Shown: in pieces, positions 1-64,000 of the stretch
How the letters are laid out: each line of letters opens with the position of its first letter
Position numbering within the stretch: the stretch's first letter is position 1
Source of the DNA: a virus
Length of the DNA stretch: 64,000 bases
Reading direction: 5' to 3' (one strand)
IMG/VR virus record: IMGVR_UViG_3300033145_001047
Location: 1 to 64,000 of that record
Notes under the pieces: generated by a model
The model's input: only the letters and a program-made list of their open reading frames with translations
Database searches by the model: none
What the model was told of the DNA's origin: nothing
Program-made: the position numbers and the translations under genes

Positions 1-95
1 TCCAGGTACTTGTTGTCGTCGTCGCCACCCACCAGGTTGAACGGCGGCTCGGCCAACTGTTCCCGCGTTATATACACGTCACCCACTTCGTCCAC
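1..95 (-). CDS. Partial gene, unidentified protein N-terminus
   Basis: The GTG start at 95 follows a strong GGAGGGG site, and the frame is open to the window edge. Thirty-one residues are visible, beginning MDEVGDVYITREQLAEPPFN. It lies just after the fibre-associated gene at 103-396, so it is probably another tail or fibre component, but nothing in the visible part identifies it. The 3' end lies outside the window. Confidence 0.6.
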   Translation of the reverse strand, partial: MDEVGDVYITREQLAEPPFNLVGGDDDNKYL

Positions 96-102
96 CCCCC
101 TC

Positions 103-396
103 CTAGTAGTTCCTTACCTTCACGAAAATCATGCCTTCATATATGTGTCCCGAGCTGACCGTCGTCTTGAACTTCAACTTGTAGTCGTGGCCGTCCAGCC
201 CGGCGCACACCATGACGCTCACCCGGTCGCTCTCGATCACCGGGTTGAACACCGGCTCCAGTCCGCCGCTTTCCTCGGGGTCGACGGAGACCTGACAGCC
301 CTGACACGTCTGTCCCTCTTCGATATCCGGGGCCTCGAATATGAAGCCCAGGGCGTACTTCTCGTCCGGTCGTTTCGTGATTAGCGCCGTGCTCAT
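103..396 (-). CDS. Small tail/fibre-associated protein (fibre-tail adaptor-like)
   Basis: A 97-residue protein. It starts MSTALITKRPDEKYAL and its C-terminal half carries a beta pattern (DRVSVMVCAGLDGHDYKLKF ... TTVSSGHIYEGMIFVKV) of the kind seen in short phage adaptor-like proteins that follow fibre genes. The start overlaps the stop of the 1040-residue repeat gene by four bases (ATGA), so the two are translationally coupled. The role is inferred from size, sequence pattern and position. No enzyme motif is visible. Confidence 0.5.
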   Translation of the reverse strand: MSTALITKRPDEKYALGFIFEAPDIEEGQTCQGCQVSVDPEESGGLEPVFNPVIESDRVSVMVCAGLDGHDYKLKFKTTVSSGHIYEGMIFVKVRNY

Positions 397-3300
397 ATTT
401 CCACCTCGTATATATCGCCCGACTGTCTCTTGTCCACCGTGAACATCCTCTTCCTCGGCGTCGCCCGGAAGAAGATACCATACAGGTCCAGGTACTCGGG
501 CACTATCACCGGGGCCTCGGTCACGCTCACGTCCTCAACGAACAGGGCCTCTATGCCGTAGTATACCGCAAGAGACTCCGTCACCGTTATGTCGTCACCT
601 ATGATGTATTCAATTAGTAGGTCGACCGTCGACGCCTCCGTGACTCCGACCTGTTCGTAAAGCAGCGGCAGCTCTACGATTATGTCGAGCATCTGGACGT
701 ATTCGGTCAACGCGACCGAGTCGAAGACGTCGATGTCCAGGCGTAGTATCAGGACCGCCAGGTACTCCTCGATCTCCACCCAGTCGATTATCGCGCCACC
801 GACCCCGACGTCGTCACCGACGTTGAAGCCGCCCTCGGTTATCACGACGTCCGACGCGACCACGCTCTCCGACACGAACAGCTCTATGACCGGGTCGAAG
901 GTCGTCGCGCTTTCCGTAACCGTCAACGACTCGAACACCGAGACGTTCAAGTCCGGGATGTATACAGCGAGGGCCTCGACGACCGCGACCGCGTCGAAGA
1001 TCGCCAGCTCGACAACGATGTCGTGGATAGTCGCGTACTCCGTGACGCCCACGATGTCGAACGCGAACAGCTCGACGATGATATCGTGGAACACCGCGTA
1101 CTCGGTGACCGTTATCTCGTCGAACACCGACAGGAACAGCTCGTCGATGGATAGAGTCGCGTCCTCCAGGGTCGTCACGGTGTCCACCGCCGGGCCTAGC
1201 TCGATCACCAGGTCGTTCAGTAGAGCGATATCGACAACCCCGACGGCGTCATATACCGAGACGTCCGGGAAGTAGTCTATGACCGAGACCTGGAGGTCCT
1301 CCTCCGCCGTGACGTCGTCAGAGACGGCCAGGTCGAGCGGATAGTCTATGGTCACGTCCTCGACGATAGTCACCGTGTCGCTGACGTCGAATATCAGCAC
1401 GACGTCCGCCGCGACCGTCTCGTCAACGACTATCAGCTCCCCGACGTCGACACCCTTCGCCACAATAACCTCGATGTCCTCCGCGACCGTCAGCTCCTCG
1501 GAGACGTCCACCCTCTTCGGTCCTCTCTGCACGTCTTCCGTTATCGTGATATCGTCGGAGACCGACGTCACGAGGTCCGCGACCACTGTCGCGTCCTCGA
1601 TCACCGTCGCGGTATCGTTGACGTCTATGGTCAGCTCAAGGTCCGGGACGATCACATCCAGGACGGTGACGTCCTCCGCTGCTTCCATATATAGGTGGTC
1701 GACCTGTGCAGCGAATACTTCCAGGATGCTCACGAAGTCGGGGACCACTCCGACCTCGATAATGAGGTCGTTTATCGCCGCGACCTCGGTGACCAGGAGG
1801 TCGTCCGCAGCATCCGCGAAAAGTTCGTCCAGGTACACGCTCACGTTCTCGACGACGGACACATCGTCGAAGGCCAGGGGTCTCCGCTTCGCCAGGAGAA
1901 TCTGGACCTCGTCCAGCTCGATGTCCAGAGAGTCGAGGGCATAGCCTCGGAACATCACCACCGCGTTGTTCACCCGCTTCCTGGTGTCAAGCTGTGCGGT
2001 GACATCGTATCCCATCGTGGTCAGCGTCGTGAAGTAGTTCCCGGAGTCGAAGGTTTCGAGCACGGTCTCCCCGTCGCCGTTGTTCAGAATCAGCTCGACG
2101 TATCCCGAAGTTATCGCGGCGTCGAACCTGAACCGAACGGTGACCGACGCGGAGACTATGAAGTCGTCATTCAGTTCCTCGGTGTCCTGTATCGCGGACC
2201 ACCGGACGTTCCCGTTCGACAGGTCGGTGTGGACTACCGCGACCTGGTCATTGTAGGCCATGTCCTCCGCGTTCTGCTTATCGGTGACCGGCCAGCTTGA
2301 GACGACCGTCGTCCCCCACAGGACCTCCCGCTGGTCGTCGTAGGTGACGGCGTCGATGTCTTCCACCAGAGTCGCTTCGTCGAAAACAGTGAACAACTCG
2401 ACGACGATGTCCAGGAGTTCGACATCCTCGACGACCGTGAGAGATTCCTCGACCGAGAGGTATATGGTGTCGAGCTGCGCGTCGGCCAGCTCGGTGACCG
2501 CCAGATCCTCCTGGGTCTCGACGGAAAGCGTGATATCCGGGACACTTGGAACGATGTCCTCGACAACAGTCACGCTATCATACACATCAGCGAACAGCCC
2601 GGGCAGATATGCCGCGACCCACTCCGCCAGGTATATGTACTCAGCGACCACCCCGACCTCAACAACGAGGTCAATAACGCTCGCTGACTCTGTCACCAGT
2701 ACGTAGTGGTCGTCGAAGCCGAAGACGTGCAGCACGTCGAGGTAGACGTCTATCCACTCTGACACAGCGACGGTGTCGAACTCAGAAACGTACAGGATGT
2801 CAGCAGCGAGAGAGACCCACTCGGCGACGGCTACCGCGTCGAAAACGTCTATGTCATAATCCTCGTACGCTAGTTCCACGTACTCGGCCACCGCAACGGT
2901 ATCGAACACGCTTGTGCTTGTCTCGACGTACAGGAGCACCGCTTCCGCCACCAGCGCCGAATCGAAGGCATCAACCTCCTGCTTTTTCAATATGACGACC
3001 CGCGCCTCGTCGATGTATGCCGTGAAGTCTGGCGCTGCATCCTTCGTCGCTGCTATCTGAACCTGTGCCGCGTTCAGTTTCGTCAGCGTATTCAGGAACG
3101 CCGTGACATCATACGAGACAGTGGCCACCGCCGCCGGTGGCTGATTCCCCGAGTCGAACAGCTCCAGGGATTGCCACCCCGCTCCGTCGTATACCAGCAA
3201 CTCCAGCGTGTCGTTCGTCAGGGGAGCGTCGACATAGAAGCGAACCTCCACGGTGACTTGGTCGACCAGGGCGATATCGACTATCTGAGTGTCCTGCATT

Positions 3301-3515
3301 GCGTCCCATGTCGCGGTCCCGGTCACGCTCGGGAACGAGGCGTACACGTCGTTGAACGCAAGGTCCACCGCGTCGGCGGGATTCGTCAGCACGACGGCCA
3401 CCGCCGTGATGTTCGTACCCCACAAGTGCTCGATACCCTCACGGTCGTAGAGGGCGTCCAGTTCTTGAGCCGCTTCTATAATGGACGCGGTATCAAATAC
3501 ACTCAGGTCAGGCAT
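393..3515 (-). CDS. 1040-residue repeat fibre-like protein with duplicated beta domain
   Basis: A long acidic protein built from degenerate tandem repeats of about 20-26 residues with consensus xFDxVxVxEyVxLxxDxL, for example DVFDAVAVAEWVSLAADILY. Two non-repeat beta-rich segments interrupt the array, near residues 25-178 and 400-550. They resemble each other: both start with LWGT, share a VRWSAIQDT/ATWDAMQDT-type segment and end ILxKRR/ILKKQ. The array looks fibrous and exposed. The C-terminus (near residue 1000 onward) leaves the repeat pattern and is basic. A clean CGGAGGATAG site precedes the ATG at 3515. The same repeat family fills the neighbouring 2467-residue protein, so the pair probably forms one fibre or decoration system. 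No protease or depolymerase motif is seen. Confidence 0.75.
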   Translation of the reverse strand: MPDLSVFDTASIIEAAQELDALYDREGIEHLWGTNITAVAVVLTNPADAVDLAFNDVYASFPSVTGTATWDAMQDTQIVDIALVDQVTVEVRFYVDAPLTNDTLELLVYDGAGWQSLELFDSGNQPPAAVATVSYDVTAFLNTLTKLNAAQVQIAATKDAAPDFTAYIDEARVVILKKQEVDAFDSALVAEAVLLYVETSTSVFDTVAVAEYVELAYEDYDIDVFDAVAVAEWVSLAADILYVSEFDTVAVSEWIDVYLDVLHVFGFDDHYVLVTESASVIDLVVEVGVVAEYIYLAEWVAAYLPGLFADVYDSVTVVEDIVPSVPDITLSVETQEDLAVTELADAQLDTIYLSVEESLTVVEDVELLDIVVELFTVFDEATLVEDIDAVTYDDQREVLWGTTVVSSWPVTDKQNAEDMAYNDQVAVVHTDLSNGNVRWSAIQDTEELNDDFIVSASVTVRFRFDAAITSGYVELILNNGDGETVLETFDSGNYFTTLTTMGYDVTAQLDTRKRVNNAVVMFRGYALDSLDIELDEVQILLAKRRPLAFDDVSVVENVSVYLDELFADAADDLLVTEVAAINDLIIEVGVVPDFVSILEVFAAQVDHLYMEAAEDVTVLDVIVPDLELTIDVNDTATVIEDATVVADLVTSVSDDITITEDVQRGPKRVDVSEELTVAEDIEVIVAKGVDVGELIVVDETVAADVVLIFDVSDTVTIVEDVTIDYPLDLAVSDDVTAEEDLQVSVIDYFPDVSVYDAVGVVDIALLNDLVIELGPAVDTVTTLEDATLSIDELFLSVFDEITVTEYAVFHDIIVELFAFDIVGVTEYATIHDIVVELAIFDAVAVVEALAVYIPDLNVSVFESLTVTESATTFDPVIELFVSESVVASDVVITEGGFNVGDDVGVGGAIIDWVEIEEYLAVLILRLDIDVFDSVALTEYVQMLDIIVELPLLYEQVGVTEASTVDLLIEYIIGDDITVTESLAVYYGIEALFVEDVSVTEAPVIVPEYLDLYGIFFRATPRKRMFTVDKRQSGDIYEVEI

Positions 3516-3544
3516 CTATCCTCCGATATTAGATTGCTACCGCC

Positions 3545-3784
3545 TCAAAACGTGAGCTGCTTCACCGGACTCCCCTTCTTCACACCGTACGGATTCGCTT
3601 CGTGGTACGTGTCGAGCACAGCCTTCGTGACCGTCGTCGCGTACTCGGCGTCCTCGCCTTCCAGCCGGTCGACCTCGGCTTGCATCATGTCCTCATACTG
3701 CGGCACGTTCCCGAAGAACGCCGCACGAGCCAGCTCGTGCTTGCAGTTCCTATAATGGTCCTGTTCAGCCTTCGTCAGCGACAT
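3545..3784 (-). CDS. Small hypothetical protein between the fibre genes
   Basis: A 79-residue, charged and mainly helical protein (MSLTKAEQDHYRNCKHELAR ...). The start at 3784 has an AAGGAGGGAG site and overlaps the end of the upstream zinc-ribbon gene by 20 bases. It sits between the two giant repeat proteins and may be a chaperone or connector for them, but that is only positional inference. No known family is recognised. Confidence 0.65.
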   Translation of the reverse strand: MSLTKAEQDHYRNCKHELARAAFFGNVPQYEDMMQAEVDRLEGEDAEYATTVTKAVLDTYHEANPYGVKKGSPVKQLTF

Positions 3785-3953
3785 GTTCTCCCTCCTTCGA
3801 TAAGTCTATCGTCTTATGGAAGCCGCACTCACACTGAATGCTGACCTTTCCACGATACTGCTCGTCGTCTATGAATCCCCATATCCCGCAGCCGGGACAC
3901 TTGAACTTCTTCCTCGGTTCCCCGTCAAGCGTCACGTCCTTCACTTCGTACAT
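3765..3953 (-). CDS. Zinc-ribbon protein
   Basis: A 62-residue protein with two cysteine pairs, KCPGCG near residue 19 and QCECG near residue 40, the layout of a single zinc ribbon. It begins one base after the 2467-residue gene ends. Nothing indicates whether it binds nucleic acid or protein. Confidence 0.7.
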   Translation of the reverse strand: MYEVKDVTLDGEPRKKFKCPGCGIWGFIDDEQYRGKVSIQCECGFHKTIDLSKEGEHVADEG

Positions 3954-3954
3954 G

Positions 3955-6900
3955 TTACCATCCCGAGACCTGGACTATCTGTACACCGCCCGGTCCTTCC
4001 GCCGCCTCGAAGTTCAGCGGCATGTCCGGCTCGAAGGATTCCGAAGTCGCCACGCTATCAGATACATCTATAATCATCTCCCTGTCCATGAATATCCACT
4101 CGACCGTCGTGACGGTTTCGGATACGCTTGGAACAAGAACGTCCGGGTACGCTTCCGCGAACTCCGCCACGAAGTTGTACTCAGCAACGATTCCGACCTC
4201 TATCACCAGGTCGACTACCTGAGCAACCTCGTTTATGACGATCATCATAGGCTGGACGACGAAGAAGTTCAGGACGTCCAGTCTCAGGTCGACCACCACA
4301 TCAGTCACAGCCACGTCGTCGAATACCGGCCCGAGTTCGATGGTGATGTCCACGACCTCGACGTCCTCGGTCACGGTGACGTCTTCCCCGGCCTGGAGGA
4401 ACAACTCGTCGAGCACCAGCCCCACGTTCTCCAGGACCTCCAGCGCCTCGAACGCCTCCAGTTCGACCGTGAGGTCCAGGAGTTCGACGTACTCGGAGAG
4501 GGTCACGACCTCGGTCACTATCCCCAGTTCGATAATCAGGTCGTGCATCACAGCCACGTCGGTCACGGCTATGATCTCGAAGTGCTCCGTGCACAGTTCC
4601 GGCAGCAGGACCGTCAGGTCCTCCACCACGGTGATGTCCTCGCTCAGGACCGGCAGCTCGATAATGATGTCCAGGAGATAGGTCCACTCGGTGACGGTCA
4701 GGGTGTCAGAGACCGATATGAAGAACTCACTCAGGGCCACGTTTGCGTTCTCGACGACCGTGAGGTCCTCGGATACCGACAGCTCCACTATGATGTCGTG
4801 CAACACCACGGCCTCTGTTGCAACGATATCGTCCCCCGCTGCAACGAACAGGGCGTCCAGTGAAACAGTTATGGTCTCCGTTGCAACAGCTTCGTCGGAA
4901 GCGGCAAGCTCCACCGTGATGTCCAACAGGTTCACCCACTCGACCACGGTCGATGTATCGAAGACGAACAGCTCGACGGTAATGTCCAGGAGGTTCGCCC
5001 ACTCCGTAACGGTCAGGGTCTCACTCTCTGAGACGTTCAGGAAGCCCAGGGAGACATCCGCCTGTTCGGTAACCGCGACCAGGTCCACCACCGGCCCGAG
5101 TTCGATCATGATGTCCGTCATGAGAACGACCTCGGCCACCGTCACCGTGTCGAATACGTTCAGGAACAACTCGTCCAGGTAGGCCGTCGCCTGTTCGGTC
5201 ACGGTCACAACATCGAAGACAACAGGGAGGTCGATCACTATATCGAGCAGAGACACCCACTCGACTATATTGAGAGCGTCGCTCACGTCTACGTTGAGCA
5301 CGTCCAGGCCCACCGTCACGTTCTCAGTGAGAGCGACCTCCTCCGTCGCCGGTCCCAGTTCGATCACGATGTCGGTCATTATCGCCACTTCCGCGATACT
5401 CACCTGGTCGCTGAGGGAGAGACTCAGCACGTCGAGGTAGGCTGTGACGTCCTCCGTCGTTGCTACCTCGTCGAATACCAGGGGCATCTCTATGACGATG
5501 TCGAGGAGCTGCACATCCTCGACCACCGCAATTATCTCCGAGACCTCCAAGTCTATGAACAGGTCGAGCAGGAAGACCCACTCGGCCACCGTTATCGTAT
5601 CGCTGACGTCGAGCCCTATCTCCAGGGTCCGCGTGAATACGGTCGAGGCTTCCTCCCAGTATATGAAGCAGCTATGACTCTCGTCCTCCGTCTTGCTGAC
5701 ATCACTCCGGGTCATGGTCGCGGTCGTCTCGGCCATAGCGAGAATCGGACCCAGGATGTGCCCGGTCTTGTGCAGTAGCCTCACGTAGAACTGATTATTG
5801 TCGTCACCGTGTGGCCTGTCCCATGCGAATACCAGGTAGTCTCCGAACGTACCTATGCCGGGATGTTCGCAGTCGGTGTTCGCGTCGAGAACTACCTCGG
5901 CACCCAGTCCGCCCACAGGCTCCCACTCCCTTGAGATACATGTCCCGTCACTCTTCACGTACACCATATCGACGTGACCGTTCACGTCGTCGAAGTTCAG
6001 CTCGAACTGGTGCGCCACCAATGACTGCGGGGATATTTTCAGCACCGCTATGTTCGTCGGCGAAGCGTCCCACGTTCCGTCGAACTCCTTGTACTGTAAC
6101 TGGGTCCCCTCGACATAGGCGCATACCACCTGGAAGTTCGTCGGCGGAGATAGCGGCAGCGAGTGCATGAGAGCGGAGAAGGACTCGCCCTCGTTGTTCG
6201 TGTCTCCGAGCGTCGCCGCCGAGTCCCACGACGTTATGTTCCCAGGGCCGGACCTCTTGACTACCGCGTACTGTTTCGCACCGTCCTTCTCAGTCGCCGA
6301 GGCCCAGTATCGGTTACTCTGTGTCCGGGAAATGTTCGGACGTGAGTACGTCTTCGACACGTCGGTCCATATTGTATTCGCGGCACTCCACGCGAAACTC
6401 GTGCTCGGGTAGCTTGTCGCTTCCCTTATGAGGACGTCGCCGCCTTGCGTGTATACGATCACGAGGGAGGACGCCTTCGCATATATCGAGAAGTCGTTGA
6501 GCACGTTCGAGTCACTGATTCTCGCCCCGGTGTTTTCCGCCCACGCATTGTCCGGGTCTGTCGTGTAGTCGACCTGTATGTATCCGCCGGTTCGGTTGAA
6601 CCACGCTCTCCAGTAGTACGTCCCGTCAAACCACGCGGCACTCTGACAACAGTAGGGTATCTCCCCGGAGTTCGTGGTCACGTCCTCGACCACGTCGGCC
6701 ACGCTGACGGTCTCGGCCACGACACCTATCTCGATCACCAGGTCGACGACGCTCACCGACTCAGTGACCAGGACATCGTCCCCGGCCACGATGTTCAGCG
6801 CCGAGAGGAACGCGGAGGCGCTCTCCGTCGTCGTGATCTCGTCATACACCGCCAGGTCGATCACTAGGTCGAGGAGCTGCACCCACTCCGCCACGCCGAC

Positions 6901-9900
6901 GTTGTCCGAGACCTCGGGCACCAGAACGTCGAGGAGCATGGTGACGTTTTCCGTCACCACCGCCAGGTCGACCGCCGGGCCGAGTTCCACTACGAGGTCA
7001 GTCATGAGAGCGACCTCGGCCACGCTAACGTCTTCACCGGCCTGGAGGTACAGCTCCGGCAGCGTGAGAGTCACGTTTTCGACAGCCGCGACGATATCGT
7101 ATACCACCGGCAGCTCTATAGTTATGTCAAGAAGTTCGACGTATTCGCTGTGAGCGACGTTTTCGGAAACAGCCACTACCAGCTCGGGCAGCAGGACCGT
7201 CGTCGCCTCAGCAGCCAGCACGTCGTCAGAGACAGCCAGAAACAAGGCGTCCGGTAGGAGTCCCACGTTCTCGACCGCGCCGACGACATCGGCCACCACC
7301 CCGAGTTCGATCACCAGGTCGTGAGTGACAACGACCTCGGTGACCAGCAGGTCCTCCCCCACGGAGACGTTCAGGAGGTCCAGGTTGAGGGTCAGCTCCT
7401 CCAGGACAGTGACCTCGTCATAACTCAGGGGCAACTCCAGGATTATGTCAAGCAGTTCCACGTACTCGGCGACAGTGCCCTCGTCGTAGACGGCCAGGTA
7501 CAGCTCGGTGATGGACAGCTCGACCGACTCGACCGCAGCAGCCAGGTCGAAGGCCGACAGCTCCACGGTGATATCGAGGAGATGGACCCACTCTGCAGCA
7601 GCAGCCACGTCGTACACCGACAGGTTCAGCACGTCCAGGCCGACGGTCGCGCTCTCCGTCACGCTGACCGGGTCCATGACCACACCGACCTCCACCACCA
7701 GGTCCACCACGGAAACGGACTCCGTTATCAGGACGTGGAATGGGTCGAGCACCAGGAAGTTCAGGACGTCGAGGTACTGGGTCATGCTCTCCGCAACGGT
7801 CGCCACATCGAAGGCCAGGAAGTTGAGCCCGAGGTCCTCCATTGTGACGTTCTCGACCACGCTGCTCGTGTCGAAGACGCTCGGCACCAGGGCGTCCAAG
7901 AGAGGGGTGACGTCCTCGGTGATCGTCGGTTCGTCGAACACCAAGAGGTTGAGCTGGTCCAGCGAGGACGTCACATCCTCCAGCACAGTCACCAGGTCCA
8001 CAGCCGGACCCACTTCGACCACCAGGTCGGTAAGGAGCGGTACCTCAGCGATAGAGACCGTGTCGAAGATATCGACATTCAACTCACCAAGAGACACGGC
8101 TGCGCTTTCAGTAGTCGTCACGTCGTCGTTGACATTGATATCCATACCCATGTAGGGCTCGATATTCTCTAGAACCGCCACCGCGTCGAAGACGACAGGA
8201 AGGTCTATCACGATGTCATGGAGCTGAACATTCTCTACGACACCGATGCTATCGAAGACGCTGACGCTCATCAAGACGTCGGTGCTTACTGATTCCGTTG
8301 TCGCCACGGCATCAAATACACTAGCGTATAGTTCGTCGAGTGAGACGGTAACCGATTCACTCACCGCTGACGTATCGGCTACAATCCCTATCTCTACCAT
8401 CAGGTCGACCACACTCACGGACTCGGTAATCGTCACCGTGTCGGATGTAGCCACCTGTAGTTCCCCCAGTAGCACCGTCACGCTTTCGGTTGCCGTCGCC
8501 TCGTCGTAGACAGAGAGGTGGATGGAGTCGAGGTATGCTGTGATGTTCTCTGATACAGACGCGAGGTCAACAGCCGGACCCAACTCGACGACCAGGTCGT
8601 TCAGGCCAGGCACGTCTACAACGCCCACCGCGTCGAAGGTGCCGATGTTCAGCACATCGACGGAGACCACGACGTTCTCCGTCACCGTCGCTGTATCGAA
8701 CACGCCGAGAGCCCCTTCCACGGTGAGCACGGTGTTCTCGACCACCACCACGGTATCGAACACCACCGGGAGGTCCACGACGATATCGAGGAGCTGGACG
8801 TTCTCTTCGACGCTTGCAATATCGAAGACGACGACATCCACAAGGACGTCGGCGCTCACGGTTTCCGTGATCGTCAGCTCCTCGCTTTCTTCTATATATA
8901 GGGCGTCGAGGGAAGTGGTCGCGGACTCCGTAACCCCCACGGTCTCGGCGACCACCCCGACCTCGACTACGATATCGACAACGCTGACGGACTCGGTGAT
9001 GGTCACCGTGTCGGAGACGTTGGCGTTCAGCGCGTCGATGGACAGCGTCACGTCTTCCAGGACGCCCGGCTCGTCGAACACGACCGGCACGCCCACCACC
9101 AGGTCGAGCAGCTCGACGTATTCGGTCACCGCTGCCGTGTCGTTCACGTCCAGGTTCAGGACATCGAGCACAGCCGTCAGGTCCTCAGTGACCGCGACCG
9201 CGCCGAACACCAGCGGCATCTCGACCGTGATGTCTACAACCTCCACATCCTCCGTGATGCTGACCGTGTCGCTCACGTCGACGCCGATAGAGAGGTCAAG
9301 GGCTACCGGGGTAGCGTCGTAGGCCTCTGTGGGTGGCGTGAAAGCTGCGGTCCACCTAGCAACCCCTTTAGAGATTCTGAGTTCGTCAACCCATCCGTCA
9401 AGGTAACTCACCGACGTCGCGCCGAATTCAAAACGACCCATGTAAATTCCAAAAGATTCGGCGCGGTTGTAGACTATTCCGGTCGCATCTTGTGTCGTAC
9501 CCACCTGCGTTCCGTCGACCCAGAACTGGACGTCATCCCCGCTGCGAGTAACCGCTACGTGATACCACGTTGCGGTCGATGGGCTAGGTGTCCACGATAC
9601 GCTCAGTGATTGCTGAGAGCCGCCGTCATAATGATCGAGTACTAGATTACCAGCGGTGCGGTCGTATAATAGACTCCATCCTGATTCCCTCGGGCCACTT
9701 CCTCTTACACCTCTACCTTCGCCTACCAGTCTATACTGAGTGGACGAAAACGAATTAAATCTAACGCAACATTCTAGCGTAAAATCATCTGTGCCGAGGT
9801 CCCAGTCAGCGTCGTCAGGACTCGTCAAGTAATCTCCGTTACCGTCAAGTATCAAACTCGACGGCCCAAACTTCTTTTGGGCCGTGTCGAGTTGTGCGTC

Positions 9901-11358
9901 CCCGTCGAAGGTTAGCGCGTGACCGCTCGGGCTGCTATCGTACGAGCTTGTCGCTCCATCTGTCCCGTCGAAGTGCAGGAGCAATTTTGTATACGAATCT
10001 GAATCCACAACGCCGATTTCCTCGCAGACATCCGTGAACAAGGCGTCCAGGTAAGCCCCCAGGTTCTCCGCTATGGACAGAGTGTCCGCAACGACGCCCA
10101 CCTCCACCACCAGGTCGACGACGGACACGCTCTCCGTTATCAGGAAGTCCTCGAACACGCTGGTGTTCATCTCGTCGAGGTACGCTTCCACCGCCGACTC
10201 TGTGATGGTCAGGTTTTCAGCCAGCTCGATGTTAAGGACATCGAGGTCCACGGTCACGTCTTCCAGGATATTCAGGACGTCGCTGGCGTCGACGCCGACG
10301 CCTATAGAGGCGTCGGCTCCCTCCCGCGTCTCGTGAGTCTGGAACACAAAGAACGTGCTCGGGCTGTTCTGATTCGCGTACTCAGTCGCAACCCAATTTG
10401 CAGAATGACCCGTCCCTTTAATTACTCTTACTTCATCAATAATGCCGTCCCAGAAGTTTGTGGTCCCGACTCCTTGACCACCTATTTTCAAGTCAGTAGT
10501 ACCGGCAGGAAACGCCGAGCTATCATCCTCTGTAGCGGTCTGAGCATCGTCTTGATACAATGTGAACGTGTCGCCGACTCTCGTGAGAGTAATCAACTGC
10601 CACGTACCTACTGGAGATTCATCACCAACCAAGTCAACCGAAGGAGTACCGCACCAGAATCTAACCGCCAGTGAAGTAGCGGAAACGCTCTCACCCATGA
10701 ACTCAAAGCTGCCGGTGCTCGAACGATACATGACGAAATTGTTATTTGCGCCTTGTTGCGATTCCTTCTTGATCCACATTGAAAGCGTTATATCTTCACT
10801 TCCAAAGTCCCACTCGGGCGAGTCGGGGGCGGTCAAATAATCATTATCACCGGACTCAAAGTCCTGGCCGTCTGCGATTTTCCCAGCAATGTCAACCGAG
10901 CCGGTATTTGTTAGCGTATGCCCGTTACCTGACGAATCAAGAAGGCTATTATTCAAATGCCATACCGCTGAGAAATCAGACCAGACCCCACTCGCGTTTT
11001 GCTGGTCGGTCGCATCCGGATTCCCGCAATACATCCAGACATATCCGTCCGACGCGCTCGTTGCGCTCGTTAGTTTCACCCAGGCCCACAACTCCCCGGT
11101 GGAGTTGTCGTAGTCCTCAATCTCATGGTCCAGCTTGTTGCCATTCAAGTCGGTGAACAGGATGTCGTACCCGTCAGACCTTGCCTTGTCCCGGAGGTAG
11201 TTGCTCGTGATGTGCACCAGGGCCGGGAAATCGGCGTGCGTTCCCGTTATCTGCTCTTTCGGTATCTTGTACTTCTCTCGGTCGGACCATCCAACACCGT
11301 GCCAACCGTCGGGCATTGCGTAGACTTCGTCGAACACCAGGATATTCAGGTCAGCCAT
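3955..11358 (-). CDS. 2467-residue giant repeat protein with DUF2341, two LamG-like domains and a propeller-like domain
   Basis: Residues 1 to about 110 match the DUF2341 type (DREKYKIPK, FPALVHI, DGYVWMYCGNPDA). Residues about 120-350 form a LamG/concanavalin-type fold (VWHLNNSLLDSSGNGHTL, WQLITLTR, WDGIIDEVRV). About 100 residues of repeat follow. A second LamG-like domain spans roughly residues 452-679 (LLLHFDGTDGA, WYHVAVTRSGDDVQFWVDG, DGWVDELRISKGVAR). Repeats of 20-26 residues, consensus SDTVTVTEyVeLLDIvvEL, fill about 680-1560 and 1915-2400. A non-repeat, BNR/propeller-like block rich in Trp and Tyr occupies about 1560-1910. LamG folds bind glycans, so this is likely a receptor-binding or decoration fibre. 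The start is preceded by an unusual leader and terminator (11351-11467). The LamG coding stretches look AT-richer than the repeats, suggesting later insertion. Confidence 0.8.
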   Translation of the reverse strand: MADLNILVFDEVYAMPDGWHGVGWSDREKYKIPKEQITGTHADFPALVHITSNYLRDKARSDGYDILFTDLNGNKLDHEIEDYDNSTGELWAWVKLTSATSASDGYVWMYCGNPDATDQQNASGVWSDFSAVWHLNNSLLDSSGNGHTLTNTGSVDIAGKIADGQDFESGDNDYLTAPDSPEWDFGSEDITLSMWIKKESQQGANNNFVMYRSSTGSFEFMGESVSATSLAVRFWCGTPSVDLVGDESPVGTWQLITLTRVGDTFTLYQDDAQTATEDDSSAFPAGTTDLKIGGQGVGTTNFWDGIIDEVRVIKGTGHSANWVATEYANQNSPSTFFVFQTHETREGADASIGVGVDASDVLNILEDVTVDLDVLNIELAENLTITESAVEAYLDEMNTSVFEDFLITESVSVVDLVVEVGVVADTLSIAENLGAYLDALFTDVCEEIGVVDSDSYTKLLLHFDGTDGATSSYDSSPSGHALTFDGDAQLDTAQKKFGPSSLILDGNGDYLTSPDDADWDLGTDDFTLECCVRFNSFSSTQYRLVGEGRGVRGSGPRESGWSLLYDRTAGNLVLDHYDGGSQQSLSVSWTPSPSTATWYHVAVTRSGDDVQFWVDGTQVGTTQDATGIVYNRAESFGIYMGRFEFGATSVSYLDGWVDELRISKGVARWTAAFTPPTEAYDATPVALDLSIGVDVSDTVSITEDVEVVDITVEMPLVFGAVAVTEDLTAVLDVLNLDVNDTAAVTEYVELLDLVVGVPVVFDEPGVLEDVTLSIDALNANVSDTVTITESVSVVDIVVEVGVVAETVGVTESATTSLDALYIEESEELTITETVSADVLVDVVVFDIASVEENVQLLDIVVDLPVVFDTVVVVENTVLTVEGALGVFDTATVTENVVVSVDVLNIGTFDAVGVVDVPGLNDLVVELGPAVDLASVSENITAYLDSIHLSVYDEATATESVTVLLGELQVATSDTVTITESVSVVDLMVEIGIVADTSAVSESVTVSLDELYASVFDAVATTESVSTDVLMSVSVFDSIGVVENVQLHDIVIDLPVVFDAVAVLENIEPYMGMDINVNDDVTTTESAAVSLGELNVDIFDTVSIAEVPLLTDLVVEVGPAVDLVTVLEDVTSSLDQLNLLVFDEPTITEDVTPLLDALVPSVFDTSSVVENVTMEDLGLNFLAFDVATVAESMTQYLDVLNFLVLDPFHVLITESVSVVDLVVEVGVVMDPVSVTESATVGLDVLNLSVYDVAAAAEWVHLLDITVELSAFDLAAAVESVELSITELYLAVYDEGTVAEYVELLDIILELPLSYDEVTVLEELTLNLDLLNVSVGEDLLVTEVVVTHDLVIELGVVADVVGAVENVGLLPDALFLAVSDDVLAAEATTVLLPELVVAVSENVAHSEYVELLDITIELPVVYDIVAAVENVTLTLPELYLQAGEDVSVAEVALMTDLVVELGPAVDLAVVTENVTMLLDVLVPEVSDNVGVAEWVQLLDLVIDLAVYDEITTTESASAFLSALNIVAGDDVLVTESVSVVDLVIEIGVVAETVSVADVVEDVTTNSGEIPYCCQSAAWFDGTYYWRAWFNRTGGYIQVDYTTDPDNAWAENTGARISDSNVLNDFSIYAKASSLVIVYTQGGDVLIREATSYPSTSFAWSAANTIWTDVSKTYSRPNISRTQSNRYWASATEKDGAKQYAVVKRSGPGNITSWDSAATLGDTNNEGESFSALMHSLPLSPPTNFQVVCAYVEGTQLQYKEFDGTWDASPTNIAVLKISPQSLVAHQFELNFDDVNGHVDMVYVKSDGTCISREWEPVGGLGAEVVLDANTDCEHPGIGTFGDYLVFAWDRPHGDDNNQFYVRLLHKTGHILGPILAMAETTATMTRSDVSKTEDESHSCFIYWEEASTVFTRTLEIGLDVSDTITVAEWVFLLDLFIDLEVSEIIAVVEDVQLLDIVIEMPLVFDEVATTEDVTAYLDVLSLSLSDQVSIAEVAIMTDIVIELGPATEEVALTENVTVGLDVLNVDVSDALNIVEWVSLLDIVIDLPVVFDVVTVTEQATAYLDELFLNVFDTVTVAEVVLMTDIMIELGPVVDLVAVTEQADVSLGFLNVSESETLTVTEWANLLDITVELFVFDTSTVVEWVNLLDITVELAASDEAVATETITVSLDALFVAAGDDIVATEAVVLHDIIVELSVSEDLTVVENANVALSEFFISVSDTLTVTEWTYLLDIIIELPVLSEDITVVEDLTVLLPELCTEHFEIIAVTDVAVMHDLIIELGIVTEVVTLSEYVELLDLTVELEAFEALEVLENVGLVLDELFLQAGEDVTVTEDVEVVDITIELGPVFDDVAVTDVVVDLRLDVLNFFVVQPMMIVINEVAQVVDLVIEVGIVAEYNFVAEFAEAYPDVLVPSVSETVTTVEWIFMDREMIIDVSDSVATSESFEPDMPLNFEAAEGPGGVQIVQVSGW

Positions 11359-11467
11359 GAATATCTCGCGTGATCTTTAGTGGAAAAAAAAGAGGGAGGT
11401 AGAGAACCGTAACTCTCCGACCTCCCCGAACAGGAGCGTCCCTGACGACGCTTGTCTTCTTCTTCAT
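11351..11467 (-). CDS. Putative 38-residue leader peptide spanning a terminator
   Basis: ATG at 11467 follows GAGGGGGACCGC. The frame encodes MKKKTSVVRDAPVRGG and a hydrophobic middle (VLYLPLFFPL). It runs through the whole terminator hairpin and U tract at 11384-11426 and stops with TGA at 11351-11353, inside the first codons of the giant fibre gene (ATGGCTGA). A 7-bp stem (11468-11474 with 11491-11497) could cover part of its ribosome site. The layout suggests that translation of the leader could open the hairpin. Whether the peptide is made is unknown; it may simply be an open frame. Confidence 0.4.
   Translation of the reverse strand: MKKKTSVVRDAPVRGGRRVTVLYLPLFFPLKITRDIHG
11384..11426 (-). 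terminator. Intrinsic terminator before the giant fibre gene
   Basis: Read on the minus strand, GGGAGGT and AGAG pair with CTCT and ACCTCCC, followed by CTTTTTTTT. The hairpin ends only 26 bases before the start of the 2467-residue gene, leaving no room for a promoter between them. It must therefore be bypassed or conditionally opened for that gene to be expressed from the minus strand. Confidence 0.8.
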
Positions 11468-11590
11468 GCGGTCCCCCTCAGAATCAGCAAGGACCGCTCG
11501 GCTCGTTTCCTTTCACCAGGGCTTCCTACCGGCATCCTATAGAGTACCGGCGTCGCCTTTCCGCTGGTAGAACTAAACGGTTACGGTAGA

Positions 11591-11619
11591 ACTTTACCAC
11601 CACTTTCCCTGTCTGTCAA
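11591..11619 (-). promoter_or_regulatory. Candidate sigma70-type promoter for fibre region
   Basis: On the minus strand TTGACA (11619-11614) is followed by a 17-base spacer and TAAAGT (11596-11591). The -35 is perfect and the -10 matches four of six. A 9-base direct repeat GGTAGAACT at 11566-11574 and 11585-11593 (written on the plus strand) overlaps the -10 and could be an operator. Transcription would pass a structured leader of about 200 bases and the terminator at 11384-11426. Confidence 0.45.
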
Positions 11620-11643
11620 GGGGAGGGTCAGATTATTTCCCTT

Positions 11644-11859
11644 CTATGTTGCTCTAACCACAATGATAACGGGACGTTTGGAAATCTTGGATAAATTCCA
11701 AGCGGCATCAACGACTTCCGATTTGTTCGCTTCATCTATCAGATGCACAGTCCCGCCAATCCCTTTCAAGTTACGCTCCAACTTTCCGAATGCTTCATTG
11801 GCTTTGACTTTCTCCGCGACGTTTATCCCCAGGTCGGGAACTTTCTCTTCCGTGCTCAC
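11644..11859 (-). CDS. Small hypothetical protein
   Basis: 71 residues beginning with a GTG at 11859 that has a GGAGG site eight bases upstream. The sequence mixes helical segments with a C-terminal beta strand (KRPVIIVVRAT). It follows the glycosyltransferase gene by 12 bases, and the next terminator downstream is at 11384-11426. No family is recognised. Confidence 0.65.
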   Translation of the reverse strand: MSTEEKVPDLGINVAEKVKANEAFGKLERNLKGIGGTVHLIDEANKSEVVDAAWNLSKISKRPVIIVVRAT

Positions 11860-11871
11860 TGGTATATCCTC

Positions 11872-12690
11872 CTACGGGAACATCTGACCGTGCTCATTTA
11901 TATGTCGGCAAAAAATTGACGTGTCCAAAAGGAAGGGCCACTTCTTCTTCTGGAACTTCGGCCACCCGGCCCTCGCCAAGACTTTCTCCTTTATGATCCT
12001 GTCATTCCACCACAGATCCTCCGTCCCTACTTTCGTATTGTAGCGGCCTTGCTCAGGATCATACCATGCTTTCCTCGGGGTCTCGAACACTCGACGGACC
12101 ACGACCGGCCCGGCGATTGTCTGCAGCGTGTAGACCTCCGACTCGTCGTACATCAGCTTGATTATCGAGCCGTGAATGAGACAGCACCCTAGCGGGATTC
12201 CATCGACCCACACCTTGTCCCCCTGTTCCCAGTCCATATAGCATGAGCTACCGCGCCCTCGGAACAACAGAGGCTCCGGGTGCGTTCCCTTGCAGTAGTA
12301 GAGACCGCTCACTATCGGGATATCTCCCTTGAGCATGTAGTCGTTAATCTTCAAGAACGTATCGGGGGGAAGGATAACGTCATGGTCGATAAAAAACAGC
12401 CACTCGAATTCCTGGTCGATGAAGTATTGGACGCACACGTTCCGCGCATCGGCAACAGCCCATCCCATCGGACTATACTGGTCCATGAACTGAAAGATAT
12501 CGCCCTGACTCCAGTTGCAGGGAATCACCTGTCCGAATCGAGCCATCATCCACTCGACGCGGACGAGCCCGGTCGTCGGCACGGCCATACATATACGTTT
12601 CTGCCACCCTTCCCACTCCGACGACTTCGGGACCCCCATATCCGGGATGTGCAGCGTCTTCGAGGACTTCTTAGTTTGTTTCTTCGACAC
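11872..12690 (-). CDS. Glycosyltransferase, GT-A fold
   Basis: 272 residues. The segment WLFFIDHDVILPPDTF near residue 97 carries an acidic DxD-type motif (DHD) typical of metal-dependent GT-A glycosyltransferases. It is preceded by an Rxxx-rich segment (ADARNVCVQYFI) and followed by YYCKG and a C-terminal EDLWWNDRI acidic segment that could supply the catalytic base. A GTG start with GGAGGTG overlaps the methyltransferase gene by 20 bases. It should transfer a sugar from a nucleotide donor, and virion proteins or host wall polymers are candidate acceptors. Placement beside the giant fibre genes and a methyltransferase fits modification of a virion glycan, but the substrate cannot be read from sequence. 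Confidence 0.7.
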   Translation of the reverse strand: MSKKQTKKSSKTLHIPDMGVPKSSEWEGWQKRICMAVPTTGLVRVEWMMARFGQVIPCNWSQGDIFQFMDQYSPMGWAVADARNVCVQYFIDQEFEWLFFIDHDVILPPDTFLKINDYMLKGDIPIVSGLYYCKGTHPEPLLFRGRGSSCYMDWEQGDKVWVDGIPLGCCLIHGSIIKLMYDESEVYTLQTIAGPVVVRRVFETPRKAWYDPEQGRYNTKVGTEDLWWNDRIIKEKVLARAGWPKFQKKKWPFLLDTSIFCRHINEHGQMFP

Positions 12691-13210
12691 GCGGCACCTC
12701 CTTCATCTTTTCCAGAATCACTTCCATGTTGCCGCCGAAGTTGTGAACATTTTTGACAGTCTTCCACGGCCTCGGCTTGTAGACGTTGAACAGCTCTCTA
12801 TTGGGCTGCGCCGTTGGATCGAAGTAAGCGATTGACGCCTCGTTCAGAGCGCAGCAATGGGAAGGGTCCTGCACATATCCGAAGCTGTTCCCATACGGAA
12901 AGCCGAGCCATAGCTGTCCGCCGACTTTCATGAGCCTCCACCACTCATTCATCACGCCCATGATCTTCTTCGGGCAGATATGCTCTATCAGGTGACTCGC
13001 CAGGATGGTGTGACAGCACTCGTCCGGCAGCGGGTAGGGTACGGTCTCGACGTCGTGAACGATGTCAACCCCATCGAGCGCCCTGATATCGAGGCCGACG
13101 AAATTTTCTTGTTTGTTTTCGCCACACCCCACGTCCAGCTTGATACCCTGATTGTGTTTTTTCAACAGGGCCAAGATATTTCTCGGCAGCTTGACCACCT
13201 TCTTTCTCAT
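12671..13210 (-). CDS. Class I SAM-dependent methyltransferase
   Basis: 179 residues. Motif I KLDVGCGENK lies near residues 24-33 and an acidic VGLDI follows as the strand-2 end that binds ribose. A motif IV-like segment (ASHLIEHI) and a strand-5 GGQLWLGFPYG also fit the small Methyltransf_11-like fold. The start overlaps the HNH gene stop by four bases (ATGA), and its end overlaps the glycosyltransferase start. Sugar or small-molecule methylation is the likely role, given the glycosyltransferase partner. The acceptor is unknown. Confidence 0.8.
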   Translation of the reverse strand: MRKKVVKLPRNILALLKKHNQGIKLDVGCGENKQENFVGLDIRALDGVDIVHDVETVPYPLPDECCHTILASHLIEHICPKKIMGVMNEWWRLMKVGGQLWLGFPYGNSFGYVQDPSHCCALNEASIAYFDPTAQPNRELFNVYKPRPWKTVKNVHNFGGNMEVILEKMKEVPRVEETN

Positions 13211-13974
13211 GATCTCCTTTCTTTCTTGGCGCTCATTTCTTTCTCGCCGTAGTCGATTATTCTCCTCAACAGCTCGGATACGGATATCCCCTTCTTGTTC
13301 GCAGTGCTGCGTAGGAATTTGACATTGTTTTCTGTAATGCTAATCATTCTTCTGACCATCTTTTCAGCGGTCTTTTTTAGCGTATATACAAATGACGATC
13401 TTTTTCGTTTGTGTTTTGTCATATCAATTTCACTTGCCTTGACTTCGTGTGTATCTATTCCCGCCAATGTTGGAAAGTTCAGGTTAGCAAACGCACCTCG
13501 CAACTCAATCGCCTTCATGTCTCGTGCTACAGCAGCTTCCTCTGGAGTATCAAATGCACCCAAACGGTGAATCTTGCCACAATGCACAATTTTTGCACGA
13601 TATCTATTGTTACACAGAAGCACACCAATATAACCGCTTTGGGAAGCTTTGTGTGCATGTAAATTGCGGTGATTTTCCAAAGATGTACACACCCTGAGAT
13701 TTATTTTCCGGTTATCTGTTGGGTCTCCATTGATGTGGTCTACCATCGCTGCAGGAAATCCTAATATCTGTTGTTGCATGAAAATTCTTACCGATCCTTT
13801 CCCGTCTTTTTTAAGTCTTCTTCGCCCTGCTCTGCCACAACCGGCATTTCCGTCAGAACAATAGTACCAATTATGCTTCAAAAGTTCTGGTGCCTCCGCA
13901 ATATCAACAAGAGCATATTTCCCTTGCGTTAGCGGAATCTTAGTATATTTGATATCGTTCTGCATTTCACCCAT
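13207..13974 (-). CDS. HNH homing endonuclease with AP2-like domain and ribbon-helix-helix-like tail
   Basis: 255 residues. The N-terminal half has an HNH_3-type core (AAMVDHINGDPTDNRKINLR, with NHRNL following). Residues about 115-165 match the AP2-type DNA-binding segment of phage homing endonucleases (SGYIGVLLCNNRYRAKI ... LGAFDTPEEAAVARD). The last 50 residues (MISITENNVKFLRSTA ... GISVSELLRRIIDYG) look like a ribbon-helix-helix domain, which is not standard in this class. The gene is clearly AT-richer than its neighbours, a sign of transfer. The start codon overlaps the stop of a 26-residue leader ORF (TAATG), right after a terminator-like hairpin. Confidence 0.85.
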   Translation of the reverse strand: MGEMQNDIKYTKIPLTQGKYALVDIAEAPELLKHNWYYCSDGNAGCGRAGRRRLKKDGKGSVRIFMQQQILGFPAAMVDHINGDPTDNRKINLRVCTSLENHRNLHAHKASQSGYIGVLLCNNRYRAKIVHCGKIHRLGAFDTPEEAAVARDMKAIELRGAFANLNFPTLAGIDTHEVKASEIDMTKHKRKRSSFVYTLKKTAEKMVRRMISITENNVKFLRSTANKKGISVSELLRRIIDYGEKEMSAKKERRS

Positions 13975-14054
13975 TAAAAAGACCCGCCGATCATCGGGAA
14001 GATGAACGCCAATAGGCGTGTTATCGGCGGGCTTTCAAACATGTTATAAGGCAT
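13974..14054 (-). CDS. Putative 26-residue leader peptide overlapping the HNH start
   Basis: ATG at 14054 follows GGGAGGATGA. The frame encodes MPYNMFESPPITRLLAFIFP and six more residues and crosses the entire hairpin at 13976-14031. It stops with TAA at 13974-13976, so that TAATG joins its stop to the HNH start. The HNH ATG has no good ribosome site of its own, so reinitiation from this leader is plausible. The layout matches the leader at 11351-11467. Confidence 0.4.
   Translation of the reverse strand: MPYNMFESPPITRLLAFIFPMIGGSF
13976..14031 (-). terminator. Terminator-like branched hairpin before the HNH gene
   Basis: On the minus strand, CCCGCCGAT (14031-14023) pairs with ATCGGCGGG (13991-13983), followed by TCTTTTT. 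Inside, ACGCC and GGCGT form a second stem with a TATT loop. It ends two bases before the HNH start codon, so it can act as attenuator or as a ribosome-blocking element for that gene. Confidence 0.7.
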
Positions 14055-14075
14055 TCATCCTCCCAGTTCACAACA

Positions 14076-14104
14076 ATACTATACCAAGAATATACGTGCG
14101 TCAA
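14076..14104 (-). promoter_or_regulatory. Candidate promoter for leader and AP2-HNH gene
   Basis: On the minus strand TTGACG (14104-14099) is followed by 17 bases and TAGTAT, or by 15 bases and TATAGT. It lies just past the end of the upstream HNH gene and about 20-45 bases before the 26-residue leader ORF. The context GACTTGACG is also found in the candidate promoter at 57059-57087. Confidence 0.4.
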
Positions 14105-14124
14105 GTCTTGAGGAAGGAGATGTG

Positions 14125-14802
14125 CTATTTTTTGCGCTTGGCCAGGAACAGCCGGGCAGCTTCCTTGTGCCCTCTGAGGGGAACTCCCAGTTCTTCGAGA
14201 TACCGCTTGACCTTGTTCTTGTGCCAGCCAAGCTCCTCCGCAATATGCCGGAACGATCTCCTCTCTTTGGTGTATTCCTTCTTTATCCAGACAGCGTCGC
14301 AATCATCGTACAAGTGCTTTCTCGGCTTCTTCGCCCGTGCGCCCTTCTTTCTTGCTTCAAGGGCTGCGGCGGTCATGGTGTATCTTCTTCTTTCGACATC
14401 TATCTTCTTTAGAGCGTAGAGGACAAGAGTGTGGTCGCATCCCAGCTCGGCTGCTATGTCAGTGACGCTTCTCTTCTTCCTGCCATACTCAGTCTTGAGC
14501 CAAGCCTTCTCATATAGCCGTGGATATTTTATCGCGCCATGTCTCCTGTTCAGATGTTCCTGACTTGACGCAAACAGTTCAAGATTCTCAAGTAAATTGT
14601 TCTCCTTGTTTTCGTCACGATGATGGACGACCTCTTTCTTTGTCAGAAGCCTTCCAATTTCCTTCTCCATCACTAGACGATGGTGCATTACCTTTCGCCC
14701 TGGGTGTGGATATCCGGACGGCTTGGTCACCATGATATAGCCGTCCTGCATGAGCTTGTAGCCCGTCAATGAATCGAGGTCGAGTTTCTTGATACCAAAC
14801 AT
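14125..14802 (-). CDS. HNH homing endonuclease with helix-turn-helix repeats
   Basis: 225 residues. An HNH_3-type core sits at about residues 36-85 (RKVMHHRLVMEKEIGR, EVVHHRDENKENNLLENLEL). Two HTH-like segments follow (SVTDIAAELGCDHTLVLYAL and SFRHIAEELGWHKNKVKRYL), probably for target recognition. This is the usual layout of free-standing phage homing endonucleases. It lies directly downstream of the tail gene that holds the two group I introns, separated by a terminator and its own promoter. The gene is less GC-rich than its surroundings. Confidence 0.87.
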   Translation of the reverse strand: MFGIKKLDLDSLTGYKLMQDGYIMVTKPSGYPHPGRKVMHHRLVMEKEIGRLLTKKEVVHHRDENKENNLLENLELFASSQEHLNRRHGAIKYPRLYEKAWLKTEYGRKKRSVTDIAAELGCDHTLVLYALKKIDVERRRYTMTAAALEARKKGARAKKPRKHLYDDCDAVWIKKEYTKERRSFRHIAEELGWHKNKVKRYLEELGVPLRGHKEAARLFLAKRKK

Positions 14803-14829
14803 GCCGTCCTCCCTTCTTTTCTTGTGGGT

Positions 14830-14858
14830 ATTATATCTAATCGTGAAGGGTGAAGCAA
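14830..14858 (-). promoter_or_regulatory. Promoter for HNH gene at 14125-14802
   Basis: On the minus strand TTGCTT, a 17-base spacer and a perfect TATAAT (14835-14830). It lies between the terminator of the tail operon and the HNH start, with GGGAGG before the ATG. This gives the endonuclease gene an independent transcript. Confidence 0.5.
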
Positions 14859-14861
14859 TAG

Positions 14862-14895
14862 AAAAAGGGAAGGCTGTTCTCGGCCTTCCCTTTTC
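14862..14895 (-). terminator. Intrinsic terminator at end of head/tail operon
   Basis: AAAAGGGAAGGCC-GAGAACA-GCCTTCCCTTTTT on the minus strand forms a long stem with a T run. The hairpin is almost symmetrical, so it could act on both strands. It closes the transcription unit that begins near 28100. Confidence 0.85.
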
Positions 14896-14913
14896 AGTCT
14901 CATCTTCTCCGGT

Positions 14914-15861
14914 TCAACTGAACCTGAGCTGATACGTGGCGTTCCATAACTTGTTACTCTCGCTTAACGTACGTTACGCAGCGAGGGCGACATCATCTCT
15001 GTGTCGCTCTGCATGTCGCCATGCAGTTCGGACTGTCCCTTCAACTCCCATCGAGAGTGTCCCCCGTCCAGTCTCTACACCTTCCTCTGCATCCGCAAAG
15101 GCTTGGCTCGGGATTGTCTCCTCTCGGAGGTGTTCCCCGAATTTGAGGGATTTGCTTCTCACCGTCACCGGTGAGTGACGCAAACACTTTACGTTTTGGT
15201 TAGCAAGATTGTTACTCCCACCACGAGTGGTGAGGACGATGTCGTTTCCGCATCGTTCTACGAGTCGCCCCGCAGTTCGGACTGTCCCTTCAACTCCCTT
15301 ACGGAGTGTCCTCCATCCAGTCTCTACGCCTTCCCTGATTACTCTCAGGGCTTGGTTCGGGATTGTCTCCTTGACAGCAAGGAGGTGTTCCCCGACTTTG
15401 AAGGATACTTTGAGCAATGTCACCATTGCCCGGCGCCATAACCATAACGCCCACTGACTTGTGGCATACGTCGTTCCGCACAGAATCGTCCCGCCCGCGC
15501 TGGTGTTAGCCAGTGCCACGTTCTGAATCGTGCATGTTCCGCCCATGTCCGAACCGGCGAACTGGGCCGTGCACTGCAGCGTCTTCGAGGACACCGCTGT
15601 ATTCGTGCTCGTCACACGTGCGCCCGTCTCTCCTTCGAGGGACGTGCCCGCTGCTCCCGGAGCCGTTCCGGTTCCGATAGCCATGTGACTCACCTGTTTG
15701 CTACCGGCGACTGCCCCGAGGGAGCCGACGATGTAATCCTGGAAGCCGAGGTTCACCACGGTGTTCTCCCTCCAGCCAGAATCACCGACGATCTTCCCGG
15801 ACTTCTCGTCTACCATCTGTAGACGCAAGAAACCTTTGACCTTCAACATGTCACTATTCAC
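14914..15861 (-). CDS. Tail/virion protein gene interrupted by two group I introns
   Basis: Proposed exons, in transcription order, are 15861-15446, 15214-15191 (24 bases) and 14971-14914. Together they total 498 bases, 165 residues plus stop. Exon 1 holds a phage structural pattern (SHMAIGTGTAPGAAGTSLEGE; TCTIQNVALANTSAGGTILC). The joined end reads ATSQWAFNNLANQNVTLSES and then NKLWNATYQLRFS, typical of the closing beta strands of such proteins. The GTG start overlaps the upstream glycosyltransferase stop and has GGGGGTGA before it. Without splicing the frame stays open through intron 1 and stops within intron 2 at 14974, which would give a 295-residue protein. Splice sites are predicted from P1 pairing, terminal G and frame. 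Confidence 0.75.
14972..15190 (-). ncRNA. Group I intron 2 in the tail protein gene
   Basis: 219 bases. The 5' site is marked by ACGT of exon 2 pairing with GCGT, with U-G at the cut. P2 is CTCACCG-GTGA-CGGTGAG. The conserved core includes TCGGGGAACACC, GAGACAATCCCGAGCCAAG, GTGTAGAGACTGGACG and AAGGGACAGTCC. P9 is CTGCATGGCGACATGCAG, almost the P9 of the T4 td intron as I recall it. The intron ends with G at 14972. No endonuclease is encoded inside. The P1 helix is short (four pairs), so the exact 5' site is less sure than for intron 1. Confidence 0.8.
15215..15445 (-). ncRNA. Group I intron 1 in the tail protein gene
   Basis: 231 bases. Exon 1 ends GGCGTT, which pairs with the internal guide GGCGCC (15437-15432), with U-G at the splice site. 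P2 (GCAATG-GTGA-CATTGC) has a GTGA loop as in td-type introns. The core shares long identical stretches with intron 2: TCGGGGAACACCTCC, GGAGACAATCCCGA and GTTGAAGGGACAGTCCGAAC. P9 is CTGCGGG-GCGA-CTCGTAG, and two further 3' hairpins precede the terminal G at 15215. The length is a multiple of three and the frame contains no stop. It is probably subgroup IA, judged by similarity to td. Confidence 0.85.
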
Positions 15862-16610
15862 TTTCTATCACCCCCTTCGGTGTTCATGAGTAGCTCTGTC
15901 TCCTTGACCTTCCGTCTGTTCTCGTACCGGACCAGGGTCCGTTCGAGAAAGGCCGAGCTGTACTTGAACCGGAGACGCTTCTCCGCTTCGCTTTCCAGCT
16001 CTTCATGTACCCGAGCTATACAGCCCTTCTTCGTCCCCCCTCCTACGTGGAGGACATCAGTCGTGTAGCAGTACCCGGTCTTCCACCAGTCCGACCACTC
16101 CAGCCTGGTGAAGAACTCGCGGTCCTCCCCCAGGTAGAACTTCGGGTCGAACGACCCGAGGTCAGCCAAGCATTTCCGGCGGACCATGCAGAAGGAAAGA
16201 CTTCCGAAGGTGGCCACTCCCGACTCGTCATGTACCCTCGCCTCTATGAGGCCGATGTGGTCGTCTATGACATAATTCCACATCTTGTCGACCCATTCCG
16301 GGTCCTGTACTTCGACGTCGCTGTCGATCATGGCCACCCACTCAGCCCGTCCTACCGCCAGGCCGCGCCGTCGTCCTTCGCCGACGCCGACGTTCTTCTG
16401 GCATGTGACCAGGTGCCCTACTACCTCACTGTCAAAGAGCCATTCCTTCGAGCCGTCCTTCGACTTCTGGTCGACGACGACAAGAGTATAGTGTCCCGCC
16501 GTTGTCTCCTGCACTGACCGGATACATCTCTCGACATACCCGGCGTTGTTGCAGTTCAAGATTAGGACGTCAATCGCGTCCGCTATTTTCGCCACTCTTC
16601 CGGCATCCAT
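15858..16610 (-). CDS. Family 2-type glycosyltransferase
   Basis: 250 residues. The N-terminus shows the GT2 opening (DVLILNCNNAGYVERCIRSV), followed by VVVDQKSKDGS and a DxD metal site in WVAMIDSDVEV near residue 95. LGEDREFFTRLEW near residue 175 supplies an ED-type catalytic acidic pair. It should use a nucleotide sugar to modify a protein or glycan. It lies between the major capsid gene and the intron-bearing tail gene, in the same operon, so a virion protein is the likely acceptor. The phage also encodes nucleotide-sugar enzymes (29063-32596) that could make its donor. The acceptor is an inference. Confidence 0.82.
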   Translation of the reverse strand: MDAGRVAKIADAIDVLILNCNNAGYVERCIRSVQETTAGHYTLVVVDQKSKDGSKEWLFDSEVVGHLVTCQKNVGVGEGRRRGLAVGRAEWVAMIDSDVEVQDPEWVDKMWNYVIDDHIGLIEARVHDESGVATFGSLSFCMVRRKCLADLGSFDPKFYLGEDREFFTRLEWSDWWKTGYCYTTDVLHVGGGTKKGCIARVHEELESEAEKRLRFKYSSAFLERTLVRYENRRKVKETELLMNTEGGDRK

Positions 16611-16643
16611 TCCAGGCCCTACGGCCCGATTATTCCAGGGAGA

Positions 16644-17606
16644 CTATGCTACCTGGAGGCTGTGTTTGATCGCGTCGATCTCTACGGTCGCGTCGGCTTC
16701 TTCCAGCTTGAAGTCGATACGCATGGTTATCGTCACTTCGACGATTCTTTTCCTGGGGACTCGCTCCATTTCCAGCATCACATCTCTGTGAACGCCATAG
16801 ATGAAGTTCTTCGGGTTAATCAGCAAACCCTTCGAGCCGTAGACCGTCGGCGTACCGGCATCCACGTCTTCCGTCAGTATTGCCGGGACCTTCACAACGT
16901 CTATGCCCTGGTACGTGGGCGTCTGTGCTTCGAGCAGGTAGCGGGTGAACGCTTCGGACACGCCCACGTCGGCCAGCTCAGAAATGTAGTCCAGTCTCGC
17001 CAGGTGGGAGACGTAGAATCGGAAGTTGTTTTCGTCGTCGATGTACTTCCCCGGCATCGACTGGTACGCGGTCTTGAGCACGTCCGGGCTCAGAGTCGCT
17101 TCGAGTGCATCGTAGACATTGCCCCCGGCGGTCGTCTGCTTGAACATTCCGTCCAAGACATCCAGGACGGTCCCACCTGTTCCGGCACTGTCTCCGTAGA
17201 GACTGAGCCAGTCCATGTCGAACGCGGCCTTCGCCTGGGTCAAGTTCATGATCGTATCCATGATACGACCGCCTTCGATTGAGTCCTCCAGGGCATCGTA
17301 TCCGATGTCCGTGGCGATTATGACCTCCTCGGCGGACAGGACGACTTTACTCGTCACCGGCTCCGTTATGGTCGTGTGCTCCGTACCCTGGGCCACCGGC
17401 TTCTGCAGCACTCGGGCCGAGTAGGTTATCTTGTCTATCTGTCGCTTGTTCGCGGTCATTGCCTCACGGCGATACTCCGCTATCAGGACAGACTTGTCGA
17501 TGATTCCGCGCACGAATGAGCCAGCTTGTTCGGGGTTCAGGAGTCCCCCGTTCGCCAGGTCGCTCGTATCAAACGCTTTCTCAAGAACTTCGTCTATCGT
17601 CTTCAT
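16644..17606 (-). CDS. Major capsid protein, HK97 fold
   Basis: 320 residues from the ATG at 17606, chosen because GGGGAGGTGA lies 12 bases upstream. The longer frame to 17654 has no such site. The sequence follows the HK97-type plan: an N-terminal helix (TIDEVLEKAFDTSDL), RREAMTANKRQIDKI, a central A-domain and the C-terminal GVHRDVMLEMERVPRKRIVE with DFKLEEADATVEI. No separate delta or scaffold domain is fused. The scaffold and protease candidates lie immediately upstream, the normal order. Confidence rests mostly on order plus length and fold pattern. Confidence 0.8.
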   Translation of the reverse strand: MKTIDEVLEKAFDTSDLANGGLLNPEQAGSFVRGIIDKSVLIAEYRREAMTANKRQIDKITYSARVLQKPVAQGTEHTTITEPVTSKVVLSAEEVIIATDIGYDALEDSIEGGRIMDTIMNLTQAKAAFDMDWLSLYGDSAGTGGTVLDVLDGMFKQTTAGGNVYDALEATLSPDVLKTAYQSMPGKYIDDENNFRFYVSHLARLDYISELADVGVSEAFTRYLLEAQTPTYQGIDVVKVPAILTEDVDAGTPTVYGSKGLLINPKNFIYGVHRDVMLEMERVPRKRIVEVTITMRIDFKLEEADATVEIDAIKHSLQVA

Positions 17607-17670
17607 TATGTTTCTGTCACCTCCCCTCAGTTTGCGATAGCACTTCCAGCACAACAGTATCCCGGATGGA

Positions 17671-19197
17671 CTACTTCCCCTTCAAGGCATCCTTGAACGG
17701 GTCGGCCCCTCCGCTGGTCTTGTCTTTCTCTTCGACGTCCAGTGACGTCTTGATCGAGAACTTCTCTTCCAACACCTTGAGCGTTTTCTCGAACCTCTTC
17801 CCGAGGGTCTCTATGTCCTGGAGCCGCTTCTCAGCGGCGTCCTTCTTTTCCGTTTCCTTCTTCTCGGCTTCGACCTTCTCGGCGTCCGCCTTCTTCTCGG
17901 CCTCGGTCTTCTCCTCGGCTTCTTTCTTTTCCGCCTCGATCTTCTCGTCGGCTTTCTTCTTCTCGGCTTCGGCTTCCTCGGCTTTCGCCTTCTCCGCCGC
18001 TGCCTTCTCTTCGTCGGTCAGCATGAACCCCGCGCTTTTCAGCTCGGCGACCATTGCCTCGACAGTTTCACCGATTCCCTTGAGGGCCTCGATGGGCTCT
18101 GAAAGTTCTGACTTCAAAGCCTCGAACTCTTCTCTCAGTTTCTCCAGCTCGTCCACTTGTGAACTCACCCCCTTTTCAGTTGAATCCCCCGCCTCGGCGA
18201 CTATGGCCTGTAACGCGGCCTCGATTTTCTCCGCGCTTATTTCCCGGCCCTCCTTCTCGACCTCAGTGAGAGGTTCGAGCTGCTTATCGAACACAGCGTC
18301 CATCATCTGGAACGCGAAGTCCTTGCAATCGTCGATGATCTCGTTAATGGCACCGTCCGGTTCCTCGATTTCGGCGCTCATGAGCACGGTCTCGGTGACC
18401 GCGTACCTCATAGCGTCGAACATCCTCTCAATTGCCACGCCTCTCAGGTGACGCTTGAACCAATCCACCATGACTTCCTTCGGTGTCTTGTCCGCCGCCT
18501 TGATCTTCTTGGCCATTTTCAGCAGCGTGTTTTTTGCCACGCTCTTGAGTTCCTCGAACAGCTCGGTGATCTCCGCCTTCTTCTCGGCGAGACTCAGCTT
18601 GTCGTCGTAGGCCGTCCACCAGAATCCCTCCTGGAGTGTCTCGACCGCCGCCTCGGACATCTTGATTATCAGTTGGGCGTTGAAGTGCACTATGGCCATA
18701 GACTTGATAATCACTTCCGGGAAGTCCATGTCCAGCTTCTTGTAGTATTTCTTCGCGTGGTTCAGGACGCGCTTCTTGTCCTCGGTCGGTATCTTGGCCG
18801 ACCGGATTCTCTGCACCACTGCGAAGATTGCCCTGGGGACGGCCTTGAGCGTCCCGCCGACGATGTCCGCGTACGGCAGCTTGTACCCGCCGAACTCTTT
18901 CGCGTTCTTCGAGTCGTACCACATGAATCCCTTGCGGTACTTCGCCCAGTCGATGTCGTCCTTCTTAGGACCACCGGCCCACTTCGCCAGCCTCTTCTTC
19001 GCTGCACTTGCGTCCCACGCTCTTCCCTTCGCAGCAAGAGGAAGGCCCTGGTACGACGTCGCACCCTTGACCTCGACGACCTTCTCGTCGCGTCTCTTAT
19101 ATAGAAGTATCTGAGCGTCGGGGACGGCGGGGCGGTCTACGATTGCTATTCGATCCACACGAGTAGCTCTCAAATTATACAACGCTTCCGGTGACAT
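17671..19197 (-). CDS. Candidate scaffold/head maturation protein with coiled coil
   Basis: 508 residues. The first 35 residues (RATRVDRIAIVDRPAVPDAQ) look like the start of head proteins of the XkdF/prohead-protease group. The middle is helical and the region from about residue 340 to 480 is a long, highly charged coiled coil rich in AEKKKAEE-type repeats, as in scaffolds. It precedes the capsid gene and follows the XkdF-type protease, the usual place for a scaffold. GGAGGGGGC lies before ATG 19197. No catalytic residues are identified. Confidence 0.6.
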   Translation of the reverse strand: MSPEALYNLRATRVDRIAIVDRPAVPDAQILLYKRRDEKVVEVKGATSYQGLPLAAKGRAWDASAAKKRLAKWAGGPKKDDIDWAKYRKGFMWYDSKNAKEFGGYKLPYADIVGGTLKAVPRAIFAVVQRIRSAKIPTEDKKRVLNHAKKYYKKLDMDFPEVIIKSMAIVHFNAQLIIKMSEAAVETLQEGFWWTAYDDKLSLAEKKAEITELFEELKSVAKNTLLKMAKKIKAADKTPKEVMVDWFKRHLRGVAIERMFDAMRYAVTETVLMSAEIEEPDGAINEIIDDCKDFAFQMMDAVFDKQLEPLTEVEKEGREISAEKIEAALQAIVAEAGDSTEKGVSSQVDELEKLREEFEALKSELSEPIEALKGIGETVEAMVAELKSAGFMLTDEEKAAAEKAKAEEAEAEKKKADEKIEAEKKEAEEKTEAEKKADAEKVEAEKKETEKKDAAEKRLQDIETLGKRFEKTLKVLEEKFSIKTSLDVEEKDKTSGGADPFKDALKGK

Positions 19198-19210
19198 GCC
19201 CCCTCCTAGA

Positions 19211-20374
19211 TTATTTAATCGGCTCTCGGACTCCTGCGATTCGTACGGAGAATCCCTTGTACTCTCCGCTCAGGACCTTGTTCCACACATCCTTGTCGTG
19301 GATTTTCACGGCCCCGAACCACGTGCCCTTCTTCAACTTCGTGTCGAAGAACTTGATGTCGTCGCGCCACGCGACTGCCGATTCGACGATGTCTGCACGG
19401 ATGATATCCTTGTGCATCTCGTCTATAACCCGATAGTCCACGATGAAACCGTGAGCTACCTTTTCTACGTCCTCGGTGGAGATAACGTCACCGTGATGGT
19501 CCGCCTCCTCCGGGACAAGGAACACGCCGTAGAGGAGCTGCTTCATCTTGTCGACTTTGACAATCTGTTGCTCACCCTCTCCGGACATGACTGATATGTC
19601 GACGATGGTCTCTTCGAGAGACTTGCCTACCATTTGCGTCCCGCACTTCGGGCACTTCTTGTTCGAGCAGGGAATTCCCTTCTCGTGAGCAATCTCGACA
19701 CCACATTCAGGACATACACACTTCGAGGCACCCCCGTCACCTTGACGCGACCCTCCCTGTCCTTGTCCTTGTCCTCGTGCTTTTGAGTCTTCGTCTTCGT
19801 GGTAGGATTTATTGACCGTGTCTTCGGGATTGTCTGCAGGAACGAGGCCAGCCTCTACTTGTTCGCCTACCTGGGTGTTATCCACTGAGCCTTCTCCGTA
19901 GTCCTCGGGTTCCTTTCCTGAAAGTATACCGGCGTCTTCTTCTGTGTCAACTCCTGATTCAGTATTTTCTTCCGTATTTTCGGGCTCCTCTACGTCGATC
20001 ACTTCCTTCGGCTCTGCATCTTCTTCCTCTTTCTTGACTTCCTCCTCGCCGTTCTCCAGGGCGAACGCCTTCCCCTGGGGCCAGAACGCCCTGGGTCCTT
20101 CCTCGAATACGGCGATAATCTTCGTGAAGCCGTCCTCCGCTTTCCCGACCTCGGTGAGGGAGAGAATCTTCGGGTGGCGCTCCTCGACCCAGTTCTTCGC
20201 CGTCTCTTCCGTCCAGCCCTTCGACGTCATGAAGGAATACGTGACGATCTTTCTGTCGTCCAGACAGTACAGCGCCTTGATTCCCTCCTCCTCGCATACC
20301 ATGATCGTCCGGACCTGGTGCCCGTGGTGTCCCCCGTTCTCTTCGGGGACGAGTACTCCTATCTCTTCGCTCAT
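19211..20374 (-). CDS. XkdF-type prohead serine protease with zinc ribbon insert
   Basis: 387 residues. Residues about 275-387 match the XkdF/Peptidase_S78_2 domain (LLYGVFLVPEEADHHGDVIS, DYRVIDEMHKD, VESAVAW, GTWFGAVKIHDKDVWNKV, GEYKGFSVRIAG). DEMH supplies the conserved histidine. The N-terminus (FMTSKGWTEETAKNWVEE) is a small helical module also found in this group. An acidic, low-complexity linker carries a zinc ribbon (CVCPECG ... CSNKKCPKCG) near residue 215-240, which is unusual. It should cleave scaffold and capsid during head maturation. Confidence 0.82.
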   Translation of the reverse strand: MSEEIGVLVPEENGGHHGHQVRTIMVCEEEGIKALYCLDDRKIVTYSFMTSKGWTEETAKNWVEERHPKILSLTEVGKAEDGFTKIIAVFEEGPRAFWPQGKAFALENGEEEVKKEEEDAEPKEVIDVEEPENTEENTESGVDTEEDAGILSGKEPEDYGEGSVDNTQVGEQVEAGLVPADNPEDTVNKSYHEDEDSKARGQGQGQGGSRQGDGGASKCVCPECGVEIAHEKGIPCSNKKCPKCGTQMVGKSLEETIVDISVMSGEGEQQIVKVDKMKQLLYGVFLVPEEADHHGDVISTEDVEKVAHGFIVDYRVIDEMHKDIIRADIVESAVAWRDDIKFFDTKLKKGTWFGAVKIHDKDVWNKVLSGEYKGFSVRIAGVREPIK

Positions 20375-20712
20375 TACAGGCTCCCCTTTCCGAGAGTGTC
20401 CTCGACTATCTTCTTGTCGTGGTCATGCTCTTCCGACTTCGTGACATGTATGTTCAGAACGCCGTCCTTCCGCTGAATAACGTGGAAGGTGTCCCCGCTG
20501 TTCGCCTCTTGCGCCAGGAAGCGGAGGACATCTCCGCTGAACTTCACCGCGCCGACCGTGATGATGTCCGTCGCGTTGTCATATTTGAAGACGAACATCT
20601 CGTCCAGCTTCTTCTGCAGTGCGCCCCTCTTCTTGTCGAGCACCGCCTTCACGATGTCAAGCACCACGATCACCGCCAGCACCACCATCCACACCGCCGT
20701 CCATATCTCCAT
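20374..20712 (-). CDS. Small membrane-anchored protein in head operon
   Basis: 112 residues from ATG 20712, which has an AGAGG site. An N-terminal membrane helix (VWMVVLAVIVVLDIVKAVL) is followed by a mixed alpha/beta region and a charged His/Asp-rich tail (EEHDHDKK). The start of the next gene overlaps its stop by one base. The role is unknown; a membrane protein inside a head operon is uncommon. Confidence 0.65.
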   Translation of the reverse strand: MEIWTAVWMVVLAVIVVLDIVKAVLDKKRGALQKKLDEMFVFKYDNATDIITVGAVKFSGDVLRFLAQEANSGDTFHVIQRKDGVLNIHVTKSEEHDHDKKIVEDTLGKGSL

Positions 20713-20714
20713 GT

Positions 20715-20975
20715 TTAATACCTCTCGGCCTCCGCCAGGTCTTCCTTGATTCGGTCCTTGATAAACTGCCGGACCTTTGTCGCCTCCGCCTCCGTGATCT
20801 CCACGGCACCGTCGGACTCCCCGGTAATATACCGCGACAGCTCCGGGTCCGCCACCCACTTGTCCGAGTCGTCGATGTGCTCGAACGATATCTCGTCCTC
20901 GGTCTCGGTCATACGGAACAGGCCGCTCGGCAAGTTCACTCCGATTCCCACGATCTTGAAGTACTTCACGCTCAT
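20715..20975 (-). CDS. Small acidic head-operon protein
   Basis: 86 residues, acidic, with a C-terminal helix (ITEAEATKVRQFIKDRIKED). The start overlaps the upstream stop by four bases. No family is recognised. The position suits a minor head or connector component. Confidence 0.65.
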   Translation of the reverse strand: MSVKYFKIVGIGVNLPSGLFRMTETEDEISFEHIDDSDKWVADPELSRYITGESDGAVEITEAEATKVRQFIKDRIKEDLAEAERY

Positions 20976-21646
20976 ATTCCCAGTGCTCCCTCGGGGACCC
21001 GGACGTCTTCCTCCCAGGTTTTCCGGAGTGTCTCGATATATCCCTTCCTCTTCTTGTCGCTCCTCGTCTCCTGCAGCTTCTTATATACCGGGTGAGAGAC
21101 TCGTTCCTTGACGTCCAGGCTCTTCGCCGTGTGGAACTGCAGCTCGAACTTCTTGCCGGTCGGGTCGGTGACGACGGTGTTCACTCCCTTGTACACTCCC
21201 TGTCCGGCCTTCTTCGGGTTCCAGTAGTTCTTCACCTCGTCGACCTTGTAGCCCTTCTTCTTGAGCGTCCCCAGGGTGTTCTTCACCCCCGCCGTGTAGT
21301 TCTTCTCCGGGAACTGCACCGTGTACCTGAGCGAATCGTTCAGGCGGTTGGTCGTGACGTTGTTCACGTTCATGGCGGGGTTCGCTTTCAGCTCCCGCTT
21401 GATCTTCGTCACCATCGAGTCCTTCGTCTTGAACTTGTACTTGAGCCCGACCATCTTCCCTTTGTTCGCTTTCGCCGACGCTTTCATAGCAGCGGTCACC
21501 TGTTTCTCGGCAGCTCTCGCCGTGGCCATGACGGTGTCCGCCGTGACCTCTATCTGCAGATTGAGCGGAGCTGACCCGAAGCCGAGAATCTTCGCGCACG
21601 GATTCAGGATACCGGACCCCGCCCCCTTCAAGTATATCCTCACCAT
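20972..21646 (-). CDS. RelA/SpoT-like nucleotidyltransferase-fold protein
   Basis: 224 residues. The pattern is that of RelA/SpoT-type domains: a basic helix (KFKTKDSMVTKIKRELK), then LNDSLRYTVQFPEKNYTAGV, KVKNYWN-like DEVKNYWNP, and YKGVNTVVTDPTGKKFELQ followed by FHT. The final strand's ELQFHT corresponds to the ELQIRT motif of alarmone synthetases and the E is the expected catalytic acid. Such domains make (p)ppGpp or modify tRNA in toxins (toxSAS family). Here it sits with head genes behind the gp7-type protein, where toxin-like domains sometimes occur. It could be packaged and injected. The assignment is by motif reading only. Confidence 0.5.
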   Translation of the reverse strand: MVRIYLKGAGSGILNPCAKILGFGSAPLNLQIEVTADTVMATARAAEKQVTAAMKASAKANKGKMVGLKYKFKTKDSMVTKIKRELKANPAMNVNNVTTNRLNDSLRYTVQFPEKNYTAGVKNTLGTLKKKGYKVDEVKNYWNPKKAGQGVYKGVNTVVTDPTGKKFELQFHTAKSLDVKERVSHPVYKKLQETRSDKKRKGYIETLRKTWEEDVRVPEGALGI

Positions 21647-21903
21647 GCCCGGACCTCGTAGAACTTCGCCCCGATGTCTTCCTTCTTGTCGAACACGTAC
21701 CCCTTCTCCGTGATGTACTTCTCGAACCGCTCGGCCAGCTCGACTTCCTTCTCCCCGTCTATGATGATACCGAGCTGTGCCAGCACGTAGTCCTCGAACG
21801 GTCCCACCATCGTCGCGGGGTAGTCCTCGCTCCTCACCATCTTCAACAGCACGAGGAACGAATCGAACAGCTCGACCTCTTCGGCGAATATGTAGTTAAT
21901 CAT
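21640..21903 (-). CDS. Small helical head-operon protein
   Basis: 87 residues from ATG 21903, overlapping the stop of the head morphogenesis gene by four bases. The sequence is acidic and helical (AEEVELFDSFLVLLKMVRSE). No family is recognised. Coupled translation suggests a partner of the head morphogenesis protein. Confidence 0.65.
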   Translation of the reverse strand: MINYIFAEEVELFDSFLVLLKMVRSEDYPATMVGPFEDYVLAQLGIIIDGEKEVELAERFEKYITEKGYVFDKKEDIGAKFYEVRAW

Positions 21904-23063
21904 ACGGCCAGCCCGTGCATCTTTCTGCACTCGCGGTATTGCCGGGACAGACTGCCGAACTGTTTCTTCGGGACCTTCGCAATCGTCGCCGCCTGTTGGC
22001 CGCTGTACTTCCCGAGGAGCTGGTACGCCTTGTTCACCTGTCCGGCGCGGACCATCTTCTGGAGACGGTTCAACTGTGCCAGGGGCATCTTCATCATTTG
22101 CATGATACCCACGCCGCCCTCGGACATCGGCTTCGCGTAGAGCTTCTGCATTGCCGCGTCCCGACCCTTCGGCTGACTCACCTGTCCGCCGGTCCAGGGG
22201 ATGGTACAGTCCTTCGAGTCTCCTTTCTCCCCCTTGCAGTACGTGACCTCCTCTATGACAGGATACTCCGCACACCGACAGTTAATGACCTCCTCCGCCG
22301 CTCCGCCTGGGTCCAGGGGATGCAGTAGCCCGTTCGAGAATCGCTCTTTGATTCCGATTTCCACCCCGTCCAGGCCCACGTGAGTCGCCCTGGTCGCCCC
22401 GTCTATCAGAGCCCTCCAGCCCTTCTTCGTGACGTCGTTCCGGACATACGTCTCGTGCTGCACCGTCTGACTCGCTATGCCGGTCTCCGTCCGGGCTATC
22501 GTCCAGGCTCTCTTCGGGTACGTCTTGGCGAACATGCCCTTGATATCCTTCCGAACCTGGTACGGGGACAATCCCTCTTTCATGTACCCGGTGTAGAGCG
22601 TGTTCTGGAACTTCTTGAGCGTAGTCGCGGAGATGTCGCCGGTGATCTTGGTCCCCCGTCTCCGCAGCTCGTCCATGACGCCGGGGTCCTTGAGATGGAA
22701 GGCCAGGGAGATACCGAGGTCCTTCAATCCCGCCGCGCCCCCCAGGTTCCCGCCCCTCTCCTCGTAGTGGTGCAGGACGTCCTCCATCTTGTCGTCACCG
22801 ACGCGCTTGTCCCAGTCCTTGAAGAAGTAGTCGATCACTTCCCGGTCGGCGGTCTCCGACTTCTCGATCTCCTCCTCGCTCTTTTGAAGGACTAGGCGCT
22901 TGTCATAGAGTTCGGGGTGTTCCTTGCGGGAGTATGCGGCCAGCTTCTCCCAGGCGTCCTCGTCGCTGAGCATCTTCATCGTACCGGCGAACTGTTCCTC
23001 GAAGACTTTCTTCAAGTCCTTCTGGCAGTCACGGACGGCGACCTCGAAGCCGACCGACTTCAT
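21900..23063 (-). CDS. Head morphogenesis protein, SPP1 gp7/Mu gpF type
   Basis: 387 residues from ATG 23063 with AAGGGGAAG upstream. The longer open frame above it is a shadow of the portal gene. The region about 175-290 fits the Phage_Mu_F domain: helical YTGYMKEGLSPYQVRKDIKG, ARTETGIASQTVQHETY, ALIDGATRATHVGLDG and the Cys motif EEVINCRCAEYPVIE. It helps head assembly and is usually present in few copies per head. Order portal then gp7-type protein is standard. Confidence 0.82.
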   Translation of the reverse strand: MKSVGFEVAVRDCQKDLKKVFEEQFAGTMKMLSDEDAWEKLAAYSRKEHPELYDKRLVLQKSEEEIEKSETADREVIDYFFKDWDKRVGDDKMEDVLHHYEERGGNLGGAAGLKDLGISLAFHLKDPGVMDELRRRGTKITGDISATTLKKFQNTLYTGYMKEGLSPYQVRKDIKGMFAKTYPKRAWTIARTETGIASQTVQHETYVRNDVTKKGWRALIDGATRATHVGLDGVEIGIKERFSNGLLHPLDPGGAAEEVINCRCAEYPVIEEVTYCKGEKGDSKDCTIPWTGGQVSQPKGRDAAMQKLYAKPMSEGGVGIMQMMKMPLAQLNRLQKMVRAGQVNKAYQLLGKYSGQQAATIAKVPKKQFGSLSRQYRECRKMHGLAV

Positions 23064-23115
23064 GGCCGGTAGCTTCCCCTTCGCCTTCCGTGCGAGTACG
23101 CTGCAGGAACAGGGT

Positions 23116-24597
23116 CTACGCCTCGGGACCGTCCTCGTCGAGGTAGTCCGAGGCGTCCGTGTCGCCAAGTCCCTTTTCGCTACCGAGTTCTCCAGCCTTG
23201 AGGCTAGGGTCTGTATCGGAAACTTTTCCAGTGTCACTTTTCTCCACCTTCTCACCTACCGGCACAAAGTTCGACACGACGTAGTATATGTCACCGCCGT
23301 CATACGGCTCCTCGCCTCGCGCTCTCAGTATATCGTTCGGAGTCTTCACCCCCATCCCGACGTCGATCTCGTCTATCTCAGACTGCAGCTTCTCGTCAGT
23401 GATGTCGATGTCCAGGAACTCAAGTGTGTAGCTGTCGATCTCGAACACGTCCTTGATAATCAGCTCGTTGAATATCCACTGGAATTGATTCTGCCGAGGA
23501 GTGACCACGCTCTCCAGGTATATCTGGTCGACGTCTCGCGCCACGCTGCCGCCGAGCTGCCCCTTAATAACGATTCCGGCCCGGTACGGGGGAACGTGGT
23601 GGGCCGTGAGGATGTCGTCCTTATTGTCTTGCCGGAACATCCGGAAGGACGCTTCCTTCGTCTCGACACTCAGGCGCTCGAAATGCACCTTGCCGCCGCC
23701 CTTGAGCGTGAACACCAGAATCCGGTGGGGGTTCTTCACGAGTTCGGTCTCGAAGTACTTCTGTATCTCTTCCTTGACACCCTTCCCGAGCTTCGCACCC
23801 TCGACGACCACCGCGTACGCCGGGACACCGAAGTGAGTGAAGAACTCCATATTGAACTCTTTCTCTTTCTGTTCCCCGAACATGGTGAATACAGCCGGGA
23901 GCCACTCGGGGGCTCCGTAGTAGTTCGACTTCCAGGTGTACTGGTAGACCTGTATGAGTTCGTGGGCTTGCTTCTCCGGCGGTGTCGATTCCTTGAACTC
24001 GCCGGTCTCCCGGTTCAGTATCCGCTCGTCGCCGAACCGCTTGAAGTACACCTTGTTCATGCCGACCTTCTGAATCCAGCGTTCCTTGTCGGACATGAGG
24101 GCGACCGTCGTCGAGTTCACATGGTAGAGGGTGCACTTCTTCTCCTCGGTGATACCGCGCACGACCTCGAAGTATCCGTTCCCGCATCCCTCGTAGTCTA
24201 TGCCGGTCTTCTTGCACAGCTCGGATACGTCGGAGTTCTCGTTCACTCTCTTGAAGAACTCGTTCAACTGATTGTACTCGGTGTCGGTCGCGTTCTTCCC
24301 CTCGACCTCGACCAGCTTCCAGCCAACACCGAATGAGTCTTGTATCTTCGTCCGGATGCACGAGGCATGTGTGACCGATATGTCCATCCACTGCAGCAGC
24401 TTCTTCTGGTCGTACGGGGGCTTGATAACCTGCTTGCCCCAGTTCTGCTCCTCGACCTGTTGCGTCTGAGGCATCTCGAACCGCTTAAGGTCCCGGTCAG
24501 AGAACAGCCGACCCCTGTCTGTGATGTACAGGGTCTCCAGCAGTCCTTCCTTTTCGTCTCCGCTCTTGTCCTTCTTCGTCGTCTTCTTCTTGGCCAT
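23116..24597 (-). CDS. Portal protein, PBSX type
   Basis: 493 residues. Characteristic portal features include WMDISVTHASCIRTKIQDSF, DYEGCGNGYFEVVRG, NSNYYGAPEW-like WKSNYYGAPEWLPAV, and the ILTAHHVPPYRAGI segment followed by ARDVDQIYLESVVTPRQNQF. These are conserved in the Phage_portal family of PBSX/XkdE type. It forms the DNA entry ring at one capsid vertex. Its start is one base past the terminase stop, as expected. The C-terminus is long and acidic. Confidence 0.88.
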   Translation of the reverse strand: MAKKKTTKKDKSGDEKEGLLETLYITDRGRLFSDRDLKRFEMPQTQQVEEQNWGKQVIKPPYDQKKLLQWMDISVTHASCIRTKIQDSFGVGWKLVEVEGKNATDTEYNQLNEFFKRVNENSDVSELCKKTGIDYEGCGNGYFEVVRGITEEKKCTLYHVNSTTVALMSDKERWIQKVGMNKVYFKRFGDERILNRETGEFKESTPPEKQAHELIQVYQYTWKSNYYGAPEWLPAVFTMFGEQKEKEFNMEFFTHFGVPAYAVVVEGAKLGKGVKEEIQKYFETELVKNPHRILVFTLKGGGKVHFERLSVETKEASFRMFRQDNKDDILTAHHVPPYRAGIVIKGQLGGSVARDVDQIYLESVVTPRQNQFQWIFNELIIKDVFEIDSYTLEFLDIDITDEKLQSEIDEIDVGMGVKTPNDILRARGEEPYDGGDIYYVVSNFVPVGEKVEKSDTGKVSDTDPSLKAGELGSEKGLGDTDASDYLDEDGPEA

Positions 24598-24598
24598 G

Positions 24599-27268
24599 CT
24601 ACTCGACCTCCATCACGTTCATGATCTCGTTCTCCAGTAAGTGATTGACCACGCCACAGGTCGCGTCCCATACGTCCTTGCTTCCCGTCGTCGGGTGGTC
24701 CACCTTCTTCCCCTTTATCAGTTCCAGGCCACCCATCTCTTTTTCGAGGACGTCGTTCGGATATGTCCTCACGCGGCCCTGGTATATCTGCTCCTTGTAA
24801 TTCTCGCAAGCCTCAAGTGATTCTACACTCTGACGGTCGGCTATGAAATCTTTCTTCCTCAACTCCTGGAGACTACTCGCGGACTGGAACTGGTCGTACG
24901 TCACTATCTCTATATCGAAGCCCCTCTTCCGCAGCTCCACGACCGTGTCCCGGATGTCCGCCAAGTCGATCTCCCCGTCCTCCGGCGCTTCGATGTGGTG
25001 CGCCAGGTCGATGATAATGGTCTGACTCTCGGCGTGTCCCATGCCTATCCCGGCCCGGTCCCTCTTGAGGCCCAGGTCGATGTGGATATAGTAGGACTCG
25101 TCCGGGTCGCCGACAAACCAATCGAAGAAGCGACCGTCCTCGTCCACCGGGTCCCGCATCCTGTCGACGAAGATGTCCTGCACCAGCTTCCACCGCTTGA
25201 GGTATCTCTCCAGCGCCAGGCTCGGACGGGCTCCATAATCTCGCCAGGACTTCTCCGGGTTCTTCTCGAAGTCCTTCTTGTACTTGTTCGGTATCTTGTG
25301 GTCTTTCTCCCCGTCGTTCAGGGTGAAGTAGTCGCCGCGCTCGATATCCTCGATGTCCTCGACCCTGACCTCCCATATCGCCCGGCGCTTGCAGAAGATG
25401 CTGTCGTCTGTCTCCGCTCCCTTCGCTTGCTTCTCGATGAAGTCGTCGACGTACCTGGGCTGCGATATCATGACGAGCAGTCCGTGGAAGTCGAACCGCG
25501 TCTTGATACGCCGGTCCAGGGTGTAGAACATATCGGACGCGACGTCGTGTTCTTTCGTGACAGTGTAGTACGCGGCCTCGTCCATCACCGCCGCTATGAG
25601 GTTATATCCTAGCGGGAAGTTCGAGCCAGAGTGTCCGGGTATCATGCAGATATGATTCTCGAATCGCAGCTCGGACTTAATGTTCGGGTCAGGCTTGTGG
25701 TCCTGAAACCACGGACTGTTGTTAATCCTCGACTGGGTTCCACCGAAGACGACCTTCTTCGCCTGTATCGCGTTCACGCTCATGTTGAGTATTGCTATCA
25801 GGTCGTTCTCGTCTATATGGAAGGACTCGTGCGGGTTCTCCATACATAGGAGATGGTGGATATAGTACGCGAGGATGATCGAGGTCTTGTACGAGTTATG
25901 GGTGACCGTGAAGTCTCCGAGTAGATATAGGTGTCCCCTATCGACGTTGAATCCGTAGTACTTCCCTCTCCCCATCTCCGTGACCGAGAACCCGGTAACG
26001 AGGACGCTCTTCTTCTGTAATCTTGGTTTCGTTTTCTTCCTGGGTATGCGGACAGGAATTTCGCTGACACAACCGGAGATGCTGACCCTGTAACTTCTGA
26101 ATCTCTTCCCATTGCACGTTGTCGTCCTCTCCTTCACGTAGGCCGCGAATCCAAGGGACCGAGCAATGAAGGCAGTGTCTTCACATAGCCGTTTATTCTT
26201 GTTCGAGAACTCATAACACCCGCCAGAAAGATGTCCGTCGGTGTCAATGAGTCCAGCCAGAACATCTAGCCTCACGTTCCGAGAGTTAGTTCGATAAATC
26301 TTAGGAACGTGTTTGTTCTTGATTAGATTGTATGCTTTCAGGGCATCGAGCAGTACGTTCGACTGCCCCCTCACTCCGCTACTTAATATGTATGTCGGGC
26401 ACGTCTTGTCCTTGTTATGATCGACGTTTATGCTCAGGTCGTATTGCTCGGCAATGTCGTAGAGATATTCCTTCATCTCAGGGTCCTTTGTCGTTACCCC
26501 CATGTGGTGGGAACTTCCGTCGCCTAGCCACACACCGAGCAGATACGGCTCCATCGTCACGCTCCCTTCGTTAGGAAAGCGGACGCCTGTCCTCCAGAGC
26601 TTGTGATTGTTCTTGAAGTTCTTGCTCTTTGATAGATAGTCTTTGACCGATATATCTACAATCCCTCCAGCCTGTCCGTCTTGCTTACCGCCGTTCGGTC
26701 TGCCGGTATTGATGATCCCCTTGTTCGTCCTCTTCAAACTCAGAATATGGTCACCGTTCACGACAAACGGTTCTCCCTTGATGGGAACTATCTCATACAT
26801 GTCGTCATATCCACGAGAGAGAGACTGCACCCTCCTTGGTTCGCTGTCTGGACCCATCACCATGTCACCGACTTGAACATCTTCGACCATTTTGATTTCG
26901 CCGTCGTACATCAGAATGGGAGTCCCCTTACCGTGACACTTCCCGCTGCCGACCGCTTCGTCGAACACCGCCTTCTCGTATGGACAGTACGCGAAGGCCG
27001 ACGGGTCACTGAACAGGTCCTTGAGGTCCTGCAGCACGGCGGGTCGGATGCTCTTGGACATGTTCAGGTAATAGTCGGACAGCACGAACTCCTCGATGAT
27101 AGCCGGTGCTTCCTTATACCTGAATCCATTCTCGTCAGCTCGGCACATCGACGCGAAGATGTCCTCGACGTTGTCTCGCTCGTCTGTCTCAGGTAATGAC
27201 GGCGACAGCACTGTCTGAGACGGTGACGTCTTCGACGCTTCCCTCAGCTTCAAGTTCAACGACTGCAT
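24599..27268 (-). CDS. terL: Large terminase subunit containing an intein
   Basis: 889 residues before splicing, 541 after removal of residues 111-458. The intein sits inside the Walker A loop, and splicing rebuilds GSGK-SYKTSIILAYY. Walker B is LIAAVMDEAAYY. The nuclease domain includes YIHIDLGLKRDRAGIGMGHA, IEIVTYDQFQS and DVWDATCGVVNHLL, which hold the acidic RNase H-like residues. It powers DNA packaging and cuts concatemers. The ATG at 27268 overlaps the upstream gene by 80 bases, and an alternative start at 27148 is possible. Confidence 0.9.
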   Translation of the reverse strand: MQSLNLKLREASKTSPSQTVLSPSLPETDERDNVEDIFASMCRADENGFRYKEAPAIIEEFVLSDYYLNMSKSIRPAVLQDLKDLFSDPSAFAYCPYEKAVFDEAVGSGKCHGKGTPILMYDGEIKMVEDVQVGDMVMGPDSEPRRVQSLSRGYDDMYEIVPIKGEPFVVNGDHILSLKRTNKGIINTGRPNGGKQDGQAGGIVDISVKDYLSKSKNFKNNHKLWRTGVRFPNEGSVTMEPYLLGVWLGDGSSHHMGVTTKDPEMKEYLYDIAEQYDLSINVDHNKDKTCPTYILSSGVRGQSNVLLDALKAYNLIKNKHVPKIYRTNSRNVRLDVLAGLIDTDGHLSGGCYEFSNKNKRLCEDTAFIARSLGFAAYVKERTTTCNGKRFRSYRVSISGCVSEIPVRIPRKKTKPRLQKKSVLVTGFSVTEMGRGKYYGFNVDRGHLYLLGDFTVTHNSYKTSIILAYYIHHLLCMENPHESFHIDENDLIAILNMSVNAIQAKKVVFGGTQSRINNSPWFQDHKPDPNIKSELRFENHICMIPGHSGSNFPLGYNLIAAVMDEAAYYTVTKEHDVASDMFYTLDRRIKTRFDFHGLLVMISQPRYVDDFIEKQAKGAETDDSIFCKRRAIWEVRVEDIEDIERGDYFTLNDGEKDHKIPNKYKKDFEKNPEKSWRDYGARPSLALERYLKRWKLVQDIFVDRMRDPVDEDGRFFDWFVGDPDESYYIHIDLGLKRDRAGIGMGHAESQTIIIDLAHHIEAPEDGEIDLADIRDTVVELRKRGFDIEIVTYDQFQSASSLQELRKKDFIADRQSVESLEACENYKEQIYQGRVRTYPNDVLEKEMGGLELIKGKKVDHPTTGSKDVWDATCGVVNHLLENEIMNVMEVE
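25895..26938 (-). mobile_element. Intein with LAGLIDADG endonuclease in terL
   Basis: 348 residues. It begins with Cys (CHGKGTPILMYDG, block A), has block B at GEPFVVNGDHIL, LAGLIDADG motifs at LLGVWLGDGSS and VLAGLIDTDGHLSGG, and ends YYGFNVDRGHLYLLGDF then TVTHN, followed by Ser+1. All residues needed for splicing appear present, so both splicing and homing may be active. The insertion between K and S of the terminase P-loop is a recurrent intein site because it is so conserved. Confidence 0.92.
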
Positions 27269-27896
27269 CCTGTATTCCCTGCTCCTGCTTCTTCTTCGCG
27301 TCGTACCATTCCAGGTATTGCCTCTTCTGTTCGGGCTCCAGGTCGTCCACCAGCTCCCGGACTATCTGTTGAGTCGTTCGCTCTGGCGCTTGTATCCCCG
27401 GCTGTCCTCCCTGCAGTATCCCGATGTATTGCTGGACAGCGGCCAGCGTCTTGAGCATGTCCATCCAGCGGTCCATCTCCTGCCCGGCTGGTCTCATGAA
27501 GGCCGGGAGCACTGCACTCGGTGCCATTTTCGTCTCGTAGTCCAGGGCACGAGCGACCCGCTGCTTCTGTATCTCGATAGCGTCGTATATGTCCTGCAGC
27601 ACATCGACCGTCGGGTTCAGGCCCTTGAGGAACACGTCCTTGATCTTTTTCTCCAGCATGAGCTTCGATGGTATGATCTTCTTCAACTTGCGGAAGGTCT
27701 CGTGGCATATGTCCTCGTTGAACTGTTGCTTCGCGTAGGCCGTACATTTCCTTAGAGCCCACCCTTCCCTGAGACACTCTACATAGAATCCAGCGTGAGG
27801 ACTCTGTCGTATCTTTTCCGGGCATAGCCTGAGAATAGATGACAGGCCCTCTAGTTCTTCCAGGTTCGACGGCTGTCCGTCTTCGTTCTCGTCCAT
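27189..27896 (-). CDS. Candidate small terminase subunit
   Basis: 235 residues, mostly helical. The N-terminal part (AGFYVECLREGWALRKCTAY ... CHETFRKLKKIIP) could be an HTH DNA-binding unit. A long central helix and an acidic C-terminus follow. It lies directly upstream of terL, the usual position of the DNA-recognising small subunit. GAAGGGA precedes ATG 27896. The family could not be confirmed by eye. Confidence 0.5.
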   Translation of the reverse strand: MDENEDGQPSNLEELEGLSSILRLCPEKIRQSPHAGFYVECLREGWALRKCTAYAKQQFNEDICHETFRKLKKIIPSKLMLEKKIKDVFLKGLNPTVDVLQDIYDAIEIQKQRVARALDYETKMAPSAVLPAFMRPAGQEMDRWMDMLKTLAAVQQYIGILQGGQPGIQAPERTTQQIVRELVDDLEPEQKRQYLEWYDAKKKQEQGIQDAVVELEAEGSVEDVTVSDSAVAVIT

Positions 27897-28074
27897 GCTG
27901 TCCCTTCTCCGTCGCCCTACGTGGTCGACATAATGAAACGAGTCGCGGACTACTGCAGCAGCCTCGCAACCCTTGCGTCCTTCTCCACTTTCAGATTGTA
28001 GAGCCCTATCACTTCCCGCCCCTCGGCTTCCTCAGTTCTACGAGAAGGCTCAGGACATCCCCAACTACTGAAAT

Positions 28075-28102
28075 AGTATACGGCGCTGACAAGGGTTGTC
28101 AA
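28075..28102 (-). promoter_or_regulatory. Strong promoter for packaging/head operon
   Basis: On the minus strand TTGACA (28102-28097), 16-base spacer, TATACT (28080-28075). A second TTGACA at 28120-28115 lies 18 bases upstream, and TTGACAA with CCTTGTCA forms an inverted repeat in the spacer that could be an operator. The 5' leader to the small terminase candidate is about 170 bases and shows no further gene I trust. Confidence 0.7.
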
Positions 28103-28127
28103 CTTCTCGGACCTTGTCAACTCGTTC

Positions 28128-28334
28128 CTAGACACTGCGGAGCCGTCGTGTCAATAGCTGAATCCGCCCACACACCCAGGCCGTCCACTTCCATCGGTGA
28201 CGGTGCCTCCTGTTGGTCTCCGTGTCGTTGCAGCAAGTCCAGCGGAGGCGTAGCTTACGCTTCTTCTTCGGGAGCCCCACAGCCTCGTCGTAGAGCCTCA
28301 GTATCTCGTTCCGCCGGGCTTCGTCCACGATCAC
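28128..28334 (-). CDS. Small basic Cys-His protein
   Basis: 68 residues from a GTG at 28334 that overlaps the upstream TGA (GTGA). Highly basic with a WTCCNDTETNRRHRHRWKW segment, which may bind nucleic acid. It ends just before the promoter region. No family is recognised. Confidence 0.55.
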   Translation of the reverse strand: MIVDEARRNEILRLYDEAVGLPKKKRKLRLRWTCCNDTETNRRHRHRWKWTAWVCGRIQLLTRRLRSV

Positions 28335-28459
28335 TCCCACCGTAGGTGTGAGAACAGCCACACTAGGATGTCGACCAGCTTCCATATGGCTAAGGGTATC
28401 GCAGCAATGCCAACCCACAGGAGGGTGCCTATCCCCCGGAACATGTCCCCGCTGACCAT
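28331..28459 (-). CDS. 42-residue membrane protein
   Basis: ATG 28459 to TGA 28331. The protein MVSGDMFRGIGTLLWVGIAA continues with a second hydrophobic part (IPLAIWKLVDILVWLF), so most of it is one long or two short membrane segments. It fits between two genes with 1- and 4-base junctions. It could be a tiny holin-like or membrane effector protein; no function can be assigned. Confidence 0.6.
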   Translation of the reverse strand: MVSGDMFRGIGTLLWVGIAAIPLAIWKLVDILVWLFSHLRWE

Positions 28460-28460
28460 G

Positions 28461-28691
28461 TCAGACGTTCTTCATCGTGTGCAGCTCGATATCGACCAGC
28501 TCGTTGTCCGGTCCCTCGGTCACGGATACGAACGTGAGGGGGATAGACTGGTCCGCCACGCCGCCGTTGCAGACTTTCAGCTTCGCGTCGCCGGGGAGTC
28601 CCTTGATAACACAGGTCGAGTCTACTCGGTTCCCCGTCCTGAAAAGCTGCTCTATCAGCTCCACGTCGACCTCGACCCTAATCCTTCTCAC
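28461..28691 (-). CDS. Small hypothetical beta-rich protein
   Basis: 76 residues from GTG 28691, chosen because GGAGGAAA lies just upstream. The start overlaps the previous gene by 14 bases. The predicted strands (RIRVEVDVELIEQLF, IPLTFVSVTEG, VDIELHTMKNV) suggest a compact beta protein. The role is unknown. Confidence 0.65.
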   Translation of the reverse strand: MRRIRVEVDVELIEQLFRTGNRVDSTCVIKGLPGDAKLKVCNGGVADQSIPLTFVSVTEGPDNELVDIELHTMKNV

Positions 28692-29070
28692 TGCTTTCCT
28701 CCTCCGGTTCGACCGGCATCTTGAGTCCCGCACGTTCCGCCGCCTTCTCCAGGCGGTCCTGAACGCGCATAATAATCTCGTTCATGGCCATTGGCATCCG
28801 CCCGGCCTCCAGGCATTGCATCAAGAACATGAAGTCCCGCTCGTCGAGTGTCGTCCACTTGTCAGCGACCTTGAGGTCGTTTGTCATGGACTCGCGCATA
28901 CTCTGCAGCCGACGCTGCTCACGGATAGTCAGGCCACCCGTCACCGTCTCGTACCCCTTCACCGCTTGGATGCACATGTCCCGGAACAACATCCTCGGGG
29001 TGACGCCGTCAGGTGTGTCGACCAAGCCGTCCAGGTCGATGTCCCAGTCGATGGATACTGTCTTACCCAT
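28678..29070 (-). CDS. Hypothetical protein
   Basis: 130 residues, helical, ending in an acidic tail (VEPEEESSEKD). It starts eight bases inside the RmlD-like gene's end. It is one of the last genes before the structural promoter. No recognisable domain. Confidence 0.65.
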   Translation of the reverse strand: MGKTVSIDWDIDLDGLVDTPDGVTPRMLFRDMCIQAVKGYETVTGGLTIREQRRLQSMRESMTNDLKVADKWTTLDERDFMFLMQCLEAGRMPMAMNEIIMRVQDRLEKAAERAGLKMPVEPEEESSEKD

Positions 29071-29905
29071 TCGTACTCCTCCTCGGCAGTGCTTTCATGA
29101 CCTCGACCAGCCGGTCCTTGATCTCCGGCATATCGAAGCCGTAATTACTCAGCTTGTCGACGGCCAGGATACAGTTCGATCTCCCGGCCTTTAGCTGCTT
29201 CTGAACCTCCTCGACTTCCCCGACCTTGTACTCCAGCGTCGGGTCCACCAGGGCCTTGTACATCTCCATGACCTCTATCGCCTCGACCGCGCCACGGTTC
29301 ACGACGTTCCAGGTGCCGACGTGTCCGTGCTCGGCCAGGAACTCGATGCTCCGCGCCAGGTCGTCGAGCATGGTCATGGAGTTCTTCATACTGTACAGCG
29401 TCTTCCCCTCACTCGCGTACTTGAGCAGCTTCCCGATATAGCTCCGGGCGTGGAGTCCGGGGTCTATCGGCATCCGTATCCGGAGGACACAGCACTGATA
29501 GAAGTGGGCCAGGATATACTGGGACCATATCTTCGTCCGGGAGTAGTAGCTGTCGAAGAAGTCGGGCTCGTCCGTTTCTCGATACGTCACGTCGTAGCCG
29601 CTGTACACGCATCCGCTGCCGATGTGAAACCACTGACGCTTCATCTCCTCGAACGCTGTACCGAGGACCAGGGGGAGCGTGACATTTCCCTCGAACGTCT
29701 CCTGCTTGTGGTCCTCGCACCAGTCGACGTTCGGACGCCCGGTGCGTCCCGCGCAGTTAATCACGCAATGACTCGGGAAGTGCTCCTGCATCTGGAACTT
29801 GAACGTCTCGACATCTGTGACGCGCCCGTCGAAGAACTCCGCGTTAGGGAGAGCGTTCTTGAGATACGTCCCGACATACCCCTTCCCGATTATCAAGTAC
29901 TTCAT
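29063..29905 (-). CDS. NAD(P)-dependent sugar reductase/epimerase, RmlD-like
   Basis: 280 residues. The Rossmann start YLIIGKGYVGTYL carries the GxGxxG-type NAD(P) loop. VINCAGRTGRPNVDWCEDH resembles the RmlD-type signature, and YYSRTK is the YxxxK catalytic pair. It should reduce or epimerise a nucleotide-bound 4-keto sugar, the last step of dTDP-rhamnose-like synthesis. RmlA- and RmlB-like genes lie upstream in the same direction. An RmlC 3,5-epimerase was not found, so the product may be a different deoxysugar. Confidence 0.75.
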   Translation of the reverse strand: MKYLIIGKGYVGTYLKNALPNAEFFDGRVTDVETFKFQMQEHFPSHCVINCAGRTGRPNVDWCEDHKQETFEGNVTLPLVLGTAFEEMKRQWFHIGSGCVYSGYDVTYRETDEPDFFDSYYSRTKIWSQYILAHFYQCCVLRIRMPIDPGLHARSYIGKLLKYASEGKTLYSMKNSMTMLDDLARSIEFLAEHGHVGTWNVVNRGAVEAIEVMEMYKALVDPTLEYKVGEVEEVQKQLKAGRSNCILAVDKLSNYGFDMPEIKDRLVEVMKALPRRSTNG

Positions 29906-29917
29906 GACGCGGACCCC

Positions 29918-30319
29918 TCAGCTTGCCGGTGCCGGTTCCGTTTCTGTTTCTGCCGGAGCTGCTTCCGGTTCTCCCGGTCCCTCCTCCGGAGCTGCCGGTC
30001 CTTCTCCGCTATCTTCCGACGGCGGGACGACCGCATCTTTCTCGACTTGTTCTTCAACCTTCGGCTCCTCCCCGGCAACCGCTTCCTTCGTCTCGACGTT
30101 GTCCTCGACCGACACGTTCACGGCCTCGCGGGTTTCCAGTGTCTTGAGCAACTGCCGCCGCTTCTTCCGGCGGTCTTTCTTCCGGCCCTTCCGGCAATCC
30201 GGGCAGCGTCGCGGTTCGGCGAACGCTTTCTGGAGGAAGAACTTCTGCTCCCCCACACTGAACACGAAGTCGTTCCCACAGCCTTCACACGCCAGCTTTC
30301 GGTCCTGGAACTGGTCCAT
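29918..30319 (-). CDS. Zinc-ribbon protein with acidic tail
   Basis: 133 residues from ATG 30319, which has AGGAGG seven bases upstream. Residues 1-50 match the probable zinc-ribbon type LACEGCGNDFVFSVGEQKFF followed by EPRRCPDCRKGRK (CxxC ... CxxC). The rest is a long Pro/Glu/Ala-rich linker-like tail. The zinc-ribbon family often occurs in phage and bacterial proteins of unknown role. Confidence 0.7.
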   Translation of the reverse strand: MDQFQDRKLACEGCGNDFVFSVGEQKFFLQKAFAEPRRCPDCRKGRKKDRRKKRRQLLKTLETREAVNVSVEDNVETKEAVAGEEPKVEEQVEKDAVVPPSEDSGEGPAAPEEGPGEPEAAPAETETEPAPAS

Positions 30320-30366
30320 CTCCGACCTCCTCATATAGTCTCTGAATTTCGCCACAATACCTCCGT

Positions 30367-30654
30367 CTATCTTTTGGGCCGAGGTCGGCCTTTCAGTTTC
30401 TTGTTCTTCTTGAGTATTATCATCACCGCGAAACGCTCCTGGACGCTGACGGGTTTCGAGTTCAGCATCGGCAGCTTCTCGTCCAGGCCAGCGACGGCGA
30501 CGAAGTTCCCCTGTCCGCACGGCTTCTTGTGCTCGCGGTCGAAGTATATCTTCCAGTCTATCGTCGCCTCGATGTCACAGTCGTCCGGTATCAGGTGCGC
30601 GAACTTAGGCTCCGACTTCTGTGTCTTCCGCTCTATGTTCTTCCTCTTGGCCAT
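30367..30654 (-). CDS. Small basic hypothetical protein
   Basis: 95 residues, rich in Lys and Arg at both ends (MAKRKNIERK, KKNKKLKGRPRPKR). It starts 50 bases before the end of the rmlA frame. The central part is beta-like. No family is recognised. Confidence 0.6.
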   Translation of the reverse strand: MAKRKNIERKTQKSEPKFAHLIPDDCDIEATIDWKIYFDREHKKPCGQGNFVAVAGLDEKLPMLNSKPVSVQERFAVMIILKKNKKLKGRPRPKR

Positions 30655-31378
30655 GCTCTTCGTCCTCCCGTATCATTTCCTCAGCAGCGAGGAGTGTCTC
30701 GAACGTACCGCAATCCGTCCAGTGGCCGTTCATCTCAACAACTTCCGCCAGTCCTCTCTTCATGTAGTGACAGTTCACGTCCGTGATCTCTAGCTCTCCC
30801 CGTTCGCTCGGTTGCAGGTCCTTGATAATGCTGAACACTTCGGGACCGTACATATACACTCCGGTGACGATTGAGTTGCTCGGTGGCACTTCCGGCTTCT
30901 CTATGATGTTCGTCGGCCTCCCATCCTCCCCGAACTCCAGGACGCCGAACCGCTCGGGGGTATTGCTATGAATTGAAAATAGTACGGCCTTCTTCTCTTC
31001 GGTGGATATCTCGAACCGTTTCACTTCTTCCGAGAGGTCCATGTCGAACATGTTATCTCCGAGGATCACAAGCATCTTGTCGTTCCCCACGACTCCTTCT
31101 GCCATCCCCAACGCTTCAGCAATTCCGCCCGGTTTATCCTGCACTGAATACGTTACACTGATACCCCATCTACTCCCGCTTTCCAAGTAACGAATTATAG
31201 GTGGGAACGATTCACCACCAACAACTATATGAACATTTCTGACACCGGCTTGCACCATCCTTCTCAACGGATATTCTATCATCGGCAAACGACCGATTCG
31301 GAGTAAATGTTTATTTGTAAACCTGGTCAAGGGCATGAGCCTTGTGCCTTCACCACCAGCCAATATTATTCCTCGCAT
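30605..31378 (-). CDS. rmlA: Sugar-1-phosphate nucleotidyltransferase, RmlA-like
   Basis: 257 residues from MRGIILAGGEGTRLMPLT, the nucleotidyltransferase signature with its GxGTR loop. Other hallmarks are NKHLLRIGRLPMIEYPL, LVILGDNMF (acidic metal site), IIEKP and TGVYMYGPEVF. It joins a sugar phosphate with dTTP or a related NTP, the first step of the dTDP-sugar route. An AAAGGAGG site precedes the start. The coding 5' half and the 5' flank look AT-richer than the 3' half, which may mark a past recombination event around the homing-endonuclease remnant. Confidence 0.85.
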   Translation of the reverse strand: MRGIILAGGEGTRLMPLTRFTNKHLLRIGRLPMIEYPLRRMVQAGVRNVHIVVGGESFPPIIRYLESGSRWGISVTYSVQDKPGGIAEALGMAEGVVGNDKMLVILGDNMFDMDLSEEVKRFEISTEEKKAVLFSIHSNTPERFGVLEFGEDGRPTNIIEKPEVPPSNSIVTGVYMYGPEVFSIIKDLQPSERGELEITDVNCHYMKRGLAEVVEMNGHWTDCGTFETLLAAEEMIREDEEHGQEEEHRAEDTEVGA

Positions 31379-31384
31379 AAACAA

Positions 31385-31491
31385 AGCCTCCTTTGTATTT
31401 CTATGTATTTGACATATTTTCTTTTCATGAAAATCTTAGCATCTTCATATAACCATTTCAAAATATTACCAGCTTGAATATTGCCGACATA
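31385..31491 (-). pseudogene. Remnant of a homing endonuclease C-terminus
   Basis: Between stop codons the minus strand reads QAGNILKWLYEDAKIFMKRK and then YVKYIEIQ. This closely resembles the C-terminal helix of LAGLIDADG-type homing endonucleases (pattern LxWLYxDAxIxLxRKYxxY). The rest of the gene is missing. The stretch is AT-rich. It now also provides the leader and ribosome site of rmlA. Confidence 0.5.
31433..31461 (-). promoter_or_regulatory. Weak promoter candidate for rmlA
   Basis: On the minus strand TTGAAA, a 17-base spacer and TAAGAT (31438-31433) lie about 55 bases before the rmlA start. Spacing is ideal and each box has one or two mismatches. The AT-rich context makes chance matches likelier. 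The gap from 31492 to 31606 holds no other gene I can support. Confidence 0.3.
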
Positions 31492-31606
31492 TCATGACGA
31501 AGGGGGCCAAGTTCGGAGCTAATGTGGGGACGGACGGTGGTGCTGTATGCACTCGTGTCACGCGCTCCCGTTCTGCTCGTTGCTAACCTGACCCCCATGA
31601 CGTCAA

Positions 31607-32596
31607 TCATCTCAGCCACCACTCACTCTCCACGTACCACATGATCGTCTTCGCCAGCTCGGTGTCGACCTCTCGCTTCGGCTCCCATCCCAGGTCGAGC
31701 AGCTTCCGGCAGTTTATGTCGTACCGCCGGTCGTGGACGGGCCGTATTTTCGAGTCGTCGATGAACTCTATCCTGTCGGTCGGTCGCCCGGTCATGACCA
31801 GGACCTTCTCCGCCAGCTCCAGGTTCGTCAGCTCTTGACGCGCCCCGATGTTGTAGGTCCCCGGCTCCGCCCTGTCCACGAGGAACTTGATAGCCTCGCA
31901 GTGGTCGAAGACGTGCAGCCACATCCGCGTGTGCTGTCCGTCGCCGTAGACCGGCAGCTTCTCGTCGTCGAGGGCCTTCCGGATGAACGTCGGGAGGACC
32001 TTCTGCTTATGCTGCCAGGGGCCGTAGTTGTTCTCGCACCTGGTGATGATTGCCGGGAAGCCGAAGGCATTCGACCAGCCCGTCACGAGCTGTTCCGCCG
32101 CCGCCTTCGTCGCGCTGTACGGGTTCGTAGGATTCAACAGGCACTCCTCGGTGTACCCGTCTACGAAGCGCCTGAACCTTTCCCCTTGCGGTGCTATGGG
32201 ACCATAGACCTCGTCGGTCGAGACATACACGAACACCTTCGGAGGGAAGGCCCGGCACTGCTCCAGGAGGTTCGCCGTCCCCACTATGTTGTTCTGAACG
32301 TGGGACATAGGGCTCCGGAACGAGTGGTCGACGAACGTCTTCGCCGCGAAGTGGACCACCTGGGTCACGCCCTCCAGCAGCTCGGAGATATCGCCGGTCA
32401 GGTCCGCGTCGACGATTCGCAGCCGCGACGGACTGCAGTGGTGTCCCTTCACGAGCCGCTGCAGCCGCATAGCTTCCTTGAAGTCTTCCTTGTTGTCGAA
32501 CGCGACGATAGAGGCGTCTGTCTCCGAGAGCATGATGTCACAGAAGTGGGAGCCAATGAACCCCGACGCGCCGGTTACCAGGATGGTCTCGCTCAT
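31607..32596 (-). CDS. rmlB: dTDP-glucose 4,6-dehydratase-like, RmlB
   Basis: 329 residues. The N-terminus ILVTGASGFIGSHFCD is the NAD Rossmann loop. STDEVYGP and YSATKAAAEQL give the active-site Thr/Asp/Glu and YxxxK of RmlB-like extended SDR enzymes, with RCENNYGPWQHKQKVLPTFI and DHCEAIKFL further on. It would make dTDP-4-keto-6-deoxyglucose from dTDP-glucose. Together with RmlA- and RmlD-like genes it gives the phage most of a deoxysugar pathway. Confidence 0.88.
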   Translation of the reverse strand: MSETILVTGASGFIGSHFCDIMLSETDASIVAFDNKEDFKEAMRLQRLVKGHHCSPSRLRIVDADLTGDISELLEGVTQVVHFAAKTFVDHSFRSPMSHVQNNIVGTANLLEQCRAFPPKVFVYVSTDEVYGPIAPQGERFRRFVDGYTEECLLNPTNPYSATKAAAEQLVTGWSNAFGFPAIITRCENNYGPWQHKQKVLPTFIRKALDDEKLPVYGDGQHTRMWLHVFDHCEAIKFLVDRAEPGTYNIGARQELTNLELAEKVLVMTGRPTDRIEFIDDSKIRPVHDRRYDINCRKLLDLGWEPKREVDTELAKTIMWYVESEWWLR

Positions 32597-32889
32597 GACG
32601 CCTTCCCCTTGAAGAGTTCCGGCGTCCTCACCTGAACATGTACTGGATTACCGTGGCGAATCACGGACCCGAGCCAGCGGTCGCGTTCATCACGATGGTA
32701 CTCGATGTTGTTGAGAAGACATATCACGTGCAGCGGACGTATTTCGTCGTCTTCGACCGTCTCGACCAGTAGCAGTATCGTGTCACCGTCTTCGACCATC
32801 CGGAACTCTACCGGCATTCCTTTCACGTGGAACGTCCGGGCCATTGTGCCGCCGACGACCGGGCTGATATCGTAGCTGAATATCTTCAC
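32593..32889 (-). CDS. Hypothetical beta-rich protein
   Basis: 98 residues, overlapping rmlB by four bases at its stop. The sequence is strand-rich (FRMVEDGDTILLLVETVEDD, IRHGNPVHVQVRTPEL). I checked it as a candidate RmlC cupin but see no cupin or RmlC motifs. Unknown function. Confidence 0.65.
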   Translation of the reverse strand: MKIFSYDISPVVGGTMARTFHVKGMPVEFRMVEDGDTILLLVETVEDDEIRPLHVICLLNNIEYHRDERDRWLGSVIRHGNPVHVQVRTPELFKGKAS

Positions 32890-33176
32890 TTGTTCACCTT
32901 CACGAACAGGTGGATGTCGTAGCCGCCTTCGTCCACGAACGTCCCGAGGTACTCGCCCTTCTCTTCCATGTCGAAGTTGAAGCCGTCACCGAGGCACGTG
33001 AACTCGATGGTGTAGTTTTCATAGTCTTCCGGGTTCCGCAACACGATAACCGTCACCATTCCGTTCTCGTTCTGCACGACCTTGAGCACTCGCACGAAAC
33101 CGAAGACATGCTGCCAGGCGTTCGCGCCGAACCCGATAGTGAACGCGGGGGTGCTCTCAATCCTTGACTGCATCAT
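32886..33176 (-). CDS. Hypothetical beta-rich protein
   Basis: 96 residues from ATG 33176, coupled to the ParB-like gene's stop by ATGA after AGGAGGGG. The pattern of alternating strands (MVTVIVLRNPEDYENYTIEF, YDIHLFVKV) resembles its downstream neighbour in style. Unknown function. Confidence 0.65.
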   Translation of the reverse strand: MMQSRIESTPAFTIGFGANAWQHVFGFVRVLKVVQNENGMVTVIVLRNPEDYENYTIEFTCLGDGFNFDMEEKGEYLGTFVDEGGYDIHLFVKVNK

Positions 33177-33955
33177 GCCCCTCCTGTGTCGTTCTCTTCG
33201 AGCCACAGCCCGACCGCTTCCTTGAGATACTCGCCGATGTCGCGCTGTTGCACCTTCGACAGGTTCGTCACCACTTCCATCATTGCGCGAAGGTCGTCGT
33301 CCATCGTGATCGTGAGATGCAGCTCACCGCCGTGGGTGAAGTACATGAAGTTCAGGTCCAGGGTGTCGCCGTAGTCGTCGAACAGCTTCGTAAGAATGCT
33401 CCCGAGTTCCTGGACGGTCTGTGCACCTTTCGCCGCCTTCGTGACCTGGGACTTCAACTCCGGGGGGAGGCCGGTCGTCACCTGTCGAATGACGCCCTTG
33501 AGTTCGTCCTCTTCCTGCATGTGCATCATTTTCAGGACGCGCTCTTGCCCGTACTTTTCCTTGAACTGTTCGTAGTGTTTCGTGAACGTCTCGGGGTCGA
33601 TGTTGCCGCGTATCAGGTTATCGCTGAATGCGTCGAGGACCGCGTGGTCTCGCGTCTCGTACTCGCCTATCACACACGGGACGGTCTCCAGCTCCAGGTA
33701 GAGGGCCGCGTCGCAGCGGTGATTGCCCTTGATTACTTCGTAGACCTGCTCGTCTTCGTTCCAGTAGACCTTGATCTCCTGGTCGAATCCTTTCTCTCGA
33801 ATCTTCTCGACCAGCTCCTCGAACGCCTGCTCGGTCATGACGTTCGGATTCTCTGGCAGCTTGCGTATCTTGGAGAGTTCGATGTCCATGCGTTCCAGCT
33901 TCTCGTCAGTGGTGGATTCGGAAGGGACCGGGTCGGCGTCGACGACGGGGCTCAC
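33173..33955 (-). CDS. ParB/Srx-domain protein
   Basis: 260 residues. The region about 22-110 fits the ParB N-terminal domain: MDIELSKIRKLPENPNVMTE, KIREKGFDQEIKVYW, YEVIKGNHRCDAAL and VPCVIGEY. GNHRC corresponds to the GxxR nucleotide-binding loop. The C-terminal half is helical without a classical ParB HTH. Proteins like this can act as CTPases, nucleases or regulators in phages. No parA partner is nearby. Confidence 0.75.
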   Translation of the reverse strand: MSPVVDADPVPSESTTDEKLERMDIELSKIRKLPENPNVMTEQAFEELVEKIREKGFDQEIKVYWNEDEQVYEVIKGNHRCDAALYLELETVPCVIGEYETRDHAVLDAFSDNLIRGNIDPETFTKHYEQFKEKYGQERVLKMMHMQEEDELKGVIRQVTTGLPPELKSQVTKAAKGAQTVQELGSILTKLFDDYGDTLDLNFMYFTHGGELHLTITMDDDLRAMMEVVTNLSKVQQRDIGEYLKEAVGLWLEENDTGGA

Positions 33956-34299
33956 TTCGCTGACTCCTGTCTCATGATGAACTCGTCGACGTTCTTCGGC
34001 CTTCGGCGTCGCGCCTCGCGTTCGATCTTGTCGAACATGGTGTCGATGTCCGGCTCGTCAGGTAGCCGCGCTTTCTCTTCGCATTCGCCGAACTGCAGGA
34101 GATGCTTCAACACGCCGACCTCTATCCGAAGTTCGATCACTTGCTCGTGCACGACCTTGAGACTATTCCACTGGGCCTTCTCTTGTTCCTGCTTCGATGT
34201 GTACAGCCAGCCGAGGGCGGTCAGTAGGATTGCTGTCACGAGTCCGAGGAGATAGGTGGGGGCTTTTTCTTTTGTGTACCACTTGGTCCGCATTTCCAC
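33952..34299 (-). CDS. Membrane protein with coiled coil
   Basis: 115 residues from a GTG at 34299 (ATG at 34293 is the alternative). A single membrane helix (YLLGLVTAILLTALGWLYT) is followed by a coiled coil and a basic tail. The shape resembles small phage membrane or spanin-like proteins, but no lipobox or other proof is present. The gap from 34300 to 34452 contains only a short inverted repeat (CACCA/TGGTG) and no gene I can support. Confidence 0.65.
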   Translation of the reverse strand: MEMRTKWYTKEKAPTYLLGLVTAILLTALGWLYTSKQEQEKAQWNSLKVVHEQVIELRIEVGVLKHLLQFGECEEKARLPDEPDIDTMFDKIEREARRRRPKNVDEFIMRQESAK

Positions 34300-34452
34300 C
34301 AGCTTTTCCTCTCAATCGCTGTTCGATTCTCGACCCGTTCAGCAGGTCGTGGGGTTCGTGAAGAACTCGCTGGTGATTTTCTAACACACCACCATGTAGT
34401 GGTGCAAGATAATACACACGGCCAGGGAAAGTATTTTTTCGGAGGGGGGTCC

Positions 34453-34692
34453 CTATATCTTGTGGCCGACCTTCTCTATCAGGGCCGTCAGCTCCTCGGG
34501 GTGCTCCCGGACGGCCAGCCCTTCCTTGCTGTCGCGGACGAATATCATGGCCCCCTTGACCAGGACCGTGACCGGAACTCCATGCTGTTTCTCCTCTTCC
34601 TCCCACTGGAACGGGGTGATAACGTCTATCCTGTCCAGCCGGACCAGCGTCGGGTGCCCGGCCTTCTTCGCGGTAACCTTCAAGAACTGCAT
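34453..34692 (-). CDS. Hypothetical protein, possibly SH3-like
   Basis: 79 residues, beta-rich (HPTLVRLDRIDVITPFQWEE, VPVTVLVKGAMIFVRDS) with a C-terminal helix (EHPEELTALIEKV). The pattern of strands followed by VRESxEEL is common in small phage proteins of unknown role. It starts 13 bases inside the upstream gene. Confidence 0.65.
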   Translation of the reverse strand: MQFLKVTAKKAGHPTLVRLDRIDVITPFQWEEEEKQHGVPVTVLVKGAMIFVRDSKEGLAVREHPEELTALIEKVGHKI

Positions 34693-35033
34693 AGCTTCCT
34701 CCTGTCTATGTACCTGTATCCCCTGAATCCCTTCATCGGCACCGGCTTGATCTCGTGTATCTCCGGCTTGAGCACAGCCACCAGGCCGGGGAACAGGACC
34801 CTACTGTGGTCGCACCGTCTGTTCTCGTCGAAGCCGAGGATTACGTGATACGCTCTGACCGCTCCCTCCCACACGAAGTACATCCGGTCGCCGTGTCCGG
34901 CGTTCCTCGGCTCGGTGGGGATACTCCAAAAGTACATCCAGTCCTCGCCCTTCTTCATCCCCTCGGCCACACGTGCCTCCTCTTCCTCCACCAGCTTGAG
35001 CCGGGTCTTCGGTATCGTCACGACTATGTCCAT
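34680..35033 (-). CDS. Hypothetical protein
   Basis: 117 residues. Alternating strands (DIVVTIPKTRLKLV, RMYFVWEGAVRAYHVILGF) and a basic C-terminus. Overlaps both neighbours slightly. No family is recognised. Confidence 0.65.
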   Translation of the reverse strand: MDIVVTIPKTRLKLVEEEEARVAEGMKKGEDWMYFWSIPTEPRNAGHGDRMYFVWEGAVRAYHVILGFDENRRCDHSRVLFPGLVAVLKPEIHEIKPVPMKGFRGYRYIDRRKLCSS

Positions 35034-35227
35034 CGTTTTCCCTCCGCCTTCTCTATGACCCGCTTCATGTGCTCGGGAGCCTCGTCATACGCGCACCCTG
35101 GGACCCAGTGCCCCTCGACATATTTGAAGTAACACTTCGTCGCGTCGCCGTACGGCTCCTCCCCGTAGGCGTTCGAGACCGCTGTGTTCGTATCGCCTCC
35201 GCAGCCGGAACACGTCAACGGTGGCAT
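35024..35227 (-). CDS. Small zinc-binding candidate
   Basis: 67 residues from ATG 35227, joined to the upstream gene by TGATG. CSGCGG near residue 6 and further Cys at CYFKY and PGCAYD could bind zinc. Unknown function. Confidence 0.65.
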   Translation of the reverse strand: MPPLTCSGCGGDTNTAVSNAYGEEPYGDATKCYFKYVEGHWVPGCAYDEAPEHMKRVIEKAEGKRWT

Positions 35228-35982
35228 CAGTCTCCACCGGCCAGCAGGAGCCCCATGCTCCCGCTCTTGATTGCCTTGAGTACCTTCTTCTCGTCGGCGA
35301 AGAACTTCTTGACACCGGAGTCCAGCTTGCACAGCGACATCATGGACAGGTAGAAAAACTTCGCCGCCTCTTCCGTGTACGGCATCTCCCGAGAATCGTC
35401 CGGGAGCTGTACCTTCTGGAAGCCGTTGAGCAGAAGACCGAACTCACCGAGCACTTCCTCGCCAGCTCCGAAACACATGAGAATATATTCGACTTTCCTG
35501 TGTATCTTCCCCCTCGTGTGGGTCCGCTTCGTGGACAGCTCGGCCATTAACGAGACGGAGTAGTCGTACTCACTGTTGAAACTGTCGGAATACTTGCGCC
35601 CCATCGTCTTCGCCCAATTGTAATAGCCGACGGCATCTTCCATCACGCTCCCGTTCGGATACACGTTTCCCTTCTTGTCCTCGCAGTAGTGACACGTCGC
35701 TCGGACGTGGTACCGAATGACGATCTCCTCGACCGTCTTGTATGCGAGGTACTGCTCCAGCGCACCATCGACCATTCCTTTCAGCTCTATCAGGGACGTC
35801 GCGCTGAACCGAACCCCGCCCCGGTAGTAGTGCGCACCGTCAACATTTCGTAGCTCCTCACGGTATTCCTTCGGAACCATCATATTGAACATGCCGTCGG
35901 TCGTTACGGTGACGGGGACCGAGAACTTGATCTCCTCCCCGCTCTTCGCCTCGTGCTGGAACAAAACATTCCGGAGCTTCAT
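35227..35982 (-). CDS. Hypothetical 251-residue protein
   Basis: The N-terminal 100 residues are strand-rich and the rest helical. The segment VRATCHYCEDKKGNVYPNGS contains a Cys pair. No domain is recognised. Coupling to both neighbours suggests it belongs to the accessory operon. Confidence 0.7.
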   Translation of the reverse strand: MKLRNVLFQHEAKSGEEIKFSVPVTVTTDGMFNMMVPKEYREELRNVDGAHYYRGGVRFSATSLIELKGMVDGALEQYLAYKTVEEIVIRYHVRATCHYCEDKKGNVYPNGSVMEDAVGYYNWAKTMGRKYSDSFNSEYDYSVSLMAELSTKRTHTRGKIHRKVEYILMCFGAGEEVLGEFGLLLNGFQKVQLPDDSREMPYTEEAAKFFYLSMMSLCKLDSGVKKFFADEKKVLKAIKSGSMGLLLAGGD

Positions 35983-36194
35983 CGTTTCCCTACACCCTCG
36001 AATCCTATGGCCTTACTTGCCCGGACGTGTTCGTCGTGGCCGACCTCCGTCCGCTTCTTCGTCATGACCTCCCGATAGTACACGCCGGTCTCCCTATCGA
36101 AGAAGGGGGAAGGGCACGGCTCGTTCCTCCACTTCTTCAAGAGCTGCTCGTACGTCGCCTCGTCTATCCACTTCTTGATCTTCGGGTCGATCAT
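35979..36194 (-). CDS. Small hypothetical protein
   Basis: 71 residues with the pattern YEQLLKKWRNEPCPSPFF and DRETGVYYREVMTKKR. This resembles small phage proteins of unknown role in which a helix is followed by a short beta hairpin. It overlaps both neighbours by four bases. Confidence 0.65.
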   Translation of the reverse strand: MIDPKIKKWIDEATYEQLLKKWRNEPCPSPFFDRETGVYYREVMTKKRTEVGHDEHVRASKAIGFEGVGKR

Positions 36195-36532
36195 TGTGTC
36201 GTGATCTCGAAGGTCGCCTCGCGCTCCCCGGTGAAGAACGGCAGCGCCTCTTTCACGAACTCGTCGACGTCGTGCCTGATATAGTTACAGCCAGTGCCGG
36301 ACATGTCTCTCGGGAAGCAATTGGCGAGAGCCTCTACTGTCTTCGGCTGTTCTCTGTCAATCGCCTCCGCTATCCGTAGCGTCTCCCCCTGATAGTCTCC
36401 GGTTATCAGGTGACACGGTCTCCACAGCAGCATCAGCGTCCGCGCCGTCGGATTCCGCCACACGTCGCTCCACTCGTCGCTGCTCTCGATATCGAACCCA
36501 ATCTTGACCGGCAATGTCGGAAGTATACTCAC
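36191..36532 (-). CDS. Hypothetical protein
   Basis: 113 residues from a GTG at 36532 that overlaps the upstream TGA (GTGA). It has a helical centre (GETLRIAEAIDREQPKTVEA) and a C-terminal strand pair. No family is recognised. Confidence 0.6.
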   Translation of the reverse strand: MSILPTLPVKIGFDIESSDEWSDVWRNPTARTLMLLWRPCHLITGDYQGETLRIAEAIDREQPKTVEALANCFPRDMSGTGCNYIRHDVDEFVKEALPFFTGEREATFEITTQ

Positions 36533-36696
36533 GTGATCTCCTCGGACCAGGCGTCCGCTTCGTCGACCCCGCGCTTCTTGATCTCCGCCTGGGCCATCTC
36601 CTGAATTTCCTCTACCGTGTCGGCCTCGATCACGACGTTGTCCTGGGTTCGGTCGCCGTACTTCCCAGGGATGTCCCAACATATCCGGACTCTCAT
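36529..36696 (-). CDS. Small hypothetical protein
   Basis: 55 residues from ATG 36696, which has GGAGGAGG six bases upstream; the longer frame is a shadow. Strand-helix content resembles an ubiquitin-like or DUF1902-like mini-domain (RVRICWDIPG ... VVIEADTVEEIQEMAQ), but this is not certain. Confidence 0.6.
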   Translation of the reverse strand: MRVRICWDIPGKYGDRTQDNVVIEADTVEEIQEMAQAEIKKRGVDEADAWSEEIT

Positions 36697-36971
36697 GACA
36701 GCCTCCTCCTCAGCTCCTCGACCTCTCTCTTCAATCGCTCGACCTCGTTCGTCAGGGAGAATATCACGTTCGGGTACGACAGCTTGTACGCCTCGCGTAT
36801 CTCGTCCTTCAGCTTCTGCTCCGGGCTCTTCGGTGGCTGGTCGGTTATGATTCCCAGGAAGACCGTGTGTCCGCAGTTCGGACATCCGCCCACCGTTCTG
36901 TACGGCGTAACCGTCACGGTCAGCTCGTCCCCGTCGTACCGTTCATGACATCCCTGACACTCTAGTATCAT
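36693..36971 (-). CDS. Zinc-ribbon protein with coiled coil
   Basis: 92 residues. ECQGCHERYDG and GGCPNCGHTVF form one zinc ribbon, followed by a heptad-rich helix (TNEVERLKREVEELRRRL). Coupled by ATGA to both sides. Possibly a dimeric nucleic-acid-binding protein. Confidence 0.7.
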   Translation of the reverse strand: MILECQGCHERYDGDELTVTVTPYRTVGGCPNCGHTVFLGIITDQPPKSPEQKLKDEIREAYKLSYPNVIFSLTNEVERLKREVEELRRRLS

Positions 36972-37795
36972 TTCTTCCCCCTCAGTATGAGTCGCAACTC
37001 TTCACGCTTGTCCCGGAGCATGTGCTCCGTTTCCATCAGCAGTTCTAGAGTTTCCTCCATGCCGTTCCCGCCGTTCTCGATCTCTTCGAGCCGCGCCTTG
37101 ATAGCATCGTCCATGTTCCAGGAGTGGATGTTCACCCCGAGCGTATCGACGAACGTCTGGACGGCCTTGAGTTTCTCGACCCGCTTCTCCATCTCGTGTA
37201 TCTTCGTGTCCGCCCTGTCGACTCGTTCGCTCACCAGCTCGGCGACCTTCCGGCTCACGTTCCATCCTATCTGTTTCTTCTCGTCCTTGAGCAGGAGCCA
37301 GTCCCGCCAGTAGCCGACGTCCTTGCTCCCGATTCTCCCCTCGTATCCTACCTGTGCCCTGGACATCATGACGTACATGAACAGGGAGAGCGGGACCTCG
37401 ATGTTCCGGTAGGGTGCCTTTTTCTTCGTGTACAGTCTGCAGGAGTTCTTCGACGTGACGACCAGCCCCGCATCCTCCGGTATCTCCTCCGGCTGCAGCA
37501 CTCCCCAGGGAGCCGCGAAGTAGAACTCGTTGCAGTACGGGAGGTACGACATCCACTTCTTGTCCTGTATGAAGTCGCGCCGGTTCGACTTGATCTCGTA
37601 GACACACGTCCTCGGGTTCGAGTATGACCGGGCCATTGTCCACAGGTCCATCCGCTCGTGCTTCCCGTACCAGGTGGGTCCTCCCTTGCACTCGGGGACG
37701 CACACGTCCGGGCTGTGACGGACCAGCAGCAGGTTGAGTATGCTCTTCGTCGTCGCGGTCTTGTTCAGCTTCGGATGTTGCTTCTTTTTCGCCAC
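36968..37795 (-). CDS. MmcB-like PD-(D/E)XK nuclease protein
   Basis: 275 residues from GTG 37795, which has GGGGGA upstream (ATG 37810 is the alternative). The region about 55-130 matches the MmcB/DUF1052 pattern: CVYEIKSNRRDFIQDKKWMS, YLPYCNEFYFAAPWG and EDAGLVVTSKNSCRLY. EIK is the nuclease core. The C-terminal part holds a coiled coil. MmcB proteins are linked to mutagenic DNA repair, and here a phage DNA-repair or nuclease role is likely. Confidence 0.75.
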   Translation of the reverse strand: MAKKKQHPKLNKTATTKSILNLLLVRHSPDVCVPECKGGPTWYGKHERMDLWTMARSYSNPRTCVYEIKSNRRDFIQDKKWMSYLPYCNEFYFAAPWGVLQPEEIPEDAGLVVTSKNSCRLYTKKKAPYRNIEVPLSLFMYVMMSRAQVGYEGRIGSKDVGYWRDWLLLKDEKKQIGWNVSRKVAELVSERVDRADTKIHEMEKRVEKLKAVQTFVDTLGVNIHSWNMDDAIKARLEEIENGGNGMEETLELLMETEHMLRDKREELRLILRGKK

Positions 37796-37992
37796 CTGAG
37801 AATCCCCCATACCGCAAGACAAAAATAGACGGCGAAAAGAGCTGCCTGAGCGTACGAGCCGATATAGAAGTCGTACGCCATCCAGGAAAAGTTGGTCACC
37901 GACCAGATATAGAAACACTCACGGCGCTTGTAGATATTCAGCACCACCCCGACAATGCTTAGACATGCAAGAGTCCATGTTGCTGTTATCAT
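37765..37992 (-). CDS. Small membrane protein of PnuC/SWEET-like type
   Basis: 75 residues from ATG 37992 with two to three membrane helices. TLACLSIVGVVLNIYKRREC, FYIWSVTNFSWMAYDFY and AALFAVYFCLAVWGILRW resemble half of a PnuC or SemiSWEET transporter. Such short proteins are frequent in phages and gut bacteria. Substrate is unknown. Confidence 0.65.
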   Translation of the reverse strand: MITATWTLACLSIVGVVLNIYKRRECFYIWSVTNFSWMAYDFYIGSYAQAALFAVYFCLAVWGILRWRKRSNIRS

Positions 37993-40235
37993 TCTTCTTC
38001 GCCGTACAGGGTGCGCTGATACTTCTCTGCCCGTTTCAAATTTTTGCAAGCATCCTTCCAGTATGTTTCTTTCAATTCTATCCCGATGAACTCCCTGCCG
38101 AATCTCACAGCCTGATATCCTTCCGACCCTATACCTGCAAAGGGCGAGAATACTACATCGCCAGGTGCGCTCCACAATTTAATGCACCGCTCAATCACTC
38201 CAAGCTGTAACGGGCAGAGATGCTTTTCGTCTTCGATGTCCTTGGCGGGCCTCGATGATAATACATCCGATTCTTTAATGCCGCCCTTGCCGATTCTGTG
38301 CGCTCCGTACCAAACAGCAGACGCCCACTGTATCCAATCCTCTCGCGTAATCCATCCGTCTGCATTTCGTTTTTTCACGTCCGGGTGGTCTATCAGGGCT
38401 CGGATAGGCACCTTATTCTCGCCTCGTTTCTTGAATTGAAGAAGGTAGTCCGGCATCGTTCCTGTCAATACTGACGAATCCTTCGCTGCCGTCTTCATGG
38501 CAAGTCCATGATCTTTTGTTCTCGCGGCTTTGAGTTGCGGGTCTTTGTCAATCGTGCGCTCACTCGCATAGATCCAATCGTGATCCTGCAGTAGCCTGAT
38601 TATCTCGCCTCGGAAATCCCGCATTCCAGAATATCCCTCATGCCGCTTGAATACGGGTTCTTGCGTCAGATGAATACAGCATGAACGGCCCGGCATCGTT
38701 ATCCGGTACAGATCGTCAATAAAGAATGAGAAGTGGGCGATTAGCTGTGCGATGGAATTCACGTTTCCGATGTCTCGGCGGCTGTTCGAGTAGGCGTACA
38801 TTCCAGGGAAGGGGGGAGAGAACACTGTCAGGCCGATTGAGTCATCGGCTATCCCCTTCACGGATTCGATGCAGTCCCCGAGAATCATCTTCCAGCCTTT
38901 TCCCTCTTTGATCTTTTCCACATACGCCCCATCATCCCGCTTCGCTCGGTCGCCCTGAATTGTCCGCATGTGCGATGTTATCTCATCCATCATCTCCATC
39001 GACTGTTTCTCCTTCCTCTCGATATTCCGCCGTACCGCTCCCTCAGTTTCGGCGATAATGATATGCGCGTCCACATCTGACTTCTGCCCGAATCGCCAAC
39101 ATCGTCGTAATGCCTGGTAAAATTGCTCATACGAATCCGACAATCCGAGGAATGCGATGTTTGAGCAATGCTGTAGGTTTAGCCCAAATCCAAAAATAGA
39201 TGGCTTGCTAATCAAACAGCGAATCTTCCCCTCCGTGAAATCAATAATCGCCTGTTCCTTTTTCTCAATACTGTCAGCTCCCTTGATTTCGACTGCGTCC
39301 TTGATTGCTTTCGCGGCATCTTCTGATTCGCGGTTCAGGTTGCACCACACAAGCCACTGGTTCTTATCGCCGTTTATGATACTCGCCAGCTTTCCAACCC
39401 TGTCTCCGATGCTGTTCCTTCGCGCTGCCCTACGTTCGTCCATCGTTCTCGCTTCAATCGAGAACAGCATCCCCTTGTCAGGTGTGCCTGGATTCACAAC
39501 ATGCTCGTGGAGTCGTAGGGCAGGAAGATTGAACTTATTATCATCATATCCGAGGTCGGATGGCATTCTCATTGCGATTGACCACGATGCCATCCATTGC
39601 CAGAACTCCGACATCGCGTGTCCTTTCAACTTCCACTTGTGCGTTGTGTTACCGTCTTGGACGAAAAACATTGCAATGATTTCCTTGTTGCTCATTATGT
39701 CGAGGAATTCAGCATGATTCGACAATTCGATTAGATCATTCGGTGCTGGTGTTGCCGTACACGCAAGACGAAACGGAATATGGGACGCGAACTTAATAAG
39801 GTTCTTACGGTACACACCACCAAATGATTTCAGGATACTCGATTCGTCAAGAACAATCCCCTGATAATGCTTTGAGTCAAACTTATCAAGCATTTCATAA
39901 TTCGTTATCGTAATCTTGCTGTTGACATCATCCTGATTCCGGTGGTAGTCGACATGGATATCGAATTTCTGCCCCTCCCTAACCGTCTGCTGAGATACCG
40001 CAAGAGGCGCACATATAAGAACATTGCCTGGGACATGTTTCGCCCATTCAAGCTGTATAGGCGTCTTGCCAAGACCGCAATCTGCAAATACCGCCGCACG
40101 TCCACGCCGAAGCGCCCACCGAACGATATGCTTCTGAAAATCGAACAGCTTCGGATTGAGGATGACGCGATTCGTAATCCCTACCGGCTCTGCATCTACC
40201 CGTTTTGACTTCAAAAACTCGCCATACTTGTTCAT
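37989..40235 (-). CDS. SNF2-type helicase fused to DNA methyltransferase
   Basis: 748 residues. The N-terminal half is a superfamily 2 helicase: FQKHIVRWALRRGRAAVFAD, Walker A DCGLGKT, LDESSILK in place of DEAH, CTATPAPND, and motif VI QALRRCWRFGQ. The C-terminal part from about 455 is an N4/N6-type DNA methyltransferase with target motif VFSPPFPGM (SPPF rather than DPPY) and SAM motif VVFSPFAGIGSEGYQA. Fused helicase-methyltransferases are known from phages, where they may protect phage DNA. The gene looks AT-richer than its neighbours, so it was probably acquired. No partner nuclease is seen. Confidence 0.85.
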   Translation of the reverse strand: MNKYGEFLKSKRVDAEPVGITNRVILNPKLFDFQKHIVRWALRRGRAAVFADCGLGKTPIQLEWAKHVPGNVLICAPLAVSQQTVREGQKFDIHVDYHRNQDDVNSKITITNYEMLDKFDSKHYQGIVLDESSILKSFGGVYRKNLIKFASHIPFRLACTATPAPNDLIELSNHAEFLDIMSNKEIIAMFFVQDGNTTHKWKLKGHAMSEFWQWMASWSIAMRMPSDLGYDDNKFNLPALRLHEHVVNPGTPDKGMLFSIEARTMDERRAARRNSIGDRVGKLASIINGDKNQWLVWCNLNRESEDAAKAIKDAVEIKGADSIEKKEQAIIDFTEGKIRCLISKPSIFGFGLNLQHCSNIAFLGLSDSYEQFYQALRRCWRFGQKSDVDAHIIIAETEGAVRRNIERKEKQSMEMMDEITSHMRTIQGDRAKRDDGAYVEKIKEGKGWKMILGDCIESVKGIADDSIGLTVFSPPFPGMYAYSNSRRDIGNVNSIAQLIAHFSFFIDDLYRITMPGRSCCIHLTQEPVFKRHEGYSGMRDFRGEIIRLLQDHDWIYASERTIDKDPQLKAARTKDHGLAMKTAAKDSSVLTGTMPDYLLQFKKRGENKVPIRALIDHPDVKKRNADGWITREDWIQWASAVWYGAHRIGKGGIKESDVLSSRPAKDIEDEKHLCPLQLGVIERCIKLWSAPGDVVFSPFAGIGSEGYQAVRFGREFIGIELKETYWKDACKNLKRAEKYQRTLYGEEE

Positions 40236-40813
40236 CTCTCGTTCGTCTCCCCGCTATGATTCGGCCAGTCGTCGGGGAACTCGATCTCCAGGACCCGTCC
40301 GTCCGCCAGGATTATGCTGCCCTTGATCTTCTTCCCAGTCTCCGGGTCGACCACTCCGTGTCCGCAGCAGCAAGCGTCCGTGAAGACTCCCTCCTGAACG
40401 AGAGCGGTCACGATATCGGCAACACAGGAGTCCACCGGCTTCACAGACCATCGTTCGTCCCCGGTTCCACTCAGGTGTGCGGGGACAACGACGGAGACTT
40501 TCTTCGTCCCGCACTTGTAGTTCTTCCCCTCGATCACTTTCACGGCCATATGCTCACCGCACCGCATAGTTCGCACGTGCCTTTGCTCATCACTCCCCTC
40601 CCTCCCTCCCCTCTTGGGGTGTGGGGGATCTATGGACGAACTGCACTGGGACCTGTTCTCAGAATCGAGACTATGAAAATGCAGAGGTTTTCCCATTGCC
40701 TGTGCAACAGCGTCGATCAATGCTGCGTGTCCCTTACAACAGAATGACCGTGCCTTCCCATCCCAGACATAACTGAACTCTGCCAGTTCTTCACACCGCG
40801 TTGGTTCGCTCAT
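40232..40813 (-). CDS. Cys-rich conserved phage protein
   Basis: 193 residues. The N-terminal half has CKGHAALIDAVAQAMG, the C-terminal half the motif DSCVADIVTALVQEG ... ACCCGHG ... GSIILADGRVLEIE, seen in many small phage proteins of unknown role. Cys and His placement suggests metal binding. Overlaps the fusion gene by four bases. Confidence 0.65.
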   Translation of the reverse strand: MSEPTRCEELAEFSYVWDGKARSFCCKGHAALIDAVAQAMGKPLHFHSLDSENRSQCSSSIDPPHPKRGGREGSDEQRHVRTMRCGEHMAVKVIEGKNYKCGTKKVSVVVPAHLSGTGDERWSVKPVDSCVADIVTALVQEGVFTDACCCGHGVVDPETGKKIKGSIILADGRVLEIEFPDDWPNHSGETNER

Positions 40814-41610
40814 CCCTCACCTCCCTTCCTCTTGGGGGCCTGCTGTTCGTTAGCGGTGGTGGGGGTGGCGTCCTTGTAGTAAAACCCTGCGACGTTTCCA
40901 TGCAAACGGCTGCAGTTTTCGCGCATCTCAAACTTGTTATCTGCTGGTGTACAGCTCTCTTTGTGGTTACATCCATCCGCTTTAGGTTCATACCACTTAC
41001 AATTAGAGCACACCTCTCCATCATCCCCCGCTTCTCCGGCCGGGGCAGCACACTTCTTACACGCAGCTACAGCATGTTCCTTGCATATCCTTGTTTCTGT
41101 GCCTCCGTACTTAACGTCTTTTGCTTCTCCGGTTGGGGTGTCCTGCTTGTCTAGGGTGGCGAGGGCATGCGCTGCTATGCGAGCTGCCACACTTACTTCT
41201 CGATTGTCGATTTCTTCCAGCGCCTTCCTCGCACTCTCCAGCTTCCCCTCCGCAGCAGCCAGCTTGGCCTTGTCGAATTTGTGTTCCTCATGATAGGCAA
41301 TGACTGTATCAACAGACATCATCTCTCCGGTGTATTTTGATACAACTTCTCTGAGTAGATCGTTCTCCGCCTCCATCTTTGAATACCGAACCTGTATCCT
41401 GTCAACCTCACTCCGATACTTTGCCCGAGTCTCCCCGCACTTCTCCCGTAGGCTGGCGTTCTCTGCCTTGAGGGTGATTACCTCTTCATCCTTATCAGCT
41501 ACCAACTTGACGACCTTATTGTGTTTCTTTCTTGCGCCCTCCATCACTCCCCTCCCTTCCCCTGTGTTAGCTTCAACCTCCGGCACGTTCCCCATCGGTT
41601 CATCGTTCAT
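40810..41610 (-). CDS. Coiled-coil protein with Cys-rich C-terminus
   Basis: 266 residues. Residues about 30-150 form a long coiled coil. The C-terminal 90 residues are Cys-rich (CKEHAVAACKKCAAP, EVCSNCKWYEPKADGCNH). Function unknown; the tail may bind zinc. Confidence 0.65.
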   Translation of the reverse strand: MNDEPMGNVPEVEANTGEGRGVMEGARKKHNKVVKLVADKDEEVITLKAENASLREKCGETRAKYRSEVDRIQVRYSKMEAENDLLREVVSKYTGEMMSVDTVIAYHEEHKFDKAKLAAAEGKLESARKALEEIDNREVSVAARIAAHALATLDKQDTPTGEAKDVKYGGTETRICKEHAVAACKKCAAPAGEAGDDGEVCSNCKWYEPKADGCNHKESCTPADNKFEMRENCSRLHGNVAGFYYKDATPTTANEQQAPKRKGGEG

Positions 41611-42310
41611 GGTCGGTCTCCTCCGTCGTGCGGTCTTCGATAAGTATGAACGGAACTTTCCATACCCACGGGTTCAGCTTCGAGGGGAGCTTTTTCCCGT
41701 TAATGATGTCCCACAATTCCATGAAAGCGGTGATAGGATACGGAGTCATTTTGTCTGACCGAGACGACGGAGCATACCAGTCCTTCGTGCCGTCCCATTC
41801 TTTGTACAGGCCCTCGGCTCTCGCGCCTTCATCCGTGATCTCCTGCAGCCGCTCCAGGTCGACGACACCGTTCTCCAGCATGAGCCGACGACACCAGCGA
41901 GGCATGTGGATTGACGGCTTGTATCCCTTGTCCTCGAACGGGTTCCCCGGATACTTGTACTCCGGCGTACATCCCACCACCTGGGGTTCGATCTTCGGCC
42001 ACCCCATCCGTCCTCCGGCCTGGTATTCAACGAAGTCCTTGCCGTCTTCCCGTTCCCAAAATGTCCAGTTCTCTCTGATTCGGAGCCAATCTCCGCGCTC
42101 ACCGTATGGACACTTGACCTCGGCCAGGATGTCTTCCTTCGTCCAGTCGTCCGGGCGCTCGTTATATTTCTTGAGCCCCCTCGTCCGCCTGGTCTCCGTC
42201 TTCTCCCGGCGACGTATCGCACCGACTAGGTCGGGCTTGAACAGGATATCCTTCACCCGGCCCTGTCCGCCCATGACGTCGATCATAGTCTTGTCGAGCT
42301 GCTTGACCAT
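41600..42310 (-). CDS. ASCH-like domain protein
   Basis: 236 residues from ATG 42310, two bases past the neighbouring TGA and after GGAGG. The pattern ILFKPDLVGAIRRREKTETR, LRIRENWTF, KPSIHMPRWCRRLML and LERLQEITDEGARAEGL matches the phage ASCH/PUA-fold proteins. These may bind RNA or modified bases. The overall length is typical of that phage family. Confidence 0.7.
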   Translation of the reverse strand: MVKQLDKTMIDVMGGQGRVKDILFKPDLVGAIRRREKTETRRTRGLKKYNERPDDWTKEDILAEVKCPYGERGDWLRIRENWTFWEREDGKDFVEYQAGGRMGWPKIEPQVVGCTPEYKYPGNPFEDKGYKPSIHMPRWCRRLMLENGVVDLERLQEITDEGARAEGLYKEWDGTKDWYAPSSRSDKMTPYPITAFMELWDIINGKKLPSKLNPWVWKVPFILIEDRTTEETDHER

Positions 42311-42311
42311 A

Positions 42312-42722
42312 TCAGCCTCCGGTCTTCTCCGCTTTTTCCTCGTCATGGTTCTTGTGATTCTGGTAGCACGTGTTGCATATGTTGGTCTTCCCACAGTGAC
42401 AGTCGTGCCCGTCGTAGTAGTTCTCGTACTTCTTCCCGCAGTCGGGACACTGGAACGAGCCGTCCCTCTTCTTCGCTCCGTGTATGACCGCCGTCTCGTA
42501 TCCCTCCTCGGGGCCGCCGCACTCAGCGCAGGTTACGACATCGTCCGCCCAGGCGTGTCGCTCCTCTCCCTCGACGACATGCTTCCCGCATCCCTCACAC
42601 ACGGCCTCGACCAGCTTGCCGTCTATGGCCGTGATCTTGTACCCTGGGTGGAGTCGGTTGAACTCCTCGACGCTCTCGAACTCGCCGTCGATTTCCTGTC
42701 TCGCCTCTGCTTCGATTCTCAC
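42312..42722 (-). CDS. Multi zinc-finger protein
   Basis: 136 residues from GTG 42722 with AAAGGGGG upstream. Four Cys/His clusters: VCEGCGKH, TCAECGG, QCPDCGKKYENYYDGHDCHC and ICNTCYQNH. Probably two or three zinc ribbons. Nucleic-acid or protein binding is likely; role unknown. Confidence 0.65.
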   Translation of the reverse strand: MRIEAEARQEIDGEFESVEEFNRLHPGYKITAIDGKLVEAVCEGCGKHVVEGEERHAWADDVVTCAECGGPEEGYETAVIHGAKKRDGSFQCPDCGKKYENYYDGHDCHCGKTNICNTCYQNHKNHDEEKAEKTGG

Positions 42723-42723
42723 G

Positions 42724-43167
42724 CTATCCCCCTTTGATTCCGATGGTCGCCGCCGGGTAGTTCTTTCGTGTCTCTTCCTCAGCACTTTCCCAACAGCTCG
42801 GACACAGCGTCGCGTATCCGTGGGCCTCCTCGAACGCTATGCCGCAAGCGAGACACCGACGCCCGTTCTGCATGTCGGCATCCAGCTCGGAGAGTCTCTT
42901 GTCCTTGAGTCGTTGCTCGGACTCGCGGACCTTCTTCCGTATGTTCTGCAGCGCCTTCAACGCCCCGGTCACGATGTCCTTCTTGAACTCGGGGAACTTC
43001 TTAATGATGTCGCGGACGTGCATGTCTGCTTCCGTCGCCGCCTTGTCGAAGTCGTTCGACCGGGCCAGCTCCGCGAAGTACACGGCCTTCACCGACTCCC
43101 GGACCTTCTTCCCGGCCCGTCGTCCCTCAGCTCGTCGCTGCTTCCTGCTCTTGAACTGCAGTTTCAC
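42724..43167 (-). CDS. Basic protein with C-terminal zinc finger
   Basis: 147 residues from GTG 43167. The start is very basic (KSRKQRRAEGRRAGKK) and helical. The C-terminus has RCLACGIAFEEAHGYATLCP followed by SC, a zinc ribbon. It could bind DNA. No family is recognised. Confidence 0.6.
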   Translation of the reverse strand: MKLQFKSRKQRRAEGRRAGKKVRESVKAVYFAELARSNDFDKAATEADMHVRDIIKKFPEFKKDIVTGALKALQNIRKKVRESEQRLKDKRLSELDADMQNGRRCLACGIAFEEAHGYATLCPSCWESAEEETRKNYPAATIGIKGG

Positions 43168-44086
43168 CACCCTGCTCCTCCTCTTTCTTCTCAAGTGCTT
43201 CCTCGATTTCCTTCGCCAGCCGTCGGGCGCTATGAAGGTCGTCGACCGCTCTCGCTCTCGCCACGACGTCTTGCAGCCTGGACCGCAAGGACCCTATCTT
43301 CGAGAGCAACCATGTCCTGTCTGCCGGGCTCACTGGGTCGTTCGTCCGCAGCAGCTCGGACTTCCGGAAGGCTTCGCGCAATGTCTCCAGGTGTTCCTCC
43401 CTCCGCTCCGTGCACTCCTCCAGACTCCCCGCCGAGACTCCACGGAAGTCGGGCTTGTTCTTGTTCCCGGTCCAGGCGTATTTCCCGTTCATCTTGAGGT
43501 ATTCGAGGCCGCTGTGAGTGGGGACGCTCCACCGCTTGCCGAGCGTGTTGTCGTTCAGTGTCTTGTCCTCGACCTGGACGTACCCGAACTCCTGAGCGGC
43601 CTCGCCGACAAGCTGGTAGAGTCTCGGCGTGTACTCGAACAGGGGCTTGACTCCTTTCCCGGCCATGCGGAAGGACTTGATAGATGGGAACGGACTCTCC
43701 GGAAACAGCTCCAGCTCGATCTCGTATGCCTCGCGCTCTTCGTAGTCCTCGTTCACTTCTTTCCACTGTTCGATGAATTTCCGGTACTCGAACTCCTTGT
43801 CCAGGTCGTCCCACTTGTACCCGTACTCGCCGGGCTTGACTCCCTCTGTCAGTTTCGCCTTGAGCGTCTCGTACTGCTCGACGGTCAGGACCACGTCGAC
43901 CTCGGGGTCGTGGTAGCTGACCAGCCGCTTCTTGAACCATACCCCGACGATCATCTTCGGCTCCTCGCACAGGCACAACTTGCCAGGGCTGTATCTCTTG
44001 CCGTCGATCTCCCACGTGTCCGGTCGACTCGGAAGAGTCACCAGGTACGTCTCCCCTATCTGCTTCACCGTCAGCCTGTCAGACAT
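43127..44086 (-). CDS. Hypothetical 319-residue protein
   Basis: Starts MSDRLTVKQIGETYLVTLPS at 44086 after GGGAGGGG. The first 110 residues are strand-rich with CLCEEPK, the middle has a GKRWSVPTHSGLEYLKMNGK segment, and the last 100 residues form coiled coil (EKKEEEQGG). No known family. Confidence 0.65.
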   Translation of the reverse strand: MSDRLTVKQIGETYLVTLPSRPDTWEIDGKRYSPGKLCLCEEPKMIVGVWFKKRLVSYHDPEVDVVLTVEQYETLKAKLTEGVKPGEYGYKWDDLDKEFEYRKFIEQWKEVNEDYEEREAYEIELELFPESPFPSIKSFRMAGKGVKPLFEYTPRLYQLVGEAAQEFGYVQVEDKTLNDNTLGKRWSVPTHSGLEYLKMNGKYAWTGNKNKPDFRGVSAGSLEECTERREEHLETLREAFRKSELLRTNDPVSPADRTWLLSKIGSLRSRLQDVVARARAVDDLHSARRLAKEIEEALEKKEEEQGGETAVQEQEAATS

Positions 44087-44276
44087 CGGCATCCCCTCCC
44101 AGTTCTTCCTTGAGTTCCTCGACCTCGCCTTCCAGCTCGACCACCTTTTCCTGCAGGTCGTCGATTTCCTCGGCCTTCTCGTCGATGTCCTCGCGCTTCT
44201 CACAGCATGGACACTCCGAGTCGGCGTAGAGGATGTCGCACTCACTGCAATGAGTGTACGTCTCGCCTATGGACAT
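44079..44276 (-). CDS. Small zinc-ribbon coiled-coil protein
   Basis: 65 residues. THCSECDILYADSECPCCEK gives two Cys pairs, then a leucine heptad helix (LQEKVVELEGEVEELKEEL). Same plan as the protein at 36693-36971, so the two may be related. Confidence 0.65.
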   Translation of the reverse strand: MSIGETYTHCSECDILYADSECPCCEKREDIDEKAEEIDDLQEKVVELEGEVEELKEELGGDADV

Positions 44277-44491
44277 GCTTTCCTCCTTAATGGGAAACGT
44301 ATGTACTCAACAACTTCATCTCTACCAAACCCGCCGCGCTCCCCTACGGTGTCGAGACTCTGTCTATGTCCGTAACGGTTAGCGTATCCCTCGTACACGA
44401 TCTCCGCAAGCCACACAGGTATAGTGCTCGGGTCGTGTGCTACGTCACCCTGTACCGGGAACGGCTTGCAGTCAGCGCCACGTTCACTCAT
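44267..44491 (-). CDS. Small hypothetical protein
   Basis: 74 residues from ATG 44491, coupled by ATGA. The sequence VPVWLAEIVYEGYANRYGHR-like (STIPVWLAEIVYEGYANRYG) resembles short phage proteins of unknown role that follow small operons of this type. Confidence 0.6.
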   Translation of the reverse strand: MSERGADCKPFPVQGDVAHDPSTIPVWLAEIVYEGYANRYGHRQSLDTVGERGGFGRDEVVEYIRFPLRRKACP

Positions 44492-44724
44492 GGTGTGGCC
44501 TTCTTCACTTTGATAGGCACCAATGGGACCCGCCACCGCATCAGCCTCTTGCTCTTCTTCCGCATCTGATACCGGAGCCCAAAGAATCCCTTCATCCACT
44601 GAAAATCAGAAGAGGCCACGACGATAGGGTGGGCGACACCATCAGGAGCATAACCATAAATATAATACAGACCGTCCGAGTGGCGGTATATCCAGACGTC
44701 ATTTTTTTTCATCTGTTTATTCAT
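44488..44724 (-). CDS. Small basic hypothetical protein
   Basis: 78 residues, aromatic and basic (VWIYRHSDGLYYIYGYAPDG). No family is recognised. It overlaps its neighbours by four bases on both sides. Confidence 0.6.
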   Translation of the reverse strand: MNKQMKKNDVWIYRHSDGLYYIYGYAPDGVAHPIVVASSDFQWMKGFFGLRYQMRKKSKRLMRWRVPLVPIKVKKATP

Positions 44725-45053
44725 TCTACCTTCTCCCGTGAGGCTTCCGACGCCCTCATTCGGTACACATCCTTCCCGTTAATCTCAATGTCCACCACGC
44801 CCGACGGAATGCTGACGTGTCCAGCGAAGATGTACACCGCGCCTCCCTCGGACTTCACGATTGTCTTGGGAAAGTCGCTCCAGCCGCCCTTCATGTATTC
44901 GTGAGATTCGACCGTGATCGTCGTCACATACTCCCAGGTATTCTTTCTCCGATACTCCCGCCTCTCGGTCGAAACAACAACCGCGACGAGAAGGCTAATG
45001 ACAACAACGATAAGGACAATAACGAATGCGACCTTCATGTTCTCTTTCGTCAT
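44721..45053 (-). CDS. Single-pass membrane protein
   Basis: 110 residues from ATG 45053 (ATGA junction). N-terminal helix VAFVIVLIVVVISLLVAVVV anchors a C-terminal beta domain (GGAVYIFAGHVSIPSGVVDI). Probably inner-membrane located. Function unknown. Confidence 0.65.
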   Translation of the reverse strand: MTKENMKVAFVIVLIVVVISLLVAVVVSTERREYRRKNTWEYVTTITVESHEYMKGGWSDFPKTIVKSEGGAVYIFAGHVSIPSGVVDIEINGKDVYRMRASEASREKVE

Positions 45054-45451
45054 GGCTTTCTCCCGTCCTTGTGAATCCTGTGAGCGACGAACTTCGTCCG
45101 CCAGTCCTGGAACGCCATACCCCATACCTCCGCGCACAACATCTTGAGACCCTTCGCCGTGAGTGGGTTCGGGTCCATGCGGTAGGCCATGATGAACGAG
45201 TCGTCCAGGGTGCAGCTCCATTCCTTCATGAGTTCCTTGATTCGTATGGCGTTCGCGCCGAGGGCTATCCCTTCGAGCACGATGGTCCAGCCGTTCTCCC
45301 GGTTGCTCAGGTCGACCGGCCACACGTGGACGACGAAGGTGCTCTCCCTCTCGGGCTCGAACTTCTTCCATATCATGTCGCCGTTGGTGTGCAGGTAGTA
45401 CCAGCCGTCCCGCGCAAACATTCCACGAGCAGCATCGACAAGGCTCGGCAT
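45050..45451 (-). CDS. Hypothetical protein
   Basis: 133 residues. Alternating strand and helix, with DSFIMAYRMDPNPLTAKGLK and FQDWRTKFVAHRIHKDG. No domain is recognised. Confidence 0.65.
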   Translation of the reverse strand: MPSLVDAARGMFARDGWYYLHTNGDMIWKKFEPERESTFVVHVWPVDLSNRENGWTIVLEGIALGANAIRIKELMKEWSCTLDDSFIMAYRMDPNPLTAKGLKMLCAEVWGMAFQDWRTKFVAHRIHKDGRKP

Positions 45452-45663
45452 TATTCCTCCCCCATCCTGTGGACTGCTCCGGTGTGAGGCCAGTCGACCT
45501 TGTGGAAGTATGGCCGCTTCGTGGGACAGTTTCCTCGTTCTACCTGGAGGTCATAACAGCGTCGAGCTGCTATCTCGTCGTCGAAGAACTCGCGCCCAGT
45601 ACCGACCCAGGTCGAGCTGTCGCTGACGATGTTATAGAGGACTGTCCACTTCGGGGTCTTCAT
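45451..45663 (-). CDS. Small hypothetical protein
   Basis: 70 residues with FFDDEIAARRCYDLQVERGN, a common motif of small phage proteins of unknown role. Ends on the start of the next gene. Confidence 0.6.
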   Translation of the reverse strand: MKTPKWTVLYNIVSDSSTWVGTGREFFDDEIAARRCYDLQVERGNCPTKRPYFHKVDWPHTGAVHRMGEE

Positions 45664-45677
45664 TTTCTACCTCTCGG

Positions 45678-45929
45678 TCAGTGTTCGTCCGCTTCTTCCG
45701 GCTCCTCGCCGGGCTCCCGCTCCACGGACTTCGTCTTCCGTCGCTCTTCCATCTCGACGTATATCATGTGCTTGCACGGTCGATTCCCGAACTCCCACGC
45801 CTTGCAGCTACACGTTCCCTCGGCCAGGTCGATCACGTACGCCTCCTCGATGTGGCTGAAACTCTTGACATGGAATTTTCCATCCTCGGATTGTGTGTAG
45901 TCGGCGCGGTTCGGTTCTAACGGGCTCAT
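45678..45929 (-). CDS. SWIM zinc-finger protein
   Basis: 83 residues. CSCKAWEFGNRPCKHMIYVE fits the SWIM pattern CxCx(n)CxH, preceded by the usual strand pair (YVIDLAEGT). SWIM fingers bind nucleic acid or proteins. It is the first gene after the promoter at 45978-46005, with GGGGGAACC before its ATG. Confidence 0.8.
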   Translation of the reverse strand: MSPLEPNRADYTQSEDGKFHVKSFSHIEEAYVIDLAEGTCSCKAWEFGNRPCKHMIYVEMEERRKTKSVEREPGEEPEEADEH

Positions 45930-45970
45930 GGTTCCCCCTTTTTTTCTAGCCTCTTCGGGCTGTATTCTAC

Positions 45971-46816
45971 CTACTCTAGTATATCCTTTGTTTCGCCTTT
46001 GTCAAGGCTTTTTTCTGTATCTTCTTCCTCGGGCTCCGGAAGGGGCTCGGACGCCTCCAGCAGCTCCTCATACCGGCGCTTCGCCATGTTCTGGTCTGGC
46101 ATCTCATGATATACTTCCCCGGCCAGCTTATTTCCACCCCATTCTCCGTCGATCTTCTTGTATCCGCCTATCTGTTTGAAAAAGAATGGGACCCCCGCCG
46201 TTCGGCACTCGTCCCTGACCTTGAGAGCCCACCACTCGTCCATCTTCCGGGCATGGGGACCTGATTCGCCTCCTACAATTACAAGGTCGAGGAGAGTCAG
46301 CATGTTGTCCGGCATGACGACGCCCTTCCGGTGGAAGGTGATGGGTCCGAGCATGGGTTCAATGCTGACGAACTTGACGACCGCCGGGACCGCCGCGAAT
46401 ATTCTCATCCTCGCGTCAAGGTTCACCTGGTCCTCCGCGCTGATTCCGAGCCAGACGTTCGGCAGCGGCCAGTCCTCGGGAAGCCGCCCCGCAATGTTCT
46501 CCGGTCGTTTCGTCAATATCTGGTAAGTTAGGTTCGGCGTCTGTCGGATTATCGCCCAGGCGTCGTCCCTCCACTTGTCAGCTTCTTCGATAAACCAATC
46601 TGACCACGGACACACGAAGACCATCATCTGCTCTTTCCATCCAAGCGGAGCACAGAAGGTCTTATCCGCAGCACGGACCACGACGTCCGGGTCCCTTCCA
46701 TAGCGTTTCTGGTCTCTGAAAGCATAGCAGTTTTTGCATCCGCTTGAGACTTTTGAGCACCCCCTCCAAGCCCCCCAGGAAGCATCCGTCCATGCCACAC
46801 CAGATTTTATCCCCAT
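45971..46816 (-). CDS. DUF5131/Gp37-Gp68 family protein
   Basis: 281 residues from ATG 46816 with GGAGGACG upstream. The start SGVAWTDASWGAWRGCSKVS, GCKNCYA, WLGISAEDQVN, FVSIEPMLGPI, DLVIVGGESG and FFFKQIGG are signatures of the family, whose Cys cluster resembles radical SAM enzymes. The exact reaction is not known. Widespread in phages. Confidence 0.85.
   Translation of the reverse strand: MGIKSGVAWTDASWGAWRGCSKVSSGCKNCYAFRDQKRYGRDPDVVVRAADKTFCAPLGWKEQMMVFVCPWSDWFIEEADKWRDDAWAIIRQTPNLTYQILTKRPENIAGRLPEDWPLPNVWLGISAEDQVNLDARMRIFAAVPAVVKFVSIEPMLGPITFHRKGVVMPDNMLTLLDLVIVGGESGPHARKMDEWWALKVRDECRTAGVPFFFKQIGGYKKIDGEWGGNKLAGEVYHEMPDQNMAKRRYEELLEASEPLPEPEEEDTEKSLDKGETKDILE
45978..46005 (-). promoter_or_regulatory. 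Strong promoter upstream of the SWIM gene
   Basis: On the minus strand CCTTGACA, a 16-base spacer and TATACT (45983-45978). It lies inside the last codons of the DUF5131 gene and starts a new transcript with a short leader holding AGCC/GGCT and the GGGGGA ribosome site. Confidence 0.7.
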
Positions 46817-46833
46817 GAGTCGTCCTCCATTCG

Positions 46834-47346
46834 TCAGCCCGACGTCTTGTTCAGATGAGGGAACTCCACGTCCGGGGAAGGCGCACCCAGGAACGGGCAC
46901 AGCCGCTCCCACCCTTCGCCGCCGCATACGTCCATCACCAGAAAATCTTCGTGTCTGTTCTGGAAGTGTTCCAGCACTTCGTCCTGGTGCTGCAGGAACA
47001 CGCGACGGAACACGTCGCGGTCGAACTCCAGCATCCCGAACAGGTCCATCCTGTAGTCGTCCCAGTTCTGTCCGGGAAGTCCAGCCCGTTTCTCCCAGTG
47101 CCGCTTGCACGACAGCAGCCAGGCATTCATCTCTCGCGGCGTGTATATGAACTTCGAGCCGGGATACTGGACGTCAAGTTCCTTGTACCGTATGGATATC
47201 GGGAGGTCGTTGCAGAAGTCCCACTGGTCCAGCTTCGCGTACTCGTACTCAGCCAGGTAGTGCTTCCCACTGTACCCGAGCATCTCGAACGCCGTGCACA
47301 GCGACCGCGTCCCCGTCTTGCTGAGTCCTATCCCGAAGTATTTCAT
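46834..47346 (-). CDS. Sulfotransferase-like protein
   Basis: 170 residues, shorter than most members. GIGLSKTGTRSLCTAFEMLG is the 5'-phosphosulfate loop and KFIYTPREMNAWLLSCKRHW the 3'-phosphate segment of PAPS-dependent sulfotransferases (Sulfotransfer_4-like). It would move sulfate from PAPS to a sugar, lipid or protein. A phage sulfotransferase is rare and fits glycan modification by the other sugar genes. No PAPS synthesis gene is seen. Confidence 0.8.
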   Translation of the reverse strand: MKYFGIGLSKTGTRSLCTAFEMLGYSGKHYLAEYEYAKLDQWDFCNDLPISIRYKELDVQYPGSKFIYTPREMNAWLLSCKRHWEKRAGLPGQNWDDYRMDLFGMLEFDRDVFRRVFLQHQDEVLEHFQNRHEDFLVMDVCGGEGWERLCPFLGAPSPDVEFPHLNKTSG

Positions 47347-47615
47347 TTATGCGCGTCTTGCTTGTGGATTGTCTCTTGAAACCGTTTCATCTGTTCCTCC
47401 AAGAAATCAGCTATGACCTTCTTCGTTTTGTCCTTTAGACCAGCAATTACGTCGTCAGGTATTGCTCTGAAAAATCCAGCCGTATTATTGATTCCAATAA
47501 GCACCATTTCTTCGCGCTCTGTATCTTGACGTATCGCCCGAGTGATGTCGTCAAGGCTTACCTCGATTTCAACCTCGACCTCCTTTGATACATCAACCCA
47601 TTTCGTGACTATCAT
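47343..47615 (-). CDS. Hypothetical protein
   Basis: 90 residues, mostly helical, with SKEVEVEIEVSLDDITRAIR, a segment that resembles small phage proteins of unknown role. Coupled to the sulfotransferase gene by a four-base overlap. Confidence 0.65.
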   Translation of the reverse strand: MIVTKWVDVSKEVEVEIEVSLDDITRAIRQDTEREEMVLIGINNTAGFFRAIPDDVIAGLKDKTKKVIADFLEEQMKRFQETIHKQDAHK

Positions 47616-47616
47616 T

Positions 47617-47976
47617 CTATCGACGTTCCCCGAAGGTCTCTATCACCTTCTTACATTCCGCCTCGTTCAACATCCCGATGTGCGCTTCCTCAATCGGCAC
47701 GTGCAGAACATTCGCCAGCTTCGCGTAGCACTGGTCCCTCGACATCTTCGCGTTCCTCCACCACCAGTCCATTGCAGTGTGTGCTTCCTTCCGCAGCGTA
47801 CGGAGTTCGGCGTTCGCCAGGGTCCCGAGGGGTCTCGTCGTTCCCTTGTGGACACCGACGTAGGTATCACAGGCCGGATAGTTCTCGCACAGATAGACCG
47901 ACCCGTACGATCTCCCTCCATATATCACGGCGCTGTCACTGAGCGACGCCTCGCCTCCGCAGTAGGGACACTTCAT
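47617..47976 (-). CDS. DUF3268-type zinc-finger protein
   Basis: 119 residues. MKCPYCGGEASLSDSAVIYG and LCENYPACDTYVGVH are characteristic of the DUF3268 zinc-finger family, with a helical C-terminal half (DQCYAKLANVLHVP). Role unknown, common in phages and mobile elements. Confidence 0.8.
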   Translation of the reverse strand: MKCPYCGGEASLSDSAVIYGGRSYGSVYLCENYPACDTYVGVHKGTTRPLGTLANAELRTLRKEAHTAMDWWWRNAKMSRDQCYAKLANVLHVPIEEAHIGMLNEAECKKVIETFGERR

Positions 47977-48440
47977 CGTTCCGTATCCTCGTAGACCACG
48001 ACCTTCTTCTTCATGCCGAGCAGTCGTGGAACTTGTGACAGCAACCGCAGTACAGGTGATTGACGTCGTTCTCGTTGTGACTCGTCATGCCGCACACCAG
48101 ACACGTTATCGTCGGCCTCCCATCGACGCTCGATATCCGGTACGTCGGGCTCTGTCCAGTTAATGTTTCGTCGCGCTTCGAGCCACTCGTTGACCTTCCG
48201 AACAATGACAGTAAACTCTGCATAACATTCATCACATACCTTTCCATCACGTACCCTCGAACCGTTCGGGACGAACGACGCCTCCACATCTCTCCCATGC
48301 CCCCACCCTCCGAGGGCTCCGTACATTTCCAGCTTGATCTCGGACGCTCTACGGACTGGGGTCTTGGCGTAGTTGTGACCGTATCCTTTTGACAGCGGTT
48401 TCCCGCACAGGTCACAGCACTGTATCGTGAACGTGCTCAC
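47973..48440 (-). CDS. Cys-rich protein, later part overlapped in another frame
   Basis: 155 residues from GTG 48440 (GTGA). The first 100 residues (CCDLCGKPLSKGYGHN, GKVCDECYAEF) are natural. Beyond about residue 115 third-base GC falls while a shifted frame becomes protein-like. Either the true gene ends in the other frame or two genes overlap. Confidence 0.5.
   Translation of the reverse strand: MSTFTIQCCDLCGKPLSKGYGHNYAKTPVRRASEIKLEMYGALGGWGHGRDVEASFVPNGSRVRDGKVCDECYAEFTVIVRKVNEWLEARRNINWTEPDVPDIERRWEADDNVSGVRHDESQRERRQSPVLRLLSQVPRLLGMKKKVVVYEDTER
48011..48223 (-). CDS. Overlapping zinc-ribbon frame
   Basis: In the frame shifted by +1, 70 residues from ATG 48223 end YRISSVDGRPTITCLVCG and then SHNENDVNHLYCGCCHKFHD. 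This is the YRIxxIDGxPTIxCLxCGxxSH...YCGxCHxFH family found in bacteria and phages. No convincing ribosome site precedes the ATG, so a frameshift from the 48440 gene is also possible. Its stop overlaps ATG of a 13-codon tail. Confidence 0.5.
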   Translation of the reverse strand: MQSLLSLFGRSTSGSKRDETLTGQSPTYRISSVDGRPTITCLVCGMTSHNENDVNHLYCGCCHKFHDCSA

Positions 48441-48946
48441 TTCTTCCCCTCCCCCTTCTTCTTCCCTCGTGCTCTCCGGATGGAGTTCATGAGCCTGACC
48501 TTGCTCCTCCACTGCAGGGCCATTATGAACGCCTCGGCCTCGTGGTCGTTCAGGTGCACACCGCACTCCGAGAACGCCCACGTCTGTATCGTCCGCTTCG
48601 GCTTGTTCCCCTTCCAGTCGTCGACGCGGACGAACTCGACGGGGAAACCCTGGGCGAGGATTCCGACTATCGCGCCCATCGACATCTCAAGCATTTGAAT
48701 CGGTCCCACGTTCAAGAGTCCTTTCTTCCCTTTTCTCATAAACGTCCCAGGCTGTTCGACGATAACCTGACCGATGTCATGGTCCTCGACCAGGTACTTC
48801 GAGAAGTGCTCCGTGATCTCGGCGAGTCGTATCGGCATCTCCACCTTCGGGCTCGTTCGGAACGTATACGACCATTCGTAGTATCGTTCGTTCACTAACG
48901 CGACTCCGATATTCCCTATACTGGGGTCGACGGAGAGGACCCTCAC
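48437..48946 (-). CDS. RuvC-like Holliday-junction resolvase
   Basis: 169 residues. RVLSVDPSIGNIGVALVNER gives the first Asp, VIVEQPGTFM the Glu, and HLNDHEAEAFIMALQW the final acidic residues of the RNase H/RuvC fold. A basic tail follows. It likely resolves or cuts branched DNA before packaging. It belongs to the recombination module. Confidence 0.8.
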   Translation of the reverse strand: MRVLSVDPSIGNIGVALVNERYYEWSYTFRTSPKVEMPIRLAEITEHFSKYLVEDHDIGQVIVEQPGTFMRKGKKGLLNVGPIQMLEMSMGAIVGILAQGFPVEFVRVDDWKGNKPKRTIQTWAFSECGVHLNDHEAEAFIMALQWRSKVRLMNSIRRARGKKKGEGKK

Positions 48947-49227
48947 GACTTCTTCGTCGTCTTCTTCTTCGCCAGACCTCTCGTCCGCTTCTTCTTCTCG
49001 GTCCCGTTCACGACCTCGAAGATGTCGTCGAACTCACACTCCAGGGCTTCGAGCAGCTTCCTCCGAACCTGGGGTCCCGGCTTGAACTTGTCCCACTTGC
49101 TATTCTTCACGTTCGACAGATACGTGTCGGTGACGCCGACCATCTTGGCCAGCTCTTTCATCGACAGACTCCGCCGGGCGACCAGCACGTCGAACGCCTT
49201 CTCCCGAATCCTAACCATTAGAGACAT
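48943..49227 (-). CDS. XRE-type HTH regulator
   Basis: 94 residues. LSMKELAKMVGVTDTYLSNV matches the Cro/C1 helix-turn-helix. A very basic tail (KKKRTRGLAKKKTTKKS) is added. GGAGGTCAAGA precedes ATG 49227. It may regulate the module or act with the resolvase. Confidence 0.75.
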   Translation of the reverse strand: MSLMVRIREKAFDVLVARRSLSMKELAKMVGVTDTYLSNVKNSKWDKFKPGPQVRRKLLEALECEFDDIFEVVNGTEKKKRTRGLAKKKTTKKS

Positions 49228-50404
49228 TCTTGACCTCCTTCGTCTCTTCCTTCTCCTCTTCCTTCTTCGGCTCTACATACTTCTTGTCGCCGAACTTTAT
49301 ACTGACCTTCCTCTTCCCCGTCTCCCTGAGCAGCTCGACCATCAGCGATTCGTTCTCCATCCGTTTCTTGACCGCACTGTTGTCGACCTTGAGACAGTCG
49401 TATATGTCTACGCCCAGTTCGTTCGCCTTCACGATGAACGCCTCCACGTCCTTGACCTCCCAGGAATGGGAGACGGCGAAGTGCCACAACTGTCCGCCCG
49501 AGACGACGTTCCCGAACTTGTCGCAATAGTTCTTGAGGACGCTCTTCGCCACGGAGTTCAGCTTCTTGTACTTCAATACCTCCAGCGCCAGGGACGCCGC
49601 CTTGTCCTTCGTGTCCGGCATCTGGTACACGACATCCTCCGGCTTCATGGCCGGACACCATCTCCAGCAACCGCACCAGGTGCAAGCCTCTGAGATGGTC
49701 GGCTTGTACTTCGTTTCCTTCTCGATCTTCGAGGTTTTTGTCAGTACCTTCCTCTCGATCACAGGGAGGTCCTCCGCGTGTATCTCGAAGTACTTCTGGT
49801 AGTCGAACCGGACGAAGTCCATCTCTATCAGGAAGCGCGTCACCTGGGGGTATATCTTGTTCACCAGCCAGGCGTATATCTCGAACTGCAGCGGGTCGAC
49901 GTCGGTCTTGTACCCGCTCTTGTAGTCCGTGATCTTCGCATAGTCCCCCCATATCTGCAGGTAGTCGAGGACGCCCCGGAACCATACGTCGTCGTCGGTC
50001 CACCCGCACTGGGTCCCGTCGCGCCGTATCGCTATCTCTTCCTCGACACCGACCGCGCTCCCCAGGTCGATCTCGTGGCCGGAGGCGTAGTCCTCCACCA
50101 TCTTCATGACCTCGGGATAGAACTGGGTCGGGAGGCTTTCCTTCTCCAGCGCCAGGTATGCACACTCCTCCCACTTCGGGAAGTCCTGGGACACCGCGTT
50201 CTTCAAGCAGTGCCGCCAGTACAGACGAATCGCGTCATGCACCACGCGCCCCGCTATCAGAATCGGGTGGAGTTCCTGAGCCTTCCGGTCGATGCTCACA
50301 CACTTGAACATGAACGGGCACTGCTCGTACTTCTGAATCTTCGAGAAGCTATGGGAGAGCGGTCGCTGTCCGACAGTCTCGTCCTTCGTCTTTTCTGCAG
50401 CCAC
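49211..50404 (-). CDS. RecB/Cas4-like PD-(D/E)XK nuclease with Fe-S cluster
   Basis: 397 residues. HSFSKIQKYEQCPFMFK starts the fold. The nuclease core is FRGVLDYLQIWGDYAKITDY followed by KSG (D and DYK). Cys at 29 and the C-terminal cluster TWCGCWRWCPA fit a 4Fe-4S site as in AddB/Cas4. The last 100 residues are helical and charged. It pairs with the Rad52-type protein (51545-52546) as a phage recombination system. Confidence 0.82.
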   Translation of the reverse strand: MAAEKTKDETVGQRPLSHSFSKIQKYEQCPFMFKCVSIDRKAQELHPILIAGRVVHDAIRLYWRHCLKNAVSQDFPKWEECAYLALEKESLPTQFYPEVMKMVEDYASGHEIDLGSAVGVEEEIAIRRDGTQCGWTDDDVWFRGVLDYLQIWGDYAKITDYKSGYKTDVDPLQFEIYAWLVNKIYPQVTRFLIEMDFVRFDYQKYFEIHAEDLPVIERKVLTKTSKIEKETKYKPTISEACTWCGCWRWCPAMKPEDVVYQMPDTKDKAASLALEVLKYKKLNSVAKSVLKNYCDKFGNVVSGGQLWHFAVSHSWEVKDVEAFIVKANELGVDIYDCLKVDNSAVKKRMENESLMVELLRETGKRKVSIKFGDKKYVEPKKEEEKEETKEVKNVSNG

Positions 50405-50669
50405 TATTATCCTCCGTGTTCTCGAACATGTCGAGCTGCGTGGGTTCCTGTTCCACTAAGCGGAACACCGATACCTTCCTGCTACTCTCCGTCATTCGCA
50501 CCTTCGGCGCTTCGATGGTGTGACCGTGGAGCCTCGCCTGTCTCACCGCTTCCGGGACGTTCAGGATGTTGGGATGCTTCTCCCTCAACTGTCGACCCGT
50601 CAATCCGGATGGATACTCTCGCAGCGTTCTCAGCACTTCCGTCCACTGCGGACTCTTTTTCCTCGGCAC
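50349..50669 (-). CDS. Winged-helix-like DNA-binding protein
   Basis: 106 residues. EVLRTLREYPSGLTGRQLRE and ILNVPEAVRQARLHGHTIEA resemble a small phage wHTH family. The end overlaps the nuclease gene by 56 bases and the start lies inside the HNH frame by 188 bases. Probably a regulator. Confidence 0.6.
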   Translation of the reverse strand: MPRKKSPQWTEVLRTLREYPSGLTGRQLREKHPNILNVPEAVRQARLHGHTIEAPKVRMTESSRKVSVFRLVEQEPTQLDMFENTEDNSGCRKDEGRDCRTATALP

Positions 50670-51078
50670 TTAGTTCACCCCTTTCCTTTCTTTTCCACGC
50701 ACTTCTTTCGTACACTTCCTTCCACTTCGGGTCCTCTGTGAGCCCGAATTTCGTACAGAAGTCCAGAAGCCCGATAACGTGAACCCCCTCCGGGCCGATA
50801 TGGTGCGTCCAGCACAAACTATCGAGGTTTCCGGGTTCGTCGCTTCTGTTCTTTCTGACATCAATATGATGGGGGGTCGGCATAGAAAGTTTCCCGCATA
50901 CCCTGCATCTCGGATTCTCGTCATGATATTCAGCCTGGGCCTTCGTCCGTCGGTACGACTTCGATCTCAGCCGCGACTTCCCCTGCTTCAACGGTGACCG
51001 CTTGAGTTCCTTCGTCCCCCGTTTCAGCTCGGTCCTCTTGAGCTGCTTCGTCCCTCGTTTCAGCGGGGACCGTTTCAC
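50482..51078 (-). CDS. HNH endonuclease-like protein
   Basis: 198 residues. The core RCRVCGKLSMPTPHHIDVRK and LDSLCWTHH is an HNH with zinc-binding Cys. The N-terminus repeats SPLKRGTKQLKRTELKRGTK, basic. The last 60 residues overlap the wHTH gene in another frame and look non-native, so the true protein may need only the first 135 residues. A DNA repair or packaging role is possible. Confidence 0.65.
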   Translation of the reverse strand: MKRSPLKRGTKQLKRTELKRGTKELKRSPLKQGKSRLRSKSYRRTKAQAEYHDENPRCRVCGKLSMPTPHHIDVRKNRSDEPGNLDSLCWTHHIGPEGVHVIGLLDFCTKFGLTEDPKWKEVYERSAWKRKERGELSAEEKESAVDGSAENAARVSIRIDGSTVEGEASQHPERPGSGETGEAPRSHHRSAEGANDGE

Positions 51079-51081
51079 TCG

Positions 51082-51570
51082 TTACCTCCAACATAGGAAT
51101 GACTGTCCGACCTGCTCGATGGAGTGAAAGTATCCCTTGAGCATGTCATAGCTGAACACCACCCTCGGATTCTCCGCCGAGCCGTTCATGAAGGGCACCG
51201 TCACGACCAGGTTCGGTATCACCTTGAGCGTGTCGAGCAGTCCGTTCCAGTCCGCGTCCGGGTCAAGGACGTCGCATACGAGAGCCAGGTCGTACCCGGT
51301 CTCCAGGACCTCGTCCCAGTGCTTGTCTTCGTGTACGACGTGCACCTTGTCATAGATACACAGATGGTGCGGCATCAGCTTCGACTCCGCGAACGCTACG
51401 CCGTCGATGGTCGTCGCCCAGGTGCTCCGCCTGAGAGGATTCTCCTCCAGGAACTCGCGGAGCAGGAGCCCGTACCGTCCGAACTCCAGGCCGACATCGA
51501 GAGCCAGGGAGGGACACACCTGTAGCACCCTCCGCATGACAGCCTCAATCGTTTCCAGACTCTTCTTCAC
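51082..51570 (-). CDS. Class I methyltransferase-fold protein
   Basis: 162 residues. LALDVGLEFGRYGLLLREFL carries the motif I-type loop, DGVAFAES ends strand 2, and LALVCDVLDPDADW fits motif IV. It resembles phage methyltransferase-like proteins in which some loops are degenerate. Target unknown. Confidence 0.65.
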   Translation of the reverse strand: MKKSLETIEAVMRRVLQVCPSLALDVGLEFGRYGLLLREFLEENPLRRSTWATTIDGVAFAESKLMPHHLCIYDKVHVVHEDKHWDEVLETGYDLALVCDVLDPDADWNGLLDTLKVIPNLVVTVPFMNGSAENPRVVFSYDMLKGYFHSIEQVGQSFLCWR

Positions 51571-52546
51571 CTTTCTCTTCCCCCGCTTTTTCGTTCAGCC
51601 TATCCGTCAGCACCTTGTTCAGATTTATCACAAGGTCGTCGAGCTTTTCCTGTTTCTCGTACGCCCTGAACATGGCCAGCCGTTTCCCGAGCGGCGTCCC
51701 GAGCATGGAGAACAGCGCGTCGATGTCCTCCGGTATCGGGTTCTCTTTCTCCACGACCACCGCGACCCGCTCCTCCAGCTTGGCCATAATCGAGCGGAAG
51801 TGTCGCCGCTGTATATCGTCCGCCGTCGAGTAGTCGTACAGCTCGTTCGCCACCTTCGCCAGGCCGCTCTGTCCTATCTCGGCCTCCTGTGCCAGGACAT
51901 CCAACCGACGCCGCTGTCCTTCTGATATCAGCCCCTCCGGGTCCTCCGAATCCTCGCGCCGTTTCACCGCGCCGGAGTATACGTCCAGGGCGATACCGAA
52001 CTCCGAGGCGCACTTCTTCACGGAGTCCGAGACCGCGCCCTTGCAGTCGTTGCCGAAGTCCAGCAGGTCGCCCGGTTCCTTCGCAGTGTCGCGCTTGTAC
52101 TTGAGGTCGCAGCTCCCGAACTGTTCCTTCGAGACCTCGCGCCCGTCCGCCGTCAACATCCTGAGACGGAGCCGGACCACGAACTGATTTATCCGGAGAG
52201 CCTCCTCGATGGTCGTGCTCCACAGGACCTCCGAGGACCACGTGTGTCCGGTCAGTATGTTCAACTGCTCGATCACGTACCCGATGTCCACGTAGTCCCA
52301 TATCTTCCCGCCCTTGCCCTTCCGTTTTTTGATCTTGTACTTCGGCGTCTCGTTGAGCAGCAGGTTCCGCTGTGCTTCGCCGAAGAGCTGCGGGACCTTC
52401 TCCTGAATCTGCTCTATCAGTTTGTCCCGCTTTGCGAGTTGTTCCTCGATCTCGGCCCCGGTCGCCTCGGGCTTCGGTTTCTCGACCTGGGGTTCCTTCT
52501 TCTCGGTCGCCTCGGGCTTCTTCTTCGCCGTCTTCTTCGCCACCAT
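51545..52546 (-). CDS. Rad52-type single-strand annealing protein
   Basis: 333 residues. YVDIGYVIEQLNILTGHTWS, DLKYKRDTAKEPGDLLDFGN, and CKGAVSDSVKKCASEFGIAL with LDVYSG match the Rad52/Rad22 (Sak-like) annealing core. Lys-rich N-terminus and helical C-terminus surround it. With the RecB-like nuclease and the RuvC-like enzyme it makes a complete recombination set. First gene after the promoter at 52617-52645. Confidence 0.85.
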   Translation of the reverse strand: MVAKKTAKKKPEATEKKEPQVEKPKPEATGAEIEEQLAKRDKLIEQIQEKVPQLFGEAQRNLLLNETPKYKIKKRKGKGGKIWDYVDIGYVIEQLNILTGHTWSSEVLWSTTIEEALRINQFVVRLRLRMLTADGREVSKEQFGSCDLKYKRDTAKEPGDLLDFGNDCKGAVSDSVKKCASEFGIALDVYSGAVKRREDSEDPEGLISEGQRRRLDVLAQEAEIGQSGLAKVANELYDYSTADDIQRRHFRSIMAKLEERVAVVVEKENPIPEDIDALFSMLGTPLGKRLAMFRAYEKQEKLDDLVINLNKVLTDRLNEKAGEEKGEEESGND

Positions 52547-52616
52547 GACCTCCCTTTCTAGAGTGTTCCTCTATCATTCCGCCCGGTATAGTCCAGGCTT
52601 TGCTTCTTCTATATAT

Positions 52617-52645
52617 AGTATACGGTTCGTTTTCGTTCCAGTCAA
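52617..52645 (-). promoter_or_regulatory. Strong promoter for the recombination module
   Basis: On the minus strand TTGACT, a 17-base spacer (GGAACGAAAACGAACCG) and TATACT (52622-52617). About 70 bases of leader follow before the Rad52-type gene. Nothing else is visible in the gap. Confidence 0.75.
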
Positions 52646-52665
52646 GTCCTGTTTTCGTGGTATTT

Positions 52666-53289
52666 TCAGCGCCCCGCTGCGGCCACTAACGTGTTGAGCC
52701 CGCGTTTCTTACGGAGGAGCGTGACCGTCCTTGTCTTTACGCCGTATCTCCGCGCTTCCGCGTAATACCTGAATCGAATGTCTATCTGGTAGCGTCCTCG
52801 TCTCCATGATCTCCGCATGGCCGCGCCAGTGTCGTCGACTTCTCTGATACCGATACCCGGTATGTCGACCAAGGTCCCGTACGGTATCGCCCTCGGGTCG
52901 GTTGCACAGCCGTCCATCTTCCAGGCCGACTTTCCGATTGAGGTCTTCCCGTCCGCAAACTTCCCGCAGCTTCGATAGCCCGGTTCATAGGCTGTCAGCT
53001 TCGCGGTGACCTTCTTCCATATCTCGTACCCTTTGGGTACTCTAGACCGGGGCTTCGGCTTCGGAGGTTTCTTGTCCGGTATGACCAGCTCCAGGCCCGG
53101 CTTGATCCTGTTCGCGTTCCGTATCTTCTTACGGTTCGCCCGGTATATCCACGTCCACCTGTTCCCGTCGCCATACTTCGCCTTCGCTATCTTCCAAAGC
53201 GAATCCCCACCGTTCACGGTGTAGGTTTCCTCCGCGCCGAGCCCGGCACAGAATAGGAGCATCGACAACGCGACCACCAGCTTCTTCAC
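52666..53289 (-). CDS. Secreted LysM-3D cell-wall protein
   Basis: 207 residues. An N-terminal signal peptide (KKLVVALSMLLFCAGLGAEE) is followed by a LysM domain (YTVNGGDSLWKIAKAKYGD ... IKPGLELVIP) and a 3D domain (ATDPRAIPYGTLVDIPGIGI, VDDTGAAM, QIDIRF, EARRYGVKTRTVTLL). The 3D/MltA-like fold cuts or binds peptidoglycan. It may be the lysis or wall-remodelling enzyme of the phage. It closes the operon that starts near 57059. Confidence 0.85.
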   Translation of the reverse strand: MKKLVVALSMLLFCAGLGAEETYTVNGGDSLWKIAKAKYGDGNRWTWIYRANRKKIRNANRIKPGLELVIPDKKPPKPKPRSRVPKGYEIWKKVTAKLTAYEPGYRSCGKFADGKTSIGKSAWKMDGCATDPRAIPYGTLVDIPGIGIREVDDTGAAMRRSWRRGRYQIDIRFRYYAEARRYGVKTRTVTLLRKKRGLNTLVAAAGR

Positions 53290-53657
53290 TTCGGGAGTCC
53301 CTCCTGTTTGTTCAACTTATCCGCCCGTCTCTGAGCCTTCGCCTCGGAGTCGTACATGTTCCTATTTTCGAGCCACGTCCCGGCGTAGTAGTCGACCCGC
53401 TGCTTCCCCCTGGTGAGCCGGACCTCTACCTCCGATATCTTCCTCGACCGCTTCACCCGGTACGCGCACACCAGCTTCTTCCTGACCGCTCCCCCGCGTG
53501 TGCAGTTCGGACACGGCCAGGACTTTTTCTGCCCCTCGATCTTGACCTTCCGCGTGTTATCACAAACGCTGCAGTCAATCGGCTCATGCTTCCTGGAACA
53601 TACCACCAGCCACACCTTCTCTCTGAGTCCGTACTTCGTCTGTAGTCTAACGTCCAC
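53286..53657 (-). CDS. DnaJ-like zinc-finger protein
   Basis: 123 residues. DCSVCDNTRKVKIEGQKKSW followed by PCPNCTRGG is a CxxCxxxxxV...CPxCxG pair as in DnaJ-type fingers. The remainder is basic. Role unknown. Confidence 0.65.
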   Translation of the reverse strand: MDVRLQTKYGLREKVWLVVCSRKHEPIDCSVCDNTRKVKIEGQKKSWPCPNCTRGGAVRKKLVCAYRVKRSRKISEVEVRLTRGKQRVDYYAGTWLENRNMYDSEAKAQRRADKLNKQEGLPK

Positions 53658-54150
53658 GCTTCCTCCTCTTCGATTTCTTCGTGGGCTTCGCCACCTTCTC
53701 CGCTACCAGCTTGTCCCACTCGTCACAGATTTTCTCCATAGCCTCTATGTCTCCCTCCCACCCCCCGACCTTCTCCGTCTTCTTGTACAGTTTCATCCCC
53801 GCCGTGATGAACTTCTTCGGGCCGTCGAGGACCTCCTTCGGGTCGCAATCTGCGGGGGTACCCTGCACCAGGGCGTCGGCCTTCGGGTAGTGTTCTTTGT
53901 ACGTGTCCTTCGCAACGTCGATCACGTCGTCCTCCGTATCGAAGCACTCGCTCTCCTCTCCAGGACGATGCGTCAACCCTATCCGACCCCAGTCTCGGTC
54001 CATTTTGTTCATCTGTGCCGCCGTCTTCCGTGTCAGGGTTTTCGTCATGCGTACGTATTTCTCGTCGTCACAGGAGAGCGTTCCGTAGACATGAACGGCT
54101 CCGACGCTTATGCCGCGCCATGTCGTGATGTTGAGATTCACAAGTACCAC
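53647..54150 (-). CDS. Hypothetical protein
   Basis: 167 residues with a helical C-terminus and basic tail (AKPTKKSKRRKRGR). The centre (ECFDTEDDVIDVAKDTYKEH) shows no known fold. Overlaps downstream gene by 11 bases. Confidence 0.65.
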   Translation of the reverse strand: MVLVNLNITTWRGISVGAVHVYGTLSCDDEKYVRMTKTLTRKTAAQMNKMDRDWGRIGLTHRPGEESECFDTEDDVIDVAKDTYKEHYPKADALVQGTPADCDPKEVLDGPKKFITAGMKLYKKTEKVGGWEGDIEAMEKICDEWDKLVAEKVAKPTKKSKRRKRGR

Positions 54151-54157
54151 GGTGACC

Positions 54158-54394
54158 TCAGAAGATTCCAGGGAACTCGACCTCGGCTCCCTCTACTTCT
54201 TCCAGGTTAGACATGACGTTCTCCAGCTCGTCGATTGCCGCGTTGAGTTCGTCGGCCTTCGTTGAAGCCTGGAGGTTCTCCGGCATGTTGTCGCGCCAGC
54301 TCTCCAGCTCTTCCTTCAACTCCTCGATCTCGCCCTTGCCTTCGCTGATTTTGTCTTGCGCTTCCTGGTAACGCTTCGCCCTCGACTTCGACAT
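54158..54394 (-). CDS. Small coiled-coil protein
   Basis: 78 residues, almost all helical (GKGEIEELKEELESWRDNMP ... DELNAAIDELENVMSNLEE), typical of tiny phage proteins that form dimers. No function known. Confidence 0.65.
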   Translation of the reverse strand: MSKSRAKRYQEAQDKISEGKGEIEELKEELESWRDNMPENLQASTKADELNAAIDELENVMSNLEEVEGAEVEFPGIF

Positions 54395-54588
54395 CAGTCA
54401 AACCCCTCCTCGTAATCTATTACTTCTTCCCCGCACTCAGGGCAGTAAATGAATTTATCGTCTTCTTCTAGCTCGGCGTTGCTGTGCAGTTCGTTGCTCC
54501 ATCCCTGCCACCCACACTCAGGACACTCAACCTCCGGGATATCATTCTCGTCCTCCACGTTCTGATTCACCTGTCCCTCCTCAGTCAA
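54394..54588 (-). CDS. Zinc-ribbon protein (copy A)
   Basis: 64 residues. VECPECGWQGWSNELHSNAE and FIYCPECGEEV form a zinc ribbon, with acidic ends. A close relative is the gene at 55035-55364 (KCPSCGWQGTSNELHS). One base overlaps the next gene. Confidence 0.7.
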   Translation of the reverse strand: MTEEGQVNQNVEDENDIPEVECPECGWQGWSNELHSNAELEEDDKFIYCPECGEEVIDYEEGFD

Positions 54589-54820
54589 GCCCCTCTTCCA
54601 TTGCCAGCTCTATGAGTTTGTTCCACTGACACACCCACCACTTCCCGCTCTTCATCGACCGGACTATCGGTATCTCGTTCGGCTGTCCCGTCGATATCTC
54701 GTACACGCTCCCGTCGTCAGCCTTCGCGTGGCCGACGACCTTCCTCTGTATCGGAGCGTTCGCGCCGACGATCTCCCCGAACTTGTACTGAGCCTCGCCG
54801 GGGACTACTATCTTTCCCAT
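54581..54820 (-). CDS. Small protein, paralogue of 57298-57570
   Basis: 79 residues. IPIVRSMKSGKWWVCQWNKL and LAMEEGLD match the C-terminal part of the protein at 57298 (SPIVRSEKTGKWYVLAWSDI, LAVGAGID). Both share an N-terminal strand-rich half. Unknown function. Confidence 0.65.
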   Translation of the reverse strand: MGKIVVPGEAQYKFGEIVGANAPIQRKVVGHAKADDGSVYEISTGQPNEIPIVRSMKSGKWWVCQWNKLIELAMEEGLD

Positions 54821-54876
54821 CGGTCCTCCTCTTTCATGATGTTACATTCCCGGCGTGTTGAGCCTTGATCCACACC

Positions 54877-55035
54877 TCAGAAATCATATTGCCAGTTCTC
54901 CTCTCTGCCGCAACGCATACACTTATGCTGACCCCATCGTGACCGCCCTCCGGCATCTAAATTGTGCACGTTGAAGAGTTCGATAAAGTCGTGCCCCCGC
55001 AAGAAGCAGAAAATACGGACAAGAAACTTTTTCAT
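54877..55035 (-). CDS. 52-residue CxxC protein
   Basis: ATG 55035 to TGA 54877, joined to the upstream gene by TGATG. The protein MKKFLVRIFCFLRGHDFIEL ends HKCMRCGREENWQYDF, the layout of small one-cysteine-pair phage proteins (CxxCG). The rest of the gap to 54820 is short and empty. Confidence 0.65.
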   Translation of the reverse strand: MKKFLVRIFCFLRGHDFIELFNVHNLDAGGRSRWGQHKCMRCGREENWQYDF

Positions 55036-55364
55036 CACTCTTCTCCCTTCTCTCCCGGCGCTTCCAGTCCAACACGATATTCCGGATAATCGTCAAGCCA
55101 TTTTACGTTAGTGTCCTCCTCGTAATCACCGACTTCTTCTCCACAGTCAGGGCAGAAGATGAACTCGACATCGAATTTCAGGCCAGTTTTGCTATGTAAT
55201 TCGTTGCTCGTTCCCTGCCAGCCGCAGCTCGGACACTTTACCTCCGGCCTCTTCGTCTCGTCCTCAGATGTGTGCCGCTCCTTCTTCGGCTCCTCTTCTT
55301 GCTGCGGTTCCTGCTCGTCGTCCAGCGTCTTCGTGCCGGGCTCTTGACTCGTTTCTTCGTTCAT
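55035..55364 (-). CDS. Zinc-ribbon protein (copy B)
   Basis: 109 residues from ATG 55364 with AGGAGCAGAGG upstream; an ATG at 55406 is less well placed. An acidic Gln-rich N-terminus precedes KCPSCGWQGTSNELHS and FIFCPDCGEEV, nearly the same ribbon as 54394-54588. Confidence 0.65.
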   Translation of the reverse strand: MNEETSQEPGTKTLDDEQEPQQEEEPKKERHTSEDETKRPEVKCPSCGWQGTSNELHSKTGLKFDVEFIFCPDCGEEVGDYEEDTNVKWLDDYPEYRVGLEAPGEKGEE

Positions 55365-55653
55365 CCTCTGCTCCTGTCCTATGTCCTGTTCCACCTTGCC
55401 GCTCATACTCCTGGACCAGCGCCGTCTTCGCGTCGGCGAATAGTCCCTTGTCCAGTATCCTCACCGCCGAGTAACGGGTGCCGGACTTGAGCGTGACCTC
55501 CGGCAGTCGCAGCTTGATACCCTCCTCCTCCTCCGTTCCCTTCAAGAGACGGACGCCGCATATCTTCACCTTGCCGTGAAGGTCCACGTCCGCCAGCGCC
55601 AGCAGCCGTCCCTTGTCCGCGCCGTATATTACCATTCGGCTAATCGTCACCAT
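55264..55653 (-). CDS. spoVG: SpoVG-like protein
   Basis: Up to 129 residues. The first 88 fit SpoVG: ISRMVIYGADKGRLLALADV, VKICGVRLLKGTEEEEGIKL, RLPEV and ALVQEYER. SpoVG binds RNA and DNA and regulates many genes in Bacillota. The C-terminal 45 residues overlap the next gene and look like shadow sequence. A phage copy could steer host or phage expression. Confidence 0.75.
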   Translation of the reverse strand: MVTISRMVIYGADKGRLLALADVDLHGKVKICGVRLLKGTEEEEGIKLRLPEVTLKSGTRYSAVRILDKGLFADAKTALVQEYERQGGTGHRTGAEDERRNESRARHEDAGRRAGTAARRGAEEGAAHI

Positions 55654-55963
55654 CTTCTCGTAGCCTTTCCCGGCAGAAGATAACCCGCGCCCCCCGGTCC
55701 TGCAGTCGCTTGACCATGTCCCATCCTTCGATTTTCCCCTCCTCTTCGACGTTCTCGCTCGTCTTGTTCCACTCGGCCCACATAGGGTCCCCTGGCACGG
55801 TCTTCGAGGGGACGACCTCGTTCCCGCAGCCGGGACACTTGTGCAGGTCCGCGACCCATATCCGGTAGACGTCCTTGTCGTCGTGACACAGCTCGATCAC
55901 ATAGACGCCGACGGTCTCGGGCTTGTACTCGATCTCGCACTTCGGGCAGACGGAATATATCAT
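55640..55963 (-). CDS. Zinc-binding candidate
   Basis: 107 residues. VCPKCEIEYKPE and LHKCPGCGNEV are paired Cys motifs. The remainder is mixed. Unknown role. Overlaps SpoVG start by 14 bases. Confidence 0.65.
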   Translation of the reverse strand: MIYSVCPKCEIEYKPETVGVYVIELCHDDKDVYRIWVADLHKCPGCGNEVVPSKTVPGDPMWAEWNKTSENVEEEGKIEGWDMVKRLQDRGARVIFCRERLREDGDD

Positions 55964-56502
55964 AACTCCGCCAGCTCCGCCTCGACGTCGATCTCACTCC
56001 CCGCGCCCTGCTTCTGGAGGGACTTGGTCTCCTCGTCCTCACACACCAGCTCGTACACCGGCTCCTGAGTGAAGCCCGTCTTGACGAACCGACACTTCGC
56101 GTCGGGCGTTGAGGGGAAGAAGAAGTTGACCCGGATGGTCCGCTTCTTGTCGTCGGCGGTTTTGAGACAGTAGCTCCGGCGTCCGGCGATTCCGTAGTCC
56201 TCGGGCTCCCCTCCGTTCTGAGAGTAGCCGCGCTTCCCGAACCACCGGAGGACCGGCGCTATCTCAGCGACGTCCTTGATATCGCAGTGGAGGAGAATAC
56301 CGTGGAGTGTTCCGACCTCGTAGCCGACGCTCCCGCGCACCTTGCCGAGACATCCGCCCTCGTGTCCGGACACCAGGTCCATGAGTTCGGGGATTGCCTC
56401 CCGAACGACGACGGCCTCGGGTTCCATCTCCTCGACCGTCTTCCGCTTCTTGTCGATCTCCGCTAACGTATCCCGGAAAAAATCCTTCTTCTCTTCCGTC
56501 AT
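55960..56502 (-). CDS. Hypothetical protein
   Basis: 180 residues. The centre (TLHGILLHCDIKDVAEIAPV, CLKTADDKKRTIRVNFFFP) is strand-rich and ends in an acidic tail. No domain is recognised. Confidence 0.65.
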   Translation of the reverse strand: MTEEKKDFFRDTLAEIDKKRKTVEEMEPEAVVVREAIPELMDLVSGHEGGCLGKVRGSVGYEVGTLHGILLHCDIKDVAEIAPVLRWFGKRGYSQNGGEPEDYGIAGRRSYCLKTADDKKRTIRVNFFFPSTPDAKCRFVKTGFTQEPVYELVCEDEETKSLQKQGAGSEIDVEAELAEL

Positions 56503-56518
56503 TTCCTGACCTCCTGGG

Positions 56519-56689
56519 TCAATAGATTACCTGGAACGCTCCATGCTCGACGTCCCGGACCAGTTCCTCCAGCTCGTCCTTGTGTTCCTCGCACACGCGG
56601 AGGACGCTCTGATTATCTTGCGGCGGGTTCACCATCACCGTGTACCGTGCCTCCTCTTGACACTCCTCGGTCGTGATCTCACACCGCAT
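56519..56689 (-). CDS. 56-residue Cys-containing protein
   Basis: ATG 56689 to TGA 56519, overlapping the upstream stop by 11 bases. Sequence starts MRCEITTEECQEEARYTVMV and has VCEEHKDELEELV, a CxxH-type end seen in many tiny phage proteins. Too short for most gene callers. Confidence 0.6.
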   Translation of the reverse strand: MRCEITTEECQEEARYTVMVNPPQDNQSVLRVCEEHKDELEELVRDVEHGAFQVIY

Positions 56690-57038
56690 CCTTCTCACCC
56701 CCTTCCCGTTTTCTCTCCGCCAGTTTCAACGCGACCAGCTTCATCACCACGTCCGCCGGTGAGATGTTCGCCTTCACGTTCGGAATGGTCCCGACCGCCT
56801 CGCTCTCGTCGGGCTCGTCTTTCCAGCGGACGTACATGCTGACGATGTTCTGAGCATCCACGTCCGCCGACAGCACCATCTCCCTCGACGCCTGGGCCGT
56901 GTCCTCGCTCACGTCGAAGAACAGCTTCCGGCGCTTGCCCTTCGGCCTGACGAACTGAATGACCTCGACCTCGGTGGGGCCGGGCCGTCGCTTGAGATTG
57001 TCCACGTCGTACTTCTTGCCGTCTGGAGCCAGTGCCAT
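56679..57038 (-). CDS. Hypothetical protein
   Basis: 119 residues. N-terminus PDGKKYDVDNLKRRPGPTEV is strand-rich; the C-terminus is helical and basic. First gene after the candidate promoter at 57059-57087, with CAGGAGG before the ATG. Confidence 0.65.
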   Translation of the reverse strand: MALAPDGKKYDVDNLKRRPGPTEVEVIQFVRPKGKRRKLFFDVSEDTAQASREMVLSADVDAQNIVSMYVRWKDEPDESEAVGTIPNVKANISPADVVMKLVALKLAERKREGGEKDAV

Positions 57039-57058
57039 GTCGTCCTCCTGTGCGAATT

Positions 57059-57087
57059 ATGGTATCCACTTACTATTCCAGCGTCAA
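57059..57087 (-). promoter_or_regulatory. Candidate promoter
   Basis: On the minus strand GACTTGACG, 17-base spacer, TACCAT (57064-57059). -35 is five of six, -10 four of six, with AGGAGG and ATG soon after. It lies in the 95-base gap between two genes. Confidence 0.4.
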
Positions 57088-57133
57088 GTCTTTTCCTCCT
57101 CTTTTCGTTTTCCTTTGGCTGTGATCGCAGCCT

Positions 57134-57301
57134 CTATTGCCGTATGAGCTGCTCCAGGCCCAGTTCTTCGTTGTGGACCCTGGACCATTTTTTCCCGCAC
57201 TCGCACCGCTTGAAGTCGGTCACCTTCGTCTGTCGGTCGTCTTCGACGAAGTCGTCCCGGACCTCTTGCTCCAGGTCTCTCCCACACTTCGGACACTTCA
57301 T
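57134..57301 (-). CDS. 55-residue zinc-ribbon protein
   Basis: ATG 57301 to TAG 57134, overlapping its neighbour by four bases. MKCPKCGRDLEQEVRDDFVE and RCECGKKWSRVHNEE form a zinc ribbon. Another frame over the same bases is only a shadow. Confidence 0.7.
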   Translation of the reverse strand: MKCPKCGRDLEQEVRDDFVEDDRQTKVTDFKRCECGKKWSRVHNEELGLEQLIRQ

Positions 57302-57570
57302 CCCGGCACCTTCCCCGGCTTGTCGATACCCGCGCCGACCGCCAGGTTAATGATGTCCGACCAGGCGAGAACGTACCACTTGCCCGTCTTCTCGCTCCGG
57401 ACTATCGGACTCATGTCGTTCATGGCTGCAGTCATTTCGTACGACCCGCCGTTCGACCCCTCCGCTGTTCCGACCTGGTGCCGGAGTATCATCGTGTCCT
57501 TCGGGAGAATCTTCCCGACGATCTCGACCTTCTCAATCTCCGCTTTTTTCGCCACCTTTTTCTTCGCCAC
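57298..57570 (-). CDS. Small protein, paralogue of 54581-54820
   Basis: 90 residues with basic start MAKKKVAKKAEIEKVEIVGK and the shared ending SPIVRSEKTGKWYVLAWSDI and LAVGAGID. Possibly duplicated inside the early region. Confidence 0.65.
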   Translation of the reverse strand: MAKKKVAKKAEIEKVEIVGKILPKDTMILRHQVGTAEGSNGGSYEMTAAMNDMSPIVRSEKTGKWYVLAWSDIINLAVGAGIDKPGKVPG

Positions 57571-57790
57571 TGTCCTCCTCCTCTCCTGGTGCCCGGAGTC
57601 TCTCCAGTTCCTTCTCCTGGTCCGCGCACGTCCTCGTCAACTGCTCCATCCTCTCGGCAATCTGTTCCAGCTCGTACGCCGAGAAGTACCGCCCGTACTG
57701 ATTCTTTTTTCGGTCGTATCTGAATCCGCACAGCCTCGATATCTTCTCCGCGTTCCGGAGCCTCGCGCTATTCTTCTCCGCCGACGCCAC
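57533..57790 (-). CDS. Coiled-coil protein
   Basis: 85 residues from GTG 57790 with GGGGGTGA upstream. AYELEQIAERMEQLTRTCAD and KELERLRAP form a coiled coil. N-terminus CGFRYDRKKNQYGRY. Unknown function. Confidence 0.6.
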   Translation of the reverse strand: MASAEKNSARLRNAEKISRLCGFRYDRKKNQYGRYFSAYELEQIAERMEQLTRTCADQEKELERLRAPGEEEDSGEEKGGEKSGD

Positions 57791-57822
57791 TGCTATCACC
57801 CCCTTCTAGTCTGAGCCTCAAC

Positions 57823-58065
57823 TCAGAGCGTTGTTTCAGCAAGTTCCTTTTTCCCTAGACAGCCCTCGCAGAAGTAATGACTGTTTCCATAATCAGCCCC
57901 AGGGAATATCGTCCATCTCTTACAGCATTCGCAATAGTATTGCGGTTTTCCTGTTTCGATCAATTCACCGCCGCATATATCACATTCGGTCTCGCCTTTT
58001 CTCCAGAAGCATTCTTCACCGCAATCCTCACAACGCTTTTCAATACGGTAATAAGTCTGTTTCAT
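57823..58065 (-). CDS. Protein with several zinc ribbons
   Basis: 80 residues from ATG 58065 with GAAGGGA. Pairs CEDCGEECFW, CDICGG, YYCECCKRW and FCEGC make two probable ribbons. Unknown role. Confidence 0.65.
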   Translation of the reverse strand: MKQTYYRIEKRCEDCGEECFWRKGETECDICGGELIETGKPQYYCECCKRWTIFPGADYGNSHYFCEGCLGKKELAETTL

Positions 58066-58262
58066 ATTCCCTTCGCTCCCTCGATCTCGTCCGCCGCTGC
58101 CGTCAGTGCTGCAGCTATCTCCCGCGCCTTCTTCGGCGACGCCGCCAGGGTGCACTTGCTCCCGGCCTTCTTGTTCTTCGCCCCGAGCGTGATCGTCCCA
58201 CCTTCTCCGGGACCTATCGCCAGCTTGCCGTCGCCCGTCCGTATCATCAGCACGTCAGTCAC
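58062..58262 (-). CDS. Small hypothetical protein
   Basis: 66 residues with two strands (DVLMIRTGDGKLAIGPGEGG) and a C-terminal helix (PKKAREIAAALTAAADEIEG). No family is recognised. Confidence 0.6.
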   Translation of the reverse strand: MTDVLMIRTGDGKLAIGPGEGGTITLGAKNKKAGSKCTLAASPKKAREIAAALTAAADEIEGAKGI

Positions 58263-58491
58263 CCCCTTCCTCGGGATTCGCCACTATCTCGCCGTCTGCA
58301 TTCAGCACATGCAGCCATTTGATGCTCGCCCTCTGTCCGTTATCGTCACTATAGTGGTCAGCAAGAATTGCCGCCTTTCCTGCAGCGGACGTCCCACAAT
58401 CAGCCCATGCCGACTTGATACACTCGCCGTCCCGAATAACGGATACGTCCCATCCGTTTCCTTCATGCTTGACGTAAACGCCTATGTTCAT
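58255..58491 (-). CDS. Small hypothetical protein
   Basis: 78 residues from ATG 58491, joined by TGATG. IGVYVKHEGNGWDVSVIRDG and helix SAAGKAAILADHYSD. Overlaps the next gene by eight bases. Confidence 0.6.
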   Translation of the reverse strand: MNIGVYVKHEGNGWDVSVIRDGECIKSAWADCGTSAAGKAAILADHYSDDNGQRASIKWLHVLNADGEIVANPEEGGD

Positions 58492-59684
58492 CACTTCCCC
58501 CCTTCTACCAGCTTCACTCGATTGACAAGCGTTTCTTTCCTTCCCTTGTACTCCTCGTGACTCTTGACGGTCGCTTTCACCAGGTAGGTCTCGCCCTCGA
58601 CCAGGTTCGGACCACTGGAGGCGAACCACTTCACCCGGTTCCCCTCGGAGTCCTGGAAGTTGTGCAGGGCGGTCGTCCCGTAATAACCCTCGATCATAGT
58701 CACGCTCTCCAGGGTCAGCGTGAAGTTCTCGCGCTTCTTCACTTCGCCGACGTAGTTCGACTCGCGCTCCTCGGCCTTCTCCCGAGCTGCCTCGGTCTCG
58801 CGCTTCCAGGCTGCAATGATCGAGCAGCCGAACCCGAACGCCTTCCAGGTCAGGTATCCGCCGTCGGCCAGGACCTTGATGTTCATAAGGTAGCTGCTCC
58901 CGTTCGGCTCCAGGCCCTTCGCCCACTCGATAGCAGCAGCAGCAGCCTCTCGGTCCTCGTCCGTCACCTTCGGGCCGTCTTCCCAGGCCCCATGAGAATC
59001 GTTCAGGTGATTCAGCACACCGTCCGCCGTCGAGCAGCGCCCATCCTCTTCCCGCGCCTTCGTCCGACTCAGCCAGCCGTACTCCCGGACGTGGGCGCTG
59101 GTCAGCGCCAGCACCGACTTCAACTTGTACTCGGCGTCACAGCCGCCGCTTCCGAAATAGTCCTTGAAGGTTTCCTCCAGGTCGGCCAGGTCGCCGTAGA
59201 CCGCGAACCACCCGGCGCTCAGTGCGTGACCCAGGAAATCCTTCAAGCAGGTCGAGCCCACGTGCTTCCACTCGCCGCTCTCGTTCACCACCAGGTAGGT
59301 CTCGTTTCTCCGGCGCTTCGTTCCGCAATGGTCACAGGTCGTGCCGACCTTCCAGTATTTCTCCGGTATCTCCGGCGCACCAGGGTGAGCGTAGAGTAGG
59401 TTCCCGGTCCCCGCGTGATCGACACGGGCCACGAACTCCCACCCGTTCAGCTTCGGCAGCTCTCCGTCCACCAGCACCTTGACCAGGGTGCCGTACAGCG
59501 GGGTGCGCTCAGGAGCGGACTCCAGAGTCACCGGCCCCTCACCGATAACGACCGTGTCCGTCTCATCGGTCACTTCGACCGCCAGCTTCGGGAGCCCGAA
59601 CTTCTTCGCCCGGCGGTTCAGTCGCTCGACCTCGATCTCGAAGCCCTCAACCCTTCCCTTCGGCACCCAGTATTCAGTCTTCAT
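58491..59684 (-). CDS. Conserved phage/plasmid protein with C4 finger
   Basis: 397 residues from ATG 59684 (ATGA). GTTCDHCGTKRRRNETYLVV, NESGEWKHVGSTCLKDFLGH is a conserved C4 finger block seen in phage and plasmid proteins. Residues from about 310 look like an OB-type domain (FTLTLESVTMIEGYYGTTAL, YLVKATVKSHEEYKG). May bind ssDNA, but this is inference. Confidence 0.65.
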   Translation of the reverse strand: MKTEYWVPKGRVEGFEIEVERLNRRAKKFGLPKLAVEVTDETDTVVIGEGPVTLESAPERTPLYGTLVKVLVDGELPKLNGWEFVARVDHAGTGNLLYAHPGAPEIPEKYWKVGTTCDHCGTKRRRNETYLVVNESGEWKHVGSTCLKDFLGHALSAGWFAVYGDLADLEETFKDYFGSGGCDAEYKLKSVLALTSAHVREYGWLSRTKAREEDGRCSTADGVLNHLNDSHGAWEDGPKVTDEDREAAAAAIEWAKGLEPNGSSYLMNIKVLADGGYLTWKAFGFGCSIIAAWKRETEAAREKAEERESNYVGEVKKRENFTLTLESVTMIEGYYGTTALHNFQDSEGNRVKWFASSGPNLVEGETYLVKATVKSHEEYKGRKETLVNRVKLVEGGK

Positions 59685-59827
59685 TTGACATCCCCGTGAT
59701 AGACCGAGCACACAACCTCGGCTCCGTATCCTTCTCTGACATCGGCCTTCGCCGACTCCAGGTCACAGGCCACGACGTCGTGGGCCTTCCCGTTCTCGTC
59801 GACCAGGGTCCATTTGCTGTACTTCAT
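59681..59827 (-). CDS. Small hypothetical protein
   Basis: 48 residues from ATG 59827, which has GGGGGGAGAC. The upstream ATG at 59878 lies too close to the promoter (59887) to have a ribosome site. Sequence MKYSKWTLVDENGKAHDVVA resembles small phage proteins of unknown role. Confidence 0.6.
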   Translation of the reverse strand: MKYSKWTLVDENGKAHDVVACDLESAKADVREGYGAEVVCSVYHGDVK

Positions 59828-59886
59828 GTCTCCCCCCGTCTTTCCCTTTCCTTCCCCGTTGTTTCGTTTCGTACTCATTACACTAT

Positions 59887-59914
59887 AGTATACTATTGGT
59901 TTCCTTTTCGTCAA
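59887..59914 (-). promoter_or_regulatory. Strong promoter
   Basis: On the minus strand CCTTGACG, 16-base spacer, TATACT (59892-59887), then ATAG. Drives the small-gene operon at 59827 and leftwards. Same style as the promoter at 45978-46005. Confidence 0.7.
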
Positions 59915-59986
59915 GGTTTCGTGGGAAAATAATCGGGTTTCGGGGTGGTCGTAAGTGTAGCAGTTACAAGATGATAGCGGTAGCCT

Positions 59987-60136
59987 TCACTTATTTTCAC
60001 ATTTTTTCACGTCGTCGGGTTGCCATGTCATAAGTCCTTGCGTGACAAGGACCTCGACGCCGGACTCCTCCTGGTCCTGGTCTGGCTCCTGGAGGTTCTC
60101 CTCCTCAATGTCGATCACAGCGTCCAGTCCGGTCAT
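59987..60136 (-). CDS. Small acidic protein
   Basis: 49 residues from ATG 60136 (ATGA). Acidic Gln/Glu-rich (EEENLQEPDQDQEESG) then VEVLVTQGLMTWQPDD. Last gene of its operon. The gap to the promoter at 59914 holds nothing more. Confidence 0.55.
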   Translation of the reverse strand: MTGLDAVIDIEEENLQEPDQDQEESGVEVLVTQGLMTWQPDDVKKCENK

Positions 60137-60354
60137 ACGCTTGGCTCCAGCCGTTCCTCTATGACCCTCTCGTTCTGTCCGGGAGTCCACTTGTCTGGAT
60201 ATTCCTGGGACGTAAGCCGACATGCTCGACTTGTCGGCACCACATCATAGAATGCTCTCGCCTCCCGGAGCAGCTCGAACCTTTCGCAGTCGTGAAGGTG
60301 CGTTCGGTTCGGGCCGTGCTGCACGAAGTACAGCTTCGTGGGTCTCGTGCTCAT
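60133..60354 (-). CDS. Small hypothetical protein
   Basis: 73 residues from ATG 60354 (ATGA with the methyltransferase). KLYFVQHGPNRTHLHDCERF ... TPGQNERVIEERL. The much longer frame upstream is a shadow. Confidence 0.6.
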   Translation of the reverse strand: MSTRPTKLYFVQHGPNRTHLHDCERFELLREARAFYDVVPTSRACRLTSQEYPDKWTPGQNERVIEERLEPSV

Positions 60355-61196
60355 AGCCACCTTCCCCACCGACGCTCCCAGGCCGAGCTGCCGATGTTGT
60401 GGAAGAACTCCTCGACGTCCTCGCCGTTGTGTCCACGGCGTCCGCGACGGTACGCCCGGAAGGGTGCTATCCCTTCCACCCAGTCGGAGGGGAGCTTGTC
60501 GATGTTCCGGAGGGTCCCCTCTATCTGTGTGAGCATCGTCTCCTCGGCCCAGGCCATGACCCGGCCCCGGCGCTTCCGGACGCCCCAGGCCAGCCGCCTC
60601 AGCGGGAAGACCTCGGTCGTCCAGGTTATCTCCCCGGTTCCGTACCAGATATCGAGGTACACGAAGTCGTACTTCACGCCGCACCGCTTCACGTACCAGT
60701 GGACGTCTCCGCCGACTATGTTCATCTTCGGCGTGGCCACGTGCTCCCACACCAGGTCGATTATCTTCGGCTCGATCTCGACGACCGTCACGCTGGTGAC
60801 GCTCGGCTTGTCGGCTATCATCCGCGCCACGTATCCCAGGCCGAGCCCGGCGACCAGGACGTCGCCCTTCGCCGCCGCTATCGCGTCGCGCATCATGAAC
60901 CGCTCCTGGAAGCTGTCGCTCATGAGGAGACCGTGTCCGCGCTCGACGAGGAACTGAATCACCAGCTCGTGAGGGAGCCGGACCCGCAGCGGGTGGTATC
61001 CCATCATAATCGCGTTCCGCATATTCACGACCTCGACCGGCGTGTCCGGCTTCACGCGCTCGTGCTTGATACTGAACTTCCCGCGCTTGCCCTTCGGTAT
61101 CCGGACGTCCCACCACAACGAGTTGACCAGCTCCTCGGGGTCGAGCCGCTTCTCCATCGGCTTACTCTTCGTACTCATGCCCGTCAAGTCCATCAT
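60351..61196 (-). CDS. Rossmann methyltransferase, spermidine-synthase-like
   Basis: 281 residues from ATG 61196 with AGGAGG. GDVLVAGLGLGYVARMIADK and SVTVVEIEPKIIDLVW give the nucleotide loop and acidic strand-2 end. VYLDIWYGTGEI is motif IV. Such phage proteins resemble spermidine synthases and methyltransferases. Substrate unknown. Confidence 0.7.
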   Translation of the reverse strand: MMDLTGMSTKSKPMEKRLDPEELVNSLWWDVRIPKGKRGKFSIKHERVKPDTPVEVVNMRNAIMMGYHPLRVRLPHELVIQFLVERGHGLLMSDSFQERFMMRDAIAAAKGDVLVAGLGLGYVARMIADKPSVTSVTVVEIEPKIIDLVWEHVATPKMNIVGGDVHWYVKRCGVKYDFVYLDIWYGTGEITWTTEVFPLRRLAWGVRKRRGRVMAWAEETMLTQIEGTLRNIDKLPSDWVEGIAPFRAYRRGRRGHNGEDVEEFFHNIGSSAWERRWGRWL

Positions 61197-61641
61197 CAGC
61201 AGCCTCCTCCCGCACCTTCTTCCGGCGCTCCTCGTGCATCTTGAGCCAGGCGTTGACGATCTTCCAGCTACCCTGACACCTGACCGGCACGTCGTTGTAC
61301 ACATAATTGACGATCTCGAACATGTGGGTCCTGTTCTCGATGTCCGCCCGACCGAAGGCTTCTTTGAGGTCGTTCGACAGCACGGCCCGGAGGAAGCCGC
61401 CCGTCGGTATCCCGTCCTTAACGTATGCGTCTAGTCCAGCCTTCGCGTGGGGTGGTATCTCGCCCGGTCGGTCGATCTCCATAAGCATCACGCCCACCCG
61501 CCTCGCGTATTCCATGAGCCTCTTGGCCATTCCCGGTTCACCAGCCTCCTCCAGGTGTCGAGCTATCTGCCGAAGACCGTACGGCTTGCCAGGGTTCTCG
61601 TTTATCATCTCCACCAGCAGCTCTATGTGTTCGTACTTCAT
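61162..61641 (-). CDS. Conserved small phage protein
   Basis: 159 residues. The block LDAYVKDGIPTGGFLRAVLS and NDLKEAFGRADIENRTHMFE then GSWKIVNAWLK recurs in bacterial and phage proteins of unknown role. N-terminus looks like HTH (GLRQIARHLEEAG). Confidence 0.7.
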   Translation of the reverse strand: MKYEHIELLVEMINENPGKPYGLRQIARHLEEAGEPGMAKRLMEYARRVGVMLMEIDRPGEIPPHAKAGLDAYVKDGIPTGGFLRAVLSNDLKEAFGRADIENRTHMFEIVNYVYNDVPVRCQGSWKIVNAWLKMHEERRKKVREEAADDGLDGHEYEE

Positions 61642-61889
61642 GCGTCTCCCCTCTCGACCTTCTCCCGGAACTCGGTCAGCTCGTTAGTGACCACGTCCAT
61701 GAGCGGCAGTCCCTCTTCTTCGGGCAGTACCGATATCGCCAGCACCCGAGCGAACAGTGCAGCGGCACCGGCGAAGAACGCCCGGCGTGTCTCCTGCATC
61801 TGCACCCCAGGTATCGGGTCGCTACCGTATCCGGCGCGGAAGTAGTCCGCGTACGCTTTGTCCAGTCTTTCTATCGTCATGTCACTCAC
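61638..61889 (-). CDS. Small hypothetical protein
   Basis: 83 residues from GTG 61889 with AGGAGGAAC. Helical, with AYADYFRAGYGSDPI and RRAFFAGAAALFARVLAISV, a pattern seen in small phage proteins. No function is known. Confidence 0.65.
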   Translation of the reverse strand: MSDMTIERLDKAYADYFRAGYGSDPIPGVQMQETRRAFFAGAAALFARVLAISVLPEEEGLPLMDVVTNELTEFREKVERGDA

Positions 61890-61916
61890 CAGTTCCTCCT
61901 CTCGTTTCCACCCTGG

Positions 61917-62087
61917 TCACGTCGACCACAGGCTGTATCTGCAGAACGTCCCCAGTGCCAAGACAACGAACAGGAACACCACGCACCCTATCGCGGTGTA
62001 CTTCTCCCCCGGTCCTACTGCGCCACAGTGGGGACAGGTCTTCGCAGTCCCCGCCACGTCTCCACCACACGTCCCGCACTTCTTCAT
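61917..62087 (-). CDS. Zinc-ribbon membrane protein
   Basis: 56 residues from ATG 62087 (ATGA). CGTCGGDVAGTAKTCPHCGA is a zinc ribbon, then a membrane helix (AIGCVVFLFVVLALGTFC). Likely inner membrane. Confidence 0.65.
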   Translation of the reverse strand: MKKCGTCGGDVAGTAKTCPHCGAVGPGEKYTAIGCVVFLFVVLALGTFCRYSLWST

Positions 62088-62548
62088 ATTCCCCTCCTTG
62101 CCCTTCTTCTCCTCCACCATCTCGGCCTCCAGTCTTTCCTCAGCGTGAACGCCTCGGCCAAGTCGAAGACGTCCACCAGCTTGATATGCCTCGGCGGTAT
62201 CGCCGCCCCCACGATGTAGGCGTCCTGGGTCCCGTCATGGTACGGGAACTCCCCGATGGTCCCGCTATGGTGTAGCAGCAGCCGGTCCCCACCTGGTCCG
62301 ATGATATGCTTCGGGTCATAGACCACCTTCAACAGCACCACATGGGAGACGCCCTTCGTGGCCACTTGCCACAGGACGCTCCCGGCATGAGCTACTCCCG
62401 TCTGTTGTTCCTTCCACACCCACACCCCCTCGACCGTCGCGTCCGGATACCAGTGCCCGAGGGTCGGCTTCGTGATCTTGTACGGGGTCAGCCCCTCGCG
62501 CTGTATCCGCCCCCAGTTCGCCAGTGATGTGTAGTGCCAGCCTATCAT
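62084..62548 (-). CDS. Conserved protein with ART-like start
   Basis: 154 residues. GWHYTSLANWGRIQREGLTP resembles the first strand and His of ADP-ribosyltransferase-like folds. Later blocks: GVSHVVLLKVVYDPKHII, YIVGAAIPPRHIKLV. The other catalytic residues are not clear, so the function is open. Confidence 0.55.
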   Translation of the reverse strand: MIGWHYTSLANWGRIQREGLTPYKITKPTLGHWYPDATVEGVWVWKEQQTGVAHAGSVLWQVATKGVSHVVLLKVVYDPKHIIGPGGDRLLLHHSGTIGEFPYHDGTQDAYIVGAAIPPRHIKLVDVFDLAEAFTLRKDWRPRWWRRRRARRGI

Positions 62549-62552
62549 TCTT

Positions 62553-62867
62553 CTATCCGGGGTCGTACTGACCAGCTCCCTCGTGGGCCGCGTCGAAGTC
62601 CGCCTCGTCCACGATCTCCTGCAGGTCGGCTTCGATCTTCTTCCGGAACTCCTCCGGCAGTTCCTCGTCGAACAGCCGCGCCGTCACGACCTCGCGTTCC
62701 TCTTCCCCTTCCGGGGGATAGCAGTCCTCCGGAGGTCCGTACACTCGACCGGGGTCCTCGTACCCGCTCGACGTGAAGTCTACCTCCAGGATTCCGCCCT
62801 CGGAGGCTGTCCCCGTCACCCCGCTCCAGCTTCTCTTTCCGTCCCTTGTGCTTCGATAGTCAGCCAC
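62553..62867 (-). CDS. Hypothetical acidic protein
   Basis: 104 residues, acidic, with a helical end (EEFRKKIEADLQEIVDEAD). No family is recognised. Eight-base overlap with the gene upstream. Confidence 0.6.
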   Translation of the reverse strand: MADYRSTRDGKRSWSGVTGTASEGGILEVDFTSSGYEDPGRVYGPPEDCYPPEGEEEREVVTARLFDEELPEEFRKKIEADLQEIVDEADFDAAHEGAGQYDPG

Positions 62868-63201
62868 ATTCCCTCCCCTTCAACCGTATCACGTCCGTCC
62901 GTGTCAGCGCCACTTTCTTCCCCTTCTTCCCTTCTGCCGTTCCGTCCTCGCGTTTCATCCGAACGATTTTTTTGTGATTTTCAGCGCCCCACCCTCCGGA
63001 AAAATAGGTCACCGCCGCAAGTTCGGGCTCTACTATCGGATCGCGTTTCCTCCCCGTCTTGTACGTCACCACCAGCTTCTCGTCGACCAGGACCTTCGTC
63101 GCCAGCTCCCGCGCCACCCGGTCCCCGGTCCCCGCTTGCTTCGCCAGCATCACCAGGCGACCGACCACCCGCTCCACTTCCTTCTTGTCTCCCTCGATCA
63201 C
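62860..63201 (-). CDS. Hypothetical basic protein
   Basis: 113 residues, starting from a GTG directly after the upstream stop. VVGRLVMLAKQAGTGDRVAR is helical, then RKRDPIVEPELAAVTYFSGG. Basic C-terminus. Unknown. Confidence 0.6.
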   Translation of the reverse strand: MIEGDKKEVERVVGRLVMLAKQAGTGDRVARELATKVLVDEKLVVTYKTGRKRDPIVEPELAAVTYFSGGWGAENHKKIVRMKREDGTAEGKKGKKVALTRTDVIRLKGRECG

Positions 63202-63417
63202 CTACGTCTCCGGATACTCGTATATCGGAGTCACGTCCTCGTCCCTCTCCAAGGCCTCCCGGCTTGACTCGGCCATGACTTTCAGCCTCGTGGCAGCAGA
63301 AATCATCATTGAATTCGTCCTCTCCGCCGCCCTCTTCATCTTCCAAATACACCAGGACTGCAGAAGCGACATTATCGCTAGTCCGAAACATATCACCATG
63401 AGCATTGTCGTTATCAT
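63202..63417 (-). CDS. Small membrane protein
   Basis: 71 residues. N-terminal membrane helix TMLMVICFGLAIMSLLQSWC, then basic and helical tail. Might be a membrane effector. Unknown. Confidence 0.65.
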   Translation of the reverse strand: MITTMLMVICFGLAIMSLLQSWCIWKMKRAAERTNSMMISAATRLKVMAESSREALERDEDVTPIYEYPET

Positions 63418-63418
63418 G

Positions 63419-63715
63419 CTATTCCTTTCTCAGGATTCCGTACCCGACTCGATAGGACGTCCCCTTGTCTGTCACCACCGAGACGGTCACCTTATTGACA
63501 CGCCTCACTGTCCCGCGAATCGGCACCCCCTTTCTGTCCATGAACACGACCCGGTCGCCCTTCTGGTACTTGGTCGACTCCAGGGCCGCTTCCTTCCGCT
63601 GAGTCTCCCGGAACTGTTCCTTCACAATGTCGAACGCTTCCTTCAACTCCTCGCGGTTCATCTCTCGGACCAGGACCCGGAGAGTGTCCAGCTTCTCCTG
63701 TGCCACCAGCCTCAC
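63419..63715 (-). CDS. Small protein with SH3-like end
   Basis: 98 residues from GTG 63715. Helical first half (NREELKEAFDIVKEQFRE), then KGDRVVFMDRKGVPIRGTVR and VSVVTDKGTSYRV, a KOW/SH3-type barrel that may bind nucleic acid. Confidence 0.65.
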   Translation of the reverse strand: MRLVAQEKLDTLRVLVREMNREELKEAFDIVKEQFRETQRKEAALESTKYQKGDRVVFMDRKGVPIRGTVRRVNKVTVSVVTDKGTSYRVGYGILRKE

Positions 63716-63795
63716 CCCCTTCCATCATAAAGGAACCGGACGCTTTTCAGCCACTCGCCTCCCACCGCCGTGTTGGGTTTCCCCTCATGCGCCAC
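63712..63795 (-). CDS. Possible 27-residue ORF
   Basis: GTG 63795 to TGA 63712 (GTGA with next gene). Reads VAHEGKPNTAVGGEWLKSVR, a protein-like sequence with high third-base GC, but the ribosome site is poor and the frame is open upstream to the TAG at 63829. It could be the end of a longer gene. Confidence 0.3.
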   Translation of the reverse strand: MAHEGKPNTAVGGEWLKSVRFLYDGRG

Positions 63796-63828
63796 AGCCT
63801 TGTCCGCTGTGCGTCCGGTTGACCTATC

Positions 63829-64000
63829 CTATATCTTCTGTACGTGCTTCTTCCATAGCTCGTGCGCCTCGGCGTCCGTCTGCGGGAGATACGTCCCGAC
63901 ATGGTACGACTCTCTGTCCTTCGCCCCCACGAGGACAACGCACGGACCCGTCATGTGGACGTCCTCGTCCCTGTACCCGAGAGCGTGTACGCCGCTCCCT
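63829..64000 (-). CDS. Partial gene, C-terminus of unidentified protein
   Basis: Open from the window edge to TAG at 63829. The last 56 residues include GVHALGYRDEDVHMTGPCVV, LVGAKDRESYHVGTYLPQTD and AEAHELWKKHVQKI. No family is recognised. The 5' end lies outside the window. Confidence 0.6.
   Translation of the reverse strand, partial: GSGVHALGYRDEDVHMTGPCVVLVGAKDRESYHVGTYLPQTDAEAHELWKKHVQKI

What the first reader, a model, noticed from the sequence alone, without database searches (positions are those of the whole stretch)
13207..14802. Two free-standing HNH genes sit beside the introns that lack endonucleases
Seen: the introns encode no endonuclease, but two HNH_3-type genes lie directly downstream. 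Known: in some phages a separate homing endonuclease cuts the intron insertion site (collaborative homing). Inference: these enzymes may mobilise the two introns or protect the locus.
Basis: inference. Interest (0 to 1): 0.7.

Follow-up and report, generated by a model that had tools for sequence, protein, structure and literature searches.

The report
HNH genes beside endonuclease-less phage introns
A phage gene split by two tiny self-splicing introns is followed by two free-standing DNA-cutting (homing) genes; relatives show that such genes settle at this spot with or without introns, so they may help the introns spread, but their cutting sites still have to be measured.

Summary
Observation confirmed. 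On the minus strand of an 86-kb IMG/VR phage record, two intact HNH_3 genes (14125-14802, HNH2; 13207-13974, HNH1) lie just downstream of a gene split by two ORF-less group I introns (243 and 246 nt) around a 13-nt exon. Intronless relatives fix the splice sites.

Interpretation partly supported. HNH2 orthologues sit in the same slot behind the INTRONLESS gene in four relatives, so HNH2 does not depend on the introns. HNH1 is a private HNH-AP2 insertion fused to a small ribbon-helix-helix-like gene, probably a passenger.

[quoted passage not shown] A third has an intron with its own endonuclease and no HNH behind it. Scorable ORF-less-intron loci: 3/3 with an HNH; intronless close relatives: 8/28 (p about 0.03-0.04, not phylogeny-corrected). 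The four intron positions fall within about 25 nt.

Best reading: HNH2 is a resident homing gene of this hotspot and a plausible collaborative-homing partner of the introns. Cleavage sites are untested.

The parts
15447..15849 (-). Exon 1 of the interrupted virion-type gene (EX), from ATG 15849 (an upstream GTG at 15861 is also possible) to ...CAGTGGGCGT
   Evidence: Intronless relatives L004, L006-L016, L084 align through the C-terminal end ...TSQWASNQNVNATYQLRFS; P1 helix with U.G at the splice site
15204..15446 (-). Group I intron 1, 243 nt, no endonuclease ORF
   Evidence: RF00028 47.7 bits at 15456-15258; boundaries from spliced-protein match
15191..15203 (-). Exon 2, 13 nt: CTAACCAAAACGT
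   Evidence: Spliced codons A-S-N-Q-N-V match the SNQNV of close relatives
14945..15190 (-). Group I intron 2, 246 nt, 77% identical to intron 1 over 176 nt
   Evidence: RF00028 55.3 bits, 15200-15009; for intron-intron identity
14914..14944 (-). Exon 3 (GAACGCCACGTATCAG...TGA) with stop codon
14862..14895 (-). Terminator-like hairpin between EX and HNH2 (13-pair stem, then T-run)
   Evidence: number of such sites in the region is not above shuffles
14125..14802 (-). HNH2: free-standing HNH_3 endonuclease with two helix-turn-helix repeats; good ribosome-binding site (GGGAGG)
   Evidence: Pfam/PHROGs; orthologues in L008, L009, L010, L084 at the same place
14539..14700 (-). HNH domain of HNH2 (residues 35-88) with conserved catalytic-type H/N residues in the five full copies
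14164..14301 (-). Second HTH of HNH2 (residues 168-213), the best conserved part (61% mean pairwise identity against 51% for HNH and about 35% elsewhere)
13207..13974 (-). HNH1: HNH-AP2 endonuclease with C-terminal ribbon-helix-helix-like domain; starts directly behind a hairpin plus T-run, with no clear ribosome-binding site
13207..13359 (-). RHH-like C-terminal part of HNH1, aligned to the free-standing 45-aa ORF L008:7194-7331 at the same place in an intronless relative
   Evidence: weak RHH_1 match E 0.024
12671..13210 (-). Methyltransferase gene (conserved right-hand neighbour), overlapping HNH1 by 4 nt (ATGA)
   Evidence: Pfam Methyltransf_11 4.1e-5; conserved order EX-(HNH)-MT-GT1 in relatives

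Best explanation
The 3' flank of this virion-protein gene is a settling place for free-standing homing endonuclease genes, and the last codons of the gene are a settling place for group I introns. HNH2 is an old, optional resident of the slot between EX and the methyltransferase gene. I think it most likely nicks or cuts the conserved 3' end of EX in phages that lack it. The two sister introns then inserted into that same stretch in this phage lineage. They now remove the target from its own genome and can be copied together with HNH2 into intronless, HNH-less co-infecting phages (collaborative homing). HNH1 is a separate, recent HNH-AP2 insertion fused in frame to a small RHH-like gene and is probably not the introns' partner. 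Shown: gene identities, intron boundaries, intronless HNH2+ relatives, recurrence of the anatomy elsewhere. Inferred: target of HNH2, order of arrival, co-mobility.
For: Both introns lack an ORF and split the most conserved end of the gene. HNH2 is optional between two conserved genes: present in L008, L009, L010, L084; absent in L004, L006, L012, L015, L016. Its catalytic-type residues and second HTH are the best conserved parts, as expected for a maintained enzyme with a shared target. The same anatomy with an HNH of a different type right behind the gene occurs in L221 and L225. L191 has an intron-encoded NUMOD3-like/DUF559-Vsr endonuclease and no HNH next door. Scorable ORF-less-intron loci 3/3 with an adjacent HNH against 8/28 intronless close relatives, Fisher p 0.037. 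HNH_3 domains cluster near related introns generally.
Against: HNH2 orthologues live beside intronless EX genes, so they survive without intron protection. Exon-junction DNA is neither more similar to the window nor more drifted in HNH2+ than in HNH2- genomes (same for L225 relatives). Only three scorable loci, about two independent events. HNH2 could as well cut the methyltransferase gene or elsewhere.
Confidence: 0.5

Rival explanations
1. Two independent parasites share a hotspot: HNH genes home into the EX/methyltransferase gap using targets of their own, and introns insert into the conserved EX end by another route (reverse splicing, recombination, or a lost endonuclease). There is no functional coupling.
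For: HNH2 beside intronless EX in four relatives, and the other HNH type beside intronless EX in L237/L239, L249, L253. No co-conversion signal. The two introns are 77% identical and sit 13 nt apart, which local reverse splicing could explain without any DNA endonuclease.
Against: ORF-less introns in this gene family are found only where an HNH gene is adjacent (3/3 scorable loci), and the intron with its own endonuclease lacks one.
Confidence: 0.35
2. Endonuclease turnover: the introns once carried their own endonuclease, lost it, and a free-standing HNH gene took the vacant role or merely the place (alternative proposed in PMC10448857).
For: L191 shows an intron in the same gene family with an internal endonuclease. 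The closest outside intron, in L202/L226 (75% over 133 nt), sits in a region with an HTH-HTH-HNH ORF between ribozyme core and the next exon-like frame.
Against: HNH2 is at the locus in relatives that have no intron at all, so it need not have come after an intron. Window introns are compact, with no ORF remnant.
Confidence: 0.1
3. HNH1, not HNH2, is the partner of the introns: both are private to this phage among the 14 genomes compared.
For: HNH1 has no counterpart at this place in the relatives, and neither have the introns.
Against: HNH1 lies farther away, behind HNH2 and a hairpin, with no clear ribosome-binding site. Its nearest homologues sit in loci without group I introns. It belongs to a very widespread HNH-AP2 family, 1565 phage records.
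Confidence: 0.1

Closest known systems
Cyanophage S-PM2 psbA group I intron with free-standing F-CphI (collaborative homing; PMC6083498)
   Same: ORF-less group I intron in a gene, free-standing endonuclease gene adjacent
   Different: F-CphI has an Endo VII motif, not HNH_3; its cleavage of intronless psbA was demonstrated, here nothing is; here two introns; here the endonuclease gene also occurs beside intronless alleles
T4/Aeh1-type free-standing HNH Mob endonucleases, e.g. mobE beside nrdB (PMC2988022)
   Same: Optional HNH gene between conserved phage genes; mobE can mobilise the nrdB intron in trans
   Different: Different DNA-binding parts (two HTH in HNH2; AP2 plus RHH-like in HNH1); activity unknown here
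ICP1 terminase intron with adjacent T5orf172 nuclease gene (PMC10448857)
   Same: Intron plus free-standing nuclease gene next to the split gene
   Different: Different nuclease family, different gene
L221 (IMGVR 3300031227_000085) and L225 (IMGVR 3300027742_000027)
   Same: Same virion-protein superfamily, ORF-less group I intron in the last codons, free-standing HNH directly behind
   Different: One intron at a different codon (Trp, T^GG); HNH of another type (zinc-ribbon-like, PF01844)

Membership tests
Group I intron | Catalytic core matches the RF00028 model | tested here: met
   55.3 bits and 47.7 bits (cut-off 50; the second is just below it, E 1.5e-10)
Group I intron | P1 helix with U.G at the 5' splice site and terminal G at the 3' end | tested here: met
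   P1 folds at both sites with U.G; both introns end in G
Group I intron | Self-splicing | not testable with these tools
   No RNA data; precise removal restores the conserved protein end
Free-standing HNH homing endonuclease | Intact HNH motif | tested here: met
   HNH_3 in both; conserved residues across HNH2 orthologues
Free-standing HNH homing endonuclease | DNA-binding module | tested here: met
   Two HTH repeats in HNH2 (weak sequence matches); AP2-like in HNH1
Free-standing HNH homing endonuclease | Optional gene between conserved neighbours | tested here: met
   HNH2 present or absent between EX and MT in relatives; HNH1 absent from that place in all of them
Free-standing HNH homing endonuclease | Cuts or nicks the HNH-less allele and is inherited preferentially | not testable with these tools
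   Needs protein and phage crosses
Collaborative homing pair (F-CphI type) | ORF-less intron next to a free-standing endonuclease gene | tested here: met
Collaborative homing pair (F-CphI type) | Endonuclease target spans the intron insertion site in the intronless allele | not testable with these tools
   No binding or cleavage data
Collaborative homing pair (F-CphI type) | Intron blocks self-cleavage | tested here: inconclusive
   Intronless genomes with HNH2 exist, so the intron is not required for survival; their sites could be resistant

The most novel reading that the evidence does not exclude
One virion gene family is a repeated assembly site of collaborative-homing pairs. Different endonuclease genes (HTH-HNH, zinc-ribbon-like HNH, HNH-AP2) settle behind the gene, and group I introns insert at four positions within about 25 nt of its last codons. 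The stages 'enzyme only', 'enzyme plus ORF-less intron' and 'intron with internal enzyme' are all visible in living relatives.
Probability: 0.4. Interest if true: 0.72.

Novelty: new member of a known kind. Interest (0 to 1): 0.55.

Why it matters
How introns and homing endonucleases come together is an old question with few worked cases (psbA/F-CphI, nrdB/mobE, T7-like DNA polymerase). Here a single gene family offers natural alleles of every stage: empty, HNH only, HNH plus ORF-less intron, and intron with internal endonuclease. The two orders of assembly can therefore be tested with a handful of purified enzymes and synthetic alleles.

Tried and rejected
My first splice model (24-nt exon 2, used in the query) was wrong; intronless relatives showed a 13-nt exon. 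The exon gene has no relative in the named phage collection. An exact intron-core pattern gave no other IMG/VR copy; looser patterns gave mostly unrelated hosts. Co-conversion or site-drift signal around the junction: none. The idea that HNH1's C-terminal domain is common in HNH-AP2 proteins was not borne out by L092. HNH1 homologue loci hold no group I introns. A 37-nt intron-like match at 42864-42900 is not an intron. The HNH2 structure model is of low confidence (pLDDT 66) and was not used. The EX fold has only weak PDB matches, to phage connector and baseplate-arm proteins (E 5e-3).

Full report
OBSERVATION. The window is part of an 86,167-base virus record. On the minus strand the order is glycosyltransferase (15858-16610), an interrupted gene here called EX (15849-14914), HNH2 (14802-14125), HNH1 (13974-13207), methyltransferase (13210-12671), a second glycosyltransferase-like gene (12690-11872). 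Both HNH genes score above the Pfam HNH_3 cut-off, and no other HNH_3 gene is in the record.

INTRONS. Rfam finds two group I introns. The boundaries were fixed by comparison: thirteen IMG/VR relatives (L004, L006-L016, L084; 57-84% identical proteins) have the gene uninterrupted, and the ten closest end in an identical TSQWASNQNVNATYQLRFS. Joining ...CAGTGGGCGT + CTAACCAAAACGT + GAACGCCACGTATCAG... restores exactly that end. Intron 1 is 15446-15204 (243 nt), exon 2 is 13 nt (15203-15191), intron 2 is 15190-14945 (246 nt). Both introns end in G, and both 5' sites form a P1 helix with the required U.G pair. The introns are 77% identical over 176 nt and closer to each other than to any other intron found, so they look like sisters. 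No group I intron was found in the 13 relative records, all possibly incomplete.

HNH2. Orthologues with 34-47% identity occupy exactly the EX-methyltransferase gap in L008, L009, L010 and L084, all with an intronless EX. L013 keeps only an HTH part, and L007 has a different small ORF there. L004, L006, L012, L015 and L016 have no HNH in the gap. Within the family the HNH motif (51% mean pairwise identity) and above all the second HTH (61%, with RSFR.I.EE.GWHKNKVK.Y invariant) are conserved, other parts about 35%. This is what a maintained enzyme with a shared DNA target would show; the target itself is inference.

HNH1. It is an HNH-AP2 protein of a very widespread family (1565 phage records; AP2 matches in the PDB). 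None of the relatives has it at this place. Its C-terminal 50 residues match a free-standing 45-aa ORF in L008 at the same position, overlapping the methyltransferase start by four bases as HNH1 does. So HNH1 most likely arrived upstream of, and fused with, a small RHH-like gene. The RHH assignment itself is weak (E 0.024). Loci of its nearest homologues contain no group I intron.

THE SAME ANATOMY ELSEWHERE. A pattern search for related intron cores brought in records with no prior link to the gene. In two of them, L225 and L221, the intron lies in the last codons of a distant EX homologue (colinear C-terminus TFSVINKGASDTLQITWTVTFG against TYATSQWASNQNVNATYQLRFS), splitting the Trp codon. 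A free-standing HNH gene of another type begins about 25 nt (L221) or about 130 nt (L225) behind the stop codon. L243 has the same intron but its contig ends. L191 has a 906-nt intron at a fourth position (GAT^ACC) that encodes its own endonuclease (DUF559 1.1e-9, Vsr 5e-6); it is followed directly by a glycosyltransferase-like gene, with no HNH. All five introns checked have the U.G pair in P1. Aligned by protein, the four insertion positions fall within about 25 nt.

ASSOCIATION. Among close relatives with sequence downstream, ORF-less-intron loci have an adjacent HNH in 3 of 3, intronless loci in 8 of 28 (L008, L009, L010, L084, L237, L239, L249, L253): Fisher p 0.037; 0.030 with the duplicate pair L237/L239 counted once. 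The groups were drawn after seeing the data, relatedness is not corrected for, and the three loci are about two independent events. This is suggestive only. In 50 other intron-bearing records HNH_3 domains are enriched within 1 kb of introns (9 against 1.1 expected), but some of those HNHs may be intron-encoded.

MECHANISM. The literature describes collaborative homing: a free-standing endonuclease cuts the intronless allele at the intron site, the intron protects the donor, and both are copied (PMC6083498; PMC2988022; PMC10448857). Here the enzyme-only genomes show that HNH2 can live at the locus without introns, which fits an enzyme that was there before the introns. It also means that protection by the introns is not essential. 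Tests for drift or co-conversion at the junction were negative. My estimate: 0.5 that HNH2 targets the EX end and helps the introns, 0.35 that introns and HNH genes merely share a hotspot, 0.1 that HNH1 is the partner, 0.1 endonuclease turnover (not fully exclusive).

NOVELTY. The arrangement is of a known kind. New are this member with two sister introns around a 13-nt exon, and the recurrence at one virion gene family with different endonucleases. Small exons and exon skipping between phage group I introns have precedents (PMC11878797; Twort, cited in PMC3073962).

LIMITS. All sequences are metagenomic contigs without RNA data. Splice sites are inferred, though from two independent criteria. 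No cleavage evidence exists for any of these enzymes.

Noticed in passing
15191-15203 (-): Exon 2 is only 13 nt; skipping it would join GCG T to GA..., an immediate TGA stop that removes the last 14 residues.
   Followed up: partly
14974-15861 (-): Both introns are multiples of three long (243, 246 nt), and intron 1 and most of intron 2 are open in the exon frame, so the unspliced message would encode a 295-aa product.
   Followed up: no
L191 4215-5120 (-): EX-family gene with a 906-nt group I intron that encodes a NUMOD3-like/DUF559-Vsr-type endonuclease at a fourth insertion position.
   Followed up: yes
L226 3170-4020: Closest outside relative of the window introns (75% over 133 nt) lies in a capsid-type gene, with an HTH-HTH-HNH ORF between the ribozyme core and the next exon-like frame; apparently intron-encoded.
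   Followed up: partly
L204 (MH598807.1 19433-20607): Pelagibacter phage HTVC120P: two adjacent 'capsid protein' CDS with intron-like DNA between them, probably one capsid gene split by an unannotated group I intron.
   Followed up: no
13975-14035 (-): HNH1's start codon follows a GC-rich hairpin and T-run by one base, with no clear ribosome-binding site; expression may be kept low.
   Followed up: no
L218 2080-2612: Another record (G026) with two group I introns about 75 nt apart by model coordinates and an HNH ORF just downstream.
   Followed up: no
3955-11358 (-): 2467-aa protein with many repeats of the type 'VTITESVSVVDLVVEVGVV', plus inserted lectin-like segments.
   Followed up: no

What the first reader, a model, noticed from the sequence alone, without database searches (positions are those of the whole stretch)
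13972..14104. A second leader ORF spans a terminator and ends on the HNH start codon (TAATG)
Seen: promoter candidate, GGGAGG site, 26-codon ORF crossing a branched hairpin followed by TCTTTTT, then TAATG shared with the HNH start, which has no good ribosome site. The layout is the same as at 11351-11619 although the sequences differ. Two examples in 3 kb suggest a shared control strategy that I have not seen described.
Basis: partly seen in the sequence, partly recalled or inferred. Interest (0 to 1): 0.75.

Follow-up and report, generated by a model that had tools for sequence, protein, structure and literature searches.

The report
RNA off-switch before phage HNH endonuclease
Just in front of a mobile DNA-cutting (HNH) gene in an uncultured phage, the RNA can fold in two competing ways, one of which stops transcription, and the same design with unrelated letters sits before five similar genes in three other phages, so it looks like a recurring, apparently undescribed way of keeping such genes in check.

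Summary
A sigma70-like promoter (14104-14076), GGGAGG and a 26-codon ORF (14054-13974) cross a branched hairpin with a U tract (14037-13976). The ORF stops on the HNH start (TAATG, 13976-13972). It is the strongest intergenic terminator on the coding strand of this 86-kb phage contig.

The leader segment holding the ribosome site and start codons (A, 14065-14050) pairs over 16 nt with the terminator loop next to its 3' arm (A', 14010-13995); 0 of 10,000 shuffles match. A:A' is the predicted fold until the 3' arm (B') appears, then the terminator wins: a two-state attenuator.

Scanning 3.80 Mb for this A-B-A'-B'-U design gave 8 sites. Six lie directly before HNH-AP2 genes: this one, three in one other phage, one in each of two more. 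Each A fits only its own A'. In five of six the leader frame crosses the terminator; in two it ends on the endonuclease start codon.

The endonuclease is absent at this place in about 50 relatives, so it is inserted. Which signal moves the switch is inferred, not shown.

The parts
14076..14104 (-). sigma70-like promoter TTGACG-17-TAGTAT (alternative -10 TATAGT with 15-nt spacing), 21 nt after the HNH2 stop
   Evidence: promoter-like sites at the same place after HNH2 seen by eye in relatives L021, L022, L023
14050..14065 (-). A: leader segment UGGGAGGAUGAAUGCC (Shine-Dalgarno plus two AUGs), 5' strand of the antiterminator helix
   Evidence: 16-nt complementarity to A'; 0/10000 shuffles
13974..14054 (-). 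26-codon leader ORF with SD GGGAGG; stop TAA overlaps the HNH ATG (TAATG)
   Evidence: no homologue found
14023..14031 (-). B: core of the terminator 5' arm (CCCGCCGAT); the full stem starts at 14037
13995..14010 (-). A': terminator loop segment GGCGUUCAUCUUCCCG, 3 nt before B', pairs with A
13983..13991 (-). B': core of the terminator 3' arm (ATCGGCGGG)
13976..13982 (-). U tract UCUUUUU of the intrinsic terminator
13207..13974 (-). HNH1: 255-aa HNH endonuclease with a C-terminal ribbon-helix-helix-like segment (13207-13371); possible true start at 13965
   Evidence: Pfam HNH_3 E=1.5e-7, PHROG HNH families, RHH segment; absent at this place in about 50 syntenic relatives
14125..14802 (-). HNH2: upstream free-standing HNH endonuclease, present in some relatives
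12671..13210 (-). methyltransferase gene downstream, starting on the HNH1 stop (ATGA overlap)

Best explanation
The stretch 14104-13974 is a transcription attenuator of a recently inserted free-standing HNH endonuclease gene. Computed or seen directly: the leader can form an antiterminator helix A:A' (16 bp, -28 kcal/mol) or an intrinsic terminator B:B' (-31 to -34 kcal/mol). A:A' is the predicted fold of the nascent RNA until the 3' arm is made. The same A-B-A'-B'-U tract design, directly after a promoter and directly before an HNH-AP2 gene, recurs with unrelated letters in three other phages. Inferred: RNA polymerase starting at 14104 normally folds A:A' first and reads through into HNH1 and the genes behind it. 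When A is occupied, most simply by a ribosome initiating at the leader's GGGAGG/AUG, A:A' cannot form, B:B' forms and transcription stops before HNH1. A ribosome that has already moved into the hairpin would block B and allow readthrough as in pyrBI, then end on TAATG and possibly restart. The net effect is low, translation-sensitive expression of the endonuclease.
For: Hairpin with U tract, z = -5.8, strongest intergenic terminator of the genome's coding strand. A:A' run of 16 against a shuffled mean of 7.5; 0/10000 with the leader shuffled, 0/5000 with leader and hairpin shuffled. Among 1632 terminator-like sites in related loci only one has a run >=16 and three >=15. Prefix folding switches from A:A' (P = 0.999) to the terminator (P = 0.989) when B' appears. 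Architecture scan: 8 distinct sites in 3.80 Mb of strand, 6 of them directly upstream of HNH-AP2 genes; two of these (L212, L254:2177) were found blind. The A:A' versus terminator switch is predicted in all six. Each A pairs 10-16 nt with its own A' and only 3-6 nt with the others, including three paralogous leaders in one phage: complete covariation. All six have a promoter-like -35/-10 just upstream and the leader AUG inside A or within 10 nt of it.
Against: No transcript, termination or expression data. The leader itself has no close homologue, so in the window the pairing rests on one sequence. The six examples come from four phages and three are paralogues. The search rule was written after seeing the window and three of the others. 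About 95% of the sampled HNH genes lack the design. A:A' and B:B' use different strands, so a strained pseudoknot with both is not excluded. Terminators within the first 100 bp of a reading frame can work without ribosome interference (PMC4824070), so the role of leader translation is uncertain. The window differs from the others in having a Shine-Dalgarno leader rather than an AUG at the likely RNA 5' end.
Confidence: 0.6

Rival explanations
1. Plain intrinsic terminator. The hairpin only limits transcription into a selfish gene (or marks the end of the HNH2 unit, after which HNH1 inserted); the leader ORF and the A:A' pairing are by-products.
For: Strong terminator. Free-standing T4 endonucleases mobE and segF also carry terminators at their 5' ends (PMC2988022). 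The leader ORF alone is not rare once the hairpin is given (4.6%). HNH genes in general are not clearly enriched for adjacent terminators (10/89, against 16/192 controls).
Against: The 16-nt A:A' pairing (0/10000) and its recurrence with complete covariation before five other HNH-AP2 genes. Relatives with HNH2 but no HNH1 have no hairpin after HNH2.
Confidence: 0.22
2. pyrBI-type attenuator. Translation of the 26-codon leader keeps a ribosome close behind RNA polymerase, disrupts the terminator and then delivers the ribosome to the HNH start; A:A' plays no role.
For: Leader ORF with SD crosses the terminator and stops on the start codon. Leader frames also cross the terminator in four of the five parallels. 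The principle is established for pyrBI (PMC5021804, PMC4824070).
Against: The hairpin starts 17 nt after the leader AUG; in E. coli terminators that close to the start worked without ribosome repression unless pausing intervened (PMC4824070). The frame ends near the endonuclease start in only 3 of 6 leaders and stops before the terminator in G016. It leaves the conserved A:A' pairing unexplained.
Confidence: 0.1
3. The unit 14068-13978 is a roughly 90-nt small RNA gene (promoter, structured RNA, terminator) that acts in trans, and its position before HNH1 is secondary.
For: Own promoter and terminator; compact fold.
Against: The parallels all sit directly before HNH-AP2 start codons and share no sequence, unlike a trans-acting RNA. 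No Rfam match.
Confidence: 0.05

Closest known systems
E. coli pyrBI attenuator (pyrL leader)
   Same: Leader ORF with its own start runs through an intrinsic terminator and ends beside the structural gene; ribosome position can decide termination.
   Different: As far as recalled, pyrBI has no helix between the leader start region and the terminator loop; UTP-controlled pausing is its switch and was not looked for here; the target here is a phage homing endonuclease.
Classical leader-peptide attenuators (trp, his, ilv) and antibiotic-induced ones (tylosin-type leaders)
   Same: Terminator competes with an alternative upstream helix, and a ribosome on a short leader ORF can choose between them.
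   Different: Here the alternative strand is the leader's own initiation region and pairs with the loop beside the 3' arm, not with an arm; no run of a diagnostic codon in the leader peptides.
T4 mobE and segF terminators
   Same: Free-standing phage homing endonuclease with an intrinsic terminator at its 5' end that limits transcription.
   Different: T4 terminators lie inside the coding region; the A-B-A'-B' design was not found in a 22-kb T4 stretch containing mobE.
T4 I-TevI, I-TevII, I-TevIII, segB and Aeh1 mobE hairpins
   Same: RNA structure directly upstream of a homing endonuclease start lowers expression; promoter choice matters.
   Different: There the endonuclease ribosome site is sequestered (translation control); here the structure is a terminator upstream of the start codon.

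Membership tests
Intrinsic (Rho-independent) terminator | Stable G+C-rich hairpin followed at once by a U tract | tested here: met
   -31.1 kcal/mol, z -5.8, UCUUUUU
Transcription attenuator with alternative structures | A second helix, exclusive with the terminator, that forms earlier on the nascent RNA | tested here: met
   A:A' 16 bp, predicted fold until B' is transcribed; strict exclusivity is inferred from loop lengths
Transcription attenuator with alternative structures | Measured change of termination with a signal | not testable with these tools
   needs in vitro transcription or reporters
pyrBI-type attenuator | Leader ORF crossing the terminator, stop beside the gene start | tested here: met
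pyrBI-type attenuator | U-rich RNA polymerase pause region before the terminator | not tested
   no long U run is visible in 14068-14038, but pausing was not analysed
Amino-acid leader-peptide attenuator (trp/his type) | Run of codons for the regulating amino acid in the leader ORF | tested here: not met
   MPYNMFESPPITRLLAFIFPMIGGSF and the leaders show no such run
T4-type endonuclease RBS sequestration | Hairpin covers the endonuclease ribosome site or start codon | tested here: not met
   stem ends before 13976; both possible HNH1 starts lie outside it
Known Rfam RNA family | Match to a covariance model | tested here: not met
Free-standing HNH (HNH-AP2 type) homing endonuclease | HNH_3 domain | tested here: met
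Free-standing HNH (HNH-AP2 type) homing endonuclease | AP2 DNA-binding domain called by Pfam | tested here: inconclusive
   no Pfam AP2 hit in HNH1; PHROG HNH profiles and relatives cover the region after the HNH motif
Free-standing HNH (HNH-AP2 type) homing endonuclease | Inserted between otherwise adjacent conserved genes | tested here: met
   absent between tail gene/HNH2 and the methyltransferase in about 50 relatives

The most novel reading that the evidence does not exclude
A recurrent class of attenuator is dedicated to phage HNH-AP2 homing endonucleases. The 5' end of the transcript, including the leader AUG, pairs with the terminator loop segment that abuts the 3' arm. Ribosome occupancy of that AUG, which in five of the six leaders would lie at or close to the RNA 5' end (leaderless), decides between readthrough and termination. 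Sequence is free to drift as long as A:A' and B:B' are kept.
Probability: 0.4. Interest if true: 0.8.

Novelty: new variant of a known kind. Interest (0 to 1): 0.66.

Why it matters
Homing endonucleases are selfish genes that must be expressed enough to spread and little enough not to harm the phage. Known controls are late promoters, RBS-masking hairpins, processing and 5' terminators, mostly from T4. A compact RNA switch recurring with no shared sequence before HNH-AP2 genes in unrelated phages would be a new control layer. It cannot be found by sequence similarity or by Rfam, but it can be found by the A-B-A'-B' rule given here and tested directly with in vitro transcription.

Tried and rejected
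1) The 11351-11619 'second example' as the same device: rejected; no A:A' (run 5), ORF not conserved in relatives, but a different covarying RNA is present.
2) A third strand upstream (14125-14107, just after the HNH2 stop) as anti-antiterminator on read-through transcripts: 31% of shuffles pair as well; dropped.
3) A general HNH strategy of terminators abutting the start: 10/89 HNH-AP2 starts against 16/192 control ORFs; not clearly enriched.
4) Leader peptide homologues: none in 50,697 phage records.
5) DNA-level relatives of the locus in cultured phages: none. A pattern scan of IMG/VR for the A/A' pair: none.
6) The design in cultured phages: none in about 386 kb of strand from fetched loci (some of it uncultured HNH loci), including stretches of Bacillus phages Slash and Stahl, a Felix O1-like and a T4-like phage, nor in 22 kb of T4.
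7) An RNA alignment of the paralogous leaders by MAFFT misaligned them (it also held the same leader twice); complementarity was compared directly instead.
8) HDV-like ribozyme fold (similar A-B-A'-B' order): not formally tested; helix A:A' varies from 10 to 16 bp, no fourth stem is seen, and no Rfam hit.

Full report
WHAT IS THERE. The window is 64 kb of an 86,167-base IMG/VR phage record. Its predicted genes all lie on the minus strand. The finding lies between two HNH genes, HNH2 (14125-14802) and HNH1 (13207-13974), upstream of a methyltransferase (12671-13210). The TAA shares a base with the HNH1 ATG. The hairpin is far more stable than shuffles (z -5.8). A scan of the whole contig shows only about five intergenic terminators on the coding strand, this one the most stable. 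The ORF by itself is weak evidence: 0.9-2% of shuffles with TAATG fixed, and 4.6-12% with the hairpin also kept, give an ORF of this kind. HNH1 may in fact start at the in-frame ATG 13965, behind GGGUGA, as its relatives begin near there.

THE HNH1 GENE IS AN INSERTION. Searches with the tail protein and the methyltransferase brought about 50 related phage loci with the order tail gene - (HNH2) - methyltransferase - glycosyltransferase-like - small gene. HNH1 is in none of them at this place. Several have HNH2 followed by a promoter-like site and then the methyltransferase (L021, L022, L023; promoters read by eye). L023 has, between that promoter and the methyltransferase, a separate 45-aa ORF that matches the C-terminal ribbon-helix-helix-like end of HNH1 (33% identical over the aligned stretch). 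The most economical reading is that the HNH part, with its leader hairpin, entered between an existing promoter and this small ORF and became fused to it (inference). The HNH1 region is also poorer in G+C (40-43%) than its neighbours (50-60%).

The leader segment UGGGAGGAUGAAUGCC (14065-14050), which carries the leader's ribosome site and both AUGs, is complementary over 16 nt to the terminator's own loop, GGCGUUCAUCUUCCCG (14010-13995). The two departures from Watson-Crick complementarity within the 15-nt inverted repeat are G-U pairs. None of 10,000 leader shuffles and none of 5,000 whole-region shuffles reach a run of 16; the mean is 7.5. In 1,632 terminator-like sites of related loci only one has a run >=16. 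Folding growing transcripts gives A:A' (-28.1 kcal/mol) as the predicted structure from 13994 to 13985 and the terminator (-31.6 to -34.1) from 13982 on. This is the signature of an attenuator with an early antiterminator and a late terminator. One caution: the minimum energy of the 14069-13985 prefix alone is not exceptional (7.8% of shuffles are as low), because part of the terminator stem can form instead. The evidence is the uninterrupted complementarity and its recurrence.

RECURRENCE. Two loci of HNH-AP2 relatives (L128, L159) stood out in the terminator list, and reading the upstream regions of these and of L110 and L136 showed the same order of parts. I then wrote a rule (leader segment A complementary over >=9 nt to a loop segment A' within 7 nt of the terminator 3' arm B', stem B:B' >=7 bp, U tract) and scanned everything held, both strands. 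In 3.80 Mb of strand there are 8 distinct sites, 6 of them directly upstream of HNH-AP2 genes: the window; three different HNH genes of one phage (G015; L254 twice, L212); one in G016 (L136/L219); one in G018 (L128). Two of these (L212 and L254:2177) had not been seen before the scan. About 124 distinct HNH-motif ORFs are held; with 200 nt upstream of each, that is under 1% of the strand scanned, so about 0.05 of 8 sites would be expected there by chance (my arithmetic). The two non-HNH sites are weaker. Each A pairs with its own A' over 10-16 nt and with the others' over only 3-6 nt; B:B' behaves the same way except between two of the paralogues. The letters are replaced and the pairing is kept. 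In all six, A:A' is predicted before B' exists and the terminator afterwards. In all six a promoter-like -35/-10 lies just upstream and the leader AUG lies inside A or within 10 nt of it. In the five others the AUG is 6-7 nt after the -10 hexamer, that is, near the expected RNA 5' end. The leader frame crosses the terminator in five of six. It stops within about 10 nt of the endonuclease start in three (window; G015a, TGA overlapping ATG; G015c, a few nt before), continues into the gene in G015b, overlaps out of frame in G018, and stops early in G016. L159 is a possible seventh with a longer A'-B' distance. About 95% of sampled HNH genes lack the design, and none was seen in the cultured phages fetched or in 22 kb of T4.

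The 11351-11619 leader has a promoter and a terminator and a 38-codon ORF, but no A:A'. It contains a different conserved RNA at 11497-11579 (-), found after the same small gene in at least seven other phage genomes: 15 pairs, 9 with changes on both sides, covariation score 0.638 against 0.294 +/- 0.040 shuffled, and not in Rfam. Crossing leader ORFs occur in some of those relatives but not in others (read by eye), so the ORF is not the conserved part.

HOW IT PROBABLY WORKS. Shown by computation: a strong terminator, a competing helix, their order of formation, and recurrence at HNH-AP2 genes. Inferred: the helix formed by the leader's initiation region is the antiterminator; anything that occupies this region (most simply an initiating ribosome) favours termination; a ribosome already inside the hairpin favours readthrough. 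Which of the two ribosome effects dominates is not known. E. coli data show that terminators in the first 100 bp of a frame can escape ribosome interference, and that closely following ribosomes abolish termination (PMC4824070); tight coupling over pyrL prevents terminator formation (PMC5021804).

COMPARISON WITH THE KNOWN. It works like a transcription attenuator linked to a leader ORF, a known kind. The special features are the use of the leader's own start region as antiterminator strand, its pairing with the loop beside the 3' arm, and the repeated association with HNH-AP2 endonucleases. T4 mobE and segF have terminators at their 5' ends, and several T4 endonucleases have RBS-masking hairpins (PMC2988022), so restraint by RNA structure is known for such genes. 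No paper in the open library that I searched combines homing endonucleases with attenuation leaders, and a broad survey of bacterial attenuators does not mention phages or endonucleases (PMC2965389). Subscription literature was not searchable.

VERDICT. Observation confirmed; interpretation partly supported and replaced by a better-defined one. Best explanation 0.6. Novelty: new variant of a known kind.

Noticed in passing
11497-11579 (-); L027:8575-8654, L028:8220-8301, L031:8147-8228, L033:8769-8851, L034:8242-8324, L041:8133-8213, L042:8205-8285: A covarying structured RNA not in Rfam lies between a 71-aa gene and the next gene in at least 8 related phages, usually followed by a terminator (riboswitch- or attenuator-like).
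   Followed up: partly
15009-15200 and 15258-15456 (-): Two tandem, mutually similar group I introns interrupt the tail-protein gene and leave an apparent micro-exon of about 13 nt (TAACCAAAACGT) between them; relatives have the uninterrupted ...TSQWASNQNVNATYQLRFS.
   Followed up: partly
13207-13371 (-) and L023:5598-5735: The C-terminal end of HNH1 resembles a free-standing 45-aa ribbon-helix-helix-like ORF at the same place in L023, suggesting gene fusion by insertion of the HNH part.
   Followed up: partly
L022:6800-7383: The glycosyltransferase-like gene of this relative appears to be interrupted by an intein-like sequence beginning CFKGETEVETIDG....
   Followed up: no
L039:7132-9042 and L055:7330-8865: Homology to the glycosyltransferase-like gene (L039) and to the methyltransferase (L055, L056) is split by about 1 kb, suggesting further intron, intein or endonuclease insertions in this module.
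   Followed up: no
L027, L028, L031, L034, L036, L039, L041 between tail gene and methyltransferase; window 14862-14895 (-): A terminator-like hairpin of variable sequence recurs directly after the tail gene in many relatives.
   Followed up: no
L159:1905-1991: Possible seventh case of the attenuator design: 13-nt pairing CTCAGGAACATGG / CCGTGTTCCTGAG, but A' lies farther from the 3' arm and the U tract is weaker.
   Followed up: partly
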